Assembly: GCA_004028505.1 (NCBI GenBank)
Contig: MTKO01000041.1
Span: 1 to 64,000 of the forward strand
DNA length: 64,000 bases
Direction of reading: 5' to 3'
From: Candidatus Electrothrix aarhusensis
Lineage (GTDB): Bacteria > Desulfobacterota > Desulfobulbia > Desulfobulbales > Desulfobulbaceae
In this document: piece by piece, positions 1-64,000 of the stretch
How the letters are laid out: the number at the start of each line of letters is the position of its first letter
How positions within the stretch are numbered: the stretch's first letter is position 1
Made by a program: the position numbers and the translations under genes
The notes under the pieces: model-generated
Database searches by the model: none
The model's input: only the letters and a program-made list of their open reading frames with translations
What the model was told of the DNA's origin: nothing

Positions 1-139
1 ATTTAGGTGAGAAAGTATAGTTGATATAACAATTTCATAATACTTGTCGAATCGTTGCAACATATTCGAATAATCAATTTAGGCAATAAAATAAGAAGCT
101 TACCCTTCTTTGCATGCCCCTCCCTTATCGTCAATACTT

Positions 140-1126
140 ATGTCCCAAAATTCAAAAAAATATCCACCTACAATCATTTTTCTTTTCTTCACCATAGCGG
201 TACTCTTTACTGTTACCTATGGGGAAACCATTGAAAATCACTTGCATTATTTGATTAAAAGAAAATATCTCATTGAGCGCCTGCTTACACTCGTAATAGC
301 ATTCCTTTACATGCTCTGGGAGCGTAAAGATTTATTTTTAACAACCGCGCGAAAACCTAGCATTTCATGGGGAGTCCCTTTGCTGTTCATAAGCAGTCTG
401 TTGCTGGTGACAGGGCAGGCGAGCAACACCCAAGCCCTAAGTGAGATGTCCTTCGCATCAAGTATAATTGCGATAGTGGTTTTACTCTTCGGCACAGATT
501 TCGCCAGACGCTTTTTTTTGCCGCTTATTTTCCTTTTCTTCCTGATGACAGGTATGGTTGAAGATATTACGACTGTTATATTACGAGCACCGTTACAGCT
601 GCTATCTGCGATTACAGTTGAGAACCTGCTCACCTTTTTCGGGTATGTGATACACAGGGAAGGGCTCTACCTGCATCTGCCTAATATTGTCTTAGAAGTT
701 GCTGGGGGCTGTAGCGGAACTAATCAATTAATTATCTCGATAGCATTGGGAATTGCCATAGCTTTTATAATGCTCGATGATTTTTTTAAAAGAGCGGTTC
801 TTATAATCTGGTCTTTTGTGATGGGATTAGCGGTAAACTGGCTCAGAATCTTTCTGATTTCTATCTGGCATTATAATTCAGCAAAAGAATCAATACACGG
901 CCCCTATGATTCCTTTAATAGGTTGCCATACCTTGTTGGTTTGTTTTTTATTTTTATGTTAGCTGTAAAATTAGCAGACAAGGAAAAGAAGACGAAACAA
1001 GATAAAACAAATCAGATTGTTACTCCAGAGCATATATCGGCTCATCTGGAGAGTATTACCCAAGCTTCTTTTGCTGCGATATTAATATTATCAACATGTT
1101 CACTTTACCTTTACCTGTACCTGTAG
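140..1126 (+). CDS. Exosortase/archaeosortase family transpeptidase
   Basis: Integral membrane protein of about 328 residues, mostly hydrophobic helices. The exosortase catalytic triad is visible in order: Cys191 in GGCSGTNQL, Arg236 in NWLRIF and His253 in HGPYD. Exosortases process proteins carrying C-terminal PEP-CTERM-like sorting signals at the inner membrane, usually alongside exopolysaccharide export. A TTG codon at 110 could extend the protein by ten residues. I chose the ATG at 140 because the extension is not hydrophobic and adds no family feature. No EpsI-like domain is fused and no sorting-signal substrate was recognised in the window, so its partners lie elsewhere. The family call is firm, the subtype is not. 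Confidence 0.88.
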   Translation: MSQNSKKYPPTIIFLFFTIAVLFTVTYGETIENHLHYLIKRKYLIERLLTLVIAFLYMLWERKDLFLTTARKPSISWGVPLLFISSLLLVTGQASNTQALSEMSFASSIIAIVVLLFGTDFARRFFLPLIFLFFLMTGMVEDITTVILRAPLQLLSAITVENLLTFFGYVIHREGLYLHLPNIVLEVAGGCSGTNQLIISIALGIAIAFIMLDDFFKRAVLIIWSFVMGLAVNWLRIFLISIWHYNSAKESIHGPYDSFNRLPYLVGLFFIFMLAVKLADKEKKTKQDKTNQIVTPEHISAHLESITQASFAAILILSTCSLYLYLYL

Positions 1127-1197
1127 AAAACCAAAAAGCCAAGGATATTTTGCAGTAATTCGGCATGCTTCGTTGCAACAATGCAACAACGAAACCG

Positions 1198-2274
1198 CTA
1201 CTTCGGCAGAGAAACAAAAAAGGCGCACCCTTCACCGGGAAGACTGCGCAGCCAGACAGAACCTGAATGGGCCTCAACAATGGCCTTAACCGCTGCCAGC
1301 CCCAACCCGCTTCCTTTTGCCTGCTCACAGCAATGTCGAGCAGGACGAAAATAATGCTCAAAGATATGAATCTGATTCTGTAGGGAAATACCCGGTCCTT
1401 GGTCCCTGACTTCAAAGATAAACTGCTTCTCGGTCTGACAAACTCGCACCTGCACCAAGGTGTCGCTTTGCGAGTATTTAATCGCGTTATCCAGCAGGTT
1501 GGAAATCACCCGCCCGAAATGCAATTTATCAAGAAGTGTTTGGGCCAGCCCCTGCGGCATATCCAGCTCAATGTCAATCCGCTTCAAGGCAGCCTGCACC
1601 TTAAAGCCGGTGACGATATCCTTGAGCAGACTCCCTAACTCACAAGGCTGGAGTTCCAGCTCTATCCGACCGGATTCAATCCTGGATGAATCCAGGAACG
1701 ACTGAATATATTCTTCCTGACGCTTCAGTTCCTTTTGAATAATTTGGAGATAACTGGTCTGTTTTTCATTCAGTGGCCCGGCCTTGCCTTTCAGGAGACG
1801 ATTAACAAAACCGCCAGTGATCATCACAGGCGCTTTGAGATCATGGGTAAAGAGAGAGAGTACATTGCGTTTATGGGCTGCGAGTTCCTTGGTATCGGTC
1901 GCATCCCGAAATATTTCTATGCAGCAGAACAGCTCTCCGCTGTCTTCTATTATCGAGCGGCTGGACAGGATAATAGGAATTTTTTTCCCGTTACGAGTCT
2001 GGATAATAGCCTCTTTACCTAAACAAGGCTCACCTGTTGCCAGACTTTCCCGGAGCGGGCAGTAATGTTCGCAGAGATTGGAGGAGAGCACCTCAGAACA
2101 GGAGCATCCAAGAACCTCCTGTCGCTTCATCCCGGTAATTTTTTCTGCTGCGGGATTAAACTCGATAATCTTATAATCTCCGTCCACGACAAAAAGAGCA
2201 ACCGGCAACTCAGCAATAATCAGACTGTTCAACTGATCCTGACTCATTATGCCTGCCTCTTCCTTGTATATCAT
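1198..2274 (-). CDS. PAS-domain sensor histidine kinase
   Basis: About 358 residues. An N-terminal PAS domain (roughly residues 15-130, containing FNPAAEKITG and a Cys-rich stretch with CSCSEV and CEHYC) is followed by a HisKA region with the phospho-acceptor motif FTHDLKAP. A HATPase_c domain then shows the N box (NLLDNAIKYS), G1 (DQGPGIS) and G2 (GSGLGLAAV). There is no membrane segment, so it is a cytoplasmic sensor. The extra cysteines in the PAS region could bind a metal or sense redox, which is inference. I prefer the ATG at 2274, preceded by a GGGGA-type ribosome site. A GTG at 2313 and an ATG at 2247 are alternatives. It lies just downstream of mutL on the same strand. No response regulator is adjacent. 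Confidence 0.88.
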   Translation of the reverse strand: MIYKEEAGIMSQDQLNSLIIAELPVALFVVDGDYKIIEFNPAAEKITGMKRQEVLGCSCSEVLSSNLCEHYCPLRESLATGEPCLGKEAIIQTRNGKKIPIILSSRSIIEDSGELFCCIEIFRDATDTKELAAHKRNVLSLFTHDLKAPVMITGGFVNRLLKGKAGPLNEKQTSYLQIIQKELKRQEEYIQSFLDSSRIESGRIELELQPCELGSLLKDIVTGFKVQAALKRIDIELDMPQGLAQTLLDKLHFGRVISNLLDNAIKYSQSDTLVQVRVCQTEKQFIFEVRDQGPGISLQNQIHIFEHYFRPARHCCEQAKGSGLGLAAVKAIVEAHSGSVWLRSLPGEGCAFFVSLPK

Positions 2275-2294
2275 AGGTCCCCGTTCCTTGCTTT

Positions 2295-4366
2295 TTAGCT
2301 CCTTCTGAACCACTTTTCCACTTCAGACCGGGAAAAAATTTTCAAAACCGGCCTCCCGTGAGGACAGTGAGAAAAAAACTCACTCTGTTCCATCTGCCGA
2401 AGAAGGGCGAGCATCTCTTCTGGATGTAGCCTATTTCCTGATTTAATAGCAGCCTTGCAGGCCATAGAAGCCAGCAGATGGTCAATACATTCTGGCATAA
2501 CTTCTGAGCAAGAGGCTCCAGGGCGGGCAGCGAGCCCGTCAAGGATATCAAACAGGACCTCCTGTGGAGACACCTTACCAACCAGAGCCGGAACGGCCTT
2601 GATAACCCAAGTGGTGTCGCCGAAAAACTCAACCGTAAGACCCAGGGCCGCGACCGCCTCAGCCTCCTGCTCCAAGGTATCAGCATGATCAGCCCTAATT
2701 CTACGGTCACTGGAAAGAGGAGATTCTGTACAGCAACGGCTTGTTGCTCATAGGCAGAGCGCAGCTGCTGGTACAGAATACGCTCATGGGCCGCGTGTTG
2801 ATCAATCACCACGAGTTGTTCGTCGTGTTCGCAGAGCAGATAGAGGTTGAAGAACTGGCCGATTAATCTCAGACCGCTGTACCCAAGCTGCTGCTCAGTT
2901 TGCAGGTCATCTTGTAGATTGATTTGCCGCTCACCTGCCTGCTCATTATACCTTTGGTCTCGTTGTTCGGGATATTGTTCAAGCTGCTGATCAGGCTGTT
3001 TGCTTACCAGCCCCCCCTGCCCTTTCAGTTCCTCTCCTTCGCTGCCGGTGACCGAAAATGAAGCAAACGGCAAAGGTTCTGCACTGTATACTTGTCGTTC
3101 TACCTGCCCTGATTCCCGAGCTTCATCCTTATTTTGAACAGGATATTGACCGGGTCCAGATACTATCGATTTCTGGTCCTTATTACTTAGCTCAGGAGGT
3201 AAAAAAGACGGGGCGGCGGACCATCCCCATTCGCCTTGGTCACCAGAATCGTCTTGCCGGGATTCGCTGTTGCCCAGCCAACTCTCTCTGGAGCCTGGAG
3301 ATGAGTCATTATTTTCTGATTTTTCTATTTTGTTCCCTGCTTTTGAGGAAACAAAAAGCTCGGAACGCATCTCCTCTTGGTGTCGAAGCACGGCCTCGGA
3401 AACCGCATGCACCAGAATCCGCCGCACTTCATTGGAATTACGAAAACGGATCTCCCGCTTAGCAGGATGGACGTTGATATCAACGAGCTGCGAATCAAGA
3501 TCAAGTAGCAATACACCAGCAGGCTGCTGCCCCTTCATGAGCAAACCTTTCAGGCCTTCAGCAGCCGCATATCGAATGATTTGATCTTGCACAGGGCGAT
3601 TATTAACCAAAATACGGAGACGCGCCGTGGATGTGGCGTCAGGAAGGAGGAGGAATCCGTTAACATTGAGAGAATACTGCCCGTCATGTCTGCTACCTGA
3701 TGAAATATCAAGCATCTTCCCAGGGTAGCGAAAAATATCACGGACACGCTGTTCCTGGTCTGCGGCTGCAAGAGTGATAGTTTTGCGCCCATCCACCTGA
3801 AGAGAAAAGGCGATATCAGGATGAGCAAGGGCTTGATTACGGATCACTTCTTCAATATGAAAAAGTTCGGTCCGTTTCGTTTTCAGAAATTTTTTTCGGG
3901 CCGGAAGGTTGCCGAACAGATTACGAACCTCAATAATAGTACCGCAGGCACAGCCATCATCATGGAGGTCATGCAGGGCACCGTAACGAATTTCAGCCCG
4001 AGTACCGATCTCAGCAGTATGAAGACGGGAAAGAAGAGACATACGGGAAACCGAGGCAATACTGGGCAATGCCTCTCCCCGGAAACCCAGAGTTGTGATT
4101 GCCCCCAACTGGCTTTCCTCAATTAATTTTGAGGTTGCATGGCGCTCAAGACAGAGCAACACATCATCTTGGTCCATACCGACACCGTTATCCACGACAC
4201 GGATCAGCCGGGTGCCGTCGCCCTCCACCTGTATATTGACCCTGTCGGCTCCGGCATCAAGGGCGTTTTCCAGTAATTCCTTGACCACTGAAGCCGGTCG
4301 TTCAACAACTTCACCGGCAGCGATTTGATTAGCAAGATGATCGGAGAGAACGCGTATTTTGGACAT
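2295..4366 (-). CDS. mutL: DNA mismatch repair protein MutL (frame broken once)
   Basis: The N-terminal GHKL ATPase is clear: IAAGEVVERPASV, ELLENALDAGA, VDNGVGM and GFRGEALPSIASV. A long Gln/Glu-rich linker follows (about residues 340-490), then the C-terminal dimerisation domain with IGQFFNLYLLCE, DQHAAHERILY and, at the very end, CPHGRPV. Translation breaks near 2693-2696: the upstream frame runs out of homology after FPVTVEL, and the family sequence resumes in the next frame (LEQEAEAVAALGL). Adding one base to the GGG run (minus strand) restores a 690-residue protein of normal length. Known role: couples MutS mismatch recognition to downstream repair. The break is either a real mutator lesion or, more likely given the other breaks in this window, a sequencing deletion. 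Confidence 0.93.
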
Positions 4367-4969
4367 GCCTGCTCTTCTGTAATGACGGTAATAACGAAAA
4401 TCGAACCGGATTTTTTTTCAGCGATTCATATATCCCCGCAAAGAGAATGCTTTGACAGGGAAGTACTCATAGAGTAACATGTCAACGGTTCAAGTCTGAT
4501 GCAAAGACAAAAAATTTTATCGGTGAAGAGTTCTCGCTTACAAGCTCCTCCACGCTTTGTTATAATCAGGTTATATTTTTGTTGCATTCTTGCTATATTG
4601 TACTCTTTATCAAGAAACAACAGGAAGTATTTCATCCGATTTCAACATAGCACAAGAAAAAATATGAGAAAGCTTTTTCTGGATATCCCGTTCTTTTTTA
4701 CCGAAACCTTCTCCCGGTAACATTACTTCCTTTGTGCTGCTGATCCGGTGCTCATGGATTTTGTTATGTCAACGTATCCGGCGAATATACAATATTAATA
4801 TATTATGATATATATTCCCTCCTATGCACAGGAGGGAGTTCAACCGACCTTCAAGGCCAAAAAAATCGTAAATATAAGCTGTACTCACTTATCCGCGACG
4901 CACCACAGTGTCACATACGGATATTCATACAGCTACAAACAATATCAAGTTGTTCAAGGAGAATACATC
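4367..4969. other. Long intergenic region with a perfect hairpin
   Basis: About 600 bases without a supported gene between mutL (divergent, minus) and the secreted OB-fold gene (plus). Short frames in both strands lack ribosome sites and recognisable content. A perfect 7-bp stem (TCCCTCC/GGAGGGA, 4816-4837, 8-base loop) lies about 130 bases before the ATG at 4970, preceded by a very AT-rich tract (4785-4815) that could hold a promoter. It may be part of a 5' leader. I see no known riboswitch class. Confidence 0.4.
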
Positions 4970-5773
4970 ATGATGAAGGGCTATATTCCAGCAGCCTTGG
5001 CGTTAACTTTGCTGTTTACCGGCCCCGCATTAGCGGAAGAGTCGAAATCTGCCCCGATAACCACGGAAACCGCAACGAATCTTGCAGGCAAACCCATAAA
5101 AGGTAAGGTACTGGAGGTACAGTCTGCTGGCGGCTATACCTATTTACTGATAAAACATGAACAGGGCGAGATCTGGATAGCACTGCCTGAAAGCAAGGTA
5201 GAGGCCGGACAAGAGGTAATTGTCAGCCCTGGCATGATGATGAAATCCTTTGAATCCAAGGCACTGAATAAAACCTTTGACATTATCATTTTTTCCTCCG
5301 GTCTTGCCGGTGCCGACGACATGCATCCGGTCGCAGCCGCAGCAGGAGGCGATCCTCATGCCTCTGCAGATATGCAGGCACCGGTTGATGAGGCCGAACT
5401 GGCCAAACTTTCTGGAGGATCTGCCCGAGCCGTTGTTCCCCCCGATGAAATCAAGGTAAAAAAAGCAGAGGGAAAAAACGCACAGACCGTGGAAGATTGC
5501 TTTGCCAACGCTGAGCAACTCAACAACAAAACAGTTCAAGTGCGCGGTAAGGTTATGAAGTTTTCCAGTATGATTATGGGCAAGAACTGGATCCATCTGC
5601 AAGATGGAACCGGCGATCCTGACAAAAAAACCCATGACCTCGTAGTGACTACCTCAGGCAAGGCCAAAAAAGGCGATGTTGTCACTATCGAAGGTACCCT
5701 GCATAAGGACAAAGATTTTGGAGCGGGCTATCGGTATGCGGCAATAATTGAGGAAGCAAAGGTTCTTGAATAA
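4970..5773 (+). CDS. Secreted protein with two OB-fold-like domains (NrfJ-related)
   Basis: The ATG at 4970 follows AAGGAGA at 4957-4963 and opens a clean signal peptide ending ALAEESKS. The mature protein of about 245 residues has two similar domains separated by an Ala/Gly/Pro linker. The first (about 35-110) has the pattern GKVLEVQSAGGYTYLLI with IWIALP. The second (about 170-265) has VQVRGKVMKFSSMIMGKNW with IHLQDGTGD. This resembles the small periplasmic OB-fold proteins annotated as NrfJ or nucleotide-binding in sulfate reducers. Ligand and function are unknown. The gene is monocistronic by spacing. A longer in-frame start at 4805 is rejected because it would bury the signal peptide. 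Confidence 0.8.
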   Translation: MMKGYIPAALALTLLFTGPALAEESKSAPITTETATNLAGKPIKGKVLEVQSAGGYTYLLIKHEQGEIWIALPESKVEAGQEVIVSPGMMMKSFESKALNKTFDIIIFSSGLAGADDMHPVAAAAGGDPHASADMQAPVDEAELAKLSGGSARAVVPPDEIKVKKAEGKNAQTVEDCFANAEQLNNKTVQVRGKVMKFSSMIMGKNWIHLQDGTGDPDKKTHDLVVTTSGKAKKGDVVTIEGTLHKDKDFGAGYRYAAIIEEAKVLE

Positions 5774-5853
5774 ACGGTCTTTTAGCGTTTTTCGTAACCC
5801 CTGTAAACCTTAATGATATCCCATTATGATATCCAAAGCGACAGGAAGGGAGC

Positions 5854-6042
5854 ATGACCTTTCATTGCAAGAATTACGACATAGAAAACAGTAAATGCAA
5901 GCGATTGTCCGGTGAATGCGTCCCAGCTCGCAAGGGATGCGTCCTTGAGGGGCGCATAGCGGTGAGTGAGGAATTGGCAGAGAAGATTCAACGGATTGAT
6001 GAAGAGACCCTTCAGGGTTCTCGGAAGAAGTCGAACAAGTAA
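5854..6042 (+). CDS. Small four-cysteine protein (62 aa)
   Basis: Begins MTFHCKNYDIENSKC, with a good ribosome site (AGGAAGGGAG) just upstream of the ATG. Cysteines at about residues 5, 15, 22 and 29 are arranged as C-x2-Y, C-x3-SGEC and RKGC, followed by a charged helical tail. This suggests a small metal-binding or disulfide-stabilised cytoplasmic protein. There is no signal peptide. The spacing resembles the 56-aa protein at 38710-38880, so the two may form a family. The downstream HAD gene starts within 40 bases and could be co-transcribed. Function unknown. Confidence 0.72.
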   Translation: MTFHCKNYDIENSKCKRLSGECVPARKGCVLEGRIAVSEELAEKIQRIDEETLQGSRKKSNK

Positions 6043-6079
6043 TCCCGACATCCGACTATTCTCTTGCTGCTTTTATGCA

Positions 6080-6681
6080 ATGAACGCATTGAAAAACATC
6101 GTGAACTGCCCCGTCAAAATCAATCCGGCCTTACTCGGCTTTGATTTCGACGGGGTTATTGCAGATACAGCAGAAATTTTCTTACGGCTGGCCTGTGAAG
6201 ACTACGGCCTCTGCGACCTCCGTCGTGAGGATATTGTCAACTTCGAGGTGGAACAATGCCTCCCCCTTGATCGTACACAGGCTGATGCCATCTTCACCAA
6301 GGTCCTGCTTGATTCAGTGGGAACCGGACTGCAACCGATGGAAGGTGTCGTCGATGTTCTTGGCGAATTGGCGGAGTTGAGCACAATCTCTGTGATCACG
6401 GCCCGTACCCTTGCTGCTCCGGTCCACGATTGGTTTGACGCCTTTTTCCCGGCATCAACCTGCAAGGCAATCAAGGTGACCGCTATGGGCATCCATGATG
6501 CAAGTCACAGCATATCCATGAGCAAAGTTTACAATTCTTTATCGATGATCGAGCTGAAACCTGTGTTCAGCTGAGCAAAGCAGGAATCCAACCTTTTGTT
6601 TTCCATCAACCCTGGAACCATAACCGCCACCAACTCCCGAGCGTCAGCTCTTGGCGGGATATCAGGGATCTTATATCGTAG
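6080..6681 (+). CDS. HAD-superfamily hydrolase (frame broken once)
   Basis: The HAD motif I GFDFDGVIADTAE, including the nucleophile and acid/base aspartates, is near residue 20, and a motif II-like VITART follows near residue 115. After GIHD (about 6500) the first frame becomes meaningless. The next usable frame continues FFIDDRAETCVQLSKAG, the typical motif IV acidic patch, and ends at the TAG at 6679-6681. One missing base in the A run at about 6502 explains this and gives a 200-residue protein of normal length for small HAD phosphatases. The substrate is not predictable. The ATG at 6080 precedes the conserved start of the domain. Confidence 0.78.
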
Positions 6682-6873
6682 TATAGAAAATTCGATATCA
6701 CCTGCCGTATCCGGGACGTCTGTAACCCGCATGACTGCGTGGGTTGATTCTTTTAAGGATACCGGCCTTCTTACAGTCCTCCAAACCGAATTTTTGGGGA
6801 TTTTTCACATTTTGACCGCCCAAAGGACCGTCGTCCGGTGTAGGTGGAAAAAAATAACAAAATGACCTGATGT

Positions 6874-6899
6874 GACTTATAGTCCGTAGACTTATAGTC
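6874..6899 (+). promoter_or_regulatory. C-box operator of the restriction-modification controller
   Basis: Two identical palindromic half-sites GACTTATAGTC at 6874-6884 and 6889-6899 are separated by CGTA. This is the architecture of controller-protein operators (C.PvuII, C.AhdI, C.Esp1396I) and the half-site closely matches the Esp1396I operator as I recall it. It lies 41 bases before the controller gene. By analogy, dimers on the distal site would activate and occupancy of both sites would repress transcription of the controller and endonuclease, delaying restriction after entry into a new host. Confidence 0.9.
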
Positions 6900-6910
6900 A
6901 CCGCACTCAT

Positions 6911-6940
6911 AATATTATCTCCAAAACGGAGAATAATATT
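6911..6940 (+). promoter_or_regulatory. Inverted repeat covering the controller ribosome site
   Basis: AATATTATCTCC (6911-6922) is complementary, with one bulge, to GGAGAATAATATT (6928-6940), directly abutting the ATG at 6941. The right arm contains the only Shine-Dalgarno-like element (GGAG). In a transcript beginning upstream, this hairpin would hide the ribosome site. It could equally be a second DNA-binding palindrome or contain the -10 region of a short-leader transcript. Confidence 0.55.
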
Positions 6941-7180
6941 ATGAACGAAGAAGATATCTTAAAAGAATTTGGAAACACATTACAAAAATATAGAAAAGAA
7001 AAGGATTGGAGCCAAGAAAAGCTATCCGAAGTTGCGTACCTAGATAGAACTTACATTAGTTCTGTCGAACGTGGTCAACGAAATATTAGCATAATTAATA
7101 TTTGTAAGTTAGCAAATGCACTAGAGATTCCAATAGGTAATCTTCTACGAAATGTGGGGGATTATCATGAGCAACATTGA
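6941..7180 (+). CDS. Restriction-modification controller (C) protein, XRE-type HTH
   Basis: 79 residues forming a single helix-turn-helix domain: WSQEKLSEVAYLDRTYISSVERGQRNISI. This is the size and fold of C proteins that time the expression of type II restriction enzymes. The assignment is supported by the C-box 41 bases upstream and by the overlapping endonuclease gene downstream. It is AT-rich relative to flanking genes, consistent with acquisition of the whole island by transfer. It probably acts as a homodimer at the C-box, autoactivating and then repressing. Confidence 0.92.
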   Translation: MNEEDILKEFGNTLQKYRKEKDWSQEKLSEVAYLDRTYISSVERGQRNISIINICKLANALEIPIGNLLRNVGDYHEQH

Positions 7181-7727
7181 TATAGCGTACGATTTTTATC
7201 AAAAACATATATATGACAAAGAAAAAATAAACCTTCTAAGGAAATATAATTTAAAAATAGCGGGATCTGTCCCTTCTGCTTTATGGGAGTTGTTTGGTGC
7301 ATTAATTACTGGGAAACCTGGTGCAGGAAGTACAGGAGCCGACCTAGTTGGCTGGGAGGTGAAATCTGCTAAATTTGGTGGATCATTTGAATATCAGTAT
7401 CATTTGAATACTGGAGCGAACAAATTAAAAGAAGATAGTATTGTTAACCACTTGTTCTGTTCTTATTCGGAAACATACCAAGATGTATTAGTAAAAGCTA
7501 TGCGAGGTAGCTCTCTAAAGGAAATATATTTTAAAGTATGGGAGCCTCAATACACTAAAAATTATGACTCAAAAGTCCCTTCTAGTATGAGAAGACAAAG
7601 GTTTAGAAAGAGCATTTCACATGGTTTTGTTAATAAAAATGGATTATTGGTTATTGAAATAAGGGGTGGAAAAATCATCACTCGTAAAGACAACGTGCTA
7701 CTTGAATTGAATAATGAGAACTCGTAA
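7167..7727 (+). CDS. Putative type II restriction endonuclease, PD-(D/E)XK fold
   Basis: About 186 residues, small as expected for an orthodox homodimeric type II enzyme. The likely active site is the stretch TGADLVGWEVKSAK, where the Asp of ADL and the ExK of EVK match the PD-(D/E)XK pattern. No close family is recognised, so cleavage specificity is unknown. The ATG at 7167 follows GGGGGATT and overlaps the end of the controller gene by 14 bases. The in-frame ATG at 7152 is less well placed. The gene also overlaps the methyltransferase start by 14 bases, so the three genes form a tight operon. Role is inferred largely from position between a C protein and a cytosine methyltransferase. Confidence 0.78.
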   Translation: MSNIDIAYDFYQKHIYDKEKINLLRKYNLKIAGSVPSALWELFGALITGKPGAGSTGADLVGWEVKSAKFGGSFEYQYHLNTGANKLKEDSIVNHLFCSYSETYQDVLVKAMRGSSLKEIYFKVWEPQYTKNYDSKVPSSMRRQRFRKSISHGFVNKNGLLVIEIRGGKIITRKDNVLLELNNENS

Positions 7728-8898
7728 TAAAAACTTTGCTGAATTTTTTGCTGGTGTAGGATTAGTCCGTGAAGGTTTAAGGCGTCATGAGTGGAATTGT
7801 GTTTGGGCCAATGACATATCAGAACATAAACGTGAAACATATATAAAAAACTATTCCTCAGACCATTTTTACTTAGATGACATATGGGATATCACAAAAA
7901 AACCTGTAATTATTCCGAATGATATATTTTTGTATACCGCATCTTTTCCTTGTACAGACTTATCTGTTGCAGGTAATCGAAAAGGATTAGCTGGTGCTGA
8001 ATCGGGCACTTTAAATGCATTTTTACAGATAGTTAACGAGAAAAAAAAAATAAATTCTCAGCCAAAAGTTATCTTGCTAGAAAATGTAAAAGGTTTTCTA
8101 ACATCCAAGAAAGGTAAAGATGTCGCATATACAGTAGAGGCATTGAATAAATCCGGTTATATCGTTGATATTGTAGAATTAGACGCGTCTTCATTCACAC
8201 CGCAAAGCCGTCAAAGAGTATTTTTAATTGCTGTAGAAACATCTTTAGCTATGTCTTGCATGCACATTAAAAATAAGGATACCATGTTAGATTCTTGGTG
8301 GTCAAAATACGAGAGTACCCCCAAAATCCGATCATCTAAACTGAAAAAAATAATTGAATTAAATAATCATTTGGACTGGGGGTTACTTGATATTCCTCAA
8401 CCTAAAGACATCATATCTCATCTTAATGAAATTATAGAGATTGATATCCCTCAAAAATCACAATTATGGTGGAATGATTTAAGGAAAAGCCATCTCTTCT
8501 CTCAAATGAGTAACGCTCATAAAGAAATTTTGAAATTAATGATTGAAAAATCTAAATATTCATACGGCACTGTTTATCGCAGGATGAGAAAAGGGAAATC
8601 AATGGCAGAGCTTCGTACTGATGGAAAAGCTGGTTGCTTACGAACACCTAGGGGGGGGTCTAGTAAACAAATACTAATTAGAGCTGGACATGGGAAGTGG
8701 GACGTAAGGCTTTTAACTCCAAGGGAATATGCAAGACTTCAGGGCGTGAGAGATGATTTTACCCTCCCTGACAATGCCAACAAAGGTTATTTTGCAATGG
8801 GAGATGCTGTATGTGTACCCGTCATAGAATTCATTTCAAAATATATTCTTATCCCTTTACATGAAAAGTCTTATGAGCAAAATTCATTGCTCCATTGA
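7714..8898 (+). CDS. DNA (cytosine-5) methyltransferase of a type II R-M system
   Basis: 394 residues with C5-methylase motifs in canonical order: I (FFAGVGLVREGL), IV with the catalytic Cys (SFPCTDLSVAGNR), VI (LLENVKGF), VIII (SRQRVFLI), IX (LTPREYARLQG) and X (GYFAMGDAVCVPV). The variable target-recognition region lies at roughly 215-320. It methylates the inner or outer cytosine of the site cut by the preceding enzyme, protecting the host. The target sequence cannot be read from the protein. Base composition is clearly AT-rich compared with fabD and ffh, supporting horizontal acquisition of the 6.85-8.9 kb island. Confidence 0.95.
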   Translation: MRTRNKNFAEFFAGVGLVREGLRRHEWNCVWANDISEHKRETYIKNYSSDHFYLDDIWDITKKPVIIPNDIFLYTASFPCTDLSVAGNRKGLAGAESGTLNAFLQIVNEKKKINSQPKVILLENVKGFLTSKKGKDVAYTVEALNKSGYIVDIVELDASSFTPQSRQRVFLIAVETSLAMSCMHIKNKDTMLDSWWSKYESTPKIRSSKLKKIIELNNHLDWGLLDIPQPKDIISHLNEIIEIDIPQKSQLWWNDLRKSHLFSQMSNAHKEILKLMIEKSKYSYGTVYRRMRKGKSMAELRTDGKAGCLRTPRGGSSKQILIRAGHGKWDVRLLTPREYARLQGVRDDFTLPDNANKGYFAMGDAVCVPVIEFISKYILIPLHEKSYEQNSLLH

Positions 8899-9079
8899 CA
8901 GGTTTCTCATTAGTCATATATATAGTCAGCAAAAGGTTAACTTTTACGTTAAGGCTTCAGTGTCGCATAAGTGATGTTATGTGAAATGAATTTATGCTAG
9001 GTCATGCTTTGCTCTTTGAGCAACAAGTGGCAGACCCCGATTTCAATCTACAAACAGCCACCTACCAAAAAAATATCGT

Positions 9080-9775
9080 ATGGAACAGCATTCACCTCAG
9101 AGAAAACTTGAAGTAAAGGAACTCAAGATCACATATGAGGGTATTGAGACAAAATGGACAAAAATGACACCGAAGTCATTAAGAAAAAAAGTTACACAAA
9201 TTCAAGAATACACGCAGAGTGATCCCCAAAAAGCAATACAAGAAATATCAAAAATATATCTGCGGCATAGAGAGCTTCCAATTCTCAATAACTATTTGAA
9301 TTTAAGTTATCAAGCAATAGGCGACACAGAGAATGTTGATAAAATCACCGTGAAAACCTACAAGTCATTTCCAAGATATCTCTTTGCAAAAACAAATTAC
9401 GCTCACACTTGTCTGCGTAAAGGAGAAATGGATAAATTCGAAGAAATATTTGAATATCAATCAGACCTTCAGGCTCTTTACCCTGAGAGAGAAGTCTTTC
9501 ATTATACTGAATTTCTCGCCTTCATGAGTGCCTGGGCCTTCTATTATTATAAAATCGGGGCGGACAAGGCCTCAATGGCTTGTTATAAATCCATGAAAGT
9601 CGTGGATGCAGAGCACCATACCACCCGGACGACAAAAGTTTTAATACACCGCACTTGGTTACTTTGGCTCATGGATAAAATTTTTGGTAAAAACAGTGTA
9701 GATAAACAAATCAGTGAAGCTTTCAAAGACAAAGCAAAGCAAGTGTCGCCTTCAAAATATTCATATAAACTGTAA
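9080..9775 (+). CDS. Hypothetical helical repeat (TPR-like) protein
   Basis: 231 residues, no signal peptide or membrane segment. The central part (about residues 45-170) has paired helices resembling tetratricopeptide units, for example LNNYLNLSYQAIGDTENVDK and FAKTNYAHTCLRKGEMDKFEE, and the tail is lysine-rich. No family is recognised. It sits just after the restriction-modification island with similar AT-rich composition, so it may be part of the imported segment. The 180 bases before it contain no further gene. A weak ribosome site leaves the start uncertain. Confidence 0.6.
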   Translation: MEQHSPQRKLEVKELKITYEGIETKWTKMTPKSLRKKVTQIQEYTQSDPQKAIQEISKIYLRHRELPILNNYLNLSYQAIGDTENVDKITVKTYKSFPRYLFAKTNYAHTCLRKGEMDKFEEIFEYQSDLQALYPEREVFHYTEFLAFMSAWAFYYYKIGADKASMACYKSMKVVDAEHHTTRTTKVLIHRTWLLWLMDKIFGKNSVDKQISEAFKDKAKQVSPSKYSYKL

Positions 9776-10037
9776 CGGCTCGTTCATTTGTTTTGTTTAC
9801 ATACCCACTTCTAAAGCGGATTCCCTCTCCAACCCGCTTACTCTTCCCACAGCAACCTCCCCTGCTCTTTCCAAGCGGTAAAAATTATCCTTTTGCAGAA
9901 AAAGACATTACAAGTATAATCGGCCATAGACGACAGGCTCCCGATGAAATATACGCAAGAAGGAGTTTACGTCAACCAACTGCCGATATTACGAAAAATA
10001 GTTAATCAAAACAAGTAACACCTGATAGAAACAATCC

Positions 10038-10987
10038 ATGAAAAAAACAGCAATACTCTTTCCCGGCCAGGGATCGCAATATATAGGTATGGGTCAAGCG
10101 CTGATCGAAGCAGATCAAGAAGCTGCCGCATTAATGGAAATGGCCGAAGAAGTTTCCGGTTTTCCCTTGAAAAAGCTCTGCCTTGAGGGGCCAATAGAAG
10201 ACCTGACCAGGGTCTTACATTTACAACCGGCCTTGACAGCAATCAACCTGATTTGCTGGCAGCAACTCAAAAAAGCCTTGCCCGACCTTGTTCCGGCCTA
10301 TGCCGGAGGACATTCTCTCGGCGAATACTCGGCCCTTCAGGCGGCAGGTGTTTTATCTGCTGAAGACACCATGGCCTGGTGACAAAGCGTGGCGAATTTA
10401 TGGAACGTGAGGGTGCTGCCAACCCCGGCGGCATGCTTGCGGTTCTCGGCCTGACCATTGAGGTGATTGACAATCTGCTCAAAAGCTACACCGGTGCCGG
10501 AATCGTTGTTGTGGCCAACCATAATGCAGAGCAACAGATTATCATCTCCGGCGACCAGGAAGGCCTGGACGGCTTCAGCGAAATGTGTCGGGAAAACGGG
10601 GCAAAGAAAATCGTCGCCCTGAAAGTATCTGTAGCAAACCACAGTCCTCTTGTTGCCGGGGCAGTGGATGATTTTTCCGCCTGTATGGCTGCGGTGCAGT
10701 TCAATACCCCGCAGATTCCTGTTCTGTTTAACGTAACCGCCTTGCAGGAAACAACGCCGGAAACAATCCGAGAGATCATGGCCCGCCAGATCGCTTCACG
10801 GGTCCGCTGGTATGAATCCATGAACCGCATGATTGAGGATGGGGTTGAGGTTTTTGTTGAACTCGGTCCGAAAACAGTGCTCTCTGGAATGATGCGCAAG
10901 ATCCTTCCTCGAAAAAGTCCTGTGACCTGTGTGCAGCTGGACACCCCTGAATCACTAGCCAAAGCAGTTGATATCATTACAGGTTAA
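10038..10987 (+). CDS. fabD: Malonyl-CoA-ACP transacylase FabD (frame broken once)
   Basis: Transfers malonyl from CoA to acyl carrier protein for fatty acid synthesis. The opening FPGQGSQYIGMG, the active-site GGHSLGEYSAL (nucleophile Ser) and later NHSPLV with the catalytic His are all present, and the protein ends VFVELGPKTVLSGMMRKI. A TGA interrupts right after DTMAW at about 10380, while the adjoining frame continues LVTKRGEFMEREG without loss. One missing C in the CC pair at 10375-10376 restores a 316-residue enzyme. FabD is normally essential, so a sequencing deletion is more likely than a dead gene. It stands alone here, without fabH, fabG or acpP. Confidence 0.93.
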
Positions 10988-11008
10988 CTTTCCTCCTTAC
11001 GCAAAGTT

Positions 11009-11032
11009 GAGGTCCGCTTCAAATCGGACCTC
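11009..11032 (+). terminator. Hairpin downstream of fabD
   Basis: Perfect 8-bp stem GAGGTCCG/CGGACCTC with an 8-base loop, 22 bases after the fabD stop. There is no T-tract, so it may be a weak or Rho-assisted terminator or simply an mRNA 3' stabiliser. Confidence 0.4.
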
Positions 11033-11255
11033 GGCTTGCGAGGAATCCCCAAAAAAGCTCCATTTCGTAACCCTCCTAATTTCCAATATTCTTAGCAGGT
11101 GTCGATTGTTTCGGCTTCCTGCTTGACATAATTGCATGCATGGGGTAAATAATTCTGTTTTGTTCGTGTTGTTTTGCATTGCTGACAAACTGTCGGCAGC
11201 ATATCAGCACCATCCATGTGTGTTAACGAAGCGATTACTCTCATTTCAGTGGATC

Positions 11256-12608
11256 ATGTTTGAAAATTTAACAGATCGCCTTGAAGGCGTTTTTAAAAAA
11301 CTGCGCGGGCACGGCAGACTGACAGAAGAGAATATTGAAGAGGCCATGCGCGAAGTGCGCACAGCCTTACTTGAAGCCGATGTCAATCTCCAGGTCGTTA
11401 AGGAGTTTATCGCTTCGGTGACCGAAAAGGCTGTCGGAAAAGAGGTGCTGGCCAGCTTGGCACCGGGACAGCAGGTCGTCAAAGTTGTCTATGAAGAGCT
11501 GGTAACTCTGCTCGGTAGCGAGGCGGAACCTTTACGGCTCGACGGCGCACAGCCTGTTGTCATTATGATGGCTGGCCTACAAGGCTCAGGCAAGACAACA
11601 ACTTCTGCCAAACTTGCCCGTCTGTTAAAAGAAAAAGGTCGGAAGCCCTTTTTAGTCCCGGCTGATGTTTATCGCCCGGCTGCTATTGAGCAGCTGCACG
11701 TACTCGGCGAGCAGCTTGAAGTTCCGGTTTTTAATTCCTCTACTGAGCAGAGCCCAGTAGATATTGCCCGCCAAGCTGTGGCTGAGGCAGAAAAAGCCGG
11801 TTATGACACGGTAATTATCGACACCGCCGGACGACTCCATGTTGACGAGCAGCTCATGGGCGAGTTGCAGGAAATCTCCTCAGCAGTACGTCTTTCCGAG
11901 GTTTTGTTCGTGGCAGATGCCATGACAGGCCAGGATGCCGTCGCTGTCGCGGATAAATTCAATACCGATCTTGAGATCACCGGTGTTGTCCTGACCAAGA
12001 TGGAAGGTGACGCCCGAGGCGGTGCTGCTCTTTCCGTCAAAAAAATCACCGGGAAGCCGATCAAGTTTGTCGGTGTAGGCGAAGGCCTTGATGCCCTTGA
12101 AATTTTCCATCCTGATCGAACAGCATCCCGCATCTTGGGAATGGGCGACGTCCTATCACTCATTGAAAAGGCGGAGCAGGTTGTTGACGAGAAAGAGGCG
12201 AAAAAGCTTGCCCAAAAAATACGAAAAAATGTCTTCACCTTGCAGGATTTTCTTGATCAATTGCAGAACATCAAGAAAATGGGGAGCATGGAACAGCTCA
12301 TGAGCATGGTTCCCGGCATTAACAAGCTCAAACAATTGCAAAATGCTCCGGCACCCAATGAGAAAGAGCTGTTAAAAACCGAAGCGATCATCCTGTCCAT
12401 GACCAAAAAGGAACGGACAAATTACAAAATAATCAATGCTGGTCGTCGGCAACGTATAGCTAAGGGCTCAGGCACCTCGCTTCAGGAAGTAAACCGCGTG
12501 CTGAAAAGCTACACCATGATGCTCAAAATGATGAAAAAAATGCAGGGCAAGGCAGTGATCACCACAGGCGGAAAACGGCGAAAAAAACCTAAGGGACTGC
12601 GACGCTAA
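11256..12608 (+). CDS. ffh: Signal recognition particle GTPase Ffh (SRP54)
   Basis: 450 residues. The N domain begins MFENLTDRLEGVFKKLRG. The G domain has GLQGSGKTTTSAKLA (P loop), DVYRPAAIEQL, DTAGRLHVDEQLM, LTKMEGDARGG and GVGEGLDALEIF. The methionine-rich M domain ends the protein (LMSMVPG and MMLKMMKKMQGKA). It binds 4.5S RNA and delivers nascent membrane proteins to FtsY. The ATG at 11256 begins the conserved N domain, and the 40-residue upstream extension in the same frame is not conserved. It heads an operon with rpsP 60 bases downstream. Confidence 0.97.
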   Translation: MFENLTDRLEGVFKKLRGHGRLTEENIEEAMREVRTALLEADVNLQVVKEFIASVTEKAVGKEVLASLAPGQQVVKVVYEELVTLLGSEAEPLRLDGAQPVVIMMAGLQGSGKTTTSAKLARLLKEKGRKPFLVPADVYRPAAIEQLHVLGEQLEVPVFNSSTEQSPVDIARQAVAEAEKAGYDTVIIDTAGRLHVDEQLMGELQEISSAVRLSEVLFVADAMTGQDAVAVADKFNTDLEITGVVLTKMEGDARGGAALSVKKITGKPIKFVGVGEGLDALEIFHPDRTASRILGMGDVLSLIEKAEQVVDEKEAKKLAQKIRKNVFTLQDFLDQLQNIKKMGSMEQLMSMVPGINKLKQLQNAPAPNEKELLKTEAIILSMTKKERTNYKIINAGRRQRIAKGSGTSLQEVNRVLKSYTMMLKMMKKMQGKAVITTGGKRRKKPKGLRR

Positions 12609-12668
12609 CCTGACTATAATTAAAATAATCTAAAGAAACATAAAGATTCCACAGGAGAAACCAGAACA

Positions 12669-12926
12669 ATGCCAGTACGAATTCGTTTAACCAGAAAAGG
12701 ACGCAAAAAACAACCGTTTTACCGTATAATCGTTGCCGATTCACAGGCACCGCGTGATGGAAAATTTCTGGATGTTGTCGGAACCTATGATCCTATGCAG
12801 GATCCCGCCGTCATCAAGTTAGATACAGAAAAACTCCAAGAATGGATGGGTAAAGGAGCTACCCCTACTGGAACCGTCAAAAATCTGATAGACAAGTACG
12901 TAGCTCCTGTTATTGAGGCTGCGTAA
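12669..12926 (+). CDS. rpsP: 30S ribosomal protein S16
   Basis: 85 residues opening MPVRIRLTRKGRKKQPFYRI, the S16 signature, and continuing VVGTYDPM. The ribosome site AGGAGAAA lies upstream. It is the second gene of the ffh-rpsP-khpA-rimM-trmD-rplS cluster, an order conserved across many bacteria. S16 is a primary assembly protein of the small subunit. Confidence 0.97.
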   Translation: MPVRIRLTRKGRKKQPFYRIIVADSQAPRDGKFLDVVGTYDPMQDPAVIKLDTEKLQEWMGKGATPTGTVKNLIDKYVAPVIEAA

Positions 12927-12940
12927 CGAGGAGTTGCCAA

Positions 12941-13171
12941 ATGAAAGAGCTTATCTCTTTTATTGCAACCCGGCTTGTTGATGAACCGGAAGAGGTGCAG
13001 ACCGAACAACATGAGGAAGACGGGACAGTTACCGTTGAACTTCGGGTTGCTAAGGATGACCTCGGAAAGGTGATCGGAAAGCAGGGACGTACGGCTCGGG
13101 CTATGCGAACCGTACTTGCCGCAATGGCGGCAAAAGATGAAAAGCGCTCTCGGCTTGAGATCGTTGAGTAA
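12941..13171 (+). CDS. khpA: KH-domain RNA-binding protein KhpA
   Basis: 76 residues, a single KH domain with the GxxG loop in VIGKQGRTARAMRTVL. This YlqC/KhpA family lies between rpsP and rimM in many genomes. In Gram-positives it pairs with KhpB as a global RNA binder. No khpB is in this window. It starts 14 bases after rpsP behind a GAGGAG ribosome site. Confidence 0.93.
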   Translation: MKELISFIATRLVDEPEEVQTEQHEEDGTVTVELRVAKDDLGKVIGKQGRTARAMRTVLAAMAAKDEKRSRLEIVE

Positions 13172-13175
13172 GTGT

Positions 13176-13730
13176 ATGCCTAATGCCAGCCATAAAGACG
13201 TTGAGGGCCTTGAGGACTTTGTTCCTTTGGGAAAGATAACCAAAGCGCACTCCATTCGGGGAGAGATCAAGGTTTTTCCTTTTTCAGGCTCCCCTGAAAC
13301 AATGCTGCACTATTCGGAACTGCTCCTTGTCTCCGATGATTGCGTCACGCCCACCACCTATCGTATTGAGCGAGCAAGGGTACAGAAAAACGCTGTGCTG
13401 CTCCAGCTTAAAGGGTGTAGTGATCGTAATGCAGCAGAAAAGCTGGTTGGGTCACAGGTGTATGTTCATAAAAATGCACTGCCGGAACCGAATCCTGATG
13501 AATTTTATCTCAGGGATCTGGAAGGCAAACTCTTAAAGACCATAGAAGGTCGAGCTGTCGGACGTATTACCGGATTTCTTGCCAACAGCGCTCAGGATCT
13601 TCTCTGCGTGCAGGGTGAGCAAGAGGATGAGGAATATCTCATACCGTTAATACCGGAATTTCTTCATGCCGTTGATGAAGATGAGGTAACGGTCTCCTTG
13701 CCTCCAGGTCTCCTTGAGATCAACAGCTGA
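13176..13730 (+). CDS. rimM: Ribosome maturation factor RimM
   Basis: About 184 residues. The N-terminal RimM barrel shows LGKITKAHSIRGEIKVFPF, and the C-terminal PRC-barrel-like half includes EFYLRDLEGK and EEYLIPLIPEFLHAVD. It assists 30S maturation by acting on the S19 region. I chose the ATG at 13176, five bases after the khpA stop, because the upstream in-frame residues overlap khpA. Translationally coupled within the operon. Confidence 0.95.
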   Translation: MPNASHKDVEGLEDFVPLGKITKAHSIRGEIKVFPFSGSPETMLHYSELLLVSDDCVTPTTYRIERARVQKNAVLLQLKGCSDRNAAEKLVGSQVYVHKNALPEPNPDEFYLRDLEGKLLKTIEGRAVGRITGFLANSAQDLLCVQGEQEDEEYLIPLIPEFLHAVDEDEVTVSLPPGLLEINS

Positions 13731-13737
13731 TGGTTTG

Positions 13738-14514
13738 ATGCGATTTGAGATCCTGACAATTTTTCCGGATCTGTTTACCACTCCCTTACAGGAAGGCATT
13801 CTGAAAAGAGCCATACAGGCTGATCAAATCAGGGTGAACCTCCATAATATACGGGATTGGGCAACAGATAAGCATGCCATGACCGATGATCGCCCCTTTG
13901 GTGGCGGTGAAGGTATGGTGATGAAACCGGAACCGCTGGCGGCCTGTCTACAGGATGTCCAGGCCGATGAACAAGGAACCGTGGTGCTTCTTTCTCCTCG
14001 CGGTTCCGTGTATAATCAGGAGACTGCCGAGCGTCTGGCTGGGCTTAAAAAATTGGTTTTAGTGTGTGGACGTTATGAAGGGGTGGATGAACGTTTTCGC
14101 AGCCTCTACGTTGACGAAGAATTGTCCATTGGGGATTATATCCTTACCGGTGGGGAATTGGCCGCTATGGTGGTGATCGACTCTGTTACTCGGGTGCTGC
14201 CGGGAGTTTTAGGCTGTGCTGATTCCGCTACGAAAGACACCTTCAGTTGCGGCCTGCTCAAACATGGGCAGTACACACGGCCTCGTGAATTTGCAGGACT
14301 TACCGTACCGGATATCCTGCTGAGCGGTGATCATGCCCGAATTGAAGAATATCGTTTTCTCGATTCAGTGCGTGAGACCCTCAACAAACGTCCTGAGCTG
14401 TTACGTAAGGTTGCATTCACAAAGTCGGAAAGAAAACAGCTGCGTCAAGCCGGGCTTTTCAGCCAGGTGCAGCAGGCACAGCAGGTAACGGTCGGGCAGC
14501 CGCAGGATGACTGA
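13738..14514 (+). CDS. trmD: tRNA (guanine-37-N1) methyltransferase TrmD
   Basis: 258 residues opening MRFEILTIFPDLF. SPOUT-fold signatures are present: DDRPFGGGEGMVMKPEP, LVCGRYEGVDERF, SIGDYILTGGELAAMV and HGQYTRP. It makes m1G37 in tRNAs reading CNN and prevents +1 frameshifting. The ATG at 13738 lies eight bases after the rimM stop. Its end overlaps the next gene by eight bases. Confidence 0.97.
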   Translation: MRFEILTIFPDLFTTPLQEGILKRAIQADQIRVNLHNIRDWATDKHAMTDDRPFGGGEGMVMKPEPLAACLQDVQADEQGTVVLLSPRGSVYNQETAERLAGLKKLVLVCGRYEGVDERFRSLYVDEELSIGDYILTGGELAAMVVIDSVTRVLPGVLGCADSATKDTFSCGLLKHGQYTRPREFAGLTVPDILLSGDHARIEEYRFLDSVRETLNKRPELLRKVAFTKSERKQLRQAGLFSQVQQAQQVTVGQPQDD

Positions 14515-15106
14515 AATATTGGACACAGTGGATACAGCTTTTCGACTTGATATCGCTTTGATCCATTATCCGGTTATCAATAAGAAACAGGAGTTGATTG
14601 GCTCTGCGGTCACCAACTTGGACTTGCATGATATCGCCCGAGCAGGAAAAACCTTCGGAGTAGGAACATACTGGGTAGTGACCCCGTATGAGCAGCAGCA
14701 GGAGCTGGCTGCGAATATTGCAGGTCATTGGACCGAAGGATATGGCGGTACTGTCAATCCTGATCGGGCCGAAGCCTTGTCCATCATCCAAATCCGAGCA
14801 AACCTAGAGCAGGTTATTGCTGAGATAAGTGAAAAGGGCGGACGTGTACCGCTGGTGGTCGCCACCAGCGCCGGTCAGCTGTGTAAACGAACCAGCTATG
14901 AGACATTACGCAGCACGCTCCAGGAAGGAAGATCAGTGCTTCTCCTCCTCGGAACGGCTTGGGGCTTGGCTCCCGAGGTAACAGAGCTGGCTGATGCCAC
15001 TTTGCCTCCTATTAAGGGACCGGGAGCGTATAATCATCTCTCGGTGCGTTCAGCAGCCTCGATTTGTTTGGATCGACTGTGTGGTGAGAGAGAAGATAGA
15101 GGCTGA
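14507..15106 (+). CDS. SPOUT-type RNA methyltransferase (PF09936-like)
   Basis: 199 residues. Contains IALIHYPVINKKQELIGSAV, LHDIARAGKTFGVGTYW, a loop LLLGTAWGLAPEV and NHLSVRSAASICLDRL, features of the uncharacterised SAM-dependent RNA methylases found beside trmD in Desulfobacterota and Thermotoga. The likely substrate is a tRNA or rRNA, but the target base is unknown. It overlaps trmD by eight bases, so the two are probably translationally coupled. Confidence 0.85.
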   Translation: MTEILDTVDTAFRLDIALIHYPVINKKQELIGSAVTNLDLHDIARAGKTFGVGTYWVVTPYEQQQELAANIAGHWTEGYGGTVNPDRAEALSIIQIRANLEQVIAEISEKGGRVPLVVATSAGQLCKRTSYETLRSTLQEGRSVLLLLGTAWGLAPEVTELADATLPPIKGPGAYNHLSVRSAASICLDRLCGEREDRG

Positions 15107-15126
15107 CACCGATTGAGCTGTCAGCC
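15101..15126 (+). promoter_or_regulatory. Hairpin between the SPOUT methylase and rplS
   Basis: Perfect 8-bp inverted repeat GGCTGACA/TGTCAGCC straddling the methylase stop codon, about 110 bases before rplS. It has no T-run. It could be a partial attenuator, an RNase processing site or a binding site that sets the excess of L19 mRNA over TrmD mRNA. Confidence 0.4.
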
Positions 15127-15236
15127 AAAATTGAAGAGAAAAAAGAAAAAGTCGTTAGTTGATAGATATAATCTGGGGTGGAACGGAGGCATCCATTGGA
15201 TGTTGCAAGAACAATATCCGCAAAAAACATAAGACT

Positions 15237-15587
15237 ATGAATATTATTGATAAGATTGATCAGGAGCAAATGCGTTTTGACCTGCCGGATTTTCGTCCGG
15301 GAGATACTGTAAATGTGCATATACGTATTATTGAGGGAAATAAAGAACGCGTTCAGATATTTCAGGGTGTTGTCCTGAAAAGAAAACGTGGCAAAATGGA
15401 TGCGAGCTTCACCGTGCGTAAAATTTCACATGGTGCTGTTGGCGTTGAAAAGACCTTTGCCCTGCATTCTCCTCGTATTGAAACCATCGAAGTCGTTTCC
15501 GAGGGTCGGGTGCGTCGCTCCCGTCTGTACTACCTGCGTGATCGTCGTGGTAAGGCAGCCCGTATTCGCGAGCGCGGCAGGGTATAA
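15237..15587 (+). CDS. rplS: 50S ribosomal protein L19
   Basis: 116 residues with [37 protein letters not shown]-like segment and [19 protein letters not shown] chose the ATG at 15237 ([12 protein letters not shown]), the usual L19 beginning. The in-frame sequence upstream is leader RNA. It lies at the 30S-50S interface. It is part of the trmD operon, with rnhB following. Confidence 0.96.
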
Positions 15588-15632
15588 TAACAAAGAGAAA
15601 CATCGCTATGAAGAGGTGCGCTTTTATACACC

Positions 15633-16355
15633 ATGCGTAAGAATACAGCCGCCTCTTCTTCCCTCCTCTTTCCGTCACCCCCAGACGGTGACACCTTTGC
15701 CTACGAGCGTAGCCTAAGAAAACAAGGGCTTCTTCAAGTTGCCGGAGTTGATGAAGCTGGTCGCGGCCCCTTGGCAGGACCTGTTGTTGCCGGTTGTGTG
15801 ATCTTTCCTTCAGAGCCCGAAGCGCAACGTTATCGTGACTCTAAAAAACTCACTGCAAATCAGCGCGACAAGCTTTATGCAGCTTTGTACGATTCCGATG
15901 CGATTATCGGTATCGGAATAACTGAGCCAGCAGAAATTGATCAGATAAATATCCTTCAAGCCTCCCTGCTTGCCATGCAACGGGCAGTTCAAGACTGTGG
16001 TGTGAATCGCAGTGGGGTGTTGCCTGACTTTCTCTTGGTTGATGGGACCTTCAAGGTGCCACTAGAACTTCCTCAGCAGCCTCTCATCAAAGGCGAGTCA
16101 AAAAGTGCCTCAATAGCAGCAGCCTCAATCATTGCCAAGGTCACCCGAGATCGTCTAATGGCAAAATATCATCTCCAATACCCGCAATATAATTTCCAGC
16201 AGCATAAGGGATACCCGACCAAGGCGCATCGGGCTGCTCTTGCAGAATTTGGTCCTTGTCCTATCCACCGGAAAACCTTTAAGGGCGTTCGCGAATTTTT
16301 CCAGGGAGCTACGCCAGAGGAGCAGGCAGAGCAGAAATGTTTGTGGGAGAAGTAG
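15633..16355 (+). CDS. rnhB: Ribonuclease HII
   Basis: 240 residues. The type 2 RNase H signature VAGVDEAGRGPLAGPVVAG supplies the catalytic Asp-Glu, RDSKKLT follows, then LLVDG, KGESKSASIAAASIIAKVTRD and HKGYPTKAH. It removes RNA from DNA-RNA hybrids and misincorporated ribonucleotides. The first 25 residues are low-complexity and an internal start is possible. It is the last gene of the translation operon, followed by a strong terminator. Confidence 0.96.
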   Translation: MRKNTAASSSLLFPSPPDGDTFAYERSLRKQGLLQVAGVDEAGRGPLAGPVVAGCVIFPSEPEAQRYRDSKKLTANQRDKLYAALYDSDAIIGIGITEPAEIDQINILQASLLAMQRAVQDCGVNRSGVLPDFLLVDGTFKVPLELPQQPLIKGESKSASIAAASIIAKVTRDRLMAKYHLQYPQYNFQQHKGYPTKAHRAALAEFGPCPIHRKTFKGVREFFQGATPEEQAEQKCLWEK

Positions 16356-16381
16356 AGTGTGACAGTATTTCGCATTCAAAC

Positions 16382-16413
16382 AAAAAAGGCAATCCGTAAG
16401 GATTGCCTTTTTT
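16382..16413. terminator. Bidirectional intrinsic terminator
   Basis: The stem AAAAAAGGCAATCC (16382-16395) pairs with GGATTGCCTTTTTT (16400-16413) around a GTAA tetraloop, with T-tracts on both strands. It serves rnhB on the plus strand and the FAD oxidoreductase that ends at 16447 on the minus strand. Confidence 0.92.
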
Positions 16414-16446
16414 GTTATCGAAGGAAAATGCTCAAGTTGACTCTGT

Positions 16447-18183
16447 TCAGGAGATAGGAAGCACCCCGTCCTCAACCATACATTTAACAGCTTCTATCCC
16501 GGAAAGCATGACGGGCTCAAAGCCACCGCCAGGATAAGACCATGCACCGGCAAGATAAAGTCCGTCAATAGGTGTCCGTTGTCCGAATTTTGCAAGCCTC
16601 GTGAATCCAGAATTATCCATCGTCTGGTCGTAGCCGTATATCGACCCTTGCGTATTATTGGTAAAACGAACATTGGTTAACGGTGTGGACGCCTCCTGCA
16701 TAACAATCAGATCTGAAAGTCCGGGCAGTGCTCGTTCCTCAACAAAGCTAATAATCTGTTCAGTAATGCGGTCTTTCTCTTTGTAGTATTCTTTTTTACG
16801 GCGGCGGGGGTGTCTGTTTGTAAAATAATCCTCTTCAAACTCTTTCCATGGCTCATAGCCAGAAAGCATAGTGAGGGTAAGGGTCAGATGACCATCGGGA
16901 GAATATCCTGGTAATATTTTATCATGAGCCAATACGCCAACTCCGGTTCTTTCAGGATCACATTGTAAAAGACCGTCATATGCATCGTCGTGGTTAAAGC
17001 CGTAATAGAGCATGCTATCCGATCCGAGCTGCTCGTAATACTCCATGAATGTGCCATTATCCTTACTTAAATCTAGCCCTAACCAGACGTTAAAATGGCT
17101 TGTGCTCGGTTGCCCTGTAGCTACATTGTCCAGATATTCGCCAAGGTCATTTTTCACTGATTCAGGAAGAAGCTTACCAAAAGTCAACGGCACAGCCGCA
17201 TTACTCACGACTGCTCTGGCATAATATGTTTTGTAGCGCCTGTGCCCTGTTTTATTAGCCTTCACTCCAACAGCTCTTCCGTCTTCAATAATGATCTCAC
17301 TGACCTCGTTCTTAAGAAGGATCTTGCCACCAGCAGTTTTGATCGTTTCAGCAAGAGCATCGCTTAGGCTGCTTGATGTCCCCTCAATATAAAATTTACC
17401 GTAACCGTAGTACATCCCGGTAAACCACAAATAGAGCCACGCAGGGAGTTGAGAAGGCGGAAGTCCGTAATAGGGCCATGATTGTCCGAGAATAGCTGTC
17501 AAGGCAGGAGTAGTAAGAGCATAGACTTCAAAAAGCTGATCAAGGGTTTTGTCGATAATGCGAGACCAAACCGGATAGAGCACAGGGAACTGAGAAGGAT
17601 CATCAGGCATCCCCCCACCAGGTGCATAAAACTTATTAATATCAGAGAGCAAACCTGCCCAGCACTGCATGTATTCACCGATCCCCGTTGCTTCCGAAGG
17701 AAACATGGCGGCAAGGGCTTGAGAGGCATTGACGAGAGCTTGGTTTGCATCAGCCTGACCAAACTGATCTCGTGGAGGTTGCGAAAAATCCAAGGGTAAT
17801 CCCGGATATCGTGAACTCCAGCTGAAATCATGTGGAACAAAGGTGAGCTTATCTGCTACGCCAAGCTGTCCCAGCACTTGCTGACTCAGGGGCATACCGC
17901 TTACCCCGTGTAGGGAAGCCTCGCAGGTGAACCCTTGGCGTTCAAATGAAGTAGCGTACCCCCCTGGTTTACTATTTTTCTCAATAACAAGAGGCCTGAA
18001 CCCCTGCTTGGCAAGTAATGCGGCACAGGACAATCCACCAAGCCCAGAGCCTATTATAATGGCATCGTATTCATCCCTATCTTTTTTCCTTTCACGCGCA
18101 AGGGCACTTGGACACTGCCAGTTCACGAGTGCCGCTGCTGAGGCCATCGCCGATATTCGTAAAAATTCTCTCCGCGAAAACAT
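16447..18183 (-). CDS. Exported FAD-dependent oxidoreductase, CrtI/retinol-saturase-like
   Basis: 578 residues. An N-terminal Tat-like signal (MFSRREFLRISAMASAAAL) implies export in folded form with its cofactor. The Rossmann motif YDAIIIGSGLGGLSCAALLAKQG follows, with the FAD ribose Glu in VIEKNSKPGGYATSF. The C-terminal GLYLAGAWSYPGGGFEPVMLSG is the hallmark of phytoene-desaturase-like amine oxidases. The substrate is unknown, as carotenoid genes are absent nearby and the Tat signal suggests a periplasmic role. Monocistronic, ending at the shared terminator at 16.4 kb. Confidence 0.87.
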   Translation of the reverse strand: MFSRREFLRISAMASAAALVNWQCPSALARERKKDRDEYDAIIIGSGLGGLSCAALLAKQGFRPLVIEKNSKPGGYATSFERQGFTCEASLHGVSGMPLSQQVLGQLGVADKLTFVPHDFSWSSRYPGLPLDFSQPPRDQFGQADANQALVNASQALAAMFPSEATGIGEYMQCWAGLLSDINKFYAPGGGMPDDPSQFPVLYPVWSRIIDKTLDQLFEVYALTTPALTAILGQSWPYYGLPPSQLPAWLYLWFTGMYYGYGKFYIEGTSSSLSDALAETIKTAGGKILLKNEVSEIIIEDGRAVGVKANKTGHRRYKTYYARAVVSNAAVPLTFGKLLPESVKNDLGEYLDNVATGQPSTSHFNVWLGLDLSKDNGTFMEYYEQLGSDSMLYYGFNHDDAYDGLLQCDPERTGVGVLAHDKILPGYSPDGHLTLTLTMLSGYEPWKEFEEDYFTNRHPRRRKKEYYKEKDRITEQIISFVEERALPGLSDLIVMQEASTPLTNVRFTNNTQGSIYGYDQTMDNSGFTRLAKFGQRTPIDGLYLAGAWSYPGGGFEPVMLSGIEAVKCMVEDGVLPIS

Positions 18184-18427
18184 ATTGCTACCCTCTCTCT
18201 TGCTTATGCGTTATTGTTTGCCGCTTTTATGTTATGTTAAGCTTGTTTCTTTTCCTGAGGCGACCCAGAAGTGATTAATAAAAAAATATCGAAATTCAAA
18301 GGGTAAAAGATCTGCCCCCAGATCAAAAACCTGACAGGAGCCGGATAAGAAGATTTTTAAGAGGTGACCTGACTTGTACATTCATAATAGACAGCATGCA
18401 ATCAGCAAGGTAAAATTAAAGAAGCAC

Positions 18428-18901
18428 TTACTTCTTTATATCACAAAAAAACACAGAGCTGCAAGTCGGAAAATCAGACCCTATCAATACGTATTGCCGA
18501 TCTTCCTTGAATATATAAGTAATCTTCATCCCCAATCTCATAATACAAGGGTTAGGCTCTAACGGTACCCTGTATACAGAGATGTACCATACAAAGGGGC
18601 AAGGTATTGATATTGACCCCATAAATACATAGCCAATCCAATAACTTTCCGGGAACACTTCCGTAAAAGCAGGTAAAGAAAGAGCTGATTGTCCGCTCTT
18701 TCTCGTTATGTACATCGTTAACAACAAATATCGGGAGAATATGTAGCTTGAAAGGCTGCAATAAAGAATATTCACGTTACCATCCTGTACGTTATGGATG
18801 TTCAACGTCTTTATAGAAAAACAACAGGCAATAAAAAAATAACCGTTATTTTTAGAGAAAAGAATTTGCCGGGAAAGAAATCCCGACCAATTTTTTATCA
18901 T
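18428..18901 (-). CDS. Hypothetical protein downstream of a GEMM-like riboswitch
   Basis: 157-residue frame starting MIKNWSGFLSRQIL with a good ribosome site (GGAGAGG, seven bases before the ATG). The composition is hydrophobic, aromatic and cysteine-rich without a recognised domain. The coding case is weak in itself. It is reported because its start lies inside a hairpin directly downstream of a riboswitch-like RNA (18924-19018). A frame break in the 3' half, as in other genes here, would make much of the listed protein wrong. A palindromic AT-rich element occurs about 55 bases into the gene (18837-18855). Confidence 0.4.
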   Translation of the reverse strand: MIKNWSGFLSRQILFSKNNGYFFIACCFSIKTLNIHNVQDGNVNILYCSLSSYIFSRYLLLTMYITRKSGQSALSLPAFTEVFPESYWIGYVFMGSISIPCPFVWYISVYRVPLEPNPCIMRLGMKITYIFKEDRQYVLIGSDFPTCSSVFFCDIKK

Positions 18902-18918
18902 ATCCTCTCCGATTGGTC
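18885..18918 (-). promoter_or_regulatory. Hairpin enclosing ribosome site and start codon (expression platform)
   Basis: The arms GACCAAT (read on the minus strand at 18918-18912) and ATTGGTC (18891-18885) are perfectly complementary and enclose the GGAGAGG ribosome site and the ATG at 18901. This arrangement would block translation when folded. It starts six bases after the riboswitch-like core, the expected place for a translational expression platform. Confidence 0.6.
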
Positions 18919-18923
18919 AAAAG

Positions 18924-19018
18924 CAGGCAACCCGGCGTTCTCCTACAGGAGACCCATGGCTTTCCGACACCGCCTCGCGACGATTGTGGCATTTATCAAC
19001 TTTCCGGCTCCAACCAGA
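18924..19018 (-). ncRNA. GEMM-family riboswitch candidate (c-di-GMP-I / cGAMP type), copy 1
   Basis: On the minus strand the segment contains GTGTCGGAAAGCC, then GGGTCTCC-TGTA-GGAGA and the tail CGCCGGGTTGCC. This order matches the GEMM aptamer: a conserved GGAAAGCC junction, a P2 hairpin and the AGCCGGGUUGCC-like 3' strand. A very similar element sits at 34286-34382 before the rhs gene. Between copies the P2 stem differs in loop and length but keeps its pairing (UCUCC/GGAGA versus UCUC/GAGA), which supports a selected RNA structure. The P1 arm is less regular here than in copy 2. Ligand specificity cannot be assigned by eye. Confidence 0.68.
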
Positions 19019-19168
19019 AAGAATTATATAATTAATTTAATACATCATCAACGTAACATCGTCAACCCCTAATCACAAAAAACAATCACAAAACATATTA
19101 TCTCCAATCCCTTAAGCCCTTATAACGCAACTTTCAAAAGTTATCGATATCGGACTAACAGATTTATA

Positions 19169-20254
19169 CTACTCGAAATAATTACAGGTCTTGTATCCTT
19201 TTTGACGAATCATTTGGTCGCGTTCAGCCATCTTCAAATCTTCGACAACCATTTCCTGCACCATCTCAGCAAAGCTGATCTTTGGCTCCCAGCCTAATTG
19301 CTCTTTTGCCTTAGCTGGATCACCTAAGAGAGTCTCCACTTCTGTAGGACGAAAATAGCGGGGATCAATTTTCACAATTGTTTTACCACTTTTTTCTTCA
19401 ATGCCTATCTCATCTAAACCCTTTCCTTGCCAACTCAATGATATGCCGAGCTCTGTTGCCGCAATCTCAACAAATTCTCGTACAGAATGCTGCACACCAG
19501 TGGCTATCACATAATCCTCTGGTTTCTCCTGCTGCAACATCAGCCATTGCATCTGGACATAGTCTTTCGCGTGCCCCCAGTCCCGCTTGGCGTCCAAATT
19601 ACCTAAATAAAGCGTATCCTGCAGCCCTAGCTTAATACGGGCTAATGCCCTGGTAATTTTGCGAGTGACAAAGGTTTCACCTCGAATTGGTGATTCGTGG
19701 TTAAAGAGAATCCCGTTGCAACAATACATATTATAGGCTTCTCTATAATTTACCGTAATCCAATAGGAATACAGTTTTGCTACGGCATATGGGGAACGTG
19801 GATAAAACGGGGTGTTTTCGGTCTGTGGGATTTCCTGAACCTTTCCAAAAAGCTCTGAGGTTGAAGCTTGATAAAAACGGCTTTTCTTCTCCAAGCCAAG
19901 AATCCGAATAGCTTCAAGCAACCGCAATGTGCCAAGGGAATCACTATTGGCAGTATACTCTGGCGTCTCAAACGATACCGCGACATGACTTTGTGCCGCC
20001 AGATTATATACCTCATCAGGCTGAATTTCCTGCATAATCCTAATGAGATTCGTAGAATCAGTTAGATCGCCATGATGAAGGCGAAAACGAACATCTTCTT
20101 CGTGAGGATCTTGATAAAGATGATCTACGCGATCCGTGTTAAACGAGGAGGTTCGCCGCTTGAGACCATGAACCATATACCCTTTTTCGAGGAGAAATTC
20201 TGCAAGATATGCGCCATCTTGCCCGGTTACCCCGGTAATAAAGGCTTTCTTCAT
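19169..20254 (-). CDS. gmd: GDP-mannose 4,6-dehydratase
   Basis: 361 residues, extended SDR fold: [21 protein letters not shown] (NADP binding), [21 protein letters not shown], the catalytic region with [15 protein letters not shown] (YxxxK) and [16 protein letters not shown], all typical of GMD. It converts GDP-mannose to GDP-4-keto-6-deoxymannose, precursor of GDP-fucose and related sugars. It overlaps the preceding uxs gene by four bases (ATG at 20254), so the pair is translationally coupled. No fucose synthase follows in the window. Confidence 0.96.
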
Positions 20255-21234
20255 ATATCTCTTACCGACCAAGTGTCGATTCCCCGTAAAAAATTATCAA
20301 AATATGCGATAGTGGGGACCAGTCCTTCCCGTAAGGAAACCTTGGGTTCCCAACCGAGCTTTTCCTTTGCCAAGGAGATATCCGGTTGGCGCTGTTGCGG
20401 GTCATCTTGAGGAAGAGACTCAAAGATAATCTCCGATTTTGCCCCGGTCATTTCAATGACGTTTTCAGCAAGTTGCAGGATAGTGAACTCGCTAGGGTTA
20501 CCGGTGTTCACCGGTCCAGCGAAGCCGTCCTCCGTGTCCATCAGACGGACAAAGGCCTCTATCAAGTCATCGACGTAACAGAAGGATCTGGACTGCGAAC
20601 CGTCTCCGTAAATAGTTATCGGACGTCCCTGCAAGGCCTGAACAATAAAATTAGAGACAACTCGACCATCATTGGGATGCATCCTCGGACCATAGGTATT
20701 AAAAATCCGAGCCACCTTGATATTCAAATTATGCTGCCGACGATAATCAAAAAACAGGGTCTCTGCGCACCGTTTTCCTTCATCGTAACAGGAGCGAATG
20801 CCGTTCGGGTTAACGTGGCCCCAATACGTCTCTATCTGTGGATGGACCTGAGGATCACCATAGACCTCGGAAGTTGATGCCTGGAAAATCTTAGCCTTGA
20901 CCCGCTTGGCCAATCCCAGCATATTAATGGCCCCATGCACTGAAGTCTTGGTGGTCTGCACTGGGTCAAATTGATAATGGATAGGAGAGGCCGGGCAGGC
21001 AAGGTTGTAAATTTCGTCAACCTCAATATAGAGCGGAAAGGTCACATCATGACGAATCACCTCAAAATAGGGGTTTTCCAGCAGATGGACGATATTTTGC
21101 TTGGCACCCGTAAAATAATTATCCAGACAAACAACCTCATGTCCGTCAGCTAATAGTCGCTCACAAAGATGGGATCCGAGAAAACCAGCTCCACCGGTAA
21201 TAAGTATCCGTTTTTTTTGTTGCACAGCCTTCAT
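20251..21234 (-). CDS. UDP-glucuronate decarboxylase (UDP-xylose synthase)
   Basis: 327 residues, extended [74 protein letters not shown] (YxxxK-type site), [21 protein letters not shown] and [16 protein letters not shown]. The CPASPIHYQ and GKRCAE features distinguish UXS from other epimerases. It makes UDP-xylose from UDP-glucuronate for surface polysaccharide. With gmd it forms a two-gene nucleotide-sugar operon, perhaps feeding the exopolysaccharide associated with the exosortase. Confidence 0.92.
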
Positions 21235-21424
21235 ACTGCTCCTATCTATGGTTTACTTTATCTGAAAAACAACAAGGGGAGGGAGGGACAATCATCAAAA
21301 AAAGGCTTGAATACTTGAATGCCACAGAACAAAACAGTTTTCAGTAGCAGGGCAACGGGAAGTATAAAATAATTTATTTCAATGTGTTAATAGCTTATTT
21401 TTTCATATCCCCAAATTTACAACT

Positions 21425-21501
21425 TGGTGCGCCCGGCAGGATTCGAACCTGCGACACCCAGATTAGGAATCTGGTGCTCTATCCTACTGAGCCACGGGCG
21501 C
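21425..21501 (-). tRNA. tRNA-Arg (anticodon CCU)
   Basis: Minus-strand cloverleaf: acceptor GCGCCCG/CGGGCGC, D arm with GCTCAGTAGGATAGAGC, anticodon arm CCAGA-TTCCTAA-TCTGG giving CCU, T arm GCAGGTTCGAATCCTGC, discriminator A and an encoded CCA (21425-21427). It reads AGG codons. Located between glgC and uxs. Confidence 0.96.
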
Positions 21502-21578
21502 AAAAAAAAATGTTAAAAATAAAGAGCCTATTTTTACCTGAAAACGCCTTAAAAGCAAAGCATTTTTAGATGATGCAC

Positions 21579-22858
21579 TTAAAAAATGCCGCCGTGTTTA
21601 AGTTCTGTAGGGAGCACTCTCTCATCGCGCTCCTTTTTCCCCGGACGTATAATGATGCAATTTCTGCCGATCTTCATTTTTTCTGGGACCAACACTTCCT
21701 TACCTATCAAGGTGATGCCACTGTACAAATGGGTTGGATACTCTTGATTGGAAATTTTCTTTGCCTTCTCATCGCCGTGCCCAACAATAGCCCCTTCTCC
21801 GATATGCACTCGTTTATCGCAGACCACTAAATCAACCTCGGCACCAGCTTCAATCACAGAATCTTCCAGGATGACCGAGTCACGTACAACAGCTCCTTTA
21901 CGAACAATCACGCCAGGTGATAATACTGAGTTCAGCACAGTTCCCTCAATCACGCTTCCGGCTGAAATCATAGAGGACTGCACGGTACAGCCTTGCACAA
22001 AACGAGCGGGTCCCCTATCCATGGTTCGTCCATCTGCCTCTGTATTGGGTCGTATCCCCCACTCTTCCGGTGAAATTCCAGAATCGGCACGAAGAATATC
22101 CATATTTGCATCCCAATAGGATTGAATAGTGCCAACATCCCGCCAATACCCGTAAAAGGATAGGCATAGACCTGTTTTTCTTCAATCGCCCGGGGAATAA
22201 TATGCATACCAAAATCGATTTCTTCCCGATCACCGGAAAGGGCCTTCAGAAGATATTCTGTATCAAAGACATAAATCCCCATTGAAGCAAGGTTGGTTTT
22301 CGGTTCTTTCGGTTTTTCTTCCCAATCAACGATACGATTCTCATCATTGACAATCCCAGCGCCGAACTGATGAATCTCACTCTTTGGCACCACCATCATG
22401 CCGATGGTTACACCTGCATTTTTTTCACGATGGTAGGAAATCATATCATCAAAATCCATCTGATAAATATGATCACCGGACAGAATAACAACCTGCTCTG
22501 ATTGATTATCCCTGATGAAATCAATATTTTGCCGGATAGCATCCGCAGTCCCTTTGTACCAATCCGAATCTTTCTCGCCGGTACGGGGGGGCAGAATTTT
22601 AATTCCGCGCGTTCTCCCTGTAAAATCCCAAGCTTCACCGGTCTGGATATGGCGCATTAAGGAGAGGGGTTTATACTGGGTCAGCACACCGACCCGAGTC
22701 AGGCCGGAATTCATCACATTGGACAAAGAAAAATCTATGATCCGATACAGGCCGCCAAAAGGCACTGCCGGTTTAGCCCGATGCCCAACCAAGATATTGA
22801 GACGACTGCCGATACCACCGGCCAGCAAAAGCACCAAGGCATCCTTTGCTTCTCTCAT
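21579..22858 (-). CDS. glgC: Glucose-1-phosphate adenylyltransferase, first copy (frame broken once)
   Basis: Makes ADP-glucose for glycogen. The N-terminal nucleotidyltransferase has LVLLLAGGIGSRL, KPAVPFGGLYRIIDF, WYKGTADAIRQN and LSGDHIYQMDF. The C-terminal left-handed beta-helix includes GCTVQSSMISAGSVIEGTVL and VLSPGVIVRKGAVVRDSV. The frame fails after PFTG near 22147 and resumes as WDANMDILRADS. One missing T restores a 426-residue protein of normal size. The ATG at 22858 has GGAGGA upstream and overlaps the second copy by four bases. Confidence 0.92.
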
Positions 22859-24110
22859 TGCAGTTCCTCCATATCCTCCAGCCCGTTTTCTGGCCATTTT
22901 TCTTCTTCGATACCCGGCGCAACCGAGCATCCGCAACCGATGGTCATTTTGTCAGGAACATGATTATTCCAGCCGATAACCGTCACCCGGTCACTAACAC
23001 CTGTAGGAGATATACCGACCTGAGCATTGGCCCCAAAGGTGGTGTTGACATCACTGACCACCTGCCGGAGCTGTCCCCCCTCTTTGACCAGTGTGTTGAA
23101 AAAAAGCACAGAATTTTCAACAACCGCCCCTTTTTCCACCCGAACACCGGGAAACAAGATAGAATTTTTCACTGTGCCATCAATAATGCATCCATTATAG
23201 GCCAAGGAATTATCTAAAACACCTTGCGACCCAACTTTCAAGGGTTGGCAGTCACGAATATCTCGATGTTCAAGATTGGTTCGTATTCCCCACTTTTCTA
23301 GATCAATCAAAGGATTGCTGCCCAGGAGATCCATAGAGGTTTGCCAGTACTCGTTAACAGTACGGGTGTACCCCCAGTACCCTCGAAATTTATATCCGAG
23401 CACCTTCATTCCCTCCTGCACCATCATCGGAAGAATATCTCTTCCAAATTCATAGGAGCTGCTGCCTGATTCTTCCGAAGTACCTTATAAAGCACTTCCG
23501 GCTTAAAGCAGAGAACCGTCAGAGAAGCCCATTCTCCTTTCGGATCTGCTGGTTTTTCTTCGTAGGAAAGCAGAGGCCCGCCTTCGCTATAATCATCACC
23601 TATTTCTGCTACGCCGAAACGCAGAGCCGCATCTTCCTTCTTCACCTTAATAAAAGCAGCTGTCACATCAGCATCATGTTCATTATGAAAACGGATCATA
23701 TCGCGATAATCCATCTCATAAATATGGTCACCGGAAAGAATAAGGATCTCGGCGGGCTTATGATAGCGGACAAAATCCAGGTTCTGATGTACAGCATCAG
23801 CCGATCCTCTGTACCAATGCGGATTTTCATAATCCTTAAAGGGCGGAAGAATGGAAATACCTCGATGTCGTCCGATCATATCCCAAGCAGCTCCGGTCCC
23901 AATATGATTCACCAGAGAATAGGATCGATACTGACTGAGAATAGCAATCCGCTCAATACCCGAACGCATGAGGTTGGTCAGCGGAAAGTCGATTACCCGT
24001 GCAAATCCACCAAAAGGTACAGCAGACTTGGGACGATAATGGGTCAGCACACCCAGTTCGTCAACGCGGCCACCGGCCAGAATCATCGCCAATGTAGAAG
24101 GCATTACCAT
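22855..24110 (-). CDS. glgC: Glucose-1-phosphate adenylyltransferase, second copy (frame broken once)
   Basis: A divergent paralogue of the adjacent gene: LAMILAGGRVDELGVLTHYRPKSAVPFGG, WYRGSADAVHQNLDF, LSGDHIYEMDYRDM, then GYWGYTRTVNEYW and a beta-helix with GVRVEKGAVVENSVLF. The frame changes near 23464-23466 (KNQAAAPMNL versus SYEFGRDILP). One added base gives 418 residues. Two adjacent GlgC copies could form a heterotetramer with catalytic and regulatory subunits, as GlgC/GlgD do in Firmicutes. This is inference. The first motif retains GG and the substrate PFGG is intact. Confidence 0.9.
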
Positions 24111-24243
24111 AGAGAGACTCCCTGCTCACTCAACTCATATCTTTTTTATTACGGGGGACGGACGCGGGATCAACTCTCCCCCTTTACTGATCAAAGGTCA
24201 GATCCTTCATGTAAACTGTCTATCCCGCAGCCCGCACCCTCAA

Positions 24244-25272
24244 TTACATATGCCGAGTGGCAATACGCATGAGGGTACTGGTTGTAAAGTCCTGGCCCTC
24301 ACGCAACGGAAGGTTTTTCATCGGCAACTCTGCTCGTGCCGCTTCCCGGTGCCCACCTGCCGACCCATATTCAGCAAAGGTCTTACGGGCAAAATTACCT
24401 GCATTTTTCCGATAGCCGTCACAACGAAGAATGACCACTAATTTCTCACCGCTTATCCCTGATACCAGAACCCAGTCAAATTTGTCAACATGATTCAAGA
24501 AATCAGCAATAATAACTAAGATATCCGGCGTGCCAACCCGCCCTATATGGGCATAGGCCCTGCCCTTACTTGATTTTACCTCGTTCAGGGCGATCTTAAA
24601 ATACTTTAACTCGGAACGGCGCAGCTCGGTCAGGTCAAATTTACGAACAAGATTGCGGTTGGCGATATTAAACACATAGCGAAAGGAAATCCCATCCGCC
24701 AACTGCATATTTTTTTTCTCAAAATTTTGTGTATCAACCTTTATCCCATAATAAAGGGCCGTGGCAAGTGCAACTGAGGGGGTAATATTCGCGGCCCGGA
24801 GATATTCCACCATCATCGAGGCGACAGCACCGTATTCAGGGCGGATATCAATAAACTTTGCATCCCAACCCGCCGTAATAGGATGATGGTCTATGACCGC
24901 ATCGAATTTCAGCTTCTCAAAACAGGGCTGATGGGTCGGCTGCGAGTCCAACATAATCAGCTTGGAGTAATCATTTACCGGCAGGGTATGTAGGCGCTCG
25001 ATGGGGATTTTCAGCCGTTCAACCATCGTTATATTGTTGAGTCGCCGTATTTCGTTAGGGTAGCCGATAGTTACGCTTCCCACCCGATAACTGAGCAGCC
25101 GTTTCACCGCCATAGCACTGGCCAGTGAATCTGGATCGGCTGTAATGACGATAAGGACTTCATCGTCTTTCTCAAAAAGCTCGTAAAAACCGTTCAGACG
25201 ATTCAGCGCCGAATTGCGGCTGGCACTGCGAGTAACAACATCTGCTATCTTTTCCAGTCGTTTTTGCTTCAA
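24244..25272 (-). CDS. DHH-family phosphoesterase (NrnA-like oligoribonuclease/pAp phosphatase)
   Basis: 342 residues. The DHH domain is recognisable by DPDSLASAMAVKRLL, LDSQPTH and VIDHHPITAGWD, and the DHHA1 domain by the C-terminal GSAGGHREAARAE. In motif I the usual DxDA is DPDS, a variation seen in this family. It probably hydrolyses short RNA oligomers, pAp or cyclic dinucleotide breakdown products (pGpG), which would connect with GEMM riboswitches. That link is speculative. It lies between xerD and glgC on the minus strand with about 130-base gaps. Confidence 0.82.
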   Translation of the reverse strand: MKQKRLEKIADVVTRSASRNSALNRLNGFYELFEKDDEVLIVITADPDSLASAMAVKRLLSYRVGSVTIGYPNEIRRLNNITMVERLKIPIERLHTLPVNDYSKLIMLDSQPTHQPCFEKLKFDAVIDHHPITAGWDAKFIDIRPEYGAVASMMVEYLRAANITPSVALATALYYGIKVDTQNFEKKNMQLADGISFRYVFNIANRNLVRKFDLTELRRSELKYFKIALNEVKSSKGRAYAHIGRVGTPDILVIIADFLNHVDKFDWVLVSGISGEKLVVILRCDGYRKNAGNFARKTFAEYGSAGGHREAARAELPMKNLPLREGQDFTTSTLMRIATRHM

Positions 25273-25441
25273 GTAAACACCTGTAAGAAAATCGCTGCGT
25301 TAAAAAATGCAGTTCGGACCAGCTGTTATCTGGAGAATTACAGTTCAATTTTTTTTACAAAATACAATTTAGATAATACTACCATAGGGTCATAAAAAAA
25401 TGCAAGCAGGGTTTTCAACCTCTAAGGAATGCTCTTCACCT

Positions 25442-26292
25442 TTACCCGCGCGGATGAAAACGTCGATGCAGTTCCTTTACTCGTCCTTTATCCACATGGG
25501 TATAGATCTGAGTGGTGGAAATATCCGTATGACCGAGCATCATCTGAACAGAGCGCAAATCCGCGCCACCAGCCAAAAGGTGGGTCGCAAAAGAGTGGCG
25601 CATTGTTTTCGGGCTAACAATTTTCTCTATTCCGTTTGCCGCAACTATTCCTTTGAGAATTTGCCAAAAACGGTTACGCGTCATTTTTCCGCCCCCTCCT
25701 GTTACGAAAAGATAGGGGCTGGTTCGCTTACGAAGGAGGACCGGGCGAGTCTTGGTGAGATATTCTTCAATTTGCCCCCCTGCCACCTCGTTAAAAGGGA
25801 CCATCCTCTCTTTATCACCTTTTCCTAAAACACGAACATGGCCACTTGTGAGACTGCAATCGCGAACAGGTAAGCCAACCAACTCCGAGACTCGAATCCC
25901 TGTTGCATAAAGTAAATGCAGCATGGCATAGTTACGTAGAACAAGCGGCTTCTGTTTTTGAGGAACTGTCAGCATCTGTTCCACCTCGGCAACAGTCAGT
26001 ATATCAGGAAGAGCACTAGCGATCTTAGGCGAATCAATGTCAGCAATGGGATTATCCAGTCTCATTTGCTGAAAAACAAGATAGTCAAAAAAAGCCCGCA
26101 GGGCGGAAAGACGTCGAGCATTGCTGCGCGAATTAATATTTCTCTGAAAGCATTCTGCCAGGAAGCTCGGGCCATATCTGGGGTCACAGACTCCGACGTG
26201 TCCACGCCCTGCTTTTGCAAAAATTCAAGAAAAAAATGTAAATCAGAGGCGTAGCTGTTAACGGTATTTTTTGACAACCTGCGATGAACCAC
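25442..26292 (-). CDS. xerD: Site-specific tyrosine recombinase XerD (frame broken once)
   Basis: The catalytic domain carries ATGIRVSELVGL (Arg I), LGKGDKERMVP, TMRHSFATHLLAGGADLRSVQMMLGHTDISTTQIYTH (HxxR region and nucleophile Tyr) and ends LHRRFHPRG like XerD. The N-terminal SAM-like domain is in another frame until about 26140, where one missing base in an A run (minus strand) joins AFRE to NINSRSNARRLSALRAFFDYL. The restored protein is 283 residues from the GTG at 26292, about 15 short of normal. In-frame codons upstream (VHHIDSFLQYL) fit the family but have no start, so the 5' end may hold another error. Resolves chromosome dimers at dif. It follows rpsU. Confidence 0.9.
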
Positions 26293-26371
26293 AAGATACT
26301 GGAGAAAGCTGTCAATATGGTGGACAAGCGGAGAGGTTTTCAGGGTAACGACCGGGAAGGAAAGATTCTAT

Positions 26372-26406
26372 AAGAAAAGCCCTGACACAGGCAACGTGAC
26401 AGGGCT
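26372..26406 (-). terminator. Terminator downstream of rpsU
   Basis: On the minus strand AGCCCTGTCAC and GTGTCAGGGCT form a stem with one flipped pair and a short loop, followed by TTTTCTT. It lies immediately after the rpsU stop. Confidence 0.75.
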
Positions 26407-26413
26407 GAGCAGA

Positions 26414-26608
26414 CTAGTACCGATTTTTCATTCGGTTGAACTTGCGAAGTTTGCGCAGTGCTTCGGCAGACTTGCGACGTTTCTTAATGCTCGGTTTCTC
26501 GTAGTATTCACGTCGTTTCAGTTCGCGTTTCACGCCGTCGATCTGTAACTTCTTCTTCAGCTGGCGGATCGCGTACTCCAAGTCTCCTTTGACTTCTACC
26601 TCAATCAT
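26414..26608 (-). CDS. rpsU: 30S ribosomal protein S21
   Basis: 64 residues: MIEVEVKGDLEYAIRQLKKK, then the basic RRKSAEALRKLRKFNRMKNRY tail in pieces. Size and Arg/Lys-rich C-terminus are standard for S21. It has its own terminator, so high expression is separated from xerD. Confidence 0.93.
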   Translation of the reverse strand: MIEVEVKGDLEYAIRQLKKKLQIDGVKRELKRREYYEKPSIKKRRKSAEALRKLRKFNRMKNRY

Positions 26609-26783
26609 GAAAAATCACATCCTTTTTGATAATGGCATGCCCCATCTGCTTATTTATCTTCAACACGTAAAGTTTTGCACCTTACGATATAATCTGAAGA
26701 ATGTCAACGGAAGCTAGAGATTTTACAGGCCGCAAAACAAATTTTTTATACCTATCGAAAAAATACAATCACGGGGCCTTGGT

Positions 26784-26853
26784 TGAGTAAAGCGAAATCA
26801 GACAATTGGAGCAAAGAGCTGTCTGTTTTTGTTGCACTCAAGCGGATCTATCC
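26784..26853. repeat. Dispersed palindromic repeat, copy 1
   Basis: About 70 bases beginning TTGAGTAAAGCGAAATCAG and ending GTTGCACTCAAGCGGATCT. The two ends are imperfect inverted repeats of each other, so it can fold into a long hairpin. A second copy, roughly 80 percent identical by eye, occurs at 28283-28352 in the same orientation. The two copies bracket the RelE/RHH and RAYT genes. Confidence 0.7.
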
Positions 26854-26866
26854 GGCTCATCTCATT

Positions 26867-27157
26867 TCATTTATAGGCATTTTGCCGATGCTGAATATCC
26901 ACGACAACAACAATCACTTTACCCTCCTCAATAAGATAAAAAAGGCGGTAATTCCCCATCCTGAAGCGATAATATCCTGACAGATCTCCTTTCAGCTTTT
27001 TGATATTCGCCCCGAAATAGGGATTTTTTCGCAGCTGCGGATACACAACATTTTTTATCTTCGCATACAGAGACGGATCAAGCTTCTTTTTGCGTTTCTC
27101 AAATTTTTTGGACTCTGCTATGCTGAACTCAAACAAGAGTATATTCTCCTCGTTCAA
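26867..27157 (-). CDS. RelE/ParE-family toxin
   Basis: 96 residues. The pattern FEKRKKKLDPSLYAKI, LRKNPYFGANIKKLKGDLSGYYRFRMGNYRLFYLI and VVVVDIQHRQNAY is that of RelE/YafQ/ParE toxins, with the typical core G-x-YRxRxGxYR. RelE types cut mRNA in the ribosome and ParE types poison gyrase, and I cannot decide between them. It overlaps the antitoxin gene by 29 bases and is AT-rich compared with neighbours. Confidence 0.88.
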   Translation of the reverse strand: MNEENILLFEFSIAESKKFEKRKKKLDPSLYAKIKNVVYPQLRKNPYFGANIKKLKGDLSGYYRFRMGNYRLFYLIEEGKVIVVVVDIQHRQNAYK

Positions 27158-27365
27158 GCTCTTTCATACCATCTTTCAGATTCTGCACCAGCTCAGTATC
27201 CTGGAGGATTTCATCCATTTCATCATTGTCGACATACTGCACCGAGGAAAGGTACTGCATTACAGCAAATTCTATAAAGTTGGAAAGATTCCTTTTTTGC
27301 CCATCTGCCGCTGTTTTTATCATCCGGTAGACCGTATCATCAACCCGCATAGTCACTGTTTTCAT
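27129..27365 (-). CDS. Ribbon-helix-helix antitoxin of the RelE pair
   Basis: 78 residues. The N-terminal MKTVTMRVDDTVYRMIKTAA and NLSNFIEFAVMQYL form a ribbon-helix-helix DNA-binding dimerisation domain. The acidic C-terminal half (EMDEILQDTELVQNLKDGM) would wrap the toxin. It precedes and overlaps the toxin gene, the usual order allowing autorepression. Confidence 0.86.
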   Translation of the reverse strand: MKTVTMRVDDTVYRMIKTAADGQKRNLSNFIEFAVMQYLSSVQYVDNDEMDEILQDTELVQNLKDGMKELERGEYTLV

Positions 27366-27453
27366 TGTTGCCCTCCTCGTGGAATGAAAAATCTATATGA
27401 ATACATTGTATTCAATTTTATTCACAGCGTCAAAAAATCTCGGGTGAAAATTA

Positions 27454-27498
27454 CAGGGCACGGCACGCCGTGTCCCTACACCACGCCGTGTCCCTACA
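27454..27498. repeat. REP-like palindromes beside the RAYT gene
   Basis: AGGGCACGGCACGCCGTGTCCCT (split as AGGGCACGGCAC and GCCGTGTCCCT) followed at once by a half copy ACGCCGTGTCCCTAC. They sit at the 3' end of the RAYT gene and match the GTAGGGGCACGG palindrome family found inside the RAYT and rhs genes. Confidence 0.8.
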
Positions 27499-28111
27499 CC
27501 ACCCACGCCTCATGGCCGTAGGGCGGGGAGGATTCACGGGTTTCACCTGGGAATGGGGGCTGATCGGGATGCAATGCGTCTTCGTGCCAACGGGTCGGGT
27601 TATTGTGGATGTATTCGCGGATGCGCTGCAATTCTGTCTCGTTGCGGATGATGTGTTCCCAATAATTTGGTTGCCATAATTTGTTGCCGGGGGTGTTGCG
27701 TAGGATATTAACGTTTTTTGTGGCTGCGGATTTGAATGCCCGGACAATGGTGGGAAGGGAACCGGAAACCGGTTTACCGAACCGTTCTGTCGTAGGGGCA
27801 CGACATGTAGGGGCACGGCGCGCCGTGCCCCTACGGGCGGTATCGATAAGAACAATAATGCCGTGAAAATGATTGGGCATGACCGTCCATGCATCCAATT
27901 CGACGGTATCGCGGATGTCGCCGGTTTTGATCCATTGTTCGGCAACGATATTCCCCGCATCATGCAACCGCATGACCCTGTTTGTTATTTCCCCGAACAG
28001 GCATTCCCGGCCCTGCACACAGATGGTCACGAAATAGGCCCCGGCCTGTGCATAATCGTAATTGCGCAGACGGATAGAACGGCGGTGATGAATGTCCGGG
28101 TTATACGGCAT
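27494..28111 (-). CDS. REP-associated tyrosine transposase (RAYT, IS200/IS605-like TnpA)
   Basis: 205 residues. It opens with RRSIRLRNYDYAQAGAYFVTICVQGRECLFG. The HUH pair is in AWTVMPNHFHGIIVLI, and the nucleophile Tyr lies in IREYIHNNPTRW. RAYTs recognise REP palindromes. Exactly such palindromes flank the gene (27454-27498, 28136-28162) and one is inserted inside it (27808-27835), adding residues like TARRGTARRAPTCRAP between the HUH and Tyr motifs. Whether the protein is still active with this insert is unclear. No IS ends or target duplications are seen. Confidence 0.9.
   Translation of the reverse strand: MPYNPDIHHRRSIRLRNYDYAQAGAYFVTICVQGRECLFGEITNRVMRLHDAGNIVAEQWIKTGDIRDTVELDAWTVMPNHFHGIIVLIDTARRGTARRAPTCRAPTTERFGKPVSGSLPTIVRAFKSAATKNVNILRNTPGNKLWQPNYWEHIIRNETELQRIREYIHNNPTRWHEDALHPDQPPFPGETRESSPPYGHEAWVV
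27808..27835. repeat. Perfect 28-bp REP-like palindrome inside the RAYT gene
   Basis: The half-site GTAGGGGCACGGCG is followed by its exact reverse complement. It is in frame in the transposase gene. A truncated preceding copy (CGTAGGGGCACGACAT) lies at 27792-27807. Confidence 0.9.
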
Positions 28112-28135
28112 GGTCGTTTGTTATTCCACGGTGTT

Positions 28136-28162
28136 GTAGGGGCAGGTCCCCGTGCCTGCCTG
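28136..28162. repeat. Divergent REP-like palindrome upstream of RAYT
   Basis: GTAGGGGCAGGTCCCCGTGCC with a further GCC; the same GTAGGGGCA opening as the other copies but altered centre. Lies just upstream of the RAYT start on the minus strand. Confidence 0.55.
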
Positions 28163-28282
28163 GTGGAACCTGCCGGGATCGTGGGGGGATTACAGGGCGG
28201 ACACAGGGATCCGCACCCTACCAAATTCCGGGTAATCCCTCCGGCCCGTGCATCATCGTCATTGCGCAGGCACGTAGGTCTT

Positions 28283-28352
28283 GATTGAGTACAACGAAAT
28301 CAGACAATCCGAGCAAAAAACCGTCCGCTTTCGTTGCACTCAAGCGGATCTA
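28283..28352. repeat. Dispersed palindromic repeat, copy 2
   Basis: Second copy of the element at 26784-26853: TTGAGTACAACGAAATCAG to TTGCACTCAAGCGGATCTA. Its ends TTGAGTACAACGAAA and TTTCGTTGCACTCAA are inverted repeats with one mismatch. It lies between the RAYT gene and the end of rhs. Confidence 0.7.
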
Positions 28353-28375
28353 CCAGGCTTGTAAATAGATACCGT

Positions 28376-31300
28376 TCACTGCAAAATTTTATATTTCTCA
28401 TATTCATCTCTCACAGTGGTAGTAAGTGGATTTTCAACGGATTCCATAACCTCTATATATTTCCGGTTCTCTTCCTTTTTATATGCACGATACTTTTCAT
28501 GTCCCTTTCTAGCCCAATATAATGTATCTTTATCTGGTGTGCCGCCGTTAATCTTTTTTTTGTACCAATATATTATTTCATTCATCTCCTCCTCTTTTTT
28601 ACCCATTCGCGCATAATACATTCCCATAGCAAAGTAATTTACGTTACTTCGTTTTGATCTCCTCCCGTCAATGCATACATAGGTATCTGGAACCTGAACT
28701 TCTAATACGAGAGGCACCCAACCAAAATAATAGGGATTATAAAATGGTGTATCAAAAGTAAGTTGATCATAGACATCTTGAGTCATTGCTATGGGATTAT
28801 ATACATCCTCAACTTTATCTATAGGAGTTATTGTTGTATCATCGTATGATTGCAGGTTGTCATATACAGCTCGTTGTAGTTCTTCAAATTGTTCAGAATC
28901 AATTTGTTGATCATCTTCAAATATCATATATCCTGTGTTTCCATCATCATAACATTCTGCATATGTTGTTTTACCTGGAACACACCGTATTGGAAACCCC
29001 GGAGGATTTTTGAAACCATACCAATCCCACAACGTAACCGGATTATTGGTCACATACCCATACCGATGCAAACTCCCCGGCTCGCTCAACCGTCCCCGAT
29101 AAACATCCTGATTAACCCAAACCCCACTCTCAGGCTCATAAAACCGAGCCCCAAACCAAACTAAACCAGTATTCTCATCAAACTCCTTACCGGTCAACGT
29201 ATAGTGATTATGCGGATCAGTAAAATTCCCATTTTCAGGTAAAACCGCCCCATAAGGATCATAGCGGTAGTTATGATGCGAGTTCCCGTTCTGCTTGGTC
29301 AGGCCAACCACATCACCCTTATGATTATAGTGGTACCAGTACATCTGCCCTTGAGTTCCACCCTTATAGTGATGCATCAAAGCTAAATGATTCCCAGCGC
29401 CTCGATAGTAGTCCGTCCTCTGCCCGTTCAGGATATCATACTCTGCAACCGGATCAAGCCCGTCAAAGACATACTCATCCCGCTTATCAACGCCGACCCC
29501 GCCGTTTTTCGGGTCATAATGCTGAACCAACCTTCTCCCGCCGCCATCATATTCATAATGGGTCATTGCCCGTTCAATCCGATTCTTGCCGTTCCTGCTG
29601 GTTATCTGATAATCCAAAGCTGCAACAAGACGATTCTCTGCATCATAGCTGTAATCCACCCCGTATTGCGGCCCGTTCTTATCAATCAGCTGTCGGTTTA
29701 TCCGATTACCATTTTCATCATAGCTGTATTCATAGGCATAATCCTTGGTGCTATTTTTTTCCGTAACATACTCCACACCCAACATCTGATTGGCTTCATT
29801 GTAGGCATAGCTGCGAGAAAAACCATCACGAGGGGTATTGGTTTGCAGGTTGTCAGTACTCTCCCAGCTCAGACGATTTCCGACCGGATCGTAGCTGTAG
29901 GACGTTGCAATGGCATCGACAGGCCGGTTACCTGTTATGATCTGCATACTGGGTAAAACAACTGTAAACGGGTTGTTTTTCGCTGTAACAAACTCGGAAA
30001 GCCGATGCAGTCCATCATAACCATAGGTTTCAACAACAGTGGACGGCTTTCTCCAACCGTATTCCTTAATCGCCTTGGTGATGTGCCCGACCTCGTTGTA
30101 GGTATATTCGAAGGCGACGACCTGCTGGGTAGGGGCACGGCGCGCCGTGTCCCTACGGAGGGTCCGATACACCTTGTCATAGGCAACAGTCGTTCTGGTC
30201 TGATTGGGATTGTCAATTTCCGTCAGGTTGCCGACCAGATCACGGGCGTATTCGGTCTGTAGGGGCACGGCGTGCCGTGCCCTTACCGTCATGTTCTGTA
30301 ACCAGTTGTTCGGGCTGTACGCATAACCAACCTGGTTTTCATCAGGATAGGTTATACCGACCCTGTTTGAAGCAGCGTCATATTGATAATGCAGGCTTCG
30401 ATCAAAAGGATCATCCTGTTGGGTCACCCGATTCAGCGGATCGAAATTCCAGGAGGTATCGCCGAGCGTATCGCTCATTGCTGTCCGGTTATTGTTTGCA
30501 TCATATGCATAGGACACGACGGTCCCGTCAGCATAGGCCATACGCATCAACATATCGTCCGGGTAGAAATCGTACTCGGTCAGATTGCCCTTGGCATCCT
30601 GGCCTGTTATCCGGTTCCGATTGCCGTCATAGGCGTATTCCCAGACCCTTAATAAGGGATCGGTTTCTCGGGTCAATTTACCAACCCTGTTATACGCAAA
30701 AGTAGTTTCTGCTCCATTGGCATTGATAAAGCTGGTCAGGAGTCCTCTGCGGTCATACCCATAGGTGGTCAGTACATTCACATCATTGCCCGGATCACGA
30801 TCGGACCGATAATTTTCCTGCACGCGATTGAGACGATACACCCCGTCAAGCTCGTAGAGCGTAACCGTGTTATCCGCTTCAATACGTTGCGTCCGATTGC
30901 CGACTAAATTATAGGTGTAGCGAATAGTTTCCTTTTCAGCATTGGTTACAGCAATAAGATGGTTGAGATCATCAACCGCATAATCGGTGGAATTCCCCTC
31001 CGCATCCGTTACTTTGAGCAGATTATTGACCTTGTCATATGTAAAGGTGGTGCTTCCCTCTTCATAATCAATCAGCTCCACCTTTCGATGCGCTGCATCA
31101 TAGCGAAGCTCTTTCCGATGATCTAAGGGATTGGTGACAAAGCGAAGATTACCTGCCAAATCATATGCAAATGCAGTGGTCACATTGGTTTCATAATCAG
31201 CAGGAGCACTGAGGTTGGAATTTCTCACTTGAGCAATTTTGCGATCCAACTCGTCATAAGCGTATTCGCTTACAGTCCCCTTGGGATCAGTGGCGGTTAT

Positions 31301-34254
31301 AAGGGAACCGTTGGGATTATAGGTGAAGGATTTGATGTGCTGCTCAGGATTGGTCACAGACTGAAGACGATTGGTGGGAGTGTAAGCATAGGATGTGGTG
31401 AAATGTCTCGGATTCAGTTTTTCCAGGAGATTGCCCATAGGATCATAGGAATACTCCCATGCATAGCCCTCTGCATCCTGCTTTTTCAGCAAACGACTTT
31501 GCAAATCATATTCAGCCGTAGAAATATAACCTTCTGGATCAGTAACCGAGAGACGATCCCCGATAAGGTTGTAAGTAAAACTGGTCGAAACATTGGTATC
31601 CGAATTCTCAACTCCGCCTGCCACATAATTTCGAGTAATAGTCAGCGGACGTTTGAGGGCATCATATTCAATATGCTTAACCCGTCCTTCAGGATCAGTG
31701 GCATCGGTTATCATGCCGAGGGCGTTATAAACAAAATCTTGTTGGTATCCGAGCGGGCCGTTGACATCCGTAACCCGAAGCATGCTGTTGTAGGCATAGC
31801 TCCATACCCGATTTTCAGCGTCGGTCATCCCCGTCCGTTCATTCATCAGACCGTAACTGAACGACGTTTTAAAATTCAATTGATTGTAAATTTCCTTGGG
31901 ACTGTCTGATTCGGTGTAGGTATAGTTAATCGTTCCGCCGTTGGGATCGATCGACTGCATCAGATTGTCATTAGCATCGTAGCTGTAGCCGAGATGAAAG
32001 CCTAACGGGCCATCGACAGATGTAAGGTTTGAATTTTCGTCGTAGGAGTAATTGTAGGAATTGCCCAGGGGTTTGATTTTTCCGGTGACTCGACCGAGAT
32101 TATCATGGTCAAAGTCAGTCATAGCTCCTTCTGGATCAAGAACCCTGATCAAGTCGCCTTCGGTATCGTAGGTGTTGACTGTGGTATAGCTGTTCAAGTC
32201 GGTCATGCGCAGAGGCAGGCCGCGTTCGTCGTAAACAACAAAGCCGCAGGCATTCAGGGCATTACAGAACTTTGTCAGGTTGCCGTGCTCATCATAAATA
32301 AAGGTGCTGGTGCGTTGGGTGCTTGCATCCACTTTTTCCGTCATCCGAGTGACTTGACGGCGTTTGTTATAGGCCCAGTCTCGATACCAGCCCAAAGGGC
32401 CTTCGGCGGTCAGGCGGTTGCCCGTATCGTCGTAGGTCCACTGCCATTGTCCCCCGGCCTGATTCGTGTACCCGGTGCGGTTTTGATCCTCATCATACTC
32501 GTATCGTTCTTCGGTCCCGTCAGGATACTCCATCCTGACCAGACGCAGGTCGTCATCATAATGATGGACATGGGCATTACCGTAGGCATCCGTGACCGTG
32601 GTCTTGCCCTCCTCATAGCTGAAGCTATATGATTCGCTTTCCTTGACGATCTGTTGCGTGACCCGATATTCATCATCATAGATGTTGCGCACCAGAGGAT
32701 ATCCGTTGGCGGAGATAATCTCGGTCATCTGGCCCAGCTCGTCATAGCGGTACTCGGTACGGTTGCCCCGACCGTCGATAAAAGCGGAGAGCAGGTCATC
32801 CTGATACTCGTATTGCAGGGAGATGTTTTCAGGCAGCTGGGCTTCAATGATCTGTCCATCATTGTTCAGAGTAAACTCAACCCGTCGTCCAGCGGCGTTT
32901 TCCAGGGCGGACAGCTTATCGCCGTCATAGAAGAGGCGGATGGCATTGCCGTTGCGATCGACTAGGGCAGTCAGGTGACCGTCGCTGTTAAAGCGTTTTT
33001 CTTCTGAGGCACAGCCACAGTCTGCGTCCCGCAGTATGTATTCATCCCCTTCCTTGGTGACCACGTCATGGGTGCCGGGTGAGGCGGAGACGTACTGAGA
33101 GCCGGATTTCTCGAAATTGGCCGTATGCCCATCCGGGTAGAGGATCTGCACGCCCTCAAAGGTTGGGGCCATGTCGATCTCCAGCAGGTACTGACCCAGT
33201 TCGGAAGTCCAGCCCTTGCCAAAGTACTGGGGCGGCTCAGCCACAACCTCATAAGACCCGTCAGGAAAATAGCGGCGTTGAGAGGCGGGTGTCCAAAGCA
33301 CGGCCTGGGAGTTGTAGGTTCGATCCAGCTTGATGGTGCTGTCGCCGGGACCGACTACTGTGCGTCGGTTTCTTCATAAACAAAATTACCGATAGCCGTG
33401 TTGACAGGATCGGCAGTGCAGCTCTGATAACCTTTGTTGCAATCTGTAGCACATGCTTTTTTGCCGAAATAACGTGAAAGAAAGGAGGGAAAATTATAGC
33501 CAAAGGTTGCCGTCATGTTGCACATTCCAAAGGCAGTGATAGCAGCACTGTTCTTACCTTGGTCGGTACTGTCGCCTCCGTTGTACTGGCCAACCGAGCT
33601 TTCATCCATGTCGCTTGAGCTGTTATCGACCTCCAAGACCGGGGCTCCAGTGGTATTTTCCACTTCAGTGCTGACCGCCACCTCACCGTTGCCCAGATCA
33701 ACATGATCAGCCGAGGTAATGGCAGGCATGGGGGCTACGCAAAGGCCAGGCCCCGGTCCCGTCATAGTTCCGAAAGTCGCATACATCCTGCCGCCGGGTA
33801 AAAGCGGGAGAGGGGAACCTGAAGCATCAAGAATATCAAAGTAGACGAGACAGCCTGCTGTTTCAGGCGGTACCGCTGGGATATTGGCCGTCACCTGACC
33901 GGTTGCACCGGCAGCAAGGGAAAAAGAAGGATTGCTGCCGCTGTAACTCCCTGACAGACATTCCGGGGTAGCAGGAAGTACCGAGTGAAAAGCCAGCTTG
34001 TAACCCGACGCATCGCAGGATGAATCGTTAAAAACTGTGTAGGTCACTGTGGCAGAGCTTCCTGCAGCCGGAGTGGGCGGGGACATGCTGTCTGTTACAT
34101 GCTTGATGGTCGGCATACAAGCTACAGCCGAACTTACGAATATGAGAAAAAATAGAGCCAGCAGAATGGCAAAAGAACTGAAGAGCTGAGAAAATATGAG
34201 ATTGCGGGAGCAACTGGAAACAGTCCCTTGACGGAATACACTTCCTGCGGACAT
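28376..34254 (-). CDS. Secreted Rhs/YD-repeat protein, probable polymorphic toxin (frame broken once)
   Basis: About 1959 residues when one missing base near 33361 is restored, which joins DPVNTAIGNFVYEETD to GPGDSTIKLDRTYNSQ. An N-terminal signal (LLALFFLIFVSSAVA) is followed by a beta-sandwich CARDB-like domain (about 50-190) and the Rhs plug. Then come dozens of YD repeats such as YDALGRVTG-type units, and the Rhs core end RFYEPESGVWVNQDVYRGRLSEP. After NPVTLWDWYG comes an AT-rich tip of about 210 residues of unknown activity. The ATG at 34254 follows AGGAGA, and a GEMM-like riboswitch lies in the leader. Two REP-like palindromes are inserted in frame. Rhs shells encapsulate toxins for contact-dependent antagonism. 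No immunity gene is visible downstream. Confidence 0.9.
30129..30156. repeat. REP-like palindrome inserted in frame in rhs, copy 1
   Basis: Half-site GTAGGGGCACGGCG then CGCCGTGTCCCTAC, one mismatch from perfect symmetry. It adds the residues LRRDTARRAPTQ to a YD repeat without breaking the frame. Confidence 0.9.
30259..30286. repeat. REP-like palindrome inserted in frame in rhs, copy 2
   Basis: GTAGGGGCACGGCG then TGCCGTGCCCTTAC, 130 bases from the first insert. It encodes VRARHAVPLQ within the repeat region, again in frame. Confidence 0.9.
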
Positions 34255-34285
34255 AACATTTCTCCTGGTGTTGAGAGATAAAAAA

Positions 34286-34382
34286 GTAGGTAACCCGGCT
34301 ATCTCTCGAAGGAGACCCTTGGCTTTCCGACACCGCCTCACAGCGATTGTGGCTTTATTCAACTTTCCGGTTCCTCCAACCA
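34286..34382 (-). ncRNA. GEMM-family riboswitch candidate (c-di-GMP-I / cGAMP type), copy 2
   Basis: Leader of the rhs gene. On the minus strand: GAATAAAGCCACA-ATCGC-TGTGAGGC (P1 hairpin with a bulged A), GTGTCGGAAAGCC, GGGTCTC-CTTC-GAGAGA (P2) and TAGCCGGGTTACC. The conserved GGAAAGCC...GGGTCTC...AGCCGGG order closely resembles, from memory, the cGAMP-binding GEMM-Ib aptamer of Geobacter. The P2 strand TCTCCT is exactly complementary to the rhs ribosome site AGGAGA at 34258-34266 (minus strand), offering a simple translational switch. The copy at 18924-19018 supports the conserved structure. Confidence 0.72.
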
Positions 34383-34589
34383 GAAAGAAAAGTACTCATA
34401 GTACAATTATTTATTGGATGCAGCTTAAAATAACGACGACGAATTATGTTTGTCAAGGACTTTTTGGATATTTTTCACAGTCCGGTAGTCCGGTAGGGTG
34501 GGCAATATTTCGTTTATCCAAACCTGTTCTAATAAAAAAGCTGCCGTGTTACCGACATTGTTCACGTTATTGATCGTTGTCTACCCGAC

Positions 34590-35227
34590 CTACCCAACCA
34601 CAGAAGCAACCTTACAAACATCCCCAAAAGGCACCACCCCTACCCGCAAACAGCAAAGCCGTTGCCCCTGATTGCACCCCTGATCGCAACCAACCAAAGT
34701 CGAACCAGCACCACCAGGAGTAGTACCACCGTCCAAAATCAAATCAATTTCAGAGCCAAGCTTTCTTGGATCTCAGCAGCAGTTGTTGCAGGGGGAGCAC
34801 CGGAGCGATTAGCACTGGTCGCGGTAATCGGACCACCAAAGGAATGAAGGAGTTGGGAAGCAAGGGGGTGGGGAGATTGACGAATACCGATATTGCCGGT
34901 ACCGCCGGTGAGGAGGGGTGGTAGGGTTGGTCGTCCCGGAAAAACCAAGGTCAGCGGACCGGGCCAGAAGGATGTCATGAGTCTAGAAAAAACCGCAGGA
35001 ACTTCTGCGGCCAGCTGAACGACCTGGCCCTGTTCAGCAACCAAAACCAGAACAGGCTTGTCCGGCTGACGCTGTTTTACCGAAAATAAACGCTGAAGAG
35101 CCTCGGCATTGAAGGGATCAACGCCGAGGCCGTAATAGGTCTCTGTGGGGAAGGCGACCAGACCACCCTTACGAAGCAGCTGCGCCGCCTCGCTCAGTGC
35201 AGCCGGATCTGAAGCAGAACAGAGCAC
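34590..35227 (-). CDS. tsaC: Threonylcarbamoyl-AMP synthase, Sua5/YrdC/TsaC family (frame broken once)
   Basis: Contains GGLVAFPTETYYGLGVDPFN, KPVLVLV, FWPGPLTLVF and the GGPITATSANRSGAPP loop. It makes the L-threonylcarbamoyl-AMP used for t6A37 in tRNA. The first frame stops at 34739, but the next frame continues GSEIDLILDGGTTPGGAGSTLV and ends at 34590. One missing base in the GG pair at about 34756 (minus strand) restores a 212-residue TsaC-type protein without the Sua5 extension. A GTG start at 35227 places it 11 bases after purD-purE, in one operon. Confidence 0.9.
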
Positions 35228-35238
35228 CGAAGAGCGTA

Positions 35239-37016
35239 CTATAACCCCTCGGCAAGGGCTTTATTTTTCGCCTCTACCTGGGCCGCCATATCCCGACTGT
35301 GCTGCTCAAGGGCCGCAGTCAGGTCCGGGTTACCGGTGGCAAGGATGCGAGCTGCAAAAACCGCCGCATTCTTAGCACCTGCCTTGCCGATACCCATAGT
35401 TCCCACAGGGATGCCCGGCGGCATTTGCACAGTGGACAGCAAGGCATCCAGCCCGTTCAGGGAGGAGGCATCAATAGGAACCCCGATCACCGGCAGAGTG
35501 GTATGAGCAGCCAACACGCCTGCCAAATGAGCAGCCATTCCGGCTCCAGCAATGATAATCTTCAAGCCGCGCTGGGCCGCAGTTCGGGCATATTTCGCTG
35601 CTTGCTCCGGCGTACGATGGGCCGAAGAAATCCTGATTTCATTCTTGATGCCCAAGGAGTCGAGAAAATCCGTGGCCGCCCGCATAACAGGAAGATCAGA
35701 ATCCGATCCCATGATCACGCCCACCAAGGGCCCGGTATTTTTTTTCAGATGGGAGACAGCCCGATGACCGATATCCCGCCGATAATAACAGCCCTTCCAT
35801 CGAATTTTATCCACCGCCTTATAGGCCCGCTCAATGGCCTTGTTGACGGAAGCATCCATTGCAGTGACGCCGAACACCCTACCACCAGAGGTCACGGTTC
35901 TGCGGTTTTCAATGGCTGTACCTGCATGAAAAATCATGACATCTCTCAGCTTTGCAGCGTTGACAAGACCGGTGATGGGTTTGCCAGTGATGTAATTGCC
36001 CGGATATCCTTCCGAGGCCATGACAACGCAGACAGCAGGTCGGGAATCAATCTCCAGCTCAACCTCATTGAGTTTGCCGTCAATGGCCTTGTCCAAAATC
36101 TCCACCAGATCGGTTTGCAGACGCATGAGCAGAGGCTGGCATTCCGGATCCCCAAAACGACAGTTGAACTCCAGTACATTGATCCGATCGCCGTCAATCA
36201 TCATGCCAGCGTACAGCATTCCCTTAAAAGGACGGCCCTCTTCTGCCATTCCGCGCACGGTGGGCAGCATGACCTCGTTCATCACCCGCATGCTCATACC
36301 TTCATCCAGGATCGGGGCAGGTGAATAGCTCCCATTCCGCCGGTGTTAGGGCCGCGATCACCTTCAAAAACAGCTTTATGATCCTGGGACGAAGGCAAGG
36401 GTAAAACAGTCTCGCCATCAACAAAAGCGATAAAGGAGGCTTCCTCACCGGTAAGGAACTTTTCAACGACCACAGTGCTGCCTGCATCGCCAAAGGCATT
36501 TTCCTTCATCATCTGATCAACCGTTTCTTTGGCCTCATCTTCGGTCTGGCAGATAATAACCCCTTTACCAGCAGCCAGCCCGTCGGCTTTGACCACACAG
36601 GGAGCACCTATTTTTTCAATGTATTTCTTTGCTGCACCAGGCTTATCAAAGGCCTGATATGCTGCGGTAGGAATATTATATTTTTCGAGAAAATCCTTGC
36701 AGAAGACCTTACTGCTTTCCAATTCAGCAGCAACCTTGCTCGGCCCAAAAATACGCAGGCCTTCTTCTTCAAAGCGATCAACAATACCGGCGGCCAAGGC
36801 ATCTTCCGGCCCCACTATGGTCAGATCAACATTTTCTTTTTTGGCAAACCCGACCAACCCTTCAATATCGTCAGAGCTGATCTTGACACAGGATGCCATC
36901 TTTTTTATTCCGGCATTTCCGGGTGCACAGCAGATGGACTTTACCTTTTCCGACTGGCTCAATTTCCAAACCAAGGCATGCTCCCTGCCACCGGAACCAA
37001 TGACCAGAACCTTCAT
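35239..37016 (-). CDS. purD: PurD-PurE fusion: GAR synthetase joined to AIR mutase (frame broken once)
   Basis: Residues 1-425 are phosphoribosylamine-glycine ligase: MKVLVIGSGGREHALVWKL, GLAAGKGVI, RGPNTGGMGA, EFNCRFGDPE. Residues about 430-592 are N5-carboxy-AIR mutase: LVGVIMGSDSDLPVM, SAHRTPEQ, IIAGAGMAAHLAGV, MPPGIPVGTMGIG. A missing T near 36326 breaks PurD after GGMGA. With it restored the fusion is 592 residues. No start codon exists where a separate PurE would begin (HLKKNTGPLVG), which supports a real fusion, but the junction includes a run of eight A, a risk given other indels here. The two steps are not consecutive in purine synthesis. Confidence 0.85.
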
Positions 37017-37237
37017 ACATCCTCCTTACGGATCTCTTTGAAAAAATTGTCCGCCGAAGTACAGCAGGCGAACAACAACTACAAGGCATTACTACATCGT
37101 TACCCTAACAAAAAGCGCCATCTTCCTCAACTATGGAACATCTTTTCAAGGAAAGAATCGTTCTTTTTTCGCTCAAAATCAACAAAAAAAACGAAACAGG
37201 GCAAGTGAACCCATAGAAATCAGCGGATTCTTCCCGC

Positions 37238-37690
37238 TCATTTTTTCTTCCCTGCCGCTCTTTCGGCCTTTTCGGCTTTTTCCTCCTCCTTGATTCGCTC
37301 CCACTGCTCCCGAAGCTGTTCTTTGGATAAAGATCGCCCTGATTGTCCTTCTTTGCGGGCAAAAACATGGGGATGACGACGCACCATCTTGTCACAAATC
37401 TTCTGAACAGGATCTGTGGTCGGAATGCCGTCCTTTTCCTCGTAAATAAGAGCAAGTAGAGCTAGGATAAAATACATATCGCCTATCTCTTCCCGAATAT
37501 GCTCTCGATCACTGTTATCAATGGCTTCGGCTAATTCGCCCGCCTCTTCCAGCAGATATTTTTTTAAACTCGGCCCGGTCTGCTTTTGATCCCAAGGGCA
37601 GCCGTCCGGCGAACGCAGTTTCCTAACAATCTGATCAAGTTGCTGAAACGGGTTGACATCTCCTCCCTGTTCCGGTTTACTGTTCCGCAT
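37238..37690 (-). CDS. mazG: Nucleoside triphosphate pyrophosphohydrolase MazG
   Basis: About 150 residues, a single MazG domain: LRSPDGCPWDQKQT, LLEEAGELAEAI, EEIGDMYFILALLALI and KMVRRHPHVFA, with the EExxE...ExxD metal-binding pattern. The C-terminus is a charged Lys/Glu tail. The length fits the short, one-domain form. It hydrolyses non-canonical or excess NTPs. I chose the ATG at 37690 because the upstream in-frame residues are not conserved. Confidence 0.9.
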   Translation of the reverse strand: MRNSKPEQGGDVNPFQQLDQIVRKLRSPDGCPWDQKQTGPSLKKYLLEEAGELAEAIDNSDREHIREEIGDMYFILALLALIYEEKDGIPTTDPVQKICDKMVRRHPHVFARKEGQSGRSLSKEQLREQWERIKEEEKAEKAERAAGKKK

Positions 37691-37788
37691 AATCTTTTCC
37701 TGCTCTGCTGTGAATTTACCGTGAACCGTCCTGCGGGGCACCCAATTTTCTCAGCGGCAACTCGATCAAGGCGATCAAGGAGAATACA

Positions 37789-38007
37789 ATGTCCGAAACA
37801 GTCCTTTTCTTCAAAAGATACCCTCTGACTCCCGGCCAAAAAATACATATCGAAGACGGCCCACGCAAAGGCGACTGGCTGGTCATAGGAGTTGATGAAA
37901 AAAAGGTCGCTCTCCGTTGCCCAGTTTCCGGCACCGAGGTTTCCTGGGACCGCTTCTGTTATTTCACCGAAGAGCGAGAAGCCGAATTCCCGGCCCAAAA
38001 TAAATAA
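37789..38007 (+). CDS. Hypothetical 72-aa protein
   Basis: Starts MSETVLFFKRYPLTPGQKIH with a strong ribosome site (AAGGAG, seven bases before the ATG). The rest, GPRKGDWLVIGVDEKKVALRCPVSG, suggests a small beta-barrel. No family recognised. It is divergent from mazG and convergent with slyD. Confidence 0.7.
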   Translation: MSETVLFFKRYPLTPGQKIHIEDGPRKGDWLVIGVDEKKVALRCPVSGTEVSWDRFCYFTEEREAEFPAQNK

Positions 38008-38033
38008 ACACCGGAAGCTCTATGTCCGCAGGC

Positions 38034-38474
38034 TCAGGAATTGATCGTGATCAGCGTGACCTGATAGACAATGGGCAGCCCGGCCAGCGGATGATTATAA
38101 TCCACCGTTATGTTGTCCTCATGCACCTCGGTGATTGTAGCTGGCACCTGATGCTGCTCTCCGTCTTTGTCTACAGCCAGGGAAAGAATCATTCCCGGTT
38201 TCGGATCAAGCTTCCCTTGAAAATGCGCCAAGGGAATCTGCTGGACCAACTCCTTCTGATGCAGGCCGTAAGCATCCTCGGGGTCCACTCTGATCACCCT
38301 TTTTTGCCCTGGCTCCATACCGAACAAACAGGCCTCAACAGCCCGGCACACAACTCCGCTGCCAATGGATACGGTAGCCGGATTCGTTTCATCTCTTTTG
38401 TCAATCAATTCTCCGGTTTCCAGAGAAGCCGTATAGGTAACGGTAACGGTGTCGGTTAAGGCGACAGGGCACAT
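38034..38474 (-). CDS. slyD: FKBP-type peptidyl-prolyl isomerase, SlyD-like
   Basis: 146 residues: DTVTVTYTASLETGELID, PATVSIGSG, EACLFGMEPGQKRVIRVDPEDAYG, then the insert-in-flap region and DYNHPLAGLPIVYQVTLI, the characteristic SlyD end (NHPLAG.L). It lacks the His-rich metal-binding tail of E. coli SlyD. It is a cytoplasmic chaperone and prolyl isomerase. Confidence 0.92.
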   Translation of the reverse strand: MCPVALTDTVTVTYTASLETGELIDKRDETNPATVSIGSGVVCRAVEACLFGMEPGQKRVIRVDPEDAYGLHQKELVQQIPLAHFQGKLDPKPGMILSLAVDKDGEQHQVPATITEVHEDNITVDYNHPLAGLPIVYQVTLITINS

Positions 38475-38709
38475 ATTTTTTCCTCAAATGAGCACCCGCT
38501 CAAACGCGGGAAACAAAGTTAACGTAATTTTGACTTTACTGCCCCCCTATATAATAAATTATACTGATTTGACAAGTCCGCTGAACAGGTCCGGTCACAG
38601 CACGCAAACGAAAGAACCTTGACAAAGGCGGCTCAGCGGCATAAATGTACTGTTTTTCGCGCTGAGTTTTTTTGAAAATATCAGAAAAATCCAGTTATGG
38701 AGCAACACA

Positions 38710-38880
38710 ATGGAACTTGAATGTGCAAAATACGGAGAAAAAATGCATGCAGAGCAAGCAACCTGTCGTCATCCGGGAGATTACTGCCAACACAGAACGT
38801 CCTGCATGATTCAATTCATTGAGCGGGAAAATAGAGGTAAAAAAACAAAAGCTGAAACAGAAAATGAAAAAAAAGATTGA
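38710..38880 (+). CDS. Small four-cysteine protein (56 aa)
   Basis: Starts MELECAKYGEKMHAEQATC and continues RHPGDYCQHRTSCMIQFIERE with a Lys/Glu tail. A GGAG ribosome site lies eight bases before the ATG. Four cysteines at about residues 5, 19, 26 and 32 follow the pattern C-x2-Y, C, GxYC, C-x4-F/I, closely resembling the 62-aa protein at 5854-6042 (C-x2-Y, C, GEC, C-x4-I). Probably a small zinc- or Fe-S-binding protein. The next gene (39021) lies on the same strand. It is too short for standard ORF cut-offs. Confidence 0.6.
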   Translation: MELECAKYGEKMHAEQATCRHPGDYCQHRTSCMIQFIERENRGKKTKAETENEKKD

Positions 38881-39020
38881 TGCGTTCTCAGCTTTTCGAC
38901 GGACAAAGCAAAAAAAACGATAGGCAGCAGTACGTGATGTGTCCATTATCAGGGCATGATAGGACAAATGAGTCCGTTATGACCCGCCAACATATACTTG
39001 TCCACGGGAAACGATATATT

Positions 39021-39824
39021 ATGGGTATCCTGATCAAAAAAACTCTGCACCCCCTTGTTCTTTTCTTATTCTGTACACTCTGTTTTTCTGCTGCTGAGGG
39101 GTTAGCAGCTAACAAGGAACTCCGTATCTCGGATGCAGCCTGTGATATTCAGTACGCAAGCCAGAGAATCGCTAAAACATATTTTTATAAAGAGCTTGAT
39201 ATACGATATGAAATCGCTGTTCAGCAGCTGAAAGAAGGCATTGCAGAGCTTGACAACAACATACCGGTACTGCAACAAGGTCTCCAGGGCAAGGAACAGG
39301 ATAATATCATGAAGTTTCTTCTTTCCTCCTATGATAAACTCAAAGCGATTCTGCCTAAACCTTACAGTAACGAAAACGGTGCAATGGTCATAGATGCCAG
39401 TGAATCACTGTTTGAAGCTGCCGAATTCCTTGCCGAAGCACATCTTCCGAAGGACAGAAACACCGTAGAAATCATGCTGGGTGATATTCAACGCCAGCTG
39501 CGCTTATTGGAGAGAATTAACAAATATTATATTGCTCATCACGCTGGCATTGAAAACGAAGATAACTTTATTCAGCTCAAGCAGTCTGTCTCTGGTTTTG
39601 AGGCAGGGATAAGTAAAATCACTGAACAGGAAAACCATCCAGAAGCATTAGACAAGCATGTTAACAGTATCAACAAACTCTGGCCGATTGCCAAAGATTT
39701 CTATCTAGGCATCCAAAGCCGAGCACAGCCTGTTATTGTTCTGGCAGCCACAGATAAGCTGATTGAAGAGCTAGTTGCCCTGGAAAAGCACTATAAAAAA
39801 GAGGCCTCACTTACTAAGAAGTAA
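39021..39824 (+). CDS. Exported helical protein, PilJ-N-like
   Basis: 267 residues. A signal peptide (PLVLFLFCTLCFSAAEGLAA) precedes an all-helical mature region. The segment ISDAACDIQYASQRIAKTYFY resembles the type IV pilus methyl-accepting (PilJ) N-terminal sensory domain, whose signature is AGRQRMLSQRIAK, and a second similar helical set follows around residue 150. There is no second membrane segment or output domain, so it may be a free periplasmic binding protein. Only 46 bases separate it from the next secreted gene, so the two may be co-transcribed. Confidence 0.65.
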   Translation: MGILIKKTLHPLVLFLFCTLCFSAAEGLAANKELRISDAACDIQYASQRIAKTYFYKELDIRYEIAVQQLKEGIAELDNNIPVLQQGLQGKEQDNIMKFLLSSYDKLKAILPKPYSNENGAMVIDASESLFEAAEFLAEAHLPKDRNTVEIMLGDIQRQLRLLERINKYYIAHHAGIENEDNFIQLKQSVSGFEAGISKITEQENHPEALDKHVNSINKLWPIAKDFYLGIQSRAQPVIVLAATDKLIEELVALEKHYKKEASLTKK

Positions 39825-39870
39825 GTGAGTGCCCATGACCCTCCGAAAAATAATACTGAGGAAAATCGTG

Positions 39871-40773
39871 ATGAAAAAGGCAGGGCAAGTATTTTCTCTT
39901 GCAGTTATTCTCCTGATGACCTTTTGGGTAACCGGGGCATTTTCTTGAGGACCCAAGCGCATCGCGGTCAGCGATGTCGGCTTTTCAACACCTGAGTCTG
40001 TCGAATATTATGCAAATGAAGATGTCTATCTGGTGAGCAATATCAACGGCAACTCGGCTGAAGCTGACGGTAACGGATTTATTTCTAAGCTCAGGCAGAA
40101 CGGCAATGTTATTGCACTCAAGTGGCTTGACGGCAGCAAGGACGATGTGACGCTCAATGCGCCGAAAGGGATGGCTATTGCGGGTACTGATACGGGCAAG
40201 TATCTGTTTATCGCGGATCTTAATCAGGTACAGGTTTTTGCCCTGCCCGGCGGCGAACAGAAGGCATCCATTGACATCAAAGGCAGTACCTTTCTGAATG
40301 GCATGACACCCGGCCCGGACGGCTCAGTCTATGTGATCGACACCGGCTTTGCCGGAGGCATGGAGCCATCCGGCACCGATGCAGTGTATCAGGTCTGGGC
40401 TGACGGCAAATACAAGGTTATTCTTCAGGATAAGGATATGGGGCATCCCAACGGTATTTGGTATGATAACGGCCAACTTATTGTGAACACCTTGGGCTCA
40501 GGGGAGCTGTTCAGCATTGATTCTGCCGGACAACGAACTGCTCTGCCGACACCACCCGCTGGCGGCCTAGATGGTCTAGTCAAGTTGAAAGACGGGCGGC
40601 TGATTGTGTCAAGTTGGGCAGGTTCTGCGATTTATGCGCTGGGTAAGAATGGGAAATTCACCGTGCTGGCGAATAAGTTGGTTTCTCCGGCGGATCTTGG
40701 TGTGGACACCAAACGGCATCGCTTACTGGTGCCGTTGTTTAAGGAAAACAAAGTGGTTATTTTGCCTTATTGA
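39871..40773 (+). CDS. Exported SMP-30/NHL-like beta-propeller protein with in-frame TGA
   Basis: 300 codons. The ATG at 39871 opens a signal peptide (LAVILLMTFWVTGAFS), followed directly by an in-frame TGA at 39946-39948 and then, in the same frame, GPKRIAVSDVGFSTPESVEYYANEDVYLVSNINGN, the usual opening of SMP-30-like propellers. The remainder (LNGMTPGPDGSVYVIDTG, GHPNGIWYDNGQLIVN, GGLDGLVKLKDGRLIVSSW) is intact to 40773. The TGA could be selenocysteine, since a SECIS-like hairpin starts 11 bases downstream, or a point error or mutation. If the signal peptide is cut after AFS, residue 26 would be the mature N-terminus. The next downstream start, a GTG at 40033, would lose export. Confidence 0.75.
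39959..39977 (+). promoter_or_regulatory. SECIS-like hairpin downstream of the in-frame TGA
   Basis: GCATCGC (39959-39965) pairs with GCGATGT (39971-39977) through seven pairs including one G-U, closing the loop GGTCA. It starts after a 10-base gap from the TGA. Bacterial SECIS elements, such as E. coli fdhF, have about this spacing and a GGUC-type apical loop. The fit is good by eye but such short hairpins can arise by chance. Confidence 0.5.
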
Positions 40774-40823
40774 GCTATAATTTTACGGATACATATAAAT
40801 AAACTCCTTTCATTCAGGCGATC

Positions 40824-41693
40824 ATGGACTTCTTAGATGTAAAAACCGACTTCGCCTTCAAGCGAGTCTTTGGCAGCGAGCAGTCCAAGGAAATCCTCAT
40901 CGATTTCCTCAACGCGGTCATTGACTTCGAGGATGCCGGAATTACGGACCTCACTATTGTTGATCCGTACCAAGTACCTTTACTCAAAGGCATGAAAGAC
41001 AGCTATGTTGATGTCAAGGCCGTCCTCTCGGATCATCGTAAGGTGATCATTGAGATGCAGGTGCTCAATGTGGAGGGCTTTGAAAAACGTGTGCTGTATA
41101 ATGCGGCCAAACTGTATTCCAATCAGCTGAAGAAATCAGAAAAGTATGCGACTCTGGAACCAGTCATCGCCCTGACCATTACTGATTTCGAGATGTTTCC
41201 TGAATTCGACCGGGTGATTTCCTACTGGAACCTGCGGGAAAAAGAGAGCTTTGTTCAATACAGCGGTGATATTGAACTCATTTTTATAGAGCTGCCTAAA
41301 TTTACTAAGAACGAGAAAGAACTGTGCTCGGTGACGGATAAATGGATTTATTTTATCAAAAATGCAGGTGAACTTGATTTTGTCCCGAAAACATTTTCCG
41401 AGCCGAACCTGCTTGATGCCTTTGATCTGGCGAACACCGCCGGAATGAACGAAGACGAGCTTGAAGTACAGTTTAAACGCCGTGATTTTATCTGGCTACA
41501 GAAAGGTTCGCTGGAAAAAGCACGAAAAGACGGGGTACAGGAAGGGATACAGGAAGGACTGGAGAAAGGAAAACGGGAAGCAAAGCTCTCTATCGCCCGA
41601 AACCTGCTGGCACAGAATATTGCTCCTGAAATTATTGCCTCTAGCACAGGATTATCCAAGGAACTCATTATCCGCCTAAGAGATCAAGAATAA
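40824..41693 (+). CDS. Rpn-family recombination-promoting nuclease / PD-(D/E)XK transposase-like protein
   Basis: 289 residues: MDFLDVKTDFAFKRVFGSEQ, ILIDFLNAVI, then the nuclease core DSYVDVKAVLSDHRKVIIEMQV (D...ExQ) and YNAAKLYSNQLKKSEKY. These match the PDDEXK_2 (PF12784) family. A charged helical segment GVQEGIQEGLEKGKREA and a final small helical domain (GLSKELIIRL) are typical. Rpn proteins are nucleases that stimulate RecA-independent recombination. It is usually multicopy in genomes. Flanked by unrelated genes. Confidence 0.87.
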   Translation: MDFLDVKTDFAFKRVFGSEQSKEILIDFLNAVIDFEDAGITDLTIVDPYQVPLLKGMKDSYVDVKAVLSDHRKVIIEMQVLNVEGFEKRVLYNAAKLYSNQLKKSEKYATLEPVIALTITDFEMFPEFDRVISYWNLREKESFVQYSGDIELIFIELPKFTKNEKELCSVTDKWIYFIKNAGELDFVPKTFSEPNLLDAFDLANTAGMNEDELEVQFKRRDFIWLQKGSLEKARKDGVQEGIQEGLEKGKREAKLSIARNLLAQNIAPEIIASSTGLSKELIIRLRDQE

Positions 41694-41784
41694 AACCGGT
41701 TGCCGAATGCAACTGACCTCTTTCAGAAGTTTTTGCTGAGCAGCAAACAGACTCGTTATTATTTCAATCACAATCTACAAAAAA

Positions 41785-42161
41785 ATGCCTGAACTCAATT
41801 TCACAAAATCAAAAGACGGTCTCCTGCCCGCCATCGCGCAGGACGCAGCCAGCGGCGACGTCCTCATGCTGGCCTACATCAACGAAGAATCCTGGCAAAA
41901 AACCCTGGAAACCGGCAAGGCCCATTACTGGAGCCGTTCCCGCAATAAACTCTGGCTCAAAGGCGAATCCTCCGGTCATGTCCAGATAGTCAAAGAGATC
42001 CTGGTGGATTGCGACCAAGACACCGTGATTTTCAAGGTGGAGCAACTGGGCGGCGCAGCCTGCCATAAAGCTATGCCAGCTGTTTCTTTCGCCGGGTGAA
42101 GGGCGATGAACTAGAGATCATCGCTGAGCCGGTTTTTGATCCGGCCAAGGTGTATGGATGA
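41785..42161 (+). CDS. hisI: Phosphoribosyl-AMP cyclohydrolase HisI (frame broken once)
   Basis: Third step of histidine synthesis. Visible: [60 protein letters not shown] with zinc-binding cysteines. The first frame ends at 42099 in unrelated residues. The next frame continues [17 protein letters not shown] and reaches TGA at 42159-42161. One missing G at about 42070 (HKG) restores a 125-residue monofunctional HisI. It is followed by hisG 67 bases downstream. Confidence 0.92.
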
Positions 42162-42228
42162 TGACAATGCAGGGGGTGAAAAATCTTTCGCCCTTACGAT
42201 AATAATATCGCGTACTATTGAGGATATC

Positions 42229-43101
42229 ATGAGTGTATTAAAGATAGGCATACCCAAAGGTAGCCTAGAAAAGGCAACCATTGCCCTGTTTGAAAAATCT
42301 GGCTGGAAGATCAAAATGGCATCCAGAAACTACTTCCCCGAGGTGGACGACCCGGAGCTATCCGTCTACATCTGCCGCCCGCAAGAAATGTCTCGTTATA
42401 TTGAGGACGGACTCCTGGATGCCGGAATCACCGGCAAGGACTGGACCCTGGAAAACGAATCGGACGTGGTTGTGATTGAGGACTTGGTATATTCCAAGGT
42501 CAGCAAGAAACCGACCCGCTGGGTCATTGCCGTGCCTGGTGATTCCCCAATCACCACGGTGGAACAGCTGGACGGCAAACGCATTTCCACGGAGCTGGTC
42601 AATGTCACCCAGAGTTTCTTTAAAGAGCGGAACATGAACGTGGACATCTCCTTTTCCTGGGGAGCCACTGAAGCCAAGGCCGTTTCCGGTCTGGCAGACG
42701 CCATTGTCGAGGTCACAGAGACCGAGGCCACCATCCGGGCCCACGGGTTGCGGGTCATCCACGAGCTGATGCAGTCCAACACCCAGCTGATTGCCAGCCA
42801 TCAGGCATTGGAAGATTCCTGGAAAAAAGAAAAGATCAATGATATTGCTATGCTCCTGCAAGGAGCACTGCGGGCGGATAAAATCGTCGCCCTGAAAATG
42901 AACGTACCCGAAGAACGCTTCGACGAAATCCTAGAGATCCTGCCCAGCGTTACCGCGCCCACAGTGGCTCGCCTCTATAAGCAGCCCTGGTTCTCGGTGG
43001 AGACGGTCATCTCCGAGCATCAGGTCCGCGATCTGATCCCGCAGCTGAAAAAGATCGGGGCTGAAGGAATTATTGAGTATTCCCTGAACAAGGTGATTTA
43101 A
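42229..43101 (+). CDS. hisG: ATP phosphoribosyltransferase HisG (long form)
   Basis: 290 residues: IGIPKGSLEKATIALFEKSGW, PQEMSRYIEDGLLDAGITGKDW, VEVTETEATIRAHGLRVI (phosphoribosyl-binding region) and a C-terminal regulatory domain ending DLIPQLKKIGAEGIIEYSLNKVI. The C-terminal domain marks the self-sufficient long form that needs no HisZ and is feedback-inhibited by histidine. The ATG at 42229 follows GAGGATATC. In operon with hisI. Confidence 0.95.
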   Translation: MSVLKIGIPKGSLEKATIALFEKSGWKIKMASRNYFPEVDDPELSVYICRPQEMSRYIEDGLLDAGITGKDWTLENESDVVVIEDLVYSKVSKKPTRWVIAVPGDSPITTVEQLDGKRISTELVNVTQSFFKERNMNVDISFSWGATEAKAVSGLADAIVEVTETEATIRAHGLRVIHELMQSNTQLIASHQALEDSWKKEKINDIAMLLQGALRADKIVALKMNVPEERFDEILEILPSVTAPTVARLYKQPWFSVETVISEHQVRDLIPQLKKIGAEGIIEYSLNKVI

Positions 43102-43188
43102 AAAGATCCGTTGCCTGCCCCTAATGAACGCAACAGCGAGAGGAATTTCGCGCACCCGCACCCCACGGCCCTGAGGAGCCGCAAAGCA

Positions 43189-43815
43189 ATGATGAACTTC
43201 AACGAGGTGTCCTTTGTGGACTCGGTCTTCAGCCTGAAACGGCTGCCCGACCCTCTTTACCCAGAAATCGCTTTTGCCGGTCGCTCCAATGTGGGCAAAT
43301 CCAGCCTAATCAACAAGCTGATCAATCGCAAAAGCCTAGTCAAGACCAGCTCCAAACCGGGCAAGACCCAGAGTTTGAATTTTTTCGAGGTCAAGGAACG
43401 GATGTTCCTGGTGGATCTTCCCGGTTACGGTTTTGCCCGAGTGGGCCGCAAAGTGCATGCAGGCTGGGAGGAGTTGATCAGCGGGTATCTGCTGGAGCGG
43501 GAAACCCTTGCCTGCGTGGTGGTCATTATTGATCTACGGCACGAACTCAAGGCAACGGATCGGGAAATGTTGGACTGGTTACAGTATAACAACATCCCTG
43601 CCCTGCCCGTCTACACCAAGGCGGATAAGCTTTCCAAGAACCAGCAGAGCAAACAGGCAGCGGCCCTGGATGCGGCCCTGAATTTCGCTCCGGCGGACCG
43701 CCTCCTTTTTTCCGCCAAGACCAACCTGGGGTGTGAGGAATTACGGAACAGGCTGGCAGCCTATGGTGAATATAATGAATATGGTGAAACGAATGAAACT
43801 GATGAAGAAGAGTGA
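43189..43815 (+). CDS. engB: Ribosome biogenesis GTPase EngB (YsxC/YihA)
   Basis: 208 residues: IAFAGRSNVGKSSLINKL (G1), TSSKPGKTQSLNFF (G2), LVDLPGYGFARVG (G3), YTKADKLSKNQ (G4) and FSAKTNLG (G5). It assists 50S assembly. I place the start at the ATG at 43189, after GAGGAG. The in-frame upstream residues look untranslated. The C-terminus carries an acidic, repeated tail (EYNEYGETNETDEEE). Confidence 0.94.
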   Translation: MMNFNEVSFVDSVFSLKRLPDPLYPEIAFAGRSNVGKSSLINKLINRKSLVKTSSKPGKTQSLNFFEVKERMFLVDLPGYGFARVGRKVHAGWEELISGYLLERETLACVVVIIDLRHELKATDREMLDWLQYNNIPALPVYTKADKLSKNQQSKQAAALDAALNFAPADRLLFSAKTNLGCEELRNRLAAYGEYNEYGETNETDEEE

Positions 43816-43821
43816 ATAATC

Positions 43822-44403
43822 ATGGAATCCTTTGATGAACTTTTAGATATATCGACAAAAATCCACGGCCATATCTGCGCCGGGCAGGTCATCGGGGTGC
43901 GCATGTCCATGCTGGGCCTTGAGCGCATCAATATAACTGACCCCAAGGGTGCGGATCGAAAAAAACTGTATGTGCTGGTGGAAATTGACCGTTGCGCTAC
44001 CGATGCCATTCAATCAGTCACCGGGTGTAGCCTGGGCAAGCGTTCTATGCGCTGGATGGATTTCGGGATCATGGCGGCCACCTTTGTTAATCTGGAGACC
44101 GGCAAGGCGGTCCGGATAACGGCACGGGAGGAATCCCGTGAGCTCTCCAAAAAATACTGTCCAGAGATCAGCGAGAAATACCAACGGCAGCTGGCCGCCT
44201 ATAGGGTCATGCCGGAAGCGGAACTCTTTACCGTGCAGGAGGTAAAAGCCATCATCCCGGATTGCGATATGCCGGGCCGTCCCCAACGTCGGGTGCAATG
44301 CGAGCAATGCGGCGATCATGTTCAGGACAGCCGGGACGTGGAGCAGGAAGGAAAGATCCTTTGCCGGGCCTGTGCTGGCCAACGGTATTATGAGCCGGTC
44401 TGA
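43822..44403 (+). CDS. FmdE-like protein with C-terminal zinc finger
   Basis: 193 residues. The FmdE domain occupies about 1-150, with HGHICAGQVIGVRMSMLGL, EIDRCATDAIQSVTGCSLGKRS and FVNLETGKAVRI. A C-terminal finger follows: VQCEQCGDHVQDSRDV then ILCRACAG (two CxxC pairs). Named after subunit E of formylmethanofuran dehydrogenase, the family also occurs in sulfate reducers lacking that enzyme, where it may be a metal-binding accessory to molybdenum or tungsten enzymes. No formate or formylmethanofuran dehydrogenase lies nearby. It starts six bases after engB. Confidence 0.85.
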   Translation: MESFDELLDISTKIHGHICAGQVIGVRMSMLGLERINITDPKGADRKKLYVLVEIDRCATDAIQSVTGCSLGKRSMRWMDFGIMAATFVNLETGKAVRITAREESRELSKKYCPEISEKYQRQLAAYRVMPEAELFTVQEVKAIIPDCDMPGRPQRRVQCEQCGDHVQDSRDVEQEGKILCRACAGQRYYEPV

Positions 44404-44443
44404 GCAGCACGTTTGATTTCATTTTGTAGGAGGAGGTATATCA

Positions 44444-44749
44444 ATGACCATTTCCAAAAGCCGCAAAGAATTCATCAAAGCACTGCTCAAGAAGAAGCTC
44501 TGTAACGAAAAGGAAATTCAGAAAATTGTACTTTTCGGTTCCTTCCTGAGCTCAGAAGAGCCCAATGACATTGATGTTGCGGTCTTCCAGGATAGCGATG
44601 AAAAATACTTACCCCTTGCGATGAAATACCGGAAACTTGTTCGGGAGATCGCAAAAATACTTCCTGTTGACGTGATTCCGCTCAAGTCGGCTGCAAACGG
44701 TACGTTTCTGCGTGAAATAGAAGCTGGGGAAATAATCTATGAGAAATGA
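44444..44749 (+). CDS. MNT-type nucleotidyltransferase (antitoxin of a HEPN pair)
   Basis: 101 residues. The minimal nucleotidyltransferase signature GSFLSSEEPNDIDVAV (GS...DxD) is clear, preceded by a short helical segment. In MNT/HEPN modules this protein adds AMP units to the HEPN ribonuclease and neutralises it. A strong ribosome site (AGGAGGAGG) precedes the ATG. It overlaps the HEPN gene by 11 bases. Confidence 0.85.
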   Translation: MTISKSRKEFIKALLKKKLCNEKEIQKIVLFGSFLSSEEPNDIDVAVFQDSDEKYLPLAMKYRKLVREIAKILPVDVIPLKSAANGTFLREIEAGEIIYEK

Positions 44750-45128
44750 AACCCGGAGATGGTTGCAATATGCTGAGGAAAATTTTGCATCGGCAAGGCT
44801 CCTGCTTCAAAGCAGTCTGTTCAATCCTTGCTTACAAAACGTACAGCAGGCGGTAGAAAAAGCACTGAAGGCTATTCTCATCGAAAAAGCTATCAAGCTG
44901 AAAAAGACACATGATATTCTCACGATCAAATACCTCCTCAACGAGCATGGACTTGATATTGACCTGTCCGATGATGATTGCGACTTCCTGAATTCCATCT
45001 ACCTGCCGTCCAAATATCCGGTAGGCAGTGTTCTTGCCGATTATGAACCCGATGAAACGATATGCCAGGAAGCCATTACGATTGCGGAGAAAGCCCTAGC
45101 TGCTACCAAACAGCTTATCGGTAGCTGA
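44739..45128 (+). CDS. HEPN-domain protein (toxin partner of MNT)
   Basis: 129 residues, all helical: WLQYAEENFASARLLLQ, NVQQAVEKALKAILIEK and LKKTHDILTIKYLL, the classical HEPN order. The strict RNase motif R-x4-6-H is not obvious at the usual site (KLKKTHDI), so ribonuclease activity is uncertain. The pair may instead be a substrate-binding/nucleotidyltransferase unit. Followed by a bidirectional terminator. Confidence 0.83.
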   Translation: MRNETRRWLQYAEENFASARLLLQSSLFNPCLQNVQQAVEKALKAILIEKAIKLKKTHDILTIKYLLNEHGLDIDLSDDDCDFLNSIYLPSKYPVGSVLADYEPDETICQEAITIAEKALAATKQLIGS

Positions 45129-45162
45129 GTAGCTGAGCAGCCATAAAAGAAAAAACAAAATA

Positions 45163-45190
45163 GGGCGGCATCAAGCCGCCCTTCTTATTC
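45163..45190. terminator. Bidirectional terminator between HEPN and gatC
   Basis: GGGCGGC (45163-45169) and GCCGCCC (45175-45181) enclose ATCAA. TTCTTATT follows on the plus strand and TATTTTGTTTTTTC on the minus strand, so it can end both the MNT/HEPN operon and gatC. Confidence 0.88.
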
Positions 45191-45476
45191 AACCCACAAC
45201 CTTGGGCACCACAAAAGCCTCGCCATTCTCTTTAGCCGTATTAGCTAAAGCTTTCTCGCGCGGCAGGGACTCTCTCACCTCATCTTCCCGAAAGGCATTG
45301 ATATGGCTTTGGGTATGGGTGGTCACTGGCACACCCTCAGTGTCCAGCTCATCCATCTTGGCCACATAACTGAGGATGTGATCCAGTTGCGGGGCCAGCT
45401 TCTCGATTTCATCTTCGGTCAATTCCAGACGGGCCAGCGCGGCCACCCGTTTTATTTCTTGTTTAGTTATTTTCAT
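45189..45476 (-). CDS. gatC: Asp-tRNA(Asn)/Glu-tRNA(Gln) amidotransferase subunit C
   Basis: 95 residues: VAALARLELTEDEIEKLAPQLDHILSYVAKMDELDTEGV and the C-terminal FREDEVRESLPREKAL, then FVVPKVVG, all standard GatC. It stabilises GatA in the transamidosome used where GlnRS or AsnRS is absent. gatA and gatB are not adjacent. Confidence 0.94.
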   Translation of the reverse strand: MKITKQEIKRVAALARLELTEDEIEKLAPQLDHILSYVAKMDELDTEGVPVTTHTQSHINAFREDEVRESLPREKALANTAKENGEAFVVPKVVG

Positions 45477-45563
45477 GATCTTGTTTTCTTTTATTGATTC
45501 ATAGAAATTTGTTCATAACAGAACAATGCCGTCGTTCCTGACGGCATTGTCCTTATGAGATAT

Positions 45564-47729
45564 TTACTCTACTTGAAATACAGTTGCCTGCACGTTATTG
45601 CTATAGTCTGATTCAGGCACCTTGCTTTCGCCGTTGGCTATAAAATACATCACATACAAGCCGGGCTCCATCTCGGCAGAATGTCTGTCCGTGTAGACCT
45701 CTTCTTCTCTGCATTTACCGGCATTCATACCGTCGTCACCGTCGCCGTCAAAGTGAGTAAAACCGGTACCGTCGCATTTGGCAAAGGCCCACATGGCCCG
45801 TGTTTTAGGGGATGAACCGGAAACCGTGCAGTTTGTTACCTTCGGGTGCATCTCATCTCCCCGTCTGATTGTATCGGGGACTTCAATGGATGTTGCTGCC
45901 ATGTCAAAACTGCCCGTGGTCGGCAGGCCTTCCATTGGATTGAGGATAACGCAGGTCGGAGAAGAATTTACCTCAAAGGTCATCTCCGTGCAGTTATTGC
46001 TTTCATCCTCTTCAGCAACATTGCCCTGATAATCCGCACAGGCCCTGGCCGTATACGTTCCGGGAACGTCGGGAATATGTGCTCCATGTCCGTCCGTGAT
46101 ATATTCCCACTGGGTCGCGCCGGGATAAAGCTCATCCGCATCCGAGCCGTCATCCGCCACTTGCTGCCATTGATCACCAGTGCCCGGCCCTTTGATCGCG
46201 TAACTGCTGCGAAAGCCGTTGGACGGGGTGACCTCGCCGATATTTTGGATACCAACTTCTAAGCCGTACAAATCGCCTACGGTCAGGCTTGTGCGTCCGT
46301 TGGTCAGGCGCAGGGAATGGGCAACCAGATCCGGCAGGGGCGGCGGAACAATGTAGACCTCCAGCTCGGTGCAGTTGTTGCCCTCATCGGTTTCCGGCAC
46401 TACCTGTTCATAGTCGGCGCAGGCTCGGAAGGTGTAGTCACCGCCCACCATCGGGGCTGTGGCTCCGTGACCGTCCGAGATTTCTTCAAACTGGGTTGCA
46501 CCGGGATACAACTGGTCGGCATTGGAACCGTCGTCCGCAATCCCCTGCCATTGACCTCCGGTACCAGGCCCCTTGATGTCGTACACAGTGCGGAACCCGT
46601 TCCAAGGCCGCTTCGTGCCGATATTGGAAATCTCCACTTGAAGGCCGTAGGGTTCGCCAGCCTGCAACTCGCTTCTGCCGTGGGTCAGGGCGAGATTGCC
46701 GGTGATCAGGTCAACGTTGCGGGCCGGGCCGTAATCGATGGAGAAGACCGCCTCGGTGGAACAGTTATTAGACTTGTGCTTCTCTTTTACGTCGCCGTCG
46801 CCATTGTTTTCGTCTTTGGGGCGGTCAGCGCAGACCACAACGTTGTAGGTGCGTCCGGGCAGTACAGTGCTGTCGTTTGCCCACTTGGAAAGCTCGAACC
46901 TGATGTATTCGTGTTTTGGTTTATCTTTGCGCCTGAGCTTGCTTTTCTGGATTTTCTCCCGGCCTATGCGCACCCATTCAGAATGACTGTCTTCCTTGGT
47001 GCCGCTGGACAGGTAAAAGGGAACCCTGATTCTTTTGACCTTGCCTTCCCAGTCGGCATCGCCGATGTTGTCAGTCCAGGAATGGACGTAAGCGGTTTCG
47101 TTGATCTTCCAGGTGTATTTCTCTTTTTTGCCGCTTCTGTTGGCTAGTGTGACTTTGTCGGTTATGAAGTCGGGAAGATCGTCGGAAGCGGGCGGGTCTC
47201 CCGGATCGGGATCATTAGGACCACCGCCATGAAACGGCTCATCAGGTGTCCAAGCAGTCGGCCAACGCCAGCCAAGATATTTTCCACCCCAAAGAGCGTC
47301 GGTCGGAATTTTATCTTCATGTACACTGTGTTTATAATGAGCATGAATCATCCGGCCACTTCCTATGGATAAGCCTACATGGCCGTATTCATTCGATGAT
47401 GTTGGAGCATAAAAGACAAACGCACCTGCCGGTATATCGCTATCTGAATGCCTTGTTCCAAGTATGCTTCCATTATAATTCCAAGCATCTATTGCACTTA
47501 AAACGTCAGGAATAGCAGGGCCAGCGTAAGTGTATCTCGCAAAAGTCCAGCACCAGTCAATCCAATTAACTCCATGTGGATCTCTGCAATCTGCGCCTGG
47601 ACATCTATTGTCTTCATCTTGTGCCCATGAAATGGCATCAGCAACATTTTCGTAAGCATAACTGCTTACTGGAGCTGCACAAACACCCGCAGCAATAGCA
47701 AGAGGAAAAATATTAAACCATTTTTTCAT
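45564..47729 (-). CDS. Secreted NlpC/CHAP-like cysteine peptidase with CARDB repeats
   Basis: 721 residues. A signal peptide (FPLAIAAGVCAAPVSSYA) is followed by a papain-like hydrolase domain at about 30-165, with the candidate Cys in WIDWCWTFARY and His in YGHVGLSIGSG. Three CARDB-like sandwich modules follow (about 180-600), each ending with an acidic NNC motif (KSNNCSTEAVF, EGNNCTELEV, ESNNCTEMTF). Two of them share the phrase GPGTG-QWQ-ADDGS. A last domain ends SDYSNNVQATVF. Likely a cell-wall or peptide amidase carried on a surface stalk. AAAGGAG precedes the ATG. No neighbour in the same operon is certain. Confidence 0.82.
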   Translation of the reverse strand: MKKWFNIFPLAIAAGVCAAPVSSYAYENVADAISWAQDEDNRCPGADCRDPHGVNWIDWCWTFARYTYAGPAIPDVLSAIDAWNYNGSILGTRHSDSDIPAGAFVFYAPTSSNEYGHVGLSIGSGRMIHAHYKHSVHEDKIPTDALWGGKYLGWRWPTAWTPDEPFHGGGPNDPDPGDPPASDDLPDFITDKVTLANRSGKKEKYTWKINETAYVHSWTDNIGDADWEGKVKRIRVPFYLSSGTKEDSHSEWVRIGREKIQKSKLRRKDKPKHEYIRFELSKWANDSTVLPGRTYNVVVCADRPKDENNGDGDVKEKHKSNNCSTEAVFSIDYGPARNVDLITGNLALTHGRSELQAGEPYGLQVEISNIGTKRPWNGFRTVYDIKGPGTGGQWQGIADDGSNADQLYPGATQFEEISDGHGATAPMVGGDYTFRACADYEQVVPETDEGNNCTELEVYIVPPPLPDLVAHSLRLTNGRTSLTVGDLYGLEVGIQNIGEVTPSNGFRSSYAIKGPGTGDQWQQVADDGSDADELYPGATQWEYITDGHGAHIPDVPGTYTARACADYQGNVAEEDESNNCTEMTFEVNSSPTCVILNPMEGLPTTGSFDMAATSIEVPDTIRRGDEMHPKVTNCTVSGSSPKTRAMWAFAKCDGTGFTHFDGDGDDGMNAGKCREEEVYTDRHSAEMEPGLYVMYFIANGESKVPESDYSNNVQATVFQVE

Positions 47730-47763
47730 AATAACTGCTCCTTTAATAAATTTAATACATTAG

Positions 47764-47850
47764 CTCGTAGGTTGCGAGTGAGCGGAGCGAACCCCGACAT
47801 GTCCAACTCGCCTTATGATTGTCGGGGTTCGTTCTTCAGCCTAATCTACG
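47764..47850. repeat. Long imperfect palindrome (GAACCCCGACA family)
   Basis: GTAGGTTGCGAGTGAGCGG and GAACCCCGACA are mirrored by TGTCGGGGTTC and CAGCCTAATCTAC, forming a hairpin of about 85 bases between the two large secreted-protein genes. A half copy (GTAGGTTAGGGAGAATGAAG then CGAACCCCAACA) lies at 50697-50735. It may also act as a terminator for the gene starting at 50079, although it has no T-tract. Confidence 0.7.
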
Positions 47851-47868
47851 GGGCTTGGGTTGCCTTTT

Positions 47869-50079
47869 TCATGGTACAATTACAAATACACCATCATCTG
47901 ATCGGCTCGTGATAGCTTTATAGTCATACCGAAGAGCCTTTCCTGATTGAGCAGTGCTGTAACTGTCCCACCCCAACCACTTTCCGTTTGGATCGTTAAT
48001 TATCAACTTCGCACTGTTATAGTCGTTGCCATCATAACCTGTAACAACCATATAATGTCCAGCTTCTGTCATGGAATGTGAACCGAGAATCAAAGGTCTT
48101 CCGGCTCTAATCTCCTCCTGTATTTTTTTATAAAGATCAGACCAGCCTGATGAATCAAAGTTCACAGACGAGAAATTCCACTCACCTTCAAGATGATTTT
48201 TCAATCCAGTTCTGCCAAGTAAACCTTCATCAACACTTGATGTTTGCCTGAATATGGTTCCTGCCGCATCAATCATTGCCTGCTGATTGTTTTTGATTTT
48301 ACCATGGAAAGCCAATACCATTGCTGAACTTGCTGATGCACAAGCTGCGTATCCAATAGTCGGAATATCCAGTTGATCAAGATAAGGAACATCTAATGAC
48401 AAAGAAGAACTGGGATCCCAATTTGTTCCCCCTCCTGTTCCAGAGCTACACCTGTCACTTACATAAGGATCCATTAATTCGCAGCCGTTAGAACATTGCT
48501 CACGCTCATCGTAGTTGCCGTTCTGGCAGTAATAGAGAGAATTAGTCTCCTGACCTAAACTGCTCTTGCCGCAATAATATCCGGTACCATACGGACAGCT
48601 TGTCTGCTGTACCTCCTCGCACTTGTCATTTTGACCGACCGCCATCATCTTGCAGCCGTCGGAGCATCGCTCTTCAACCGAATACACTCCATTCGTACAG
48701 CGGTAGAGAGTATTCTCATCACGTGACACTGCACCGCCGCAGTACAGACCGTTACCTGACGGACAGCTTACCGGTGGTGCTACAACAACATCTTCACACT
48801 TGTCATTCTGACCGACCGCCATCATCTTGCAGCCGTCGGAGCATCGTTCCTCAACTGAATATGCTCCGTTCGTACAGCGGTAGAGAGTATTCTCATCACG
48901 TGACACTGCACCGCCGCAGTACAGGCCGTTACCTGACGGACAGCTTGCCGGCGGTGCAACAACATCTTCACACTTGTCATTCTGACCGACCGGCATGCTC
49001 TTGCAACCGTCGGAGCATCGCTCACGCATCTGATAGCTGCCGTTTTCGCAGTAATACAGAGTATTGTTGTTCAACGAAGGATCGATAGTCCCGCAATACA
49101 AACCGTTGCCGCTAGGACAAATTGGCGTATAATAACTGATACGAGCAGAAGTAAAGTGCCAAACATCCGCCGTGGCAGTTTTGGACACTGTATTTATATC
49201 CGTCGGAATCCTTTCCCCGTCAAGATAAACAGCTATATCATATTCCGACACATCCGAGGGCAGCGTTTCCGGCGAGTACGGAAGAGTTATCACCAGAGGC
49301 TCACCAAATTCCGCCCCGTCAGGACTTAATTCATAGTTTGAAGACAGAGCAGGCTTTTCAACCACCTCACCGGTTTCCTCATCCATGACCTCGACAGTAA
49401 ATTTCGTCTCCTTGACAGAAATCACCATAGGTTCGGAAACAGCTCCGGCAGGAATAACAAGCGAGAAATTATCGCCAATTGTTATCTCGTTATCCTCATC
49501 AGGCATAGCCACAACAGCTGGCGTACCCTCTGTCATCGGAGTAATCTCCGCAGACTCCACACGAATAACCGGCTTCAGCTTATACGAATACACATAAGAA
49601 ACTTGTCGTCTTTGTCCTTTATCCTTGGACCTGATTTTATTCCTCTGGACGACGATCTTTTTTCCCAGTTTAAACTGCAACTCCAGGCTTGTGAGAAACC
49701 CGCCTTCTTTGCCAAAGGCTTTCCGTCCCTTCAGCTTCAACCCCGACTTTGTACCGCCCGGCACAGACAAAGGAAACAATTCGTCACCAACCGTAATCGT
49801 GCTGTTTTCACCAAACATAAGCTGCAAATACTGCGTTTTTTCGGGCAGCAACACCTGATTGGCAAAATCCACCTTGCCGTCCGCCAGTTCAAGCAGATCA
49901 AGCTGCATCGGCCCGCTGGCTGCGATACATCCTTTTCCACTGGCACAGGCCTCAATCCTGAGCACATCAAGATTGATGGCGGAGACCGTCCCTTCATCAA
50001 ACTTTTTCGCCGACACGTTACCGCAACCGACAAACAAGGTCAGCAGCACAACGCAACACATCCTCATCGCATACATCAT
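47869..50079 (-). CDS. Exported protein with four Cys-rich repeats and a C39-like peptidase domain
   Basis: 736 residues. The signal sequence ends LFVGCGNVSA, possibly a lipobox. A DUF4382-like region (about 25-170) and a ZU5-like sandwich (about 190-310, IPAGAVSEPMVISVKE) follow. Four tandem units of about 55 residues come next (about 319-550), each opening CPSGNGLYCG or similar and containing LYxC, RCSDGC and NDKC, that is six cysteines. The C-terminal domain (about 560-736) is C39-like, with Cys in IGYAACASASSAM and His in EAGHYMVVTGYDG. The second and third units are nearly identical, indicating recent duplication. GGGAGGG precedes the ATG. Probably an anchored, cystine-stabilised surface protease. 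Confidence 0.82.
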   Translation of the reverse strand: MMYAMRMCCVVLLTLFVGCGNVSAKKFDEGTVSAINLDVLRIEACASGKGCIAASGPMQLDLLELADGKVDFANQVLLPEKTQYLQLMFGENSTITVGDELFPLSVPGGTKSGLKLKGRKAFGKEGGFLTSLELQFKLGKKIVVQRNKIRSKDKGQRRQVSYVYSYKLKPVIRVESAEITPMTEGTPAVVAMPDEDNEITIGDNFSLVIPAGAVSEPMVISVKETKFTVEVMDEETGEVVEKPALSSNYELSPDGAEFGEPLVITLPYSPETLPSDVSEYDIAVYLDGERIPTDINTVSKTATADVWHFTSARISYYTPICPSGNGLYCGTIDPSLNNNTLYYCENGSYQMRERCSDGCKSMPVGQNDKCEDVVAPPASCPSGNGLYCGGAVSRDENTLYRCTNGAYSVEERCSDGCKMMAVGQNDKCEDVVVAPPVSCPSGNGLYCGGAVSRDENTLYRCTNGVYSVEERCSDGCKMMAVGQNDKCEEVQQTSCPYGTGYYCGKSSLGQETNSLYYCQNGNYDEREQCSNGCELMDPYVSDRCSSGTGGGTNWDPSSSLSLDVPYLDQLDIPTIGYAACASASSAMVLAFHGKIKNNQQAMIDAAGTIFRQTSSVDEGLLGRTGLKNHLEGEWNFSSVNFDSSGWSDLYKKIQEEIRAGRPLILGSHSMTEAGHYMVVTGYDGNDYNSAKLIINDPNGKWLGWDSYSTAQSGKALRYDYKAITSRSDDGVFVIVP

Positions 50080-50454
50080 ATCCCTCCCGCTAAAAAAATT
50101 TCACCCCGTAAGGAGCCGTTCACCAGCAATTCGATATTTCCATCAAGAACAGGGGCCAAACAATAGGCGGCCCTTGAGCAACGGTTACAGCTGTAAACGA
50201 TGTTTCGTGAGATTCACCTTGCAAGAAATATGCTGTTCTCACAGAGAAAAAATAATTCGTAGTACAAAAAGAGACCGTACCGCAGATTTACCGGCTTGTA
50301 AAGACAGGAGATATATTTTTCTTTAATGGTTTCGGGACATTTCTTGTCCAAAAAAAGGAAGGGGCCGGGTAAGTCTTACCCGGCCATGAAGCGTAAGGCG
50401 GGTATTATCTACCCGTAAAAGAGAGGAAAATGAGCAGAAAAGGAGGAAGAGGCA
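50080..50454. other. Intergenic region upstream of the C39-like gene
   Basis: No gene is supported in 375 bases. It must contain the promoter of the minus-strand C39-like gene. A perfect hairpin (GGCCGGGTAAG then CTTACCCGGCC read on the minus strand, 50363-50385) followed by CCTTCCTTTTTTT on the minus strand is an intrinsic terminator for whatever reads through repeat copy A. Confidence 0.6.
50350..50385 (-). terminator. Terminator beyond the displaced methyltransferase 3' end
   Basis: A ten-pair GC-rich stem GGCCGGGTAA/TTACCCGGCC with a short loop, and a T7 run nine bases later on the minus strand. It lies downstream of repeat copy A, not of the intact methyltransferase gene, suggesting that copy A is the original gene end. 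Confidence 0.75.
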
Positions 50455-50697
50455 TCAGGAAACACCCTTTCTTGTCAAAACAAAAAGATCCCCCCGTATC
50501 CAGGCATCCTCCTCCCGGCGCAGGTCCGCCTCCTCGGAGGTGACAAGCTGCCAGCCGTGACGTTGCGCAACCTCAACGACGTACTCAGACTGATGAGCAA
50601 AACGCCCGGTTTGTCGCACCTGCCATTGATTTTTTTCACCATGCTCGGTGGAAAAGACAAAGAGCCCGCCCGGCCCGGTGCGCTGAAAAGCAGCCCG
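50455..50697 (-). pseudogene. Displaced 3' end of the TPR-methyltransferase gene (repeat copy A)
   Basis: About 243 bases, roughly 95 percent identical to 51613-51855, the last 80 codons of the methyltransferase gene: GGLFVFSTEHGEKNQWQVRQ through VLTRKGVS. No start and no upstream domain, so it is a remnant. It ends abruptly at the half palindrome at 50697-50735. Confidence 0.88.
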
Positions 50698-50859
50698 TAG
50701 GTTAGGGAGAATGAAGCGAACCCCAACATTTCAACTGAACAACCGACATGTACGAGCAGGCCCCCATGTCTCCCCTGTTCGATGTTCCGACAACTTGACA
50801 AAAAAATATGACCGTGATAGCATGGTCATAATTAAAAAATTCAATACGGAGAGAACACC

Positions 50860-51096
50860 ATGCCGGAGACCATTTCAAAATCACGCTTTAAACCCCAGGC
50901 CCTGAAGTATTTCCGAGAAATCCAGGAAAAAGGACAGGATATGATCATCACGGATCACGGGAAACCGGTCCTGAAGATCTCCCCTTTTCAAACAAAACCG
51001 CAGTCCGTCCTGGAGGAACTGCGTAATTCCGTGCTTCGCTATGATGACCCTCTGGAACCGGTTGCTCAGGATGATTGGGACATCCTGAAAAAATGA
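50860..51096 (+). CDS. Phd/YefM-type antitoxin
   Basis: 78 residues: KYFREIQEKGQDMIITDHGKPVLKISPF is the Phd/YefM DNA-binding fold. The C-terminal part (LEELRNSVLRYDDPLEPV, DDWDIL) is the toxin-neutralising tail. GGAGAG precedes the ATG. Its stop overlaps the toxin start as ATGA, giving translational coupling. Confidence 0.88.
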   Translation: MPETISKSRFKPQALKYFREIQEKGQDMIITDHGKPVLKISPFQTKPQSVLEELRNSVLRYDDPLEPVAQDDWDILKK

Positions 51097-51491
51097 TTGT
51101 CCTAGATACACATGCCTGGATCTGGTGGATCAGCAACCCGGAAAAACTCGGTATAGCTGCTACTTCCGCTATAGAGCAGGCAATGGAGGAAAACGGCATT
51201 TTTCTTTCCTCAATCTCCACTTGGGAAATCGCCCTGCTTGTTGCCAAAGGAAGACTGACTCTGTCCATAAATGTACGGGATTGGGTTCGCAAAACAGAAA
51301 GTCTCCCCTTTATCCGCTTTATGCCGGTGGACAACACCATCGCCCTTCGTTCTGTTGACCTGCCCGGAGCATTTCATGCCGACCCAGCAGACCGGATCAT
51401 TGCGGCCACAGCACTCTCCACAGGCCTGCCCTTGGTAACCAAGGACGAAAAAATCCAGGCCTGTTCTTTTATTCAGACGATCTGGGATTGA
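51093..51491 (+). CDS. vapC: PIN-domain toxin (VapC-like)
   Basis: 132 residues: MIVLDTHAWIWWI (first Asp), SISTWEIALLVAKGRL (Glu), HADPADRIIAATA (Asp pair) and LVTKDEKIQ, all PIN active-site residues in place. It is predicted to be an endoribonuclease attacking tRNA or rRNA. The Phd/PIN pairing is common. The cassette is bracketed by direct repeats A and B of the methyltransferase gene end. Confidence 0.9.
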   Translation: MIVLDTHAWIWWISNPEKLGIAATSAIEQAMEENGIFLSSISTWEIALLVAKGRLTLSINVRDWVRKTESLPFIRFMPVDNTIALRSVDLPGAFHADPADRIIAATALSTGLPLVTKDEKIQACSFIQTIWD

Positions 51492-51612
51492 CGCAACGGG
51501 TCGCACAAGTCGCCCGCCGTTAAAGCAACGGGCTATGTTCGTATCGTTCCTCCGGGAAAATGCTTTTTACAGAAAAAGGATTGAAAGAACAGGGAGAAAG
51601 GAAAAAGATGTG

Positions 51613-52845
51613 TCAGGAAACACCCTTTCTTGTCAAAACAAAAAGATCCCCCCGTATCCAGGCATCCTCCTCCCGGCGCAGGTCCGCCTCCTCGGAGGTG
51701 ACAAGCTGCCAGCCGTGACGTTGCGCAACCTCAACGACGTACTCATACTGGTGAGCAAAACGCCCAGTTTGTCGCACCTGCCATTGATTTTTCTCACCAT
51801 GCTCGGTGGAAAAGACAAAGAGCCCACCCGGCGCAGTGCGTTGGAAAGCAGCACGAAGCAAGGGCTCCAGATCAGCCAGATAGATCAACATGTCAGCAGC
51901 AACCAGTAAATCATACTGCTGCTCATCTTCACAAAGAAAATGCACCACATCATCGACCACAATTCGATCATACACACCCTTTTCCGCTGCATGGGCAAGC
52001 ATCTTTCCCGAGAGATCCACTCCGCTCAGCTGCTGACAATAAGGGCTGAACAGTTTACCCGCAAGTCCGGTGCCGCAACCGAGATCCAGACAATGGGCAT
52101 ACGGTTGTTCAGACAGCTGCTCAGGCTGTTTCAAATTCTTTTCCTGCGCTACCTGGGTGCGCCGGACAAGATCAAAGAGCAGTTCCGGTACCCTATACTC
52201 CAGCTTTCCCATCAGACTCTGCTCAAAGCTGTCGCTGTACTGATCAAAAAGATCGCGGACATAGGCATTTTCTGGCGTATCCGTAAATTTGCCGGTCAAA
52301 GCGGCCAGCATGTGCCGGGTACCGGGATGATCAGGTTGCAGCTCAAGAAGCCGCAGATATAATTGCTCTGCCTGGGCATTATCATGGCGCAGATGGCAGA
52401 GATAGGCGAAATTATTCAAGGCCGAGATATGATCCGGCTCCAGTTTGAGCAACCGGGCATAATACACCGCCGCCTCCTCCCTGTCCCCGTTCTCCCGGCA
52501 GCAATTTGCAAGATTAAAGAGTACATCCCGGTCCTCCGGCTGCAAGGCCAGGGCCTGCTTATAGGCATCCACTGCCTCGGAATACTGCTGTTCCTGTTTC
52601 AGAGCCAACCCTAGGTTATACCAGGTATCCGCATCATCCTGCCGCACTTCCACGGCCCGCGTAAAAACAGCTACTGCTTCAGCATAGCGCTCCGAGTCAA
52701 ATAGGGCTAAACCCTGATTATAGAGCACCACATCCGCATCCGGGAACTGCGCGAGAATTTTTCCGTAAAGTTCTATAGCCTCAGCGACCTCACCGCTCTC
52801 ATGGGCTGCAACCGCCTGGGTATATACCTGTTGCATATCTTCCAT
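51613..52845 (-). CDS. TPR-repeat SAM-dependent methyltransferase
   Basis: 410 residues. The N-terminal half (about 1-165) holds at least four tetratricopeptide units (YNQGLALFDSERYAEAVAVF, YNLGLALKQEQQYSEAVDAY, FNLANCCRENGDREEAAVYY). The C-terminal half is a class I methyltransferase with motif I CLDLGCGTGLAGKLF, VDLSGKMLAHA and LLVAADMLIYLADL. The UbiE-like domain and TPR arrangement resemble protein methylases. The substrate is unknown. The last 80 codons are also found at 50455-50697. Divergent spacing of 33 bases from the radical SAM gene on the same strand suggests one operon. Confidence 0.88.
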   Translation of the reverse strand: MEDMQQVYTQAVAAHESGEVAEAIELYGKILAQFPDADVVLYNQGLALFDSERYAEAVAVFTRAVEVRQDDADTWYNLGLALKQEQQYSEAVDAYKQALALQPEDRDVLFNLANCCRENGDREEAAVYYARLLKLEPDHISALNNFAYLCHLRHDNAQAEQLYLRLLELQPDHPGTRHMLAALTGKFTDTPENAYVRDLFDQYSDSFEQSLMGKLEYRVPELLFDLVRRTQVAQEKNLKQPEQLSEQPYAHCLDLGCGTGLAGKLFSPYCQQLSGVDLSGKMLAHAAEKGVYDRIVVDDVVHFLCEDEQQYDLLVAADMLIYLADLEPLLRAAFQRTAPGGLFVFSTEHGEKNQWQVRQTGRFAHQYEYVVEVAQRHGWQLVTSEEADLRREEDAWIRGDLFVLTRKGVS

Positions 52846-52878
52846 TGTATTGTATTTTTTGTCATTTTTTTTGTATAG

Positions 52879-53901
52879 CTACAAGTTCTGTGGCAGAATT
52901 TCCTGCTTCAACATACAGCAGGAAATGCGATGCTTCGGCCTGCCATCAAGGTGATACTCAAGGGTGTCAGGCTGCAGGAGCTTATTCATCACACAGCCTT
53001 CCGCTATATCCAGGGCAAAAAAACGATCTTCATACAGGCCCTCTCGCTTAACCAGCTGATCATCTTCAAGACAGAGGCAATGGATCGGATAATCCTCGCA
53101 GAGCGGGCATTGATAAACCCTGCCGTTGGGAAAGATGAAATAATTCTCTGCCACCCGACCGGCACAGGCAAAGGATTCCTCCGGCCCGAGAAAGACCTTG
53201 GGATAGGTGACATGGATACCGGCTCGTGCTGCCTGCTGAGCCACCTCCGGCACAACTTCCAGCCAATGCCCTGGATCAACCTGCCATTGTTCCCCTTCAT
53301 CTGAAGCACTCGCGGATTTTCCCCGCAACCCGATCACCTGGATGAAAAAACGCCGTACCCCAAGGTCTGCCAACAAGGCAGGCATCCGATGGAGATGATC
53401 AATATTTTTAGAGGAGACCGTGTAAATAAGGCTAGTACGAAAACCAAGCTCCACAGCTTTACGGATATTTTCCGTGCAGACAGCAAAAACCCCTTCTCCG
53501 CGAATGGGATCATTCACTGCTGCATCAGGTCCGTCCAGACTGAAGCTGAGAAAATCTAGCTCGGTTGGCCTGACCCGCTCCAGGAGATCATGAAAAAGAT
53601 AGCCGTTGGAATCCACAGTCACGGCGTAGCGCAGAGACTTTGCAGCGCGGATAATCAAAGCCAGATCAGGATGGAGAGTGGGCTCACCACCGAGCAGGAT
53701 CAGGTTGCTTTCCTGTTTAGGACGGGCAAAGAGACGCAGCCATTTGAGCACTGTCTCTGTGGGCAGAGTTTCTGTTCCGTGTTGGGGGGGATTGATATAG
53801 CAATGCTGACAGGAGAGATTACAGGCGGTGAGAAGGTGAAAAAAAACATTTCGTTCACCGGCCTTAAAGTCAACCGTCCTTGCTGTTACGTCGGCGGTCA
53901 T
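52879..53901 (-). CDS. Radical SAM protein with extra C-terminal cysteines
   Basis: 340 residues. The 4Fe-4S/SAM motif is HLLTACNLSCQHCYIN (CxxxCxxC), followed by LLGGEPTLHPDL, FLSFSLDGPD and FIQVIGLRG. The C-terminal third has further cysteines (SFACAGRVAENYFIFPNG, VYQCPLCEDYPIHCLC, ISCCML) suggesting a SPASM-like auxiliary cluster, as in peptide-modifying enzymes. It lies directly upstream of the TPR-methyltransferase, so the two might modify the same protein or peptide. No candidate precursor peptide was spotted. Confidence 0.88.
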   Translation of the reverse strand: MTADVTARTVDFKAGERNVFFHLLTACNLSCQHCYINPPQHGTETLPTETVLKWLRLFARPKQESNLILLGGEPTLHPDLALIIRAAKSLRYAVTVDSNGYLFHDLLERVRPTELDFLSFSLDGPDAAVNDPIRGEGVFAVCTENIRKAVELGFRTSLIYTVSSKNIDHLHRMPALLADLGVRRFFIQVIGLRGKSASASDEGEQWQVDPGHWLEVVPEVAQQAARAGIHVTYPKVFLGPEESFACAGRVAENYFIFPNGRVYQCPLCEDYPIHCLCLEDDQLVKREGLYEDRFFALDIAEGCVMNKLLQPDTLEYHLDGRPKHRISCCMLKQEILPQNL

Positions 53902-54253
53902 GCTGGCTCCGTTGCCTCTGGATTAATTTCCTACTCCTTCGACGAAAGAATAAAATACTCCGCCGACAACCTCTGTTTCTCCGAAGCAAGACATATTAAA
54001 GGTTGCGACCGGGTGCGTCAAGTGCTTCCTTTTTTCTCCTATGGCTTGAAAAAATAGCACCCTCCCTTTTGCATATTTTTCCTGTGCTGCAAAAAAAAGC
54101 AGAAAAAATACTGACACCCTTATTAGCCTATTGTATAAAAAACCATTTACAAGCTCTTAACTTCCTATATATTCTTTTGAATATCCGGTTCATAAAACCA
54201 TGAACTTCAACGCCTCAACAAGGACAGAAAATAAAAACAGAAGGGAGATTGCT
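53902..54253. other. Intergenic region before wrbA
   Basis: About 350 AT-rich bases between two divergent genes. I see no ORF with a ribosome site or convincing hairpin. Promoters for both genes must lie here. Confidence 0.4.
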
Positions 54254-54865
54254 ATGAAAGTGTTGGTCGTTTACTACTCAATGTACGGACATGTCTATAA
54301 ACTGGCTCAGGCTGCTGCGGAAGGAGCAAGGGCCGTAGAGTCGGCGGAAGTAACCCTTTGCCGAGTTCCAGAAACCCTGCCTCAAGAAGTTTTAGAAAAG
54401 ATGGGTGCTGATCATGCCCAGAATGAACAGAGAGAGGTGCCTGTTTGCACTGTCGAGGAGCTAGGCAAGGCTGATGCGGTTATTTTCGGAACACCGACCC
54501 GCTTCGGCAACATGTGCGGACAAATGCGTCAGTTCCTTGATACAACGGGACAGCTCTGGATGCAGGGTGCTTTGGTGGGCAAAGCGGGAAGTGTTATTAC
54601 CAGTTCCAATACCCAGCACGGTGGGCAAGAATCCACGATTCTCAGTTTTCATACAACGCTCTTACATCATGGGATGGTCATTGTCGGACTGCCCTATTCC
54701 TTCCAAGGGCAAATGACGATGGACGAAATCAGCGGCTGTTCGCCCTACGGTGCGTCCGTTATCGCCGGGAGCGACGGCAGTCGCCTTCCCAGTAAAAATG
54801 AGCTTGCAGGTGCCCGTTTCCAGGGAGAGCATGTTGCCAAGATTGCAAAAAAACTCACTGCCTGA
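54254..54865 (+). CDS. wrbA: NAD(P)H:quinone oxidoreductase, WrbA type
   Basis: 203 residues: [23 protein letters not shown] (FMN phosphate loop), [29 protein letters not shown] and [17 protein letters not shown], then [15 protein letters not shown], all WrbA signatures. It is a tetrameric FMN enzyme doing two-electron quinone reduction against oxidative stress. The ATG at 54254 follows AAGGGAG. The BLUF gene starts 55 bases downstream. Confidence 0.95.
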
Positions 54866-54920
54866 TCTCCCTGATGCAACAAACATCATAAAAAATAACA
54901 ACTCCTGAAATAACGAACTC

Positions 54921-55361
54921 ATGCATCTGATAATTTACATAAGTGACTACACCGGGGATCCCGAGAATATCGGAAGGGATATCATTAAAATTCACAAATC
55001 ATCCGTCCGAAACAACCCTAACCTCAATATTACCGGTGTGTTGTTTTATCATAACGGTAATTTTCTCCAAGTGCTCGAAGGTATGCAGGAGGACCTGGAA
55101 AAACTCATGACCGTTCTTGAACATGACCCTCGTCATGCACGGATTACTCGGATTGTCGACACAGAGGTGGTAAAAAGAGGGTTCCCGAACTGGCAGATGG
55201 ATATCTTTAATCTGGATGCTGACACAGTGCTCAAACGAAAAGATCTGATCGCATATGAAGAAATGTTTTCCAGGCAATGCAGCATGGATGCTGATTTGTT
55301 TATAACAGTGCTGAATTCTCTCTATAAAGACGCTAAACTGTACAAATTAGTTACTGAATAA
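54921..55361 (+). CDS. BLUF-domain blue-light sensor
   Basis: 146 residues. The BLUF pattern starts LIIYISDYTG, with Tyr6 in the flavin hydrogen-bond position, then NPNLNITGVLFYHNGNFLQVLEG containing the key Asn and Gln, and DPRHARITRIVD. FPNWQMDIF supplies the Trp. There is no effector domain, so it is a short BLUF protein acting through a partner. Located just after wrbA, another flavoprotein, with which it may be co-transcribed. Confidence 0.9.
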   Translation: MHLIIYISDYTGDPENIGRDIIKIHKSSVRNNPNLNITGVLFYHNGNFLQVLEGMQEDLEKLMTVLEHDPRHARITRIVDTEVVKRGFPNWQMDIFNLDADTVLKRKDLIAYEEMFSRQCSMDADLFITVLNSLYKDAKLYKLVTE

Positions 55362-55518
55362 TCATTCAGCACAGCATGCTTTAACTCCTTCAAAAAACGC
55401 AGGATCCGTACTGCTTCGGTAGATGCTCCAAAAAAACATTCTTACCGAAGCAGTATAAATCCGTGTTTAGTCCTGCAGAATTTCTTTGATTGAACCGGTA
55501 ACTCCTTTATGACACGTT

Positions 55519-55770
55519 TTATGACCAACTCCTTGTCGGAACAATGAGACGATAATCCAGAACACGAATTCTCCTTTCCCGCGCTTTGGTCGTCATCATC
55601 CCTCTGATTTCAATTTTTTTCCGAAGTACCGTTTTAAAATCCTCGCCGAAATCCCCCGGACTGATGAGATATTTATTCTCGTCATCGGTCAACAAAGCCA
55701 AACCGGCAACGTTGCCATCAGGTTCCCACTGATCAGCAACAAGCACTCCGGTCACAGTAATACTCCTCAT
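55519..55770 (-). CDS. Hypothetical 83-aa protein
   Basis: Starts MRSITVTGVLVADQWEPDGN, after a strong AAGAGGGGG ribosome site. KYLISPGDFGEDFKTVLRKKIEIRG and a basic end suggest a small beta-barrel resembling OB-type modules. No family is recognised. The longer in-frame start at 55881 is rejected because it overlaps the zinc-ribbon gene. Probably co-transcribed with it. Confidence 0.65.
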   Translation of the reverse strand: MRSITVTGVLVADQWEPDGNVAGLALLTDDENKYLISPGDFGEDFKTVLRKKIEIRGMMTTKARERRIRVLDYRLIVPTRSWS

Positions 55771-55813
55771 ACTTCCCCCTCTTGAAGAAAGCTGCTGAGC
55801 GTAACCCTCCGGG

Positions 55814-55996
55814 TTAATATTCGTCCTCTTCAAAATAAAATTCTTCATCATGATCAAAGGCTTCCAACACGACAGGATCAACCCTTAACAACTGAAATTC
55901 TTTTTCACAATCCTCACAGTAAACCTCGTCACCGGGCTCATGGTCATAATAGATATTGATTCTTCCACCACAGGCGGGACATCTTTTGATTTTCAT
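55814..55996 (-). CDS. CPxCG zinc-ribbon protein (60 aa)
   Basis: MKIKRCPACGGRINIYYDHE, then EVYCEDCEKEF: two CxxC pairs of a zinc ribbon, followed by an acidic tail (DHDEEFYFEEDEY). This is like the small CPxCG-Cys-rich proteins in many proteobacteria and the LysW-type ribbon. Function unknown. It is the first gene of a probable two-gene unit with the 83-aa protein. Confidence 0.78.
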   Translation of the reverse strand: MKIKRCPACGGRINIYYDHEPGDEVYCEDCEKEFQLLRVDPVVLEAFDHDEEFYFEEDEY

Positions 55997-56271
55997 AATG
56001 CCTCCTCAGCAAGTAAGATAATTTCTAACCATTTAAAGCAAGCACCATGCCAGTAAATAATATACTGTTATGAAAGAAATAAAACCAACAAGGCGTCAGC
56101 AAACAAGAACTCCGAGTTCCTATGCATCCCGCATTTTTTCCACATGCAAGTGCAAAAAAAGCGGAAATACATATTAATTACTTGCATATCAAGCGTCAGC
56201 AAGATATTGGGAACCTTTAGTTCCTACTATCGAAAAACAAGAACTTGAAATTCATGTTCTCATGGTGAATC

Positions 56272-57678
56272 ATGCGTAATTTTTTACTTGTAAGTCGGGA
56301 TCATGAGGTCTTGACGGTGTTTGAAAAAAGCTGCACAGAAAAGGCAGGCATCTTCCCTTGCTCCTCTTTGGTTGAGGCGTTGAGCATCCTGAACAGCCAT
56401 CGCTGTGATTTTCTTTTTATCGACATGGAGATCCTCCGGCGCACAGCTCGAAACAATGCAAGCGGCTATAAGGCGGCGTTGCAACCCTTTTGGCTCCAGT
56501 GCCCAAGTCTGGATATCGTGGTAATGACCTCTCAGGAGATGCTGCGAGAGGCTGTCTCCACGGTGAAACAGGGGGCCAGCGATTATATTATGTACCCTGT
56601 CATTGCCGATGAAATCCGCCTGATCATCAACAACCTAAAGGACTCTCAGCAGGTTCAGTCCGAGCTTGACTATCTCCGTGATCAGTTCTGGGATCGGGAT
56701 TCAGCTCCTTTTGTCCATACTGAATGTCCAGCTATGAACAAGGTGTTTGAAGATGTTCGTGCTGTAGCACCTACCAAGAGCACGGTGCTGCTCACAGGTG
56801 AGACCGGGACAGGCAAAGGTGTGCTGGCCGGGCTTATCCATAAACACAGTAACAGACGAGATGAACCCTTTATCAGTGTCCATTGCGGGGCAATACCTGA
56901 TACCCTGCTGGAAAGTGAGCTTTTTGGTCACGAGAAAGGAGCCTTTACCGGTGCAATAAAGAAAAAACAGGGTCGGTTCGAAGTGGCTCATAACGGAACG
57001 ATCTTTCTTGATGAAATCGGCACCATAACACCCTCGGCCCAGATAAAACTGCTCCAGGTGCTTCAGGATGGTTTGCTGCAACGGATCGGCAGCGAACAGG
57101 ACACTAGGGTTAATGTCCGGGTGATTGCGGCAACCAATGAAGATCTTAAACAACTCTGTGAGGAAAAAAAATTCCGCCAGGATCTCTATTATCGCCTGAA
57201 TGTCTTTCCCATTGAACTGCCGCCTCTCCGCGACCGGAAAGAGGATATTCCCGGCTTAACCGAGGGCTTTATCCGACGGTTTAACCGGTTGTATGCAAAA
57301 GAGATTGTCGATATCCACCCCCAGGTTATCGACGCTTTTCTCAAATATTCCTGGCCGGGAAATATTCGTGAACTGGAAAATATTATTGAGCGATCCTGCA
57401 TTATTGAGCGTTCTTCCATTTTATCACCGGACAGCTTTCCGGCAGAGCTCTTTGTCTACGATGACACCCTGACACGAATCCAAATGGATACCATGCTCCC
57501 CTTGGCGGAAGTGCGACGGCGAGGGATTGAGGAGATAGAGCGTTGTTACCTTAAGGATGTGCTGAGCAGCAATAAGGGGAAAATTAATCGGAGCGCAGAG
57601 GCTGCCGGAGTCAGTACTCGGCAGCTGCATAAGTTGATGAGGAAGTATGGGTTGAAGAGGGAGGAGTTTAGGAGGTAG
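56272..57678 (+). CDS. Sigma-54-dependent transcriptional regulator (NtrC family)
   Basis: 468 residues. A receiver-like domain (1-120) has the phospho-site Asp in FLFIDMEIL, but the usual conserved Lys-Pro is Tyr-Pro (DYIMYPV) and the acidic pair is reduced, so activation may be unconventional. The AAA+ domain (about 145-385) has TGETGTGKGVLAGLIH, the sigma-54 contact loop GAFTGA, IFLDEIGT and SWPGNIRELENIIERS. A Fis-type HTH ends it (KINRSAEAAGVSTRQLHKLMRKYG). An inverted repeat AGAAC/GTTCT lies about 15 bases before the ATG and could be an autoregulatory site. No histidine kinase is adjacent. Confidence 0.92.
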   Translation: MRNFLLVSRDHEVLTVFEKSCTEKAGIFPCSSLVEALSILNSHRCDFLFIDMEILRRTARNNASGYKAALQPFWLQCPSLDIVVMTSQEMLREAVSTVKQGASDYIMYPVIADEIRLIINNLKDSQQVQSELDYLRDQFWDRDSAPFVHTECPAMNKVFEDVRAVAPTKSTVLLTGETGTGKGVLAGLIHKHSNRRDEPFISVHCGAIPDTLLESELFGHEKGAFTGAIKKKQGRFEVAHNGTIFLDEIGTITPSAQIKLLQVLQDGLLQRIGSEQDTRVNVRVIAATNEDLKQLCEEKKFRQDLYYRLNVFPIELPPLRDRKEDIPGLTEGFIRRFNRLYAKEIVDIHPQVIDAFLKYSWPGNIRELENIIERSCIIERSSILSPDSFPAELFVYDDTLTRIQMDTMLPLAEVRRRGIEEIERCYLKDVLSSNKGKINRSAEAAGVSTRQLHKLMRKYGLKREEFRR

Positions 57679-57731
57679 CAGAGGGGGGCCCACTTAAGTG
57701 TAATGAAAGCGGACAGCTCACAACAGCCCCA

Positions 57732-58760
57732 TCAGGAAAGCAACCTAACCGTCCCGCGCGGCAAGGCAGGATCTGTGTTCAGAACAATACGCTGCCAAAG
57801 CCCAAGCTGTTGCAGCCGCTTGACGTTCGAGGATTTCATACCGCGAAAGACGGACTGATCCCGTTCATTGATGCTCAAGTGGATCGTTTTCTCGGAGAGT
57901 ACTTGAGAGAGCAATTTTCTCGTCTGCCGCAACATCAGACGGGAAGCCACCATCTCACCAAAGGCCGGATGCCAAGGACCAGCCAGTAAAGAGGACTCCA
58001 GCTCAGGACCGGCCTGCAAGCCCATACGCACCACCCGGATACCGGTCTGATCAAAACGTTGTTTCATCCAGGCGGCCAGCACAACGGCCTTGTCTAAAGT
58101 AAGCGGTGTATATTCACCCCGCTTATATTGCTCTGCCAACTCACTGTGTTGCACAACCAAGAGGGGATAGATACGAACAAAATCAGGTTGCAAGGCGATG
58201 ACCTGCTCAACGCTTTGCCGTAGCGTCGTTCGAGTATCGCCGGATAAGCCCAGCAGCAATTGGATACCGATCTCCATTCCGGCTTGTCGAAGCACAGGGA
58301 CTCCCTGCGCAACATCAGCAGCGCTGTGGCCGCGTTTTGCCAGTGCCAGCACTCGGTCATTCATGGACTGCACCCCAAGTTCCACGGTGGAGACCTGATA
58401 TCGCCCAAGTAATTCCACCCGTTCCTGATTAATATAATCAGGCCGGGTGGATAAACGGAGACTCTGCACCCTGCCCTGCTCCAGAAACGGAGCAACTGCA
58501 CCCAACAGTTCTTGCTGGCGCATCTGAGGTAAGCCCGTAAAGCTTCCACCGTAAAAGGCCACTTGGACTTTGCGCTTATCCAGGCCTTTCCTGTCAAGCC
58601 AAGTATGTACGGTTGTCTGTACATCTTCACCGTTTACCGGCCTCTCCGTGAAACCACTGATCCTCCGCTGATTACAAAACACACAGCAATGCGGACAGCC
58701 CTCGTGGGGAATAAAAACAGGAATAACGAGGAGAGGTTCAGGATGCATCCGCATTGACAA
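57732..58760 (-). CDS. Elp3-like radical SAM protein
   Basis: 342 residues. The Fe-S motif is HEGCPHCCVFCNQRRISG (CxxxCxxC in context), then VAFYGGSFTGLPQMRQQ, LRLSTRPDYIN, VELGVQSMNDRVLALAKRGHS and QLLLGLSGDT. This is the Elp3/MiaB-like subgroup without an acetyltransferase domain, similar to proteins of the YhcC/TIGR01212 type. Likely involved in tRNA or protein modification. It starts six bases before the end of the downstream protease gene, so the genes are packed tightly on the minus strand. Confidence 0.85.
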   Translation of the reverse strand: MSMRMHPEPLLVIPVFIPHEGCPHCCVFCNQRRISGFTERPVNGEDVQTTVHTWLDRKGLDKRKVQVAFYGGSFTGLPQMRQQELLGAVAPFLEQGRVQSLRLSTRPDYINQERVELLGRYQVSTVELGVQSMNDRVLALAKRGHSAADVAQGVPVLRQAGMEIGIQLLLGLSGDTRTTLRQSVEQVIALQPDFVRIYPLLVVQHSELAEQYKRGEYTPLTLDKAVVLAAWMKQRFDQTGIRVVRMGLQAGPELESSLLAGPWHPAFGEMVASRLMLRQTRKLLSQVLSEKTIHLSINERDQSVFRGMKSSNVKRLQQLGLWQRIVLNTDPALPRGTVRLLS

Positions 58761-58766
58761 GAAGCC

Positions 58767-60804
58767 TTATTTATCGCTGAAATCGATACTCTGAAAAAAA
58801 CGCTCGCAATCCTGTTCCACATCTTCTGCTGCTGAGGCCTTATAGGTGCAGCCGACAGTGAAAATCTTTTTCAGGTTCTGACCATTTGGATCGGTTATCG
58901 TCTTTGCTGTCTGCAAGGCCGTCTTCCGAATAACAACTCTATTGCCTTGAGCAATTTTTTTCCCGGAAAAATCACGGTACCGGAAATACTCTCTTTCCAT
59001 GTCTCAGTAGAGATATCAGAACTGAACGGGCTTGTTTCATAATACGGTTGAATACTGTAAGAAGATGAACTCCCTTTTTCCGGGGAAAACGAGAGCATCA
59101 CCAAATCCTCAGCAAGAAGCTGATCATTGGCATAGCCAAGATGCAGACGCAAACCGGAGTCGCCCGTGATTGCAGGATGCTTAAAATCAACCTGAAAATC
59201 TTTCAGGCGGATTTCTGTTTGCCCCTTTTTATGGCTGATTGCACTCTGCTGAAAAAAGGTGGGCAAATACTCCTCTCCAAGAGCAAGATACTCCTCCCAA
59301 TCGTTCATACTGCCCTCATAGCCAACCACCAGTTCGTCGCATGATTCTCGGGAAGCGGCAAGGTAATCCCTTGTGAGCAGCTCGCCCGCGTACTCATAAT
59401 GGTACAGACAGCCCCCTTGGGAGAGGGAAGACAGCTGCTGTATAGAAACTTATCAGAATACTGGAGATACCAGAGAGAAGCTGTCCAGCGTCTGCCCAGC
59501 TTGTCGCGCCACATTTCGGTTTTTTCGGGTTTGCCCAAGCTGGTGATCGGGACTCTCTCCCATCCGACATAGCGGAAATAGGGCACAGCACTGAGCACAG
59601 TATCCAGAATCATGGATGGAGAGTCCAGAAACATCTTCAGATCAGTTCCTTTCGGTTTTTCAGCAATCACCAACATATCAAAATAATCAGAATCAGGGCG
59701 ACGAAACCGATTTATCTGACTACGAAGAGTGCCATGATAAACATTCTGCCCTTCAGCAAGAGGTTCTTTTTCTAGGTCCTCCTGATCTACTGTCCATTTC
59801 CTGAAAGAGATATCAGGAGTTACTTCGGCGAGTCCGTGAATAACCGACTGATTCCTGAGATAATAACGAAACCGCTTTCCATCAGGAAAATTCTTTTCCC
59901 TAACCTGCTCATGCAGTTCCTTACGCAGGGTTCCATGAAAAGCACGCAATTCATTCCGAGCCTGACGAGCAAGCTCAGGAGCTGTTGCAGGTAAAGACGC
60001 TGTATAGCCCCAGTCTTTCGTCAGTGAAGCAACCGTACCCTGAATTCTTTCAGTAACATTGCGGGTGTAAAAATCAGCAGTATCGCCCAGATTATCCGCT
60101 TCGCTGATTGGCACGGCAACGTTATAATTCTCTCCCAAATTACTTCGTTGAACAATCACACCGGCAACCTCGCCTGCCGTGTTCAGCAACGGCCCGCCGC
60201 TGTTGCCTGGGGAAGCCGGAGAAGAAAAACGAATATCCTGCCACTCTCCATAAACCCGTTCTGGGGTGAAAGACGCGACCTGACCAGCCCGATAGGAAAT
60301 CCCCTCCCCTAAAGCGTTTCCGGCTGAAAAAACTGTATCGCCGATTTCAACCTGCCGATTGAAATGCAGTGGGGTAATTTTTTCCGGATATTCTTTCAGA
60401 TCAAAGACCAGCATATCCCGACGGGTTGAACACTTCCTTATGGTATTGACCGAATAGACCCGACTGGAGCTGTCACGGATAAAAAAGTCCTTGTTCAGAG
60501 AAAAATACCTCAGGCCAAAGACGTGCTCTGCGGTCATCAGCTCTTTTTCATTAATGAAAAAAGCTGTTCCTATGCTGCGATATTTCTCATTCCTCTCCAC
60601 ATAGTCCAATTTGTCAAAGGGTAACTTTCTGGCGTAGGTTATCTTGTCGTCTTCCAGTTTTGGAGTCACCACCTCATAGATACCGTGATTCAGATCCTGA
60701 ATAAGATCCTTGTCCAGAAATTCAATATTATTATTGGCAAGTACATTCCCGCACAACAAGAGCAGGAAGAGCGTTGCACAACAGAATGTTGTAAAAAATT
60801 TCAT
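58767..60804 (-). CDS. Secreted trypsin-like serine protease A (frame broken twice)
   Basis: About 679 residues after restoring one base near 59401 and one near 58974. A signal peptide (FCCATLFLLLLCGNVLA) precedes an S1 trypsin-like domain with His94 (MTAEHVF), Asp130 or 135 (RRDMLVFDL) and Ser202 (SPGNSGGPLLN). The long C-terminal half (about 300-679) belongs to no family I know and is shared with the next gene. It contains ISFRKWTVDQ, ILDTVLSAVPYFRYVG, SCDELVVGYEGSMNDWEEYL and the end FTVGCTYKASAAEDVEQDCERFF. Probably a tandem duplicate of protease B. The AlA-N cleavage suggests periplasmic location. Confidence 0.85.
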
Positions 60805-60858
60805 AAAAATTCCTCGTAATTTATCATAATCATTTAACAAGCCCTTTTTTACTCTTGC

Positions 60859-62855
60859 TTATTTATCTACAAAATCGATACTCTGAAAAAAACGTTCGCA
60901 ATCCTGTTCCATATCTTCTGCTGCTGAGGTCTTGTAGGTACAGCCGACCGTAAAGATTTTTTTTACGTTCTGATCATGTGGGGCAATAATCGTTTTTTCT
61001 GTCTGTAAGGCGGTTTTCCGGATAATAAACTGATTCCCTCGAGCAAGTTTTTTTCCCGAAAAATCACCGGTTCCGGTAACGATCTCTTCCCAGCTACCGA
61101 TATAGGCATCAGAGCTGAACGGGCTCGGCTCATAATAGGGGCGAATCGCGTAATAGGCTGGACGCCCTTTTTCTGGAAATAATCCAAGCGCAACCAAATC
61201 CTCAGCAAGGAGCTGATCATTGGCATATCCAAGATGTAGGCGCAGACTTGATTCACCGGTGATTGCAGGATTCTCAAAATCGATCTGAAAATCTTTCAAG
61301 TGGATCCTGGTTTGATCGCCTTTGTGTCTTATTTCAGCCTGTTGAAAAAAGGTCGGCAGGTACTTCTCCCCAAGGGCAAGGTACTCCTCCCAATCATCAA
61401 GACTTCCCTCATAACCGACAACCAGTTCATCACAACTCTCCTGGACACTGACAAAATGATCCAATCCAAGCATAGCTGTTGACTCATCGAGGAAATTACA
61501 AATTGCCCCGTTCGGATAAGGAAAACAATGAGTATAGAGAAAGTAATCCGCATACGGGACATACCAAAGAGCTGAACGCCATGTACGTCCCAATGCATCC
61601 TGCCAAATCTTTTTATTTACCGGCTCGTCCAAGCTGGTTACAGCCACCTTATCAGTTCCGATATAACGAAAATAAGGGACCGCAGCAAACAAGGTATCCA
61701 AAATCATTTTCGGAGAATCCAAAAAATCTTTCAGATTAACTCCATCTGGCTTTTCAACGATAGCCTGCATATCGAAATGTTCTAATGGACCATGATAGAC
61801 ACTCTGCTTTGCTGCCAGGGGTTCTTTTTCAAGACGCTGGGGCAATGCTGTCCATTTCCGAAAATTGATATCCGGCATGATAGCCGAAAAACCCTGAATG
61901 ATGGCTGATTTCTTAAATAAAAACGAAATCGTTGGCCACGGGGAAAATTCTTCCCCTTCACCTTCTCGATCAGTTCTTTTTTCAACTCCTTATAAAAAGC
62001 CCCCAGGGAACCCTGTGACTCATGCCTCAATTCTTCCAGAGTCGCAGGGAGAGGCAACGTATATCCCCAATCTCTAATAAGTGATTCCGAGGTACCTTCT
62101 ATCACGACGGTGACATTACGGGCTTGAAATTCCGCCTGATCCCCTAACTTGTCCGCCTCGCTGATCGGGACGGCAATATTATAGTTTTCACTGTCATTCT
62201 TTCGAACAATCAAGCCAACCACCTCGCCGTCAGTATTGAGCAGGGGACCACCGCTGTTGCCTGGAGATGCCGGAGAGGAAAAACGAATATTATCCCAATC
62301 ACCATAGGCCCGCTCTGGAGTAAAGGAGGCCACCTGGCCAGCCCGATAGGAGATCCCCTCGCCCAGGGCATTACCCGCAGAAAAAACAGTATCACCGATC
62401 TCAACCTTCCGGTTAAAGGTAAGCGGATTTATTTTTTCCGGATACTTCTTCAGATCAAAAACCATCATGTCGCGACGATTGGAGCATTTATATACCTTAT
62501 TGACCGGATAAATCTTTCCCTCCATATCACGAATGAAAAATTCTTTATGCAGGGAAAAATAGATAAGGTTAAAGACATGCTCAGCAGTCATCAATTCTTT
62601 TTCATTGATAAAAAAGGCCGTCCCTATGCTGTGATACTTTTCAATTCTCTCAACATAATCCAATTTTTCAAAGGGCAATTTCCTGGCATAGGTTATTTTT
62701 TCGTCTTCCAGTTTCGGAGTAACCACCTCATAAATACCGTGGTTCAAGTCCAGGATCAGTTCTTTATCCAGAAACTCAATATTATTACCGGCAAATGTAT
62801 TGCCGCACCACAGCAGCAGTGAAATGGCCCCGCAGAACATCACGAAAAAACGCAT
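60859..62855 (-). CDS. Secreted trypsin-like serine protease B (frame broken once)
   Basis: About 665 residues once the base missing near 61910 is restored (LRN to SAIIQGFSAIMPDINFRKW). It is collinear with protease A: signal peptide (FCGAISLLLWCGNTFA), His in MTAEHVF, Asp in RRDMMVFDL, Ser in SPGNSGGPLLN, and the same unknown C-terminal half with ILDTLFAAVPYFRYIG, SCDELVVGYEGSLDDWEEYL and FTVGCTYKTSAAEDMEQDC. The two copies are separated by about 54 bases and have diverged by roughly a quarter by eye, so the duplication is not recent. It is an exported protease of unknown target. Confidence 0.86.
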
Positions 62856-62930
62856 AGAGTATACCTCGATAGGTGATAGCAATTCGATAACGATTTAATA
62901 ACGATGAGAGAACAACTTAATAACGATTTA

Positions 62931-63671
62931 TTAGTTTTGCGTTTCCGGCCCTGCCAGCAGTAAGGACAGTGCGGCACGAGCTGCCTGCTGTTCTGCCTCT
63001 TTTTTGCTGCCAGCTTTGCCCGTGCCGAGGACCTGATCGCGAAACCGAGCTGACACGAAAAAAACTCGCGCATGCGCTGGCCCCTCTTCCTCGTCAAGGA
63101 CATACTGGGGTCCTTCATTATGCAATTCCTGAAGATGCTCCTGTAAGCGACTCTTGGCATCAGCATGAATGAGTTGTTCGCCCTGCTGCTCAATCATGGG
63201 GGCAAAAATCTCTTGCACATGCTGCAAAACAGTCTCGTAACCGCTATCCATAAACATTGCTCCGACCAAGGCCTCATAGGCACAGGAAAGAATCGAGGGT
63301 TTTTCTCTTCCCCCGGAAATGTCCTCTCCCCGACCGAGGAGAAGATATTTTCCCAGATCAAGACGACGAGCAACCGTTGCCAACCCGGCCTCATTGACAA
63401 GGGCGGATCGTATTCGGGTCAGCTGTCCTTCACGCTTTGCCGGAAAGCGGGTAAAGAGTATATGGCCGATAGTCAGATCTAACACTGCATCTCCGAGAAA
63501 TTCCAGTGTTTCATTATGCTGACTGTTTTCTAGGCGCTCAAAAGCAAAAGAGCTGTGAACCATAGACAACAGCAGCGATTCTTTCTTTGCAAAGGTATAC
63601 CCGAGTTTTGTCTGGAGTTCCTCAAGCTGCTCTGCCTTATCCAAGAGCAATACTTCAATTGTGGTTCCCAT
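62931..63671 (-). CDS. rnc: Ribonuclease III
   Basis: 246 residues: LQTKLGYTFAKKESLLLSMVHSS, the signature NETLEFLGDAVLDL, then CAYEALVGAMFMDSG with catalytic acidic residues, and a C-terminal double-stranded RNA-binding domain (AKSRLQEHLQEL, GKAGSKKEAEQQAARAAL). It processes rRNA precursors and dsRNA. I chose the ATG at 63671, since the 68 upstream in-frame residues overlap the tRNA-Cys promoter region and are not conserved. Confidence 0.95.
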   Translation of the reverse strand: MGTTIEVLLLDKAEQLEELQTKLGYTFAKKESLLLSMVHSSFAFERLENSQHNETLEFLGDAVLDLTIGHILFTRFPAKREGQLTRIRSALVNEAGLATVARRLDLGKYLLLGRGEDISGGREKPSILSCAYEALVGAMFMDSGYETVLQHVQEIFAPMIEQQGEQLIHADAKSRLQEHLQELHNEGPQYVLDEEEGPAHARVFFVSARFRDQVLGTGKAGSKKEAEQQAARAALSLLLAGPETQN

Positions 63672-63839
63672 TTTTTCTTCTGATGATAATCCAGTCTCCG
63701 ACCTTATTGTTTTTTCGGATAAAAAAACATATATAGGTCGTTCCTGAGTAAGAATGACGTGTCCTACAAGGCAAAAAGAAAAAACTTTTCTCTTGTCAAA
63801 ATCGTCAAGTATTAGTATAAAAGTTCGCGTTACACATGA

Positions 63840-63914
<75 letters not shown>

Positions 63915-63928
63915 ATACAACAATTCAA

Positions 63929-63966
63929 GGCCGGAAAAGATCTTTTCTTTTCCGGCCTTTTTTTAT
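63929..63966 (+). terminator. Terminator after tRNA-Cys
   Basis: GGCCGGAAAAG and CTTTTCCGGCC form an 11-bp stem with a short loop, followed by TTTTTTTATT. It lies 15 bases past the tRNA 3' end. Confidence 0.93.
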
Positions 63967-64000
63967 TCACCTTACAATAGCTCTCGCCTCAATATCCCGT

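What the first reader, a model, noticed from the sequence alone, without database searches (positions are those of the whole stretch)
39871..39980. Possible new exported selenoprotein: in-frame TGA after a signal peptide with a SECIS-like hairpin
An SMP-30-like propeller gene has a clean signal peptide, then TGA at 39946, then uninterrupted coding in the same frame. Ten bases after the TGA a 7-bp hairpin with a GGTCA loop matches the size, distance and GGUC-type loop of bacterial SECIS elements such as fdhF. If the signal peptide is cut after AFS, selenocysteine would be the mature N-terminal residue, which I know of in no described protein. Against it: this assembly clearly contains errors, although the others found are single-base deletions rather than substitutions, and the position just after a signal peptide is normally variable.
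Basis: partly seen in the sequence, partly recalled or inferred. Interest (0 to 1): 0.75.

Follow-up and report, generated by a model that had tools for sequence, protein, structure and literature searches.

The report
Exported propeller selenoprotein in cable bacteria
A gene for an exported propeller-shaped protein, in a relative of the cable bacteria, carries a stop-type codon, kept in a second species, that is very probably read as selenocysteine just where the export signal is cut off, so the mature protein would begin with that rare amino acid.

Summary
The in-frame TGA at 39946-39948 is real. The ortholog in a second genome of the same genus (G060; collinear neighbours, 72% protein identity, dS about 1.25, dN/dS about 0.13) has TGA at the same codon, between a signal peptide and an intact propeller. 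Both TGAs are followed at the same spacing (17 nt) by a GGUCA-loop hairpin of bacterial SECIS type. Only 0.37% (window) and 4.4% (G060) of synonymous recodings fold as well, and 0 of 37 distinct TGA-less homologue stretches do. The genome has tRNA-Sec, SelA and SelD, and its SelD itself carries an in-frame TGA. SelB was not found in this draft, though a contig ends near its expected place. The two nearest TGA-less homologues come from genomes in which neither tRNA-Sec nor SelA was found. So this is very probably a new selenoprotein family (propeller; closest solved relative Cj1041c). Unusually, the position is variable, close homologues have no Cys there, the mature protein has no Cys, and the likely cleavage (AFS|U, AFA|U) makes Sec the mature N-terminus. 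What the Sec does is unknown; incorporation and cleavage are not shown experimentally.

The parts
39871..40773 (+). Selenoprotein candidate gene: 300 residues with Sec at position 26, terminal stop TGA 40771-40773
   Evidence: homology
39858..39862 (+). Shine-Dalgarno-like GAGGA, 8 nt before the ATG; the same GAGGAAAAT stretch precedes the G060 start
   Evidence: direct reading
39871..39945 (+). Signal peptide, MKKAGQVFSLAVILLMTFWVTGAFS; AFS is a signal-peptidase-I-type site
   Evidence: direct reading (the -3/-1 small-residue rule is recalled; no signal-peptide program was run); homologues have signal peptides at the same place
39946..39948 (+). In-frame TGA, proposed selenocysteine codon (mature +1 if cleaved at AFS)
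   Evidence: TGA at the same codon in the G060 ortholog
39959..39977 (+). Bacterial SECIS-type hairpin: 7 bp stem, GGUCA loop, 17 nt from TGA to loop, -10.0 kcal/mol
   Evidence: rules from PMC13188914 section 5
39945..39988 (+). Longer predicted fold in which the TGA itself lies in a lower stem (-16.1 kcal/mol, z -2.0)
39949..40770 (+). Mature propeller without any Cys; predicted mean pLDDT 91.2; mature residues 1-4 (Sec first) have pLDDT under 50

Best explanation
The gene encodes an exported (periplasmic or surface) beta-propeller selenoprotein. SelB with Sec-tRNA reads the UGA at codon 26 with the help of the hairpin just downstream. The signal peptide is then removed by signal peptidase I at AFS|U, which leaves selenocysteine as the flexible N-terminal residue of a protein that otherwise has no Cys. 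Shown by sequence: conserved TGA, a reading frame under selection after the TGA, a SECIS-type hairpin, and tRNA-Sec, SelA and a TGA-bearing SelD in the genome. Inferred: Sec insertion itself, SelB in this strain, the cleavage site, and the role. With no partner Cys in the protein and the tail predicted with low confidence, the most likely role is an intermolecular one for the selenol with the free amine, such as metal binding or a redox link to another surface protein, rather than propeller catalysis.
For: TGA at the same codon in the collinear G060 ortholog. Over the aligned gene dS is about 1.25 and dN 0.16; in the 28 codons between the TGA and the first downstream in-frame GTG dN is 0.16 and dS 0.82, so the stretch right after the TGA is kept as protein. 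The hairpin is present in both, with an identical AUCGC-GGUCA-GCGAU core and 17-nt spacing. It exceeds most synonymous recodings of the same peptide (74 of 20000 as good for the window, 889 of 20000 for G060) and all 37 distinct TGA-less homologue stretches (best -5.3 against -6.4 and -10.0 kcal/mol; one of the 37, L054, was mis-anchored). tRNA-Sec with TCA anticodon (G060), SelA, and SelD with one in-frame TGA in 4 of 4 genus genomes searched, each TGA followed by a SECIS-rule hairpin (8 bp, 4-nt loop at 21 nt). The nearest TGA-less homologues, Electronema (G057) and Thiomicrorhabdus (G257), lie in genomes where neither selC nor selA was found.
Against: SelB is not found in this draft genome. 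Only two TGA-bearing sequences are known here, both from one genus. No close homologue has Cys at the position, unlike the 12 new selenoprotein genes of the deep-Sep paper, all said to have Cys homologues. Folding z-scores are modest (-2.04 and -1.75; 5 and 11 of 200 shuffles fold as well), and the G060 hairpin alone (-6.4) is weaker than the -7.5 rule unless its whole fold (-12.9) is counted. Synonymous conservation near the TGA is not clearly raised: 10 of 15 identical codons against 97 of 175 elsewhere; the five core codons all agree, which at that rate is about 5% by my arithmetic. The gene has no match in 5 of 8 genus genomes (one of these only 69% complete) and is a fragment in G059, so it is dispensable. 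Five genomes of distant homologues have tRNA-Sec but no TGA in this gene.
Confidence: 0.86

Rival explanations
1. Sequencing or assembly error, or a recent nonsense mutation in a dying gene.
For: The draft is fragmented (143 contigs, about 90% complete), and G059 carries only a C-terminal fragment of the gene.
Against: The same TGA in another genome at dS about 1.25 with dN/dS about 0.13.
Confidence: 0.02
2. The UGA is read through by an ordinary near-cognate tRNA (for example Trp), not by selenocysteine; the hairpin only aids readthrough or is chance.
For: No Cys in close homologues; the position is variable, so any residue would do.
Against: A TGG codon would be better and one substitution away, yet TGA is kept in both; tRNA-Sec, SelA and TGA-bearing SelD are present; SECIS-type hairpin at the right spacing; the nearest TGA-less homologues sit in genomes where neither tRNA-Sec nor SelA was found.
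Confidence: 0.07
3. Two separate products: a 25-residue peptide ended at TGA, and the propeller started anew downstream.
For: A GTG lies in frame at 40033, and non-standard candidates at 39961 (ATC) and 40030 (CTG).
Against: The residues between TGA and GTG are conserved and belong to the family; no ATG, GTG or TTG lies between them; the product would lose its export signal, which homologues have.
Confidence: 0.03
4. Variant of the best explanation: a Sec-anchored lipoprotein, in which the Sec takes the place of a lipobox Cys and is lipidated.
For: At least three of 40 homologue loci (L013, L043, L045) have a lipobox Cys after the signal peptide, and the window sequence with Cys for Sec fits the loose PROSITE lipoprotein pattern, which I recalled.
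Against: G060 fits neither the loose nor the strict pattern, and the window fails the strict one; AFS/AFA suits signal peptidase I; Electronema has AFA-D.
Confidence: 0.08
5. Variant of the best explanation: a selenium gate. The UGA is kept mainly so that the exported protein is made only when selenium is at hand, and the residue itself is unimportant.
For: The position tolerates many residues in homologues, and close homologues have no Cys there.
Against: No direct evidence; a costly way to regulate; I met no such case in the catalogue table I read.
Confidence: 0.15

Closest known systems
Cj1041c of Campylobacter jejuni (PDB 22gu, 22gv, 22gw, 22gx)
   Same: Propeller; best match by sequence (58 bits) and by fold (TM 0.77-0.84); 22gu and 22gv are Ca2+ complexes
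   Different: Only 26-28% identity in the Foldseek alignments; its own N-terminus was not examined here
SMP-30/gluconolactonase/DFPase superfamily (Pfam SGL)
   Same: Fold (DFPase and gluconolactonase XC5397 among the 50 listed matches, behind designed Pizza propellers and NHL domains); invariant PES, PNGI and LDG motifs resemble the metal ligands that I recall for SMP-30
   Different: Below the Pfam SGL cut-off (20.3 against 26.3 bits); activity unknown
Bacterial selenoproteins with SECIS (FdhA, SelD)
   Same: In-frame TGA, downstream SECIS-type hairpin, Sec machinery; SelD of the same genomes has a TGA with such a hairpin
   Different: Sec not in a redox or metal active-site motif; no Cys in close homologues; position at the signal-peptide cleavage site

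Membership tests
Bacterial selenoprotein | In-frame TGA conserved in an ortholog, with coding sequence on both sides | tested here: met
Bacterial selenoprotein | SECIS hairpin by published rules (loop 3-9 nt, stem 4-16 bp, G in first two loop positions, 16-37 nt spacing, MFE at most -7.5) | tested here: met
   Window: 5 nt, 7 bp, GG, 17 nt, -10.0 for the hairpin and -16.1 whole. G060: 5 nt, 6 bp, GG, 17 nt, but -6.4 for the hairpin alone and -12.9 whole, so it meets the energy rule only as a whole (rules). bSECISearch itself was not run
Bacterial selenoprotein | tRNA-Sec, SelA and SelD in the genome | tested here: met
Bacterial selenoprotein | SelB in the genome | tested here: inconclusive
   Not in the draft; over the cut-off in 6 of 9 genomes searched, G060 among them. 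The G000 contig C125, which carries selD, ends about 2.3 kb short of the place that selB has in G060; the G060 flank is split over two G000 contigs (C73, C125), so synteny there is not perfect
Bacterial selenoprotein | Cys in homologues at the Sec column (usual, not universal) | tested here: not met
   none of the close homologues by my reading
Bacterial selenoprotein | Selenium in the purified protein | not testable with these tools
   needs 75Se labelling or mass spectrometry
SMP-30/SGL (PF08450) | Score above the Pfam gathering cut-off | tested here: not met
   20.3 against 26.3 bits
SMP-30/SGL fold class | Six-bladed propeller fold | tested here: met
   Model with 24 strands; best fold matches are Cj1041c and six-bladed designed propellers
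Lipoprotein | Lipobox before the Cys/Sec | tested here: not met
   strict pattern fails in both; loose pattern met in the window only (patterns recalled)

The most novel reading that the evidence does not exclude
Signal peptidase exposes selenocysteine as the free N-terminal residue of an exported protein, giving a surface selenol next to a free amine (a metal-binding or cross-linking N-terminus) in a protein family whose close members have no Cys there: a selenoprotein that arose by recoding a variable position, not by replacing a Cys.
Probability: 0.5. Interest if true: 0.8.

Novelty: new variant of a known kind. Interest (0 to 1): 0.66.

Why it matters
New selenoproteins are usually recognised by Cys/Sec exchange in redox sites. 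Here Sec appears at a variable, Cys-free position at the end of a signal peptide and is kept over large divergence, so it either does a job that I have not seen described for Sec or serves as a selenium-dependent expression gate. It would add a propeller family to the 119 families and subfamilies of a 2026 catalogue: I saw no such entry in its table, and 'propeller', 'SMP-30' and 'gluconolactonase' do not occur in that paper's main text.

Tried and rejected
Rfam scan of 39600-40400: two chance matches only, no SECIS family. Homologues on plasmids: none. Viral contigs: one distant homologue, L046, without TGA. The class-level search returned the same 257 genomes as the order-level search and added nothing. 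NCBIfam gave only a sub-threshold ScyD/ScyE match (34.6 against 80 bits). Lipoprotein reading: tested, not supported in G060. Sequence error and nonsense decay: rejected by the ortholog.

Literature, all in the held library and mostly seen as listings: cable bacteria + selenoprotein (0 papers); Electrothrix + selenocysteine (0); selenoprotein + SMP-30 + selenocysteine + UGA + bacteria (0); selenocysteine + lipobox + selenoprotein (0); N-terminal Sec terms (14 papers, 12 listed) and a wider set (56, 20 listed), where titles and abstract beginnings show no such case; in-frame UGA (108, 10 listed); bSECISearch (17); Deltaproteobacteria selenoproteome (12); Cj1041c (1). Of PMC13188914 I read the abstract, section 5, parts 1 and 2 of 3 of section 7 (the whole table) and one term search; of PMC12013277 the abstract and one results section; of PMC7641608 one passage.

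Limits: the names of G000 and G060 are not shown. The N-termini cover 40 loci, of which L052 repeats L011 and L078 repeats L059 (the second G289 copy was not read separately); 38 distinct stretches remain, L016 and 37 without TGA. The G059 copy could not be examined for TGA because that part is deleted. One search listed 31 matches, one without a locus. The hairpin tests allow ungapped stems only. SelB was not sought in G257. The model used five sequences; no coordinates were available, so no distances were measured.

Full report
Observation. The window holds an ORF at 39871-40773 on the + strand that reads a signal peptide, TGA at 39946-39948, then 274 residues and a stop. A 7-bp hairpin with a GGTCA loop stands at 39959-39977, ten bases after the TGA. 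A SECIS-rule hairpin at least this stable follows 29 of 2548 TGA triplets in the window, so the hairpin alone has about a 1% chance of being there by luck.

Conservation. The decisive result is a second gene. In G060, another genome of the same genus, the ortholog lies in a collinear stretch: three blocks of the window (38034-38857, 39937-40771 and 41758-42157) match G060 in the same order, with other genes in between. It has TGA at the same codon, between the signal peptide ...TNAFA and GPKFIAVSDVGF. The proteins share 72% of residues; dS is about 1.25 and dN about 0.16. Four-fold sites agree at 57 of 104. The 28 codons after the TGA have the same dN as the rest (0.16), with a lower dS (0.82 against 1.32). 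A sequencing error or a dead gene would not give this.

Hairpin. Both TGAs are followed by the same core, AUCGC-GGUCA-GCGAU, at 17 nt. The window pairs 7 bp and G060 6 bp: one C-G became U-G and the outermost pair is lost. Keeping the peptide but choosing codons at random by the window's usage gives a hairpin as good in 74 of 20000 (window) and 889 of 20000 (G060) cases. Among 38 distinct homologue stretches plus the window, the two TGA-bearing ones rank first and second; the best of 37 TGA-less ones reaches -5.3 kcal/mol (one of the 37, L054, was mis-anchored). The window hairpin meets every published rule; that of G060 is -6.4 alone and meets the -7.5 rule only with its whole fold (-12.9). 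Folding z-scores are only -2.04 and -1.75, and identical codons near the TGA (10 of 15) are not clearly above the rest (97 of 175).

Machinery. The own genome has tRNA-Sec (74.8 bits over a 47-bit cut-off; ARAGORN anticodon TCA), SelA (630.8 bits) and SelD (342.8 bits) with one in-frame TGA. SelD has such a TGA in 4 of 4 genus genomes searched, each followed by an 8-bp hairpin with a 4-nt loop at 21 nt (GAUC or GCUC; with the closing G-U pair left open, GGAUCU or GGCUCU). So these bacteria very probably decode UGA as Sec elsewhere too. SelB is not in the draft. A G060 stretch 2.3 kb from selB matches contig C125 of G000 up to its very end (bases 22-946), next to selD at 1106-2035; a gap is the simple reading, though the flank beyond it lies on another contig (C73). 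G060 has SelB, SelA, TGA-bearing SelD and tRNA-Sec.

Distribution. One pattern scan of genome contigs gave four relatives. In the own order 8 of 257 genomes have a homologue, the own included, and in the order of the Thiomicrorhabdus homologue 26 of 62. In the tree the four rows of the window's family form one clade beside eight Thiomicrorhabdus-type rows. The closest TGA-less relatives, Electronema (AFA-DKIEQ) and Thiomicrorhabdus, come from genomes in which no tRNA-Sec and no SelA were found. Of seven genomes with other homologues searched for tRNA-Sec, five have it but carry no TGA in this gene. In the genus, 2 of 8 genomes have the gene whole, G059 keeps only the C-terminal half, and five show no match (one of the five is only 69% complete).

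Position. In homologues the residue after the signal peptide varies, and by my reading no close homologue has Cys there; 29 of 40 rows have no Cys at all from 25 residues before the PES motif on. The mature window protein has no Cys. AFS|U and AFA|U fit signal peptidase I (rule recalled, no program run), which would make Sec the mature first residue; cleavage two residues earlier cannot be excluded. The strict lipobox is absent in both, although at least three of 40 homologue loci have a lipobox Cys.

Fold. The model (mean pLDDT 91.2, five sequences, 24 strands) is a propeller, six-bladed by its matches; mature residues 1-4 have pLDDT under 50. The best solved match is Cj1041c, of which two Ca2+ complexes exist; designed Pizza propellers, NHL domains, DFPase and gluconolactonase XC5397 follow. 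The Sec therefore probably sits on a flexible tail; I could not measure its distance to the metal site.

Reading. A real selenoprotein is by far the best account (0.86); the lipoprotein and selenium-gate rivals are variants of it, so the odds overlap. That Sec is the free N-terminus follows if cleavage is at AFS|U. The role is open: an intermolecular metal or redox role of the N-terminal selenol, or a selenium-dependent gate on making the protein. It differs from usual selenoproteins in lacking Cys homologues and a redox motif; otherwise it is an ordinary SECIS gene. A catalogue of 119 families and subfamilies lists no propeller of this kind.

Noticed in passing
G059 (L017, L035): The G059 copy is cut down to its C-terminal half: the sequence runs from the end of the upstream 290-residue gene into propeller residue about 134.
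   Followed up: partly
window 38952-39824: Upstream protein of unknown family, probably exported, 79% identical in G059, not found in the 18.8 kb stretch of G060 around the gene; Pfam matches below cut-off only, no NCBIfam match.
   Followed up: partly
window 40824-41693: PD-(D/E)XK family transposase gene directly downstream of the propeller gene (171 bits).
   Followed up: no
L090, L091, L092, L093: SelD of this genus is itself a probable selenoprotein gene, with a TGA followed by an 8-bp hairpin at 21 nt; G000 also has a second SelD match without TGA on contig C19.
   Followed up: partly
L013, L043, L045: Distant homologues have a lipobox Cys after the signal peptide, so members of this family may be anchored in some species and free in others.
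   Followed up: partly
L059, L078 (G289): Two adjacent copies of the propeller gene in one genome of the Thiomicrorhabdus order.
   Followed up: no
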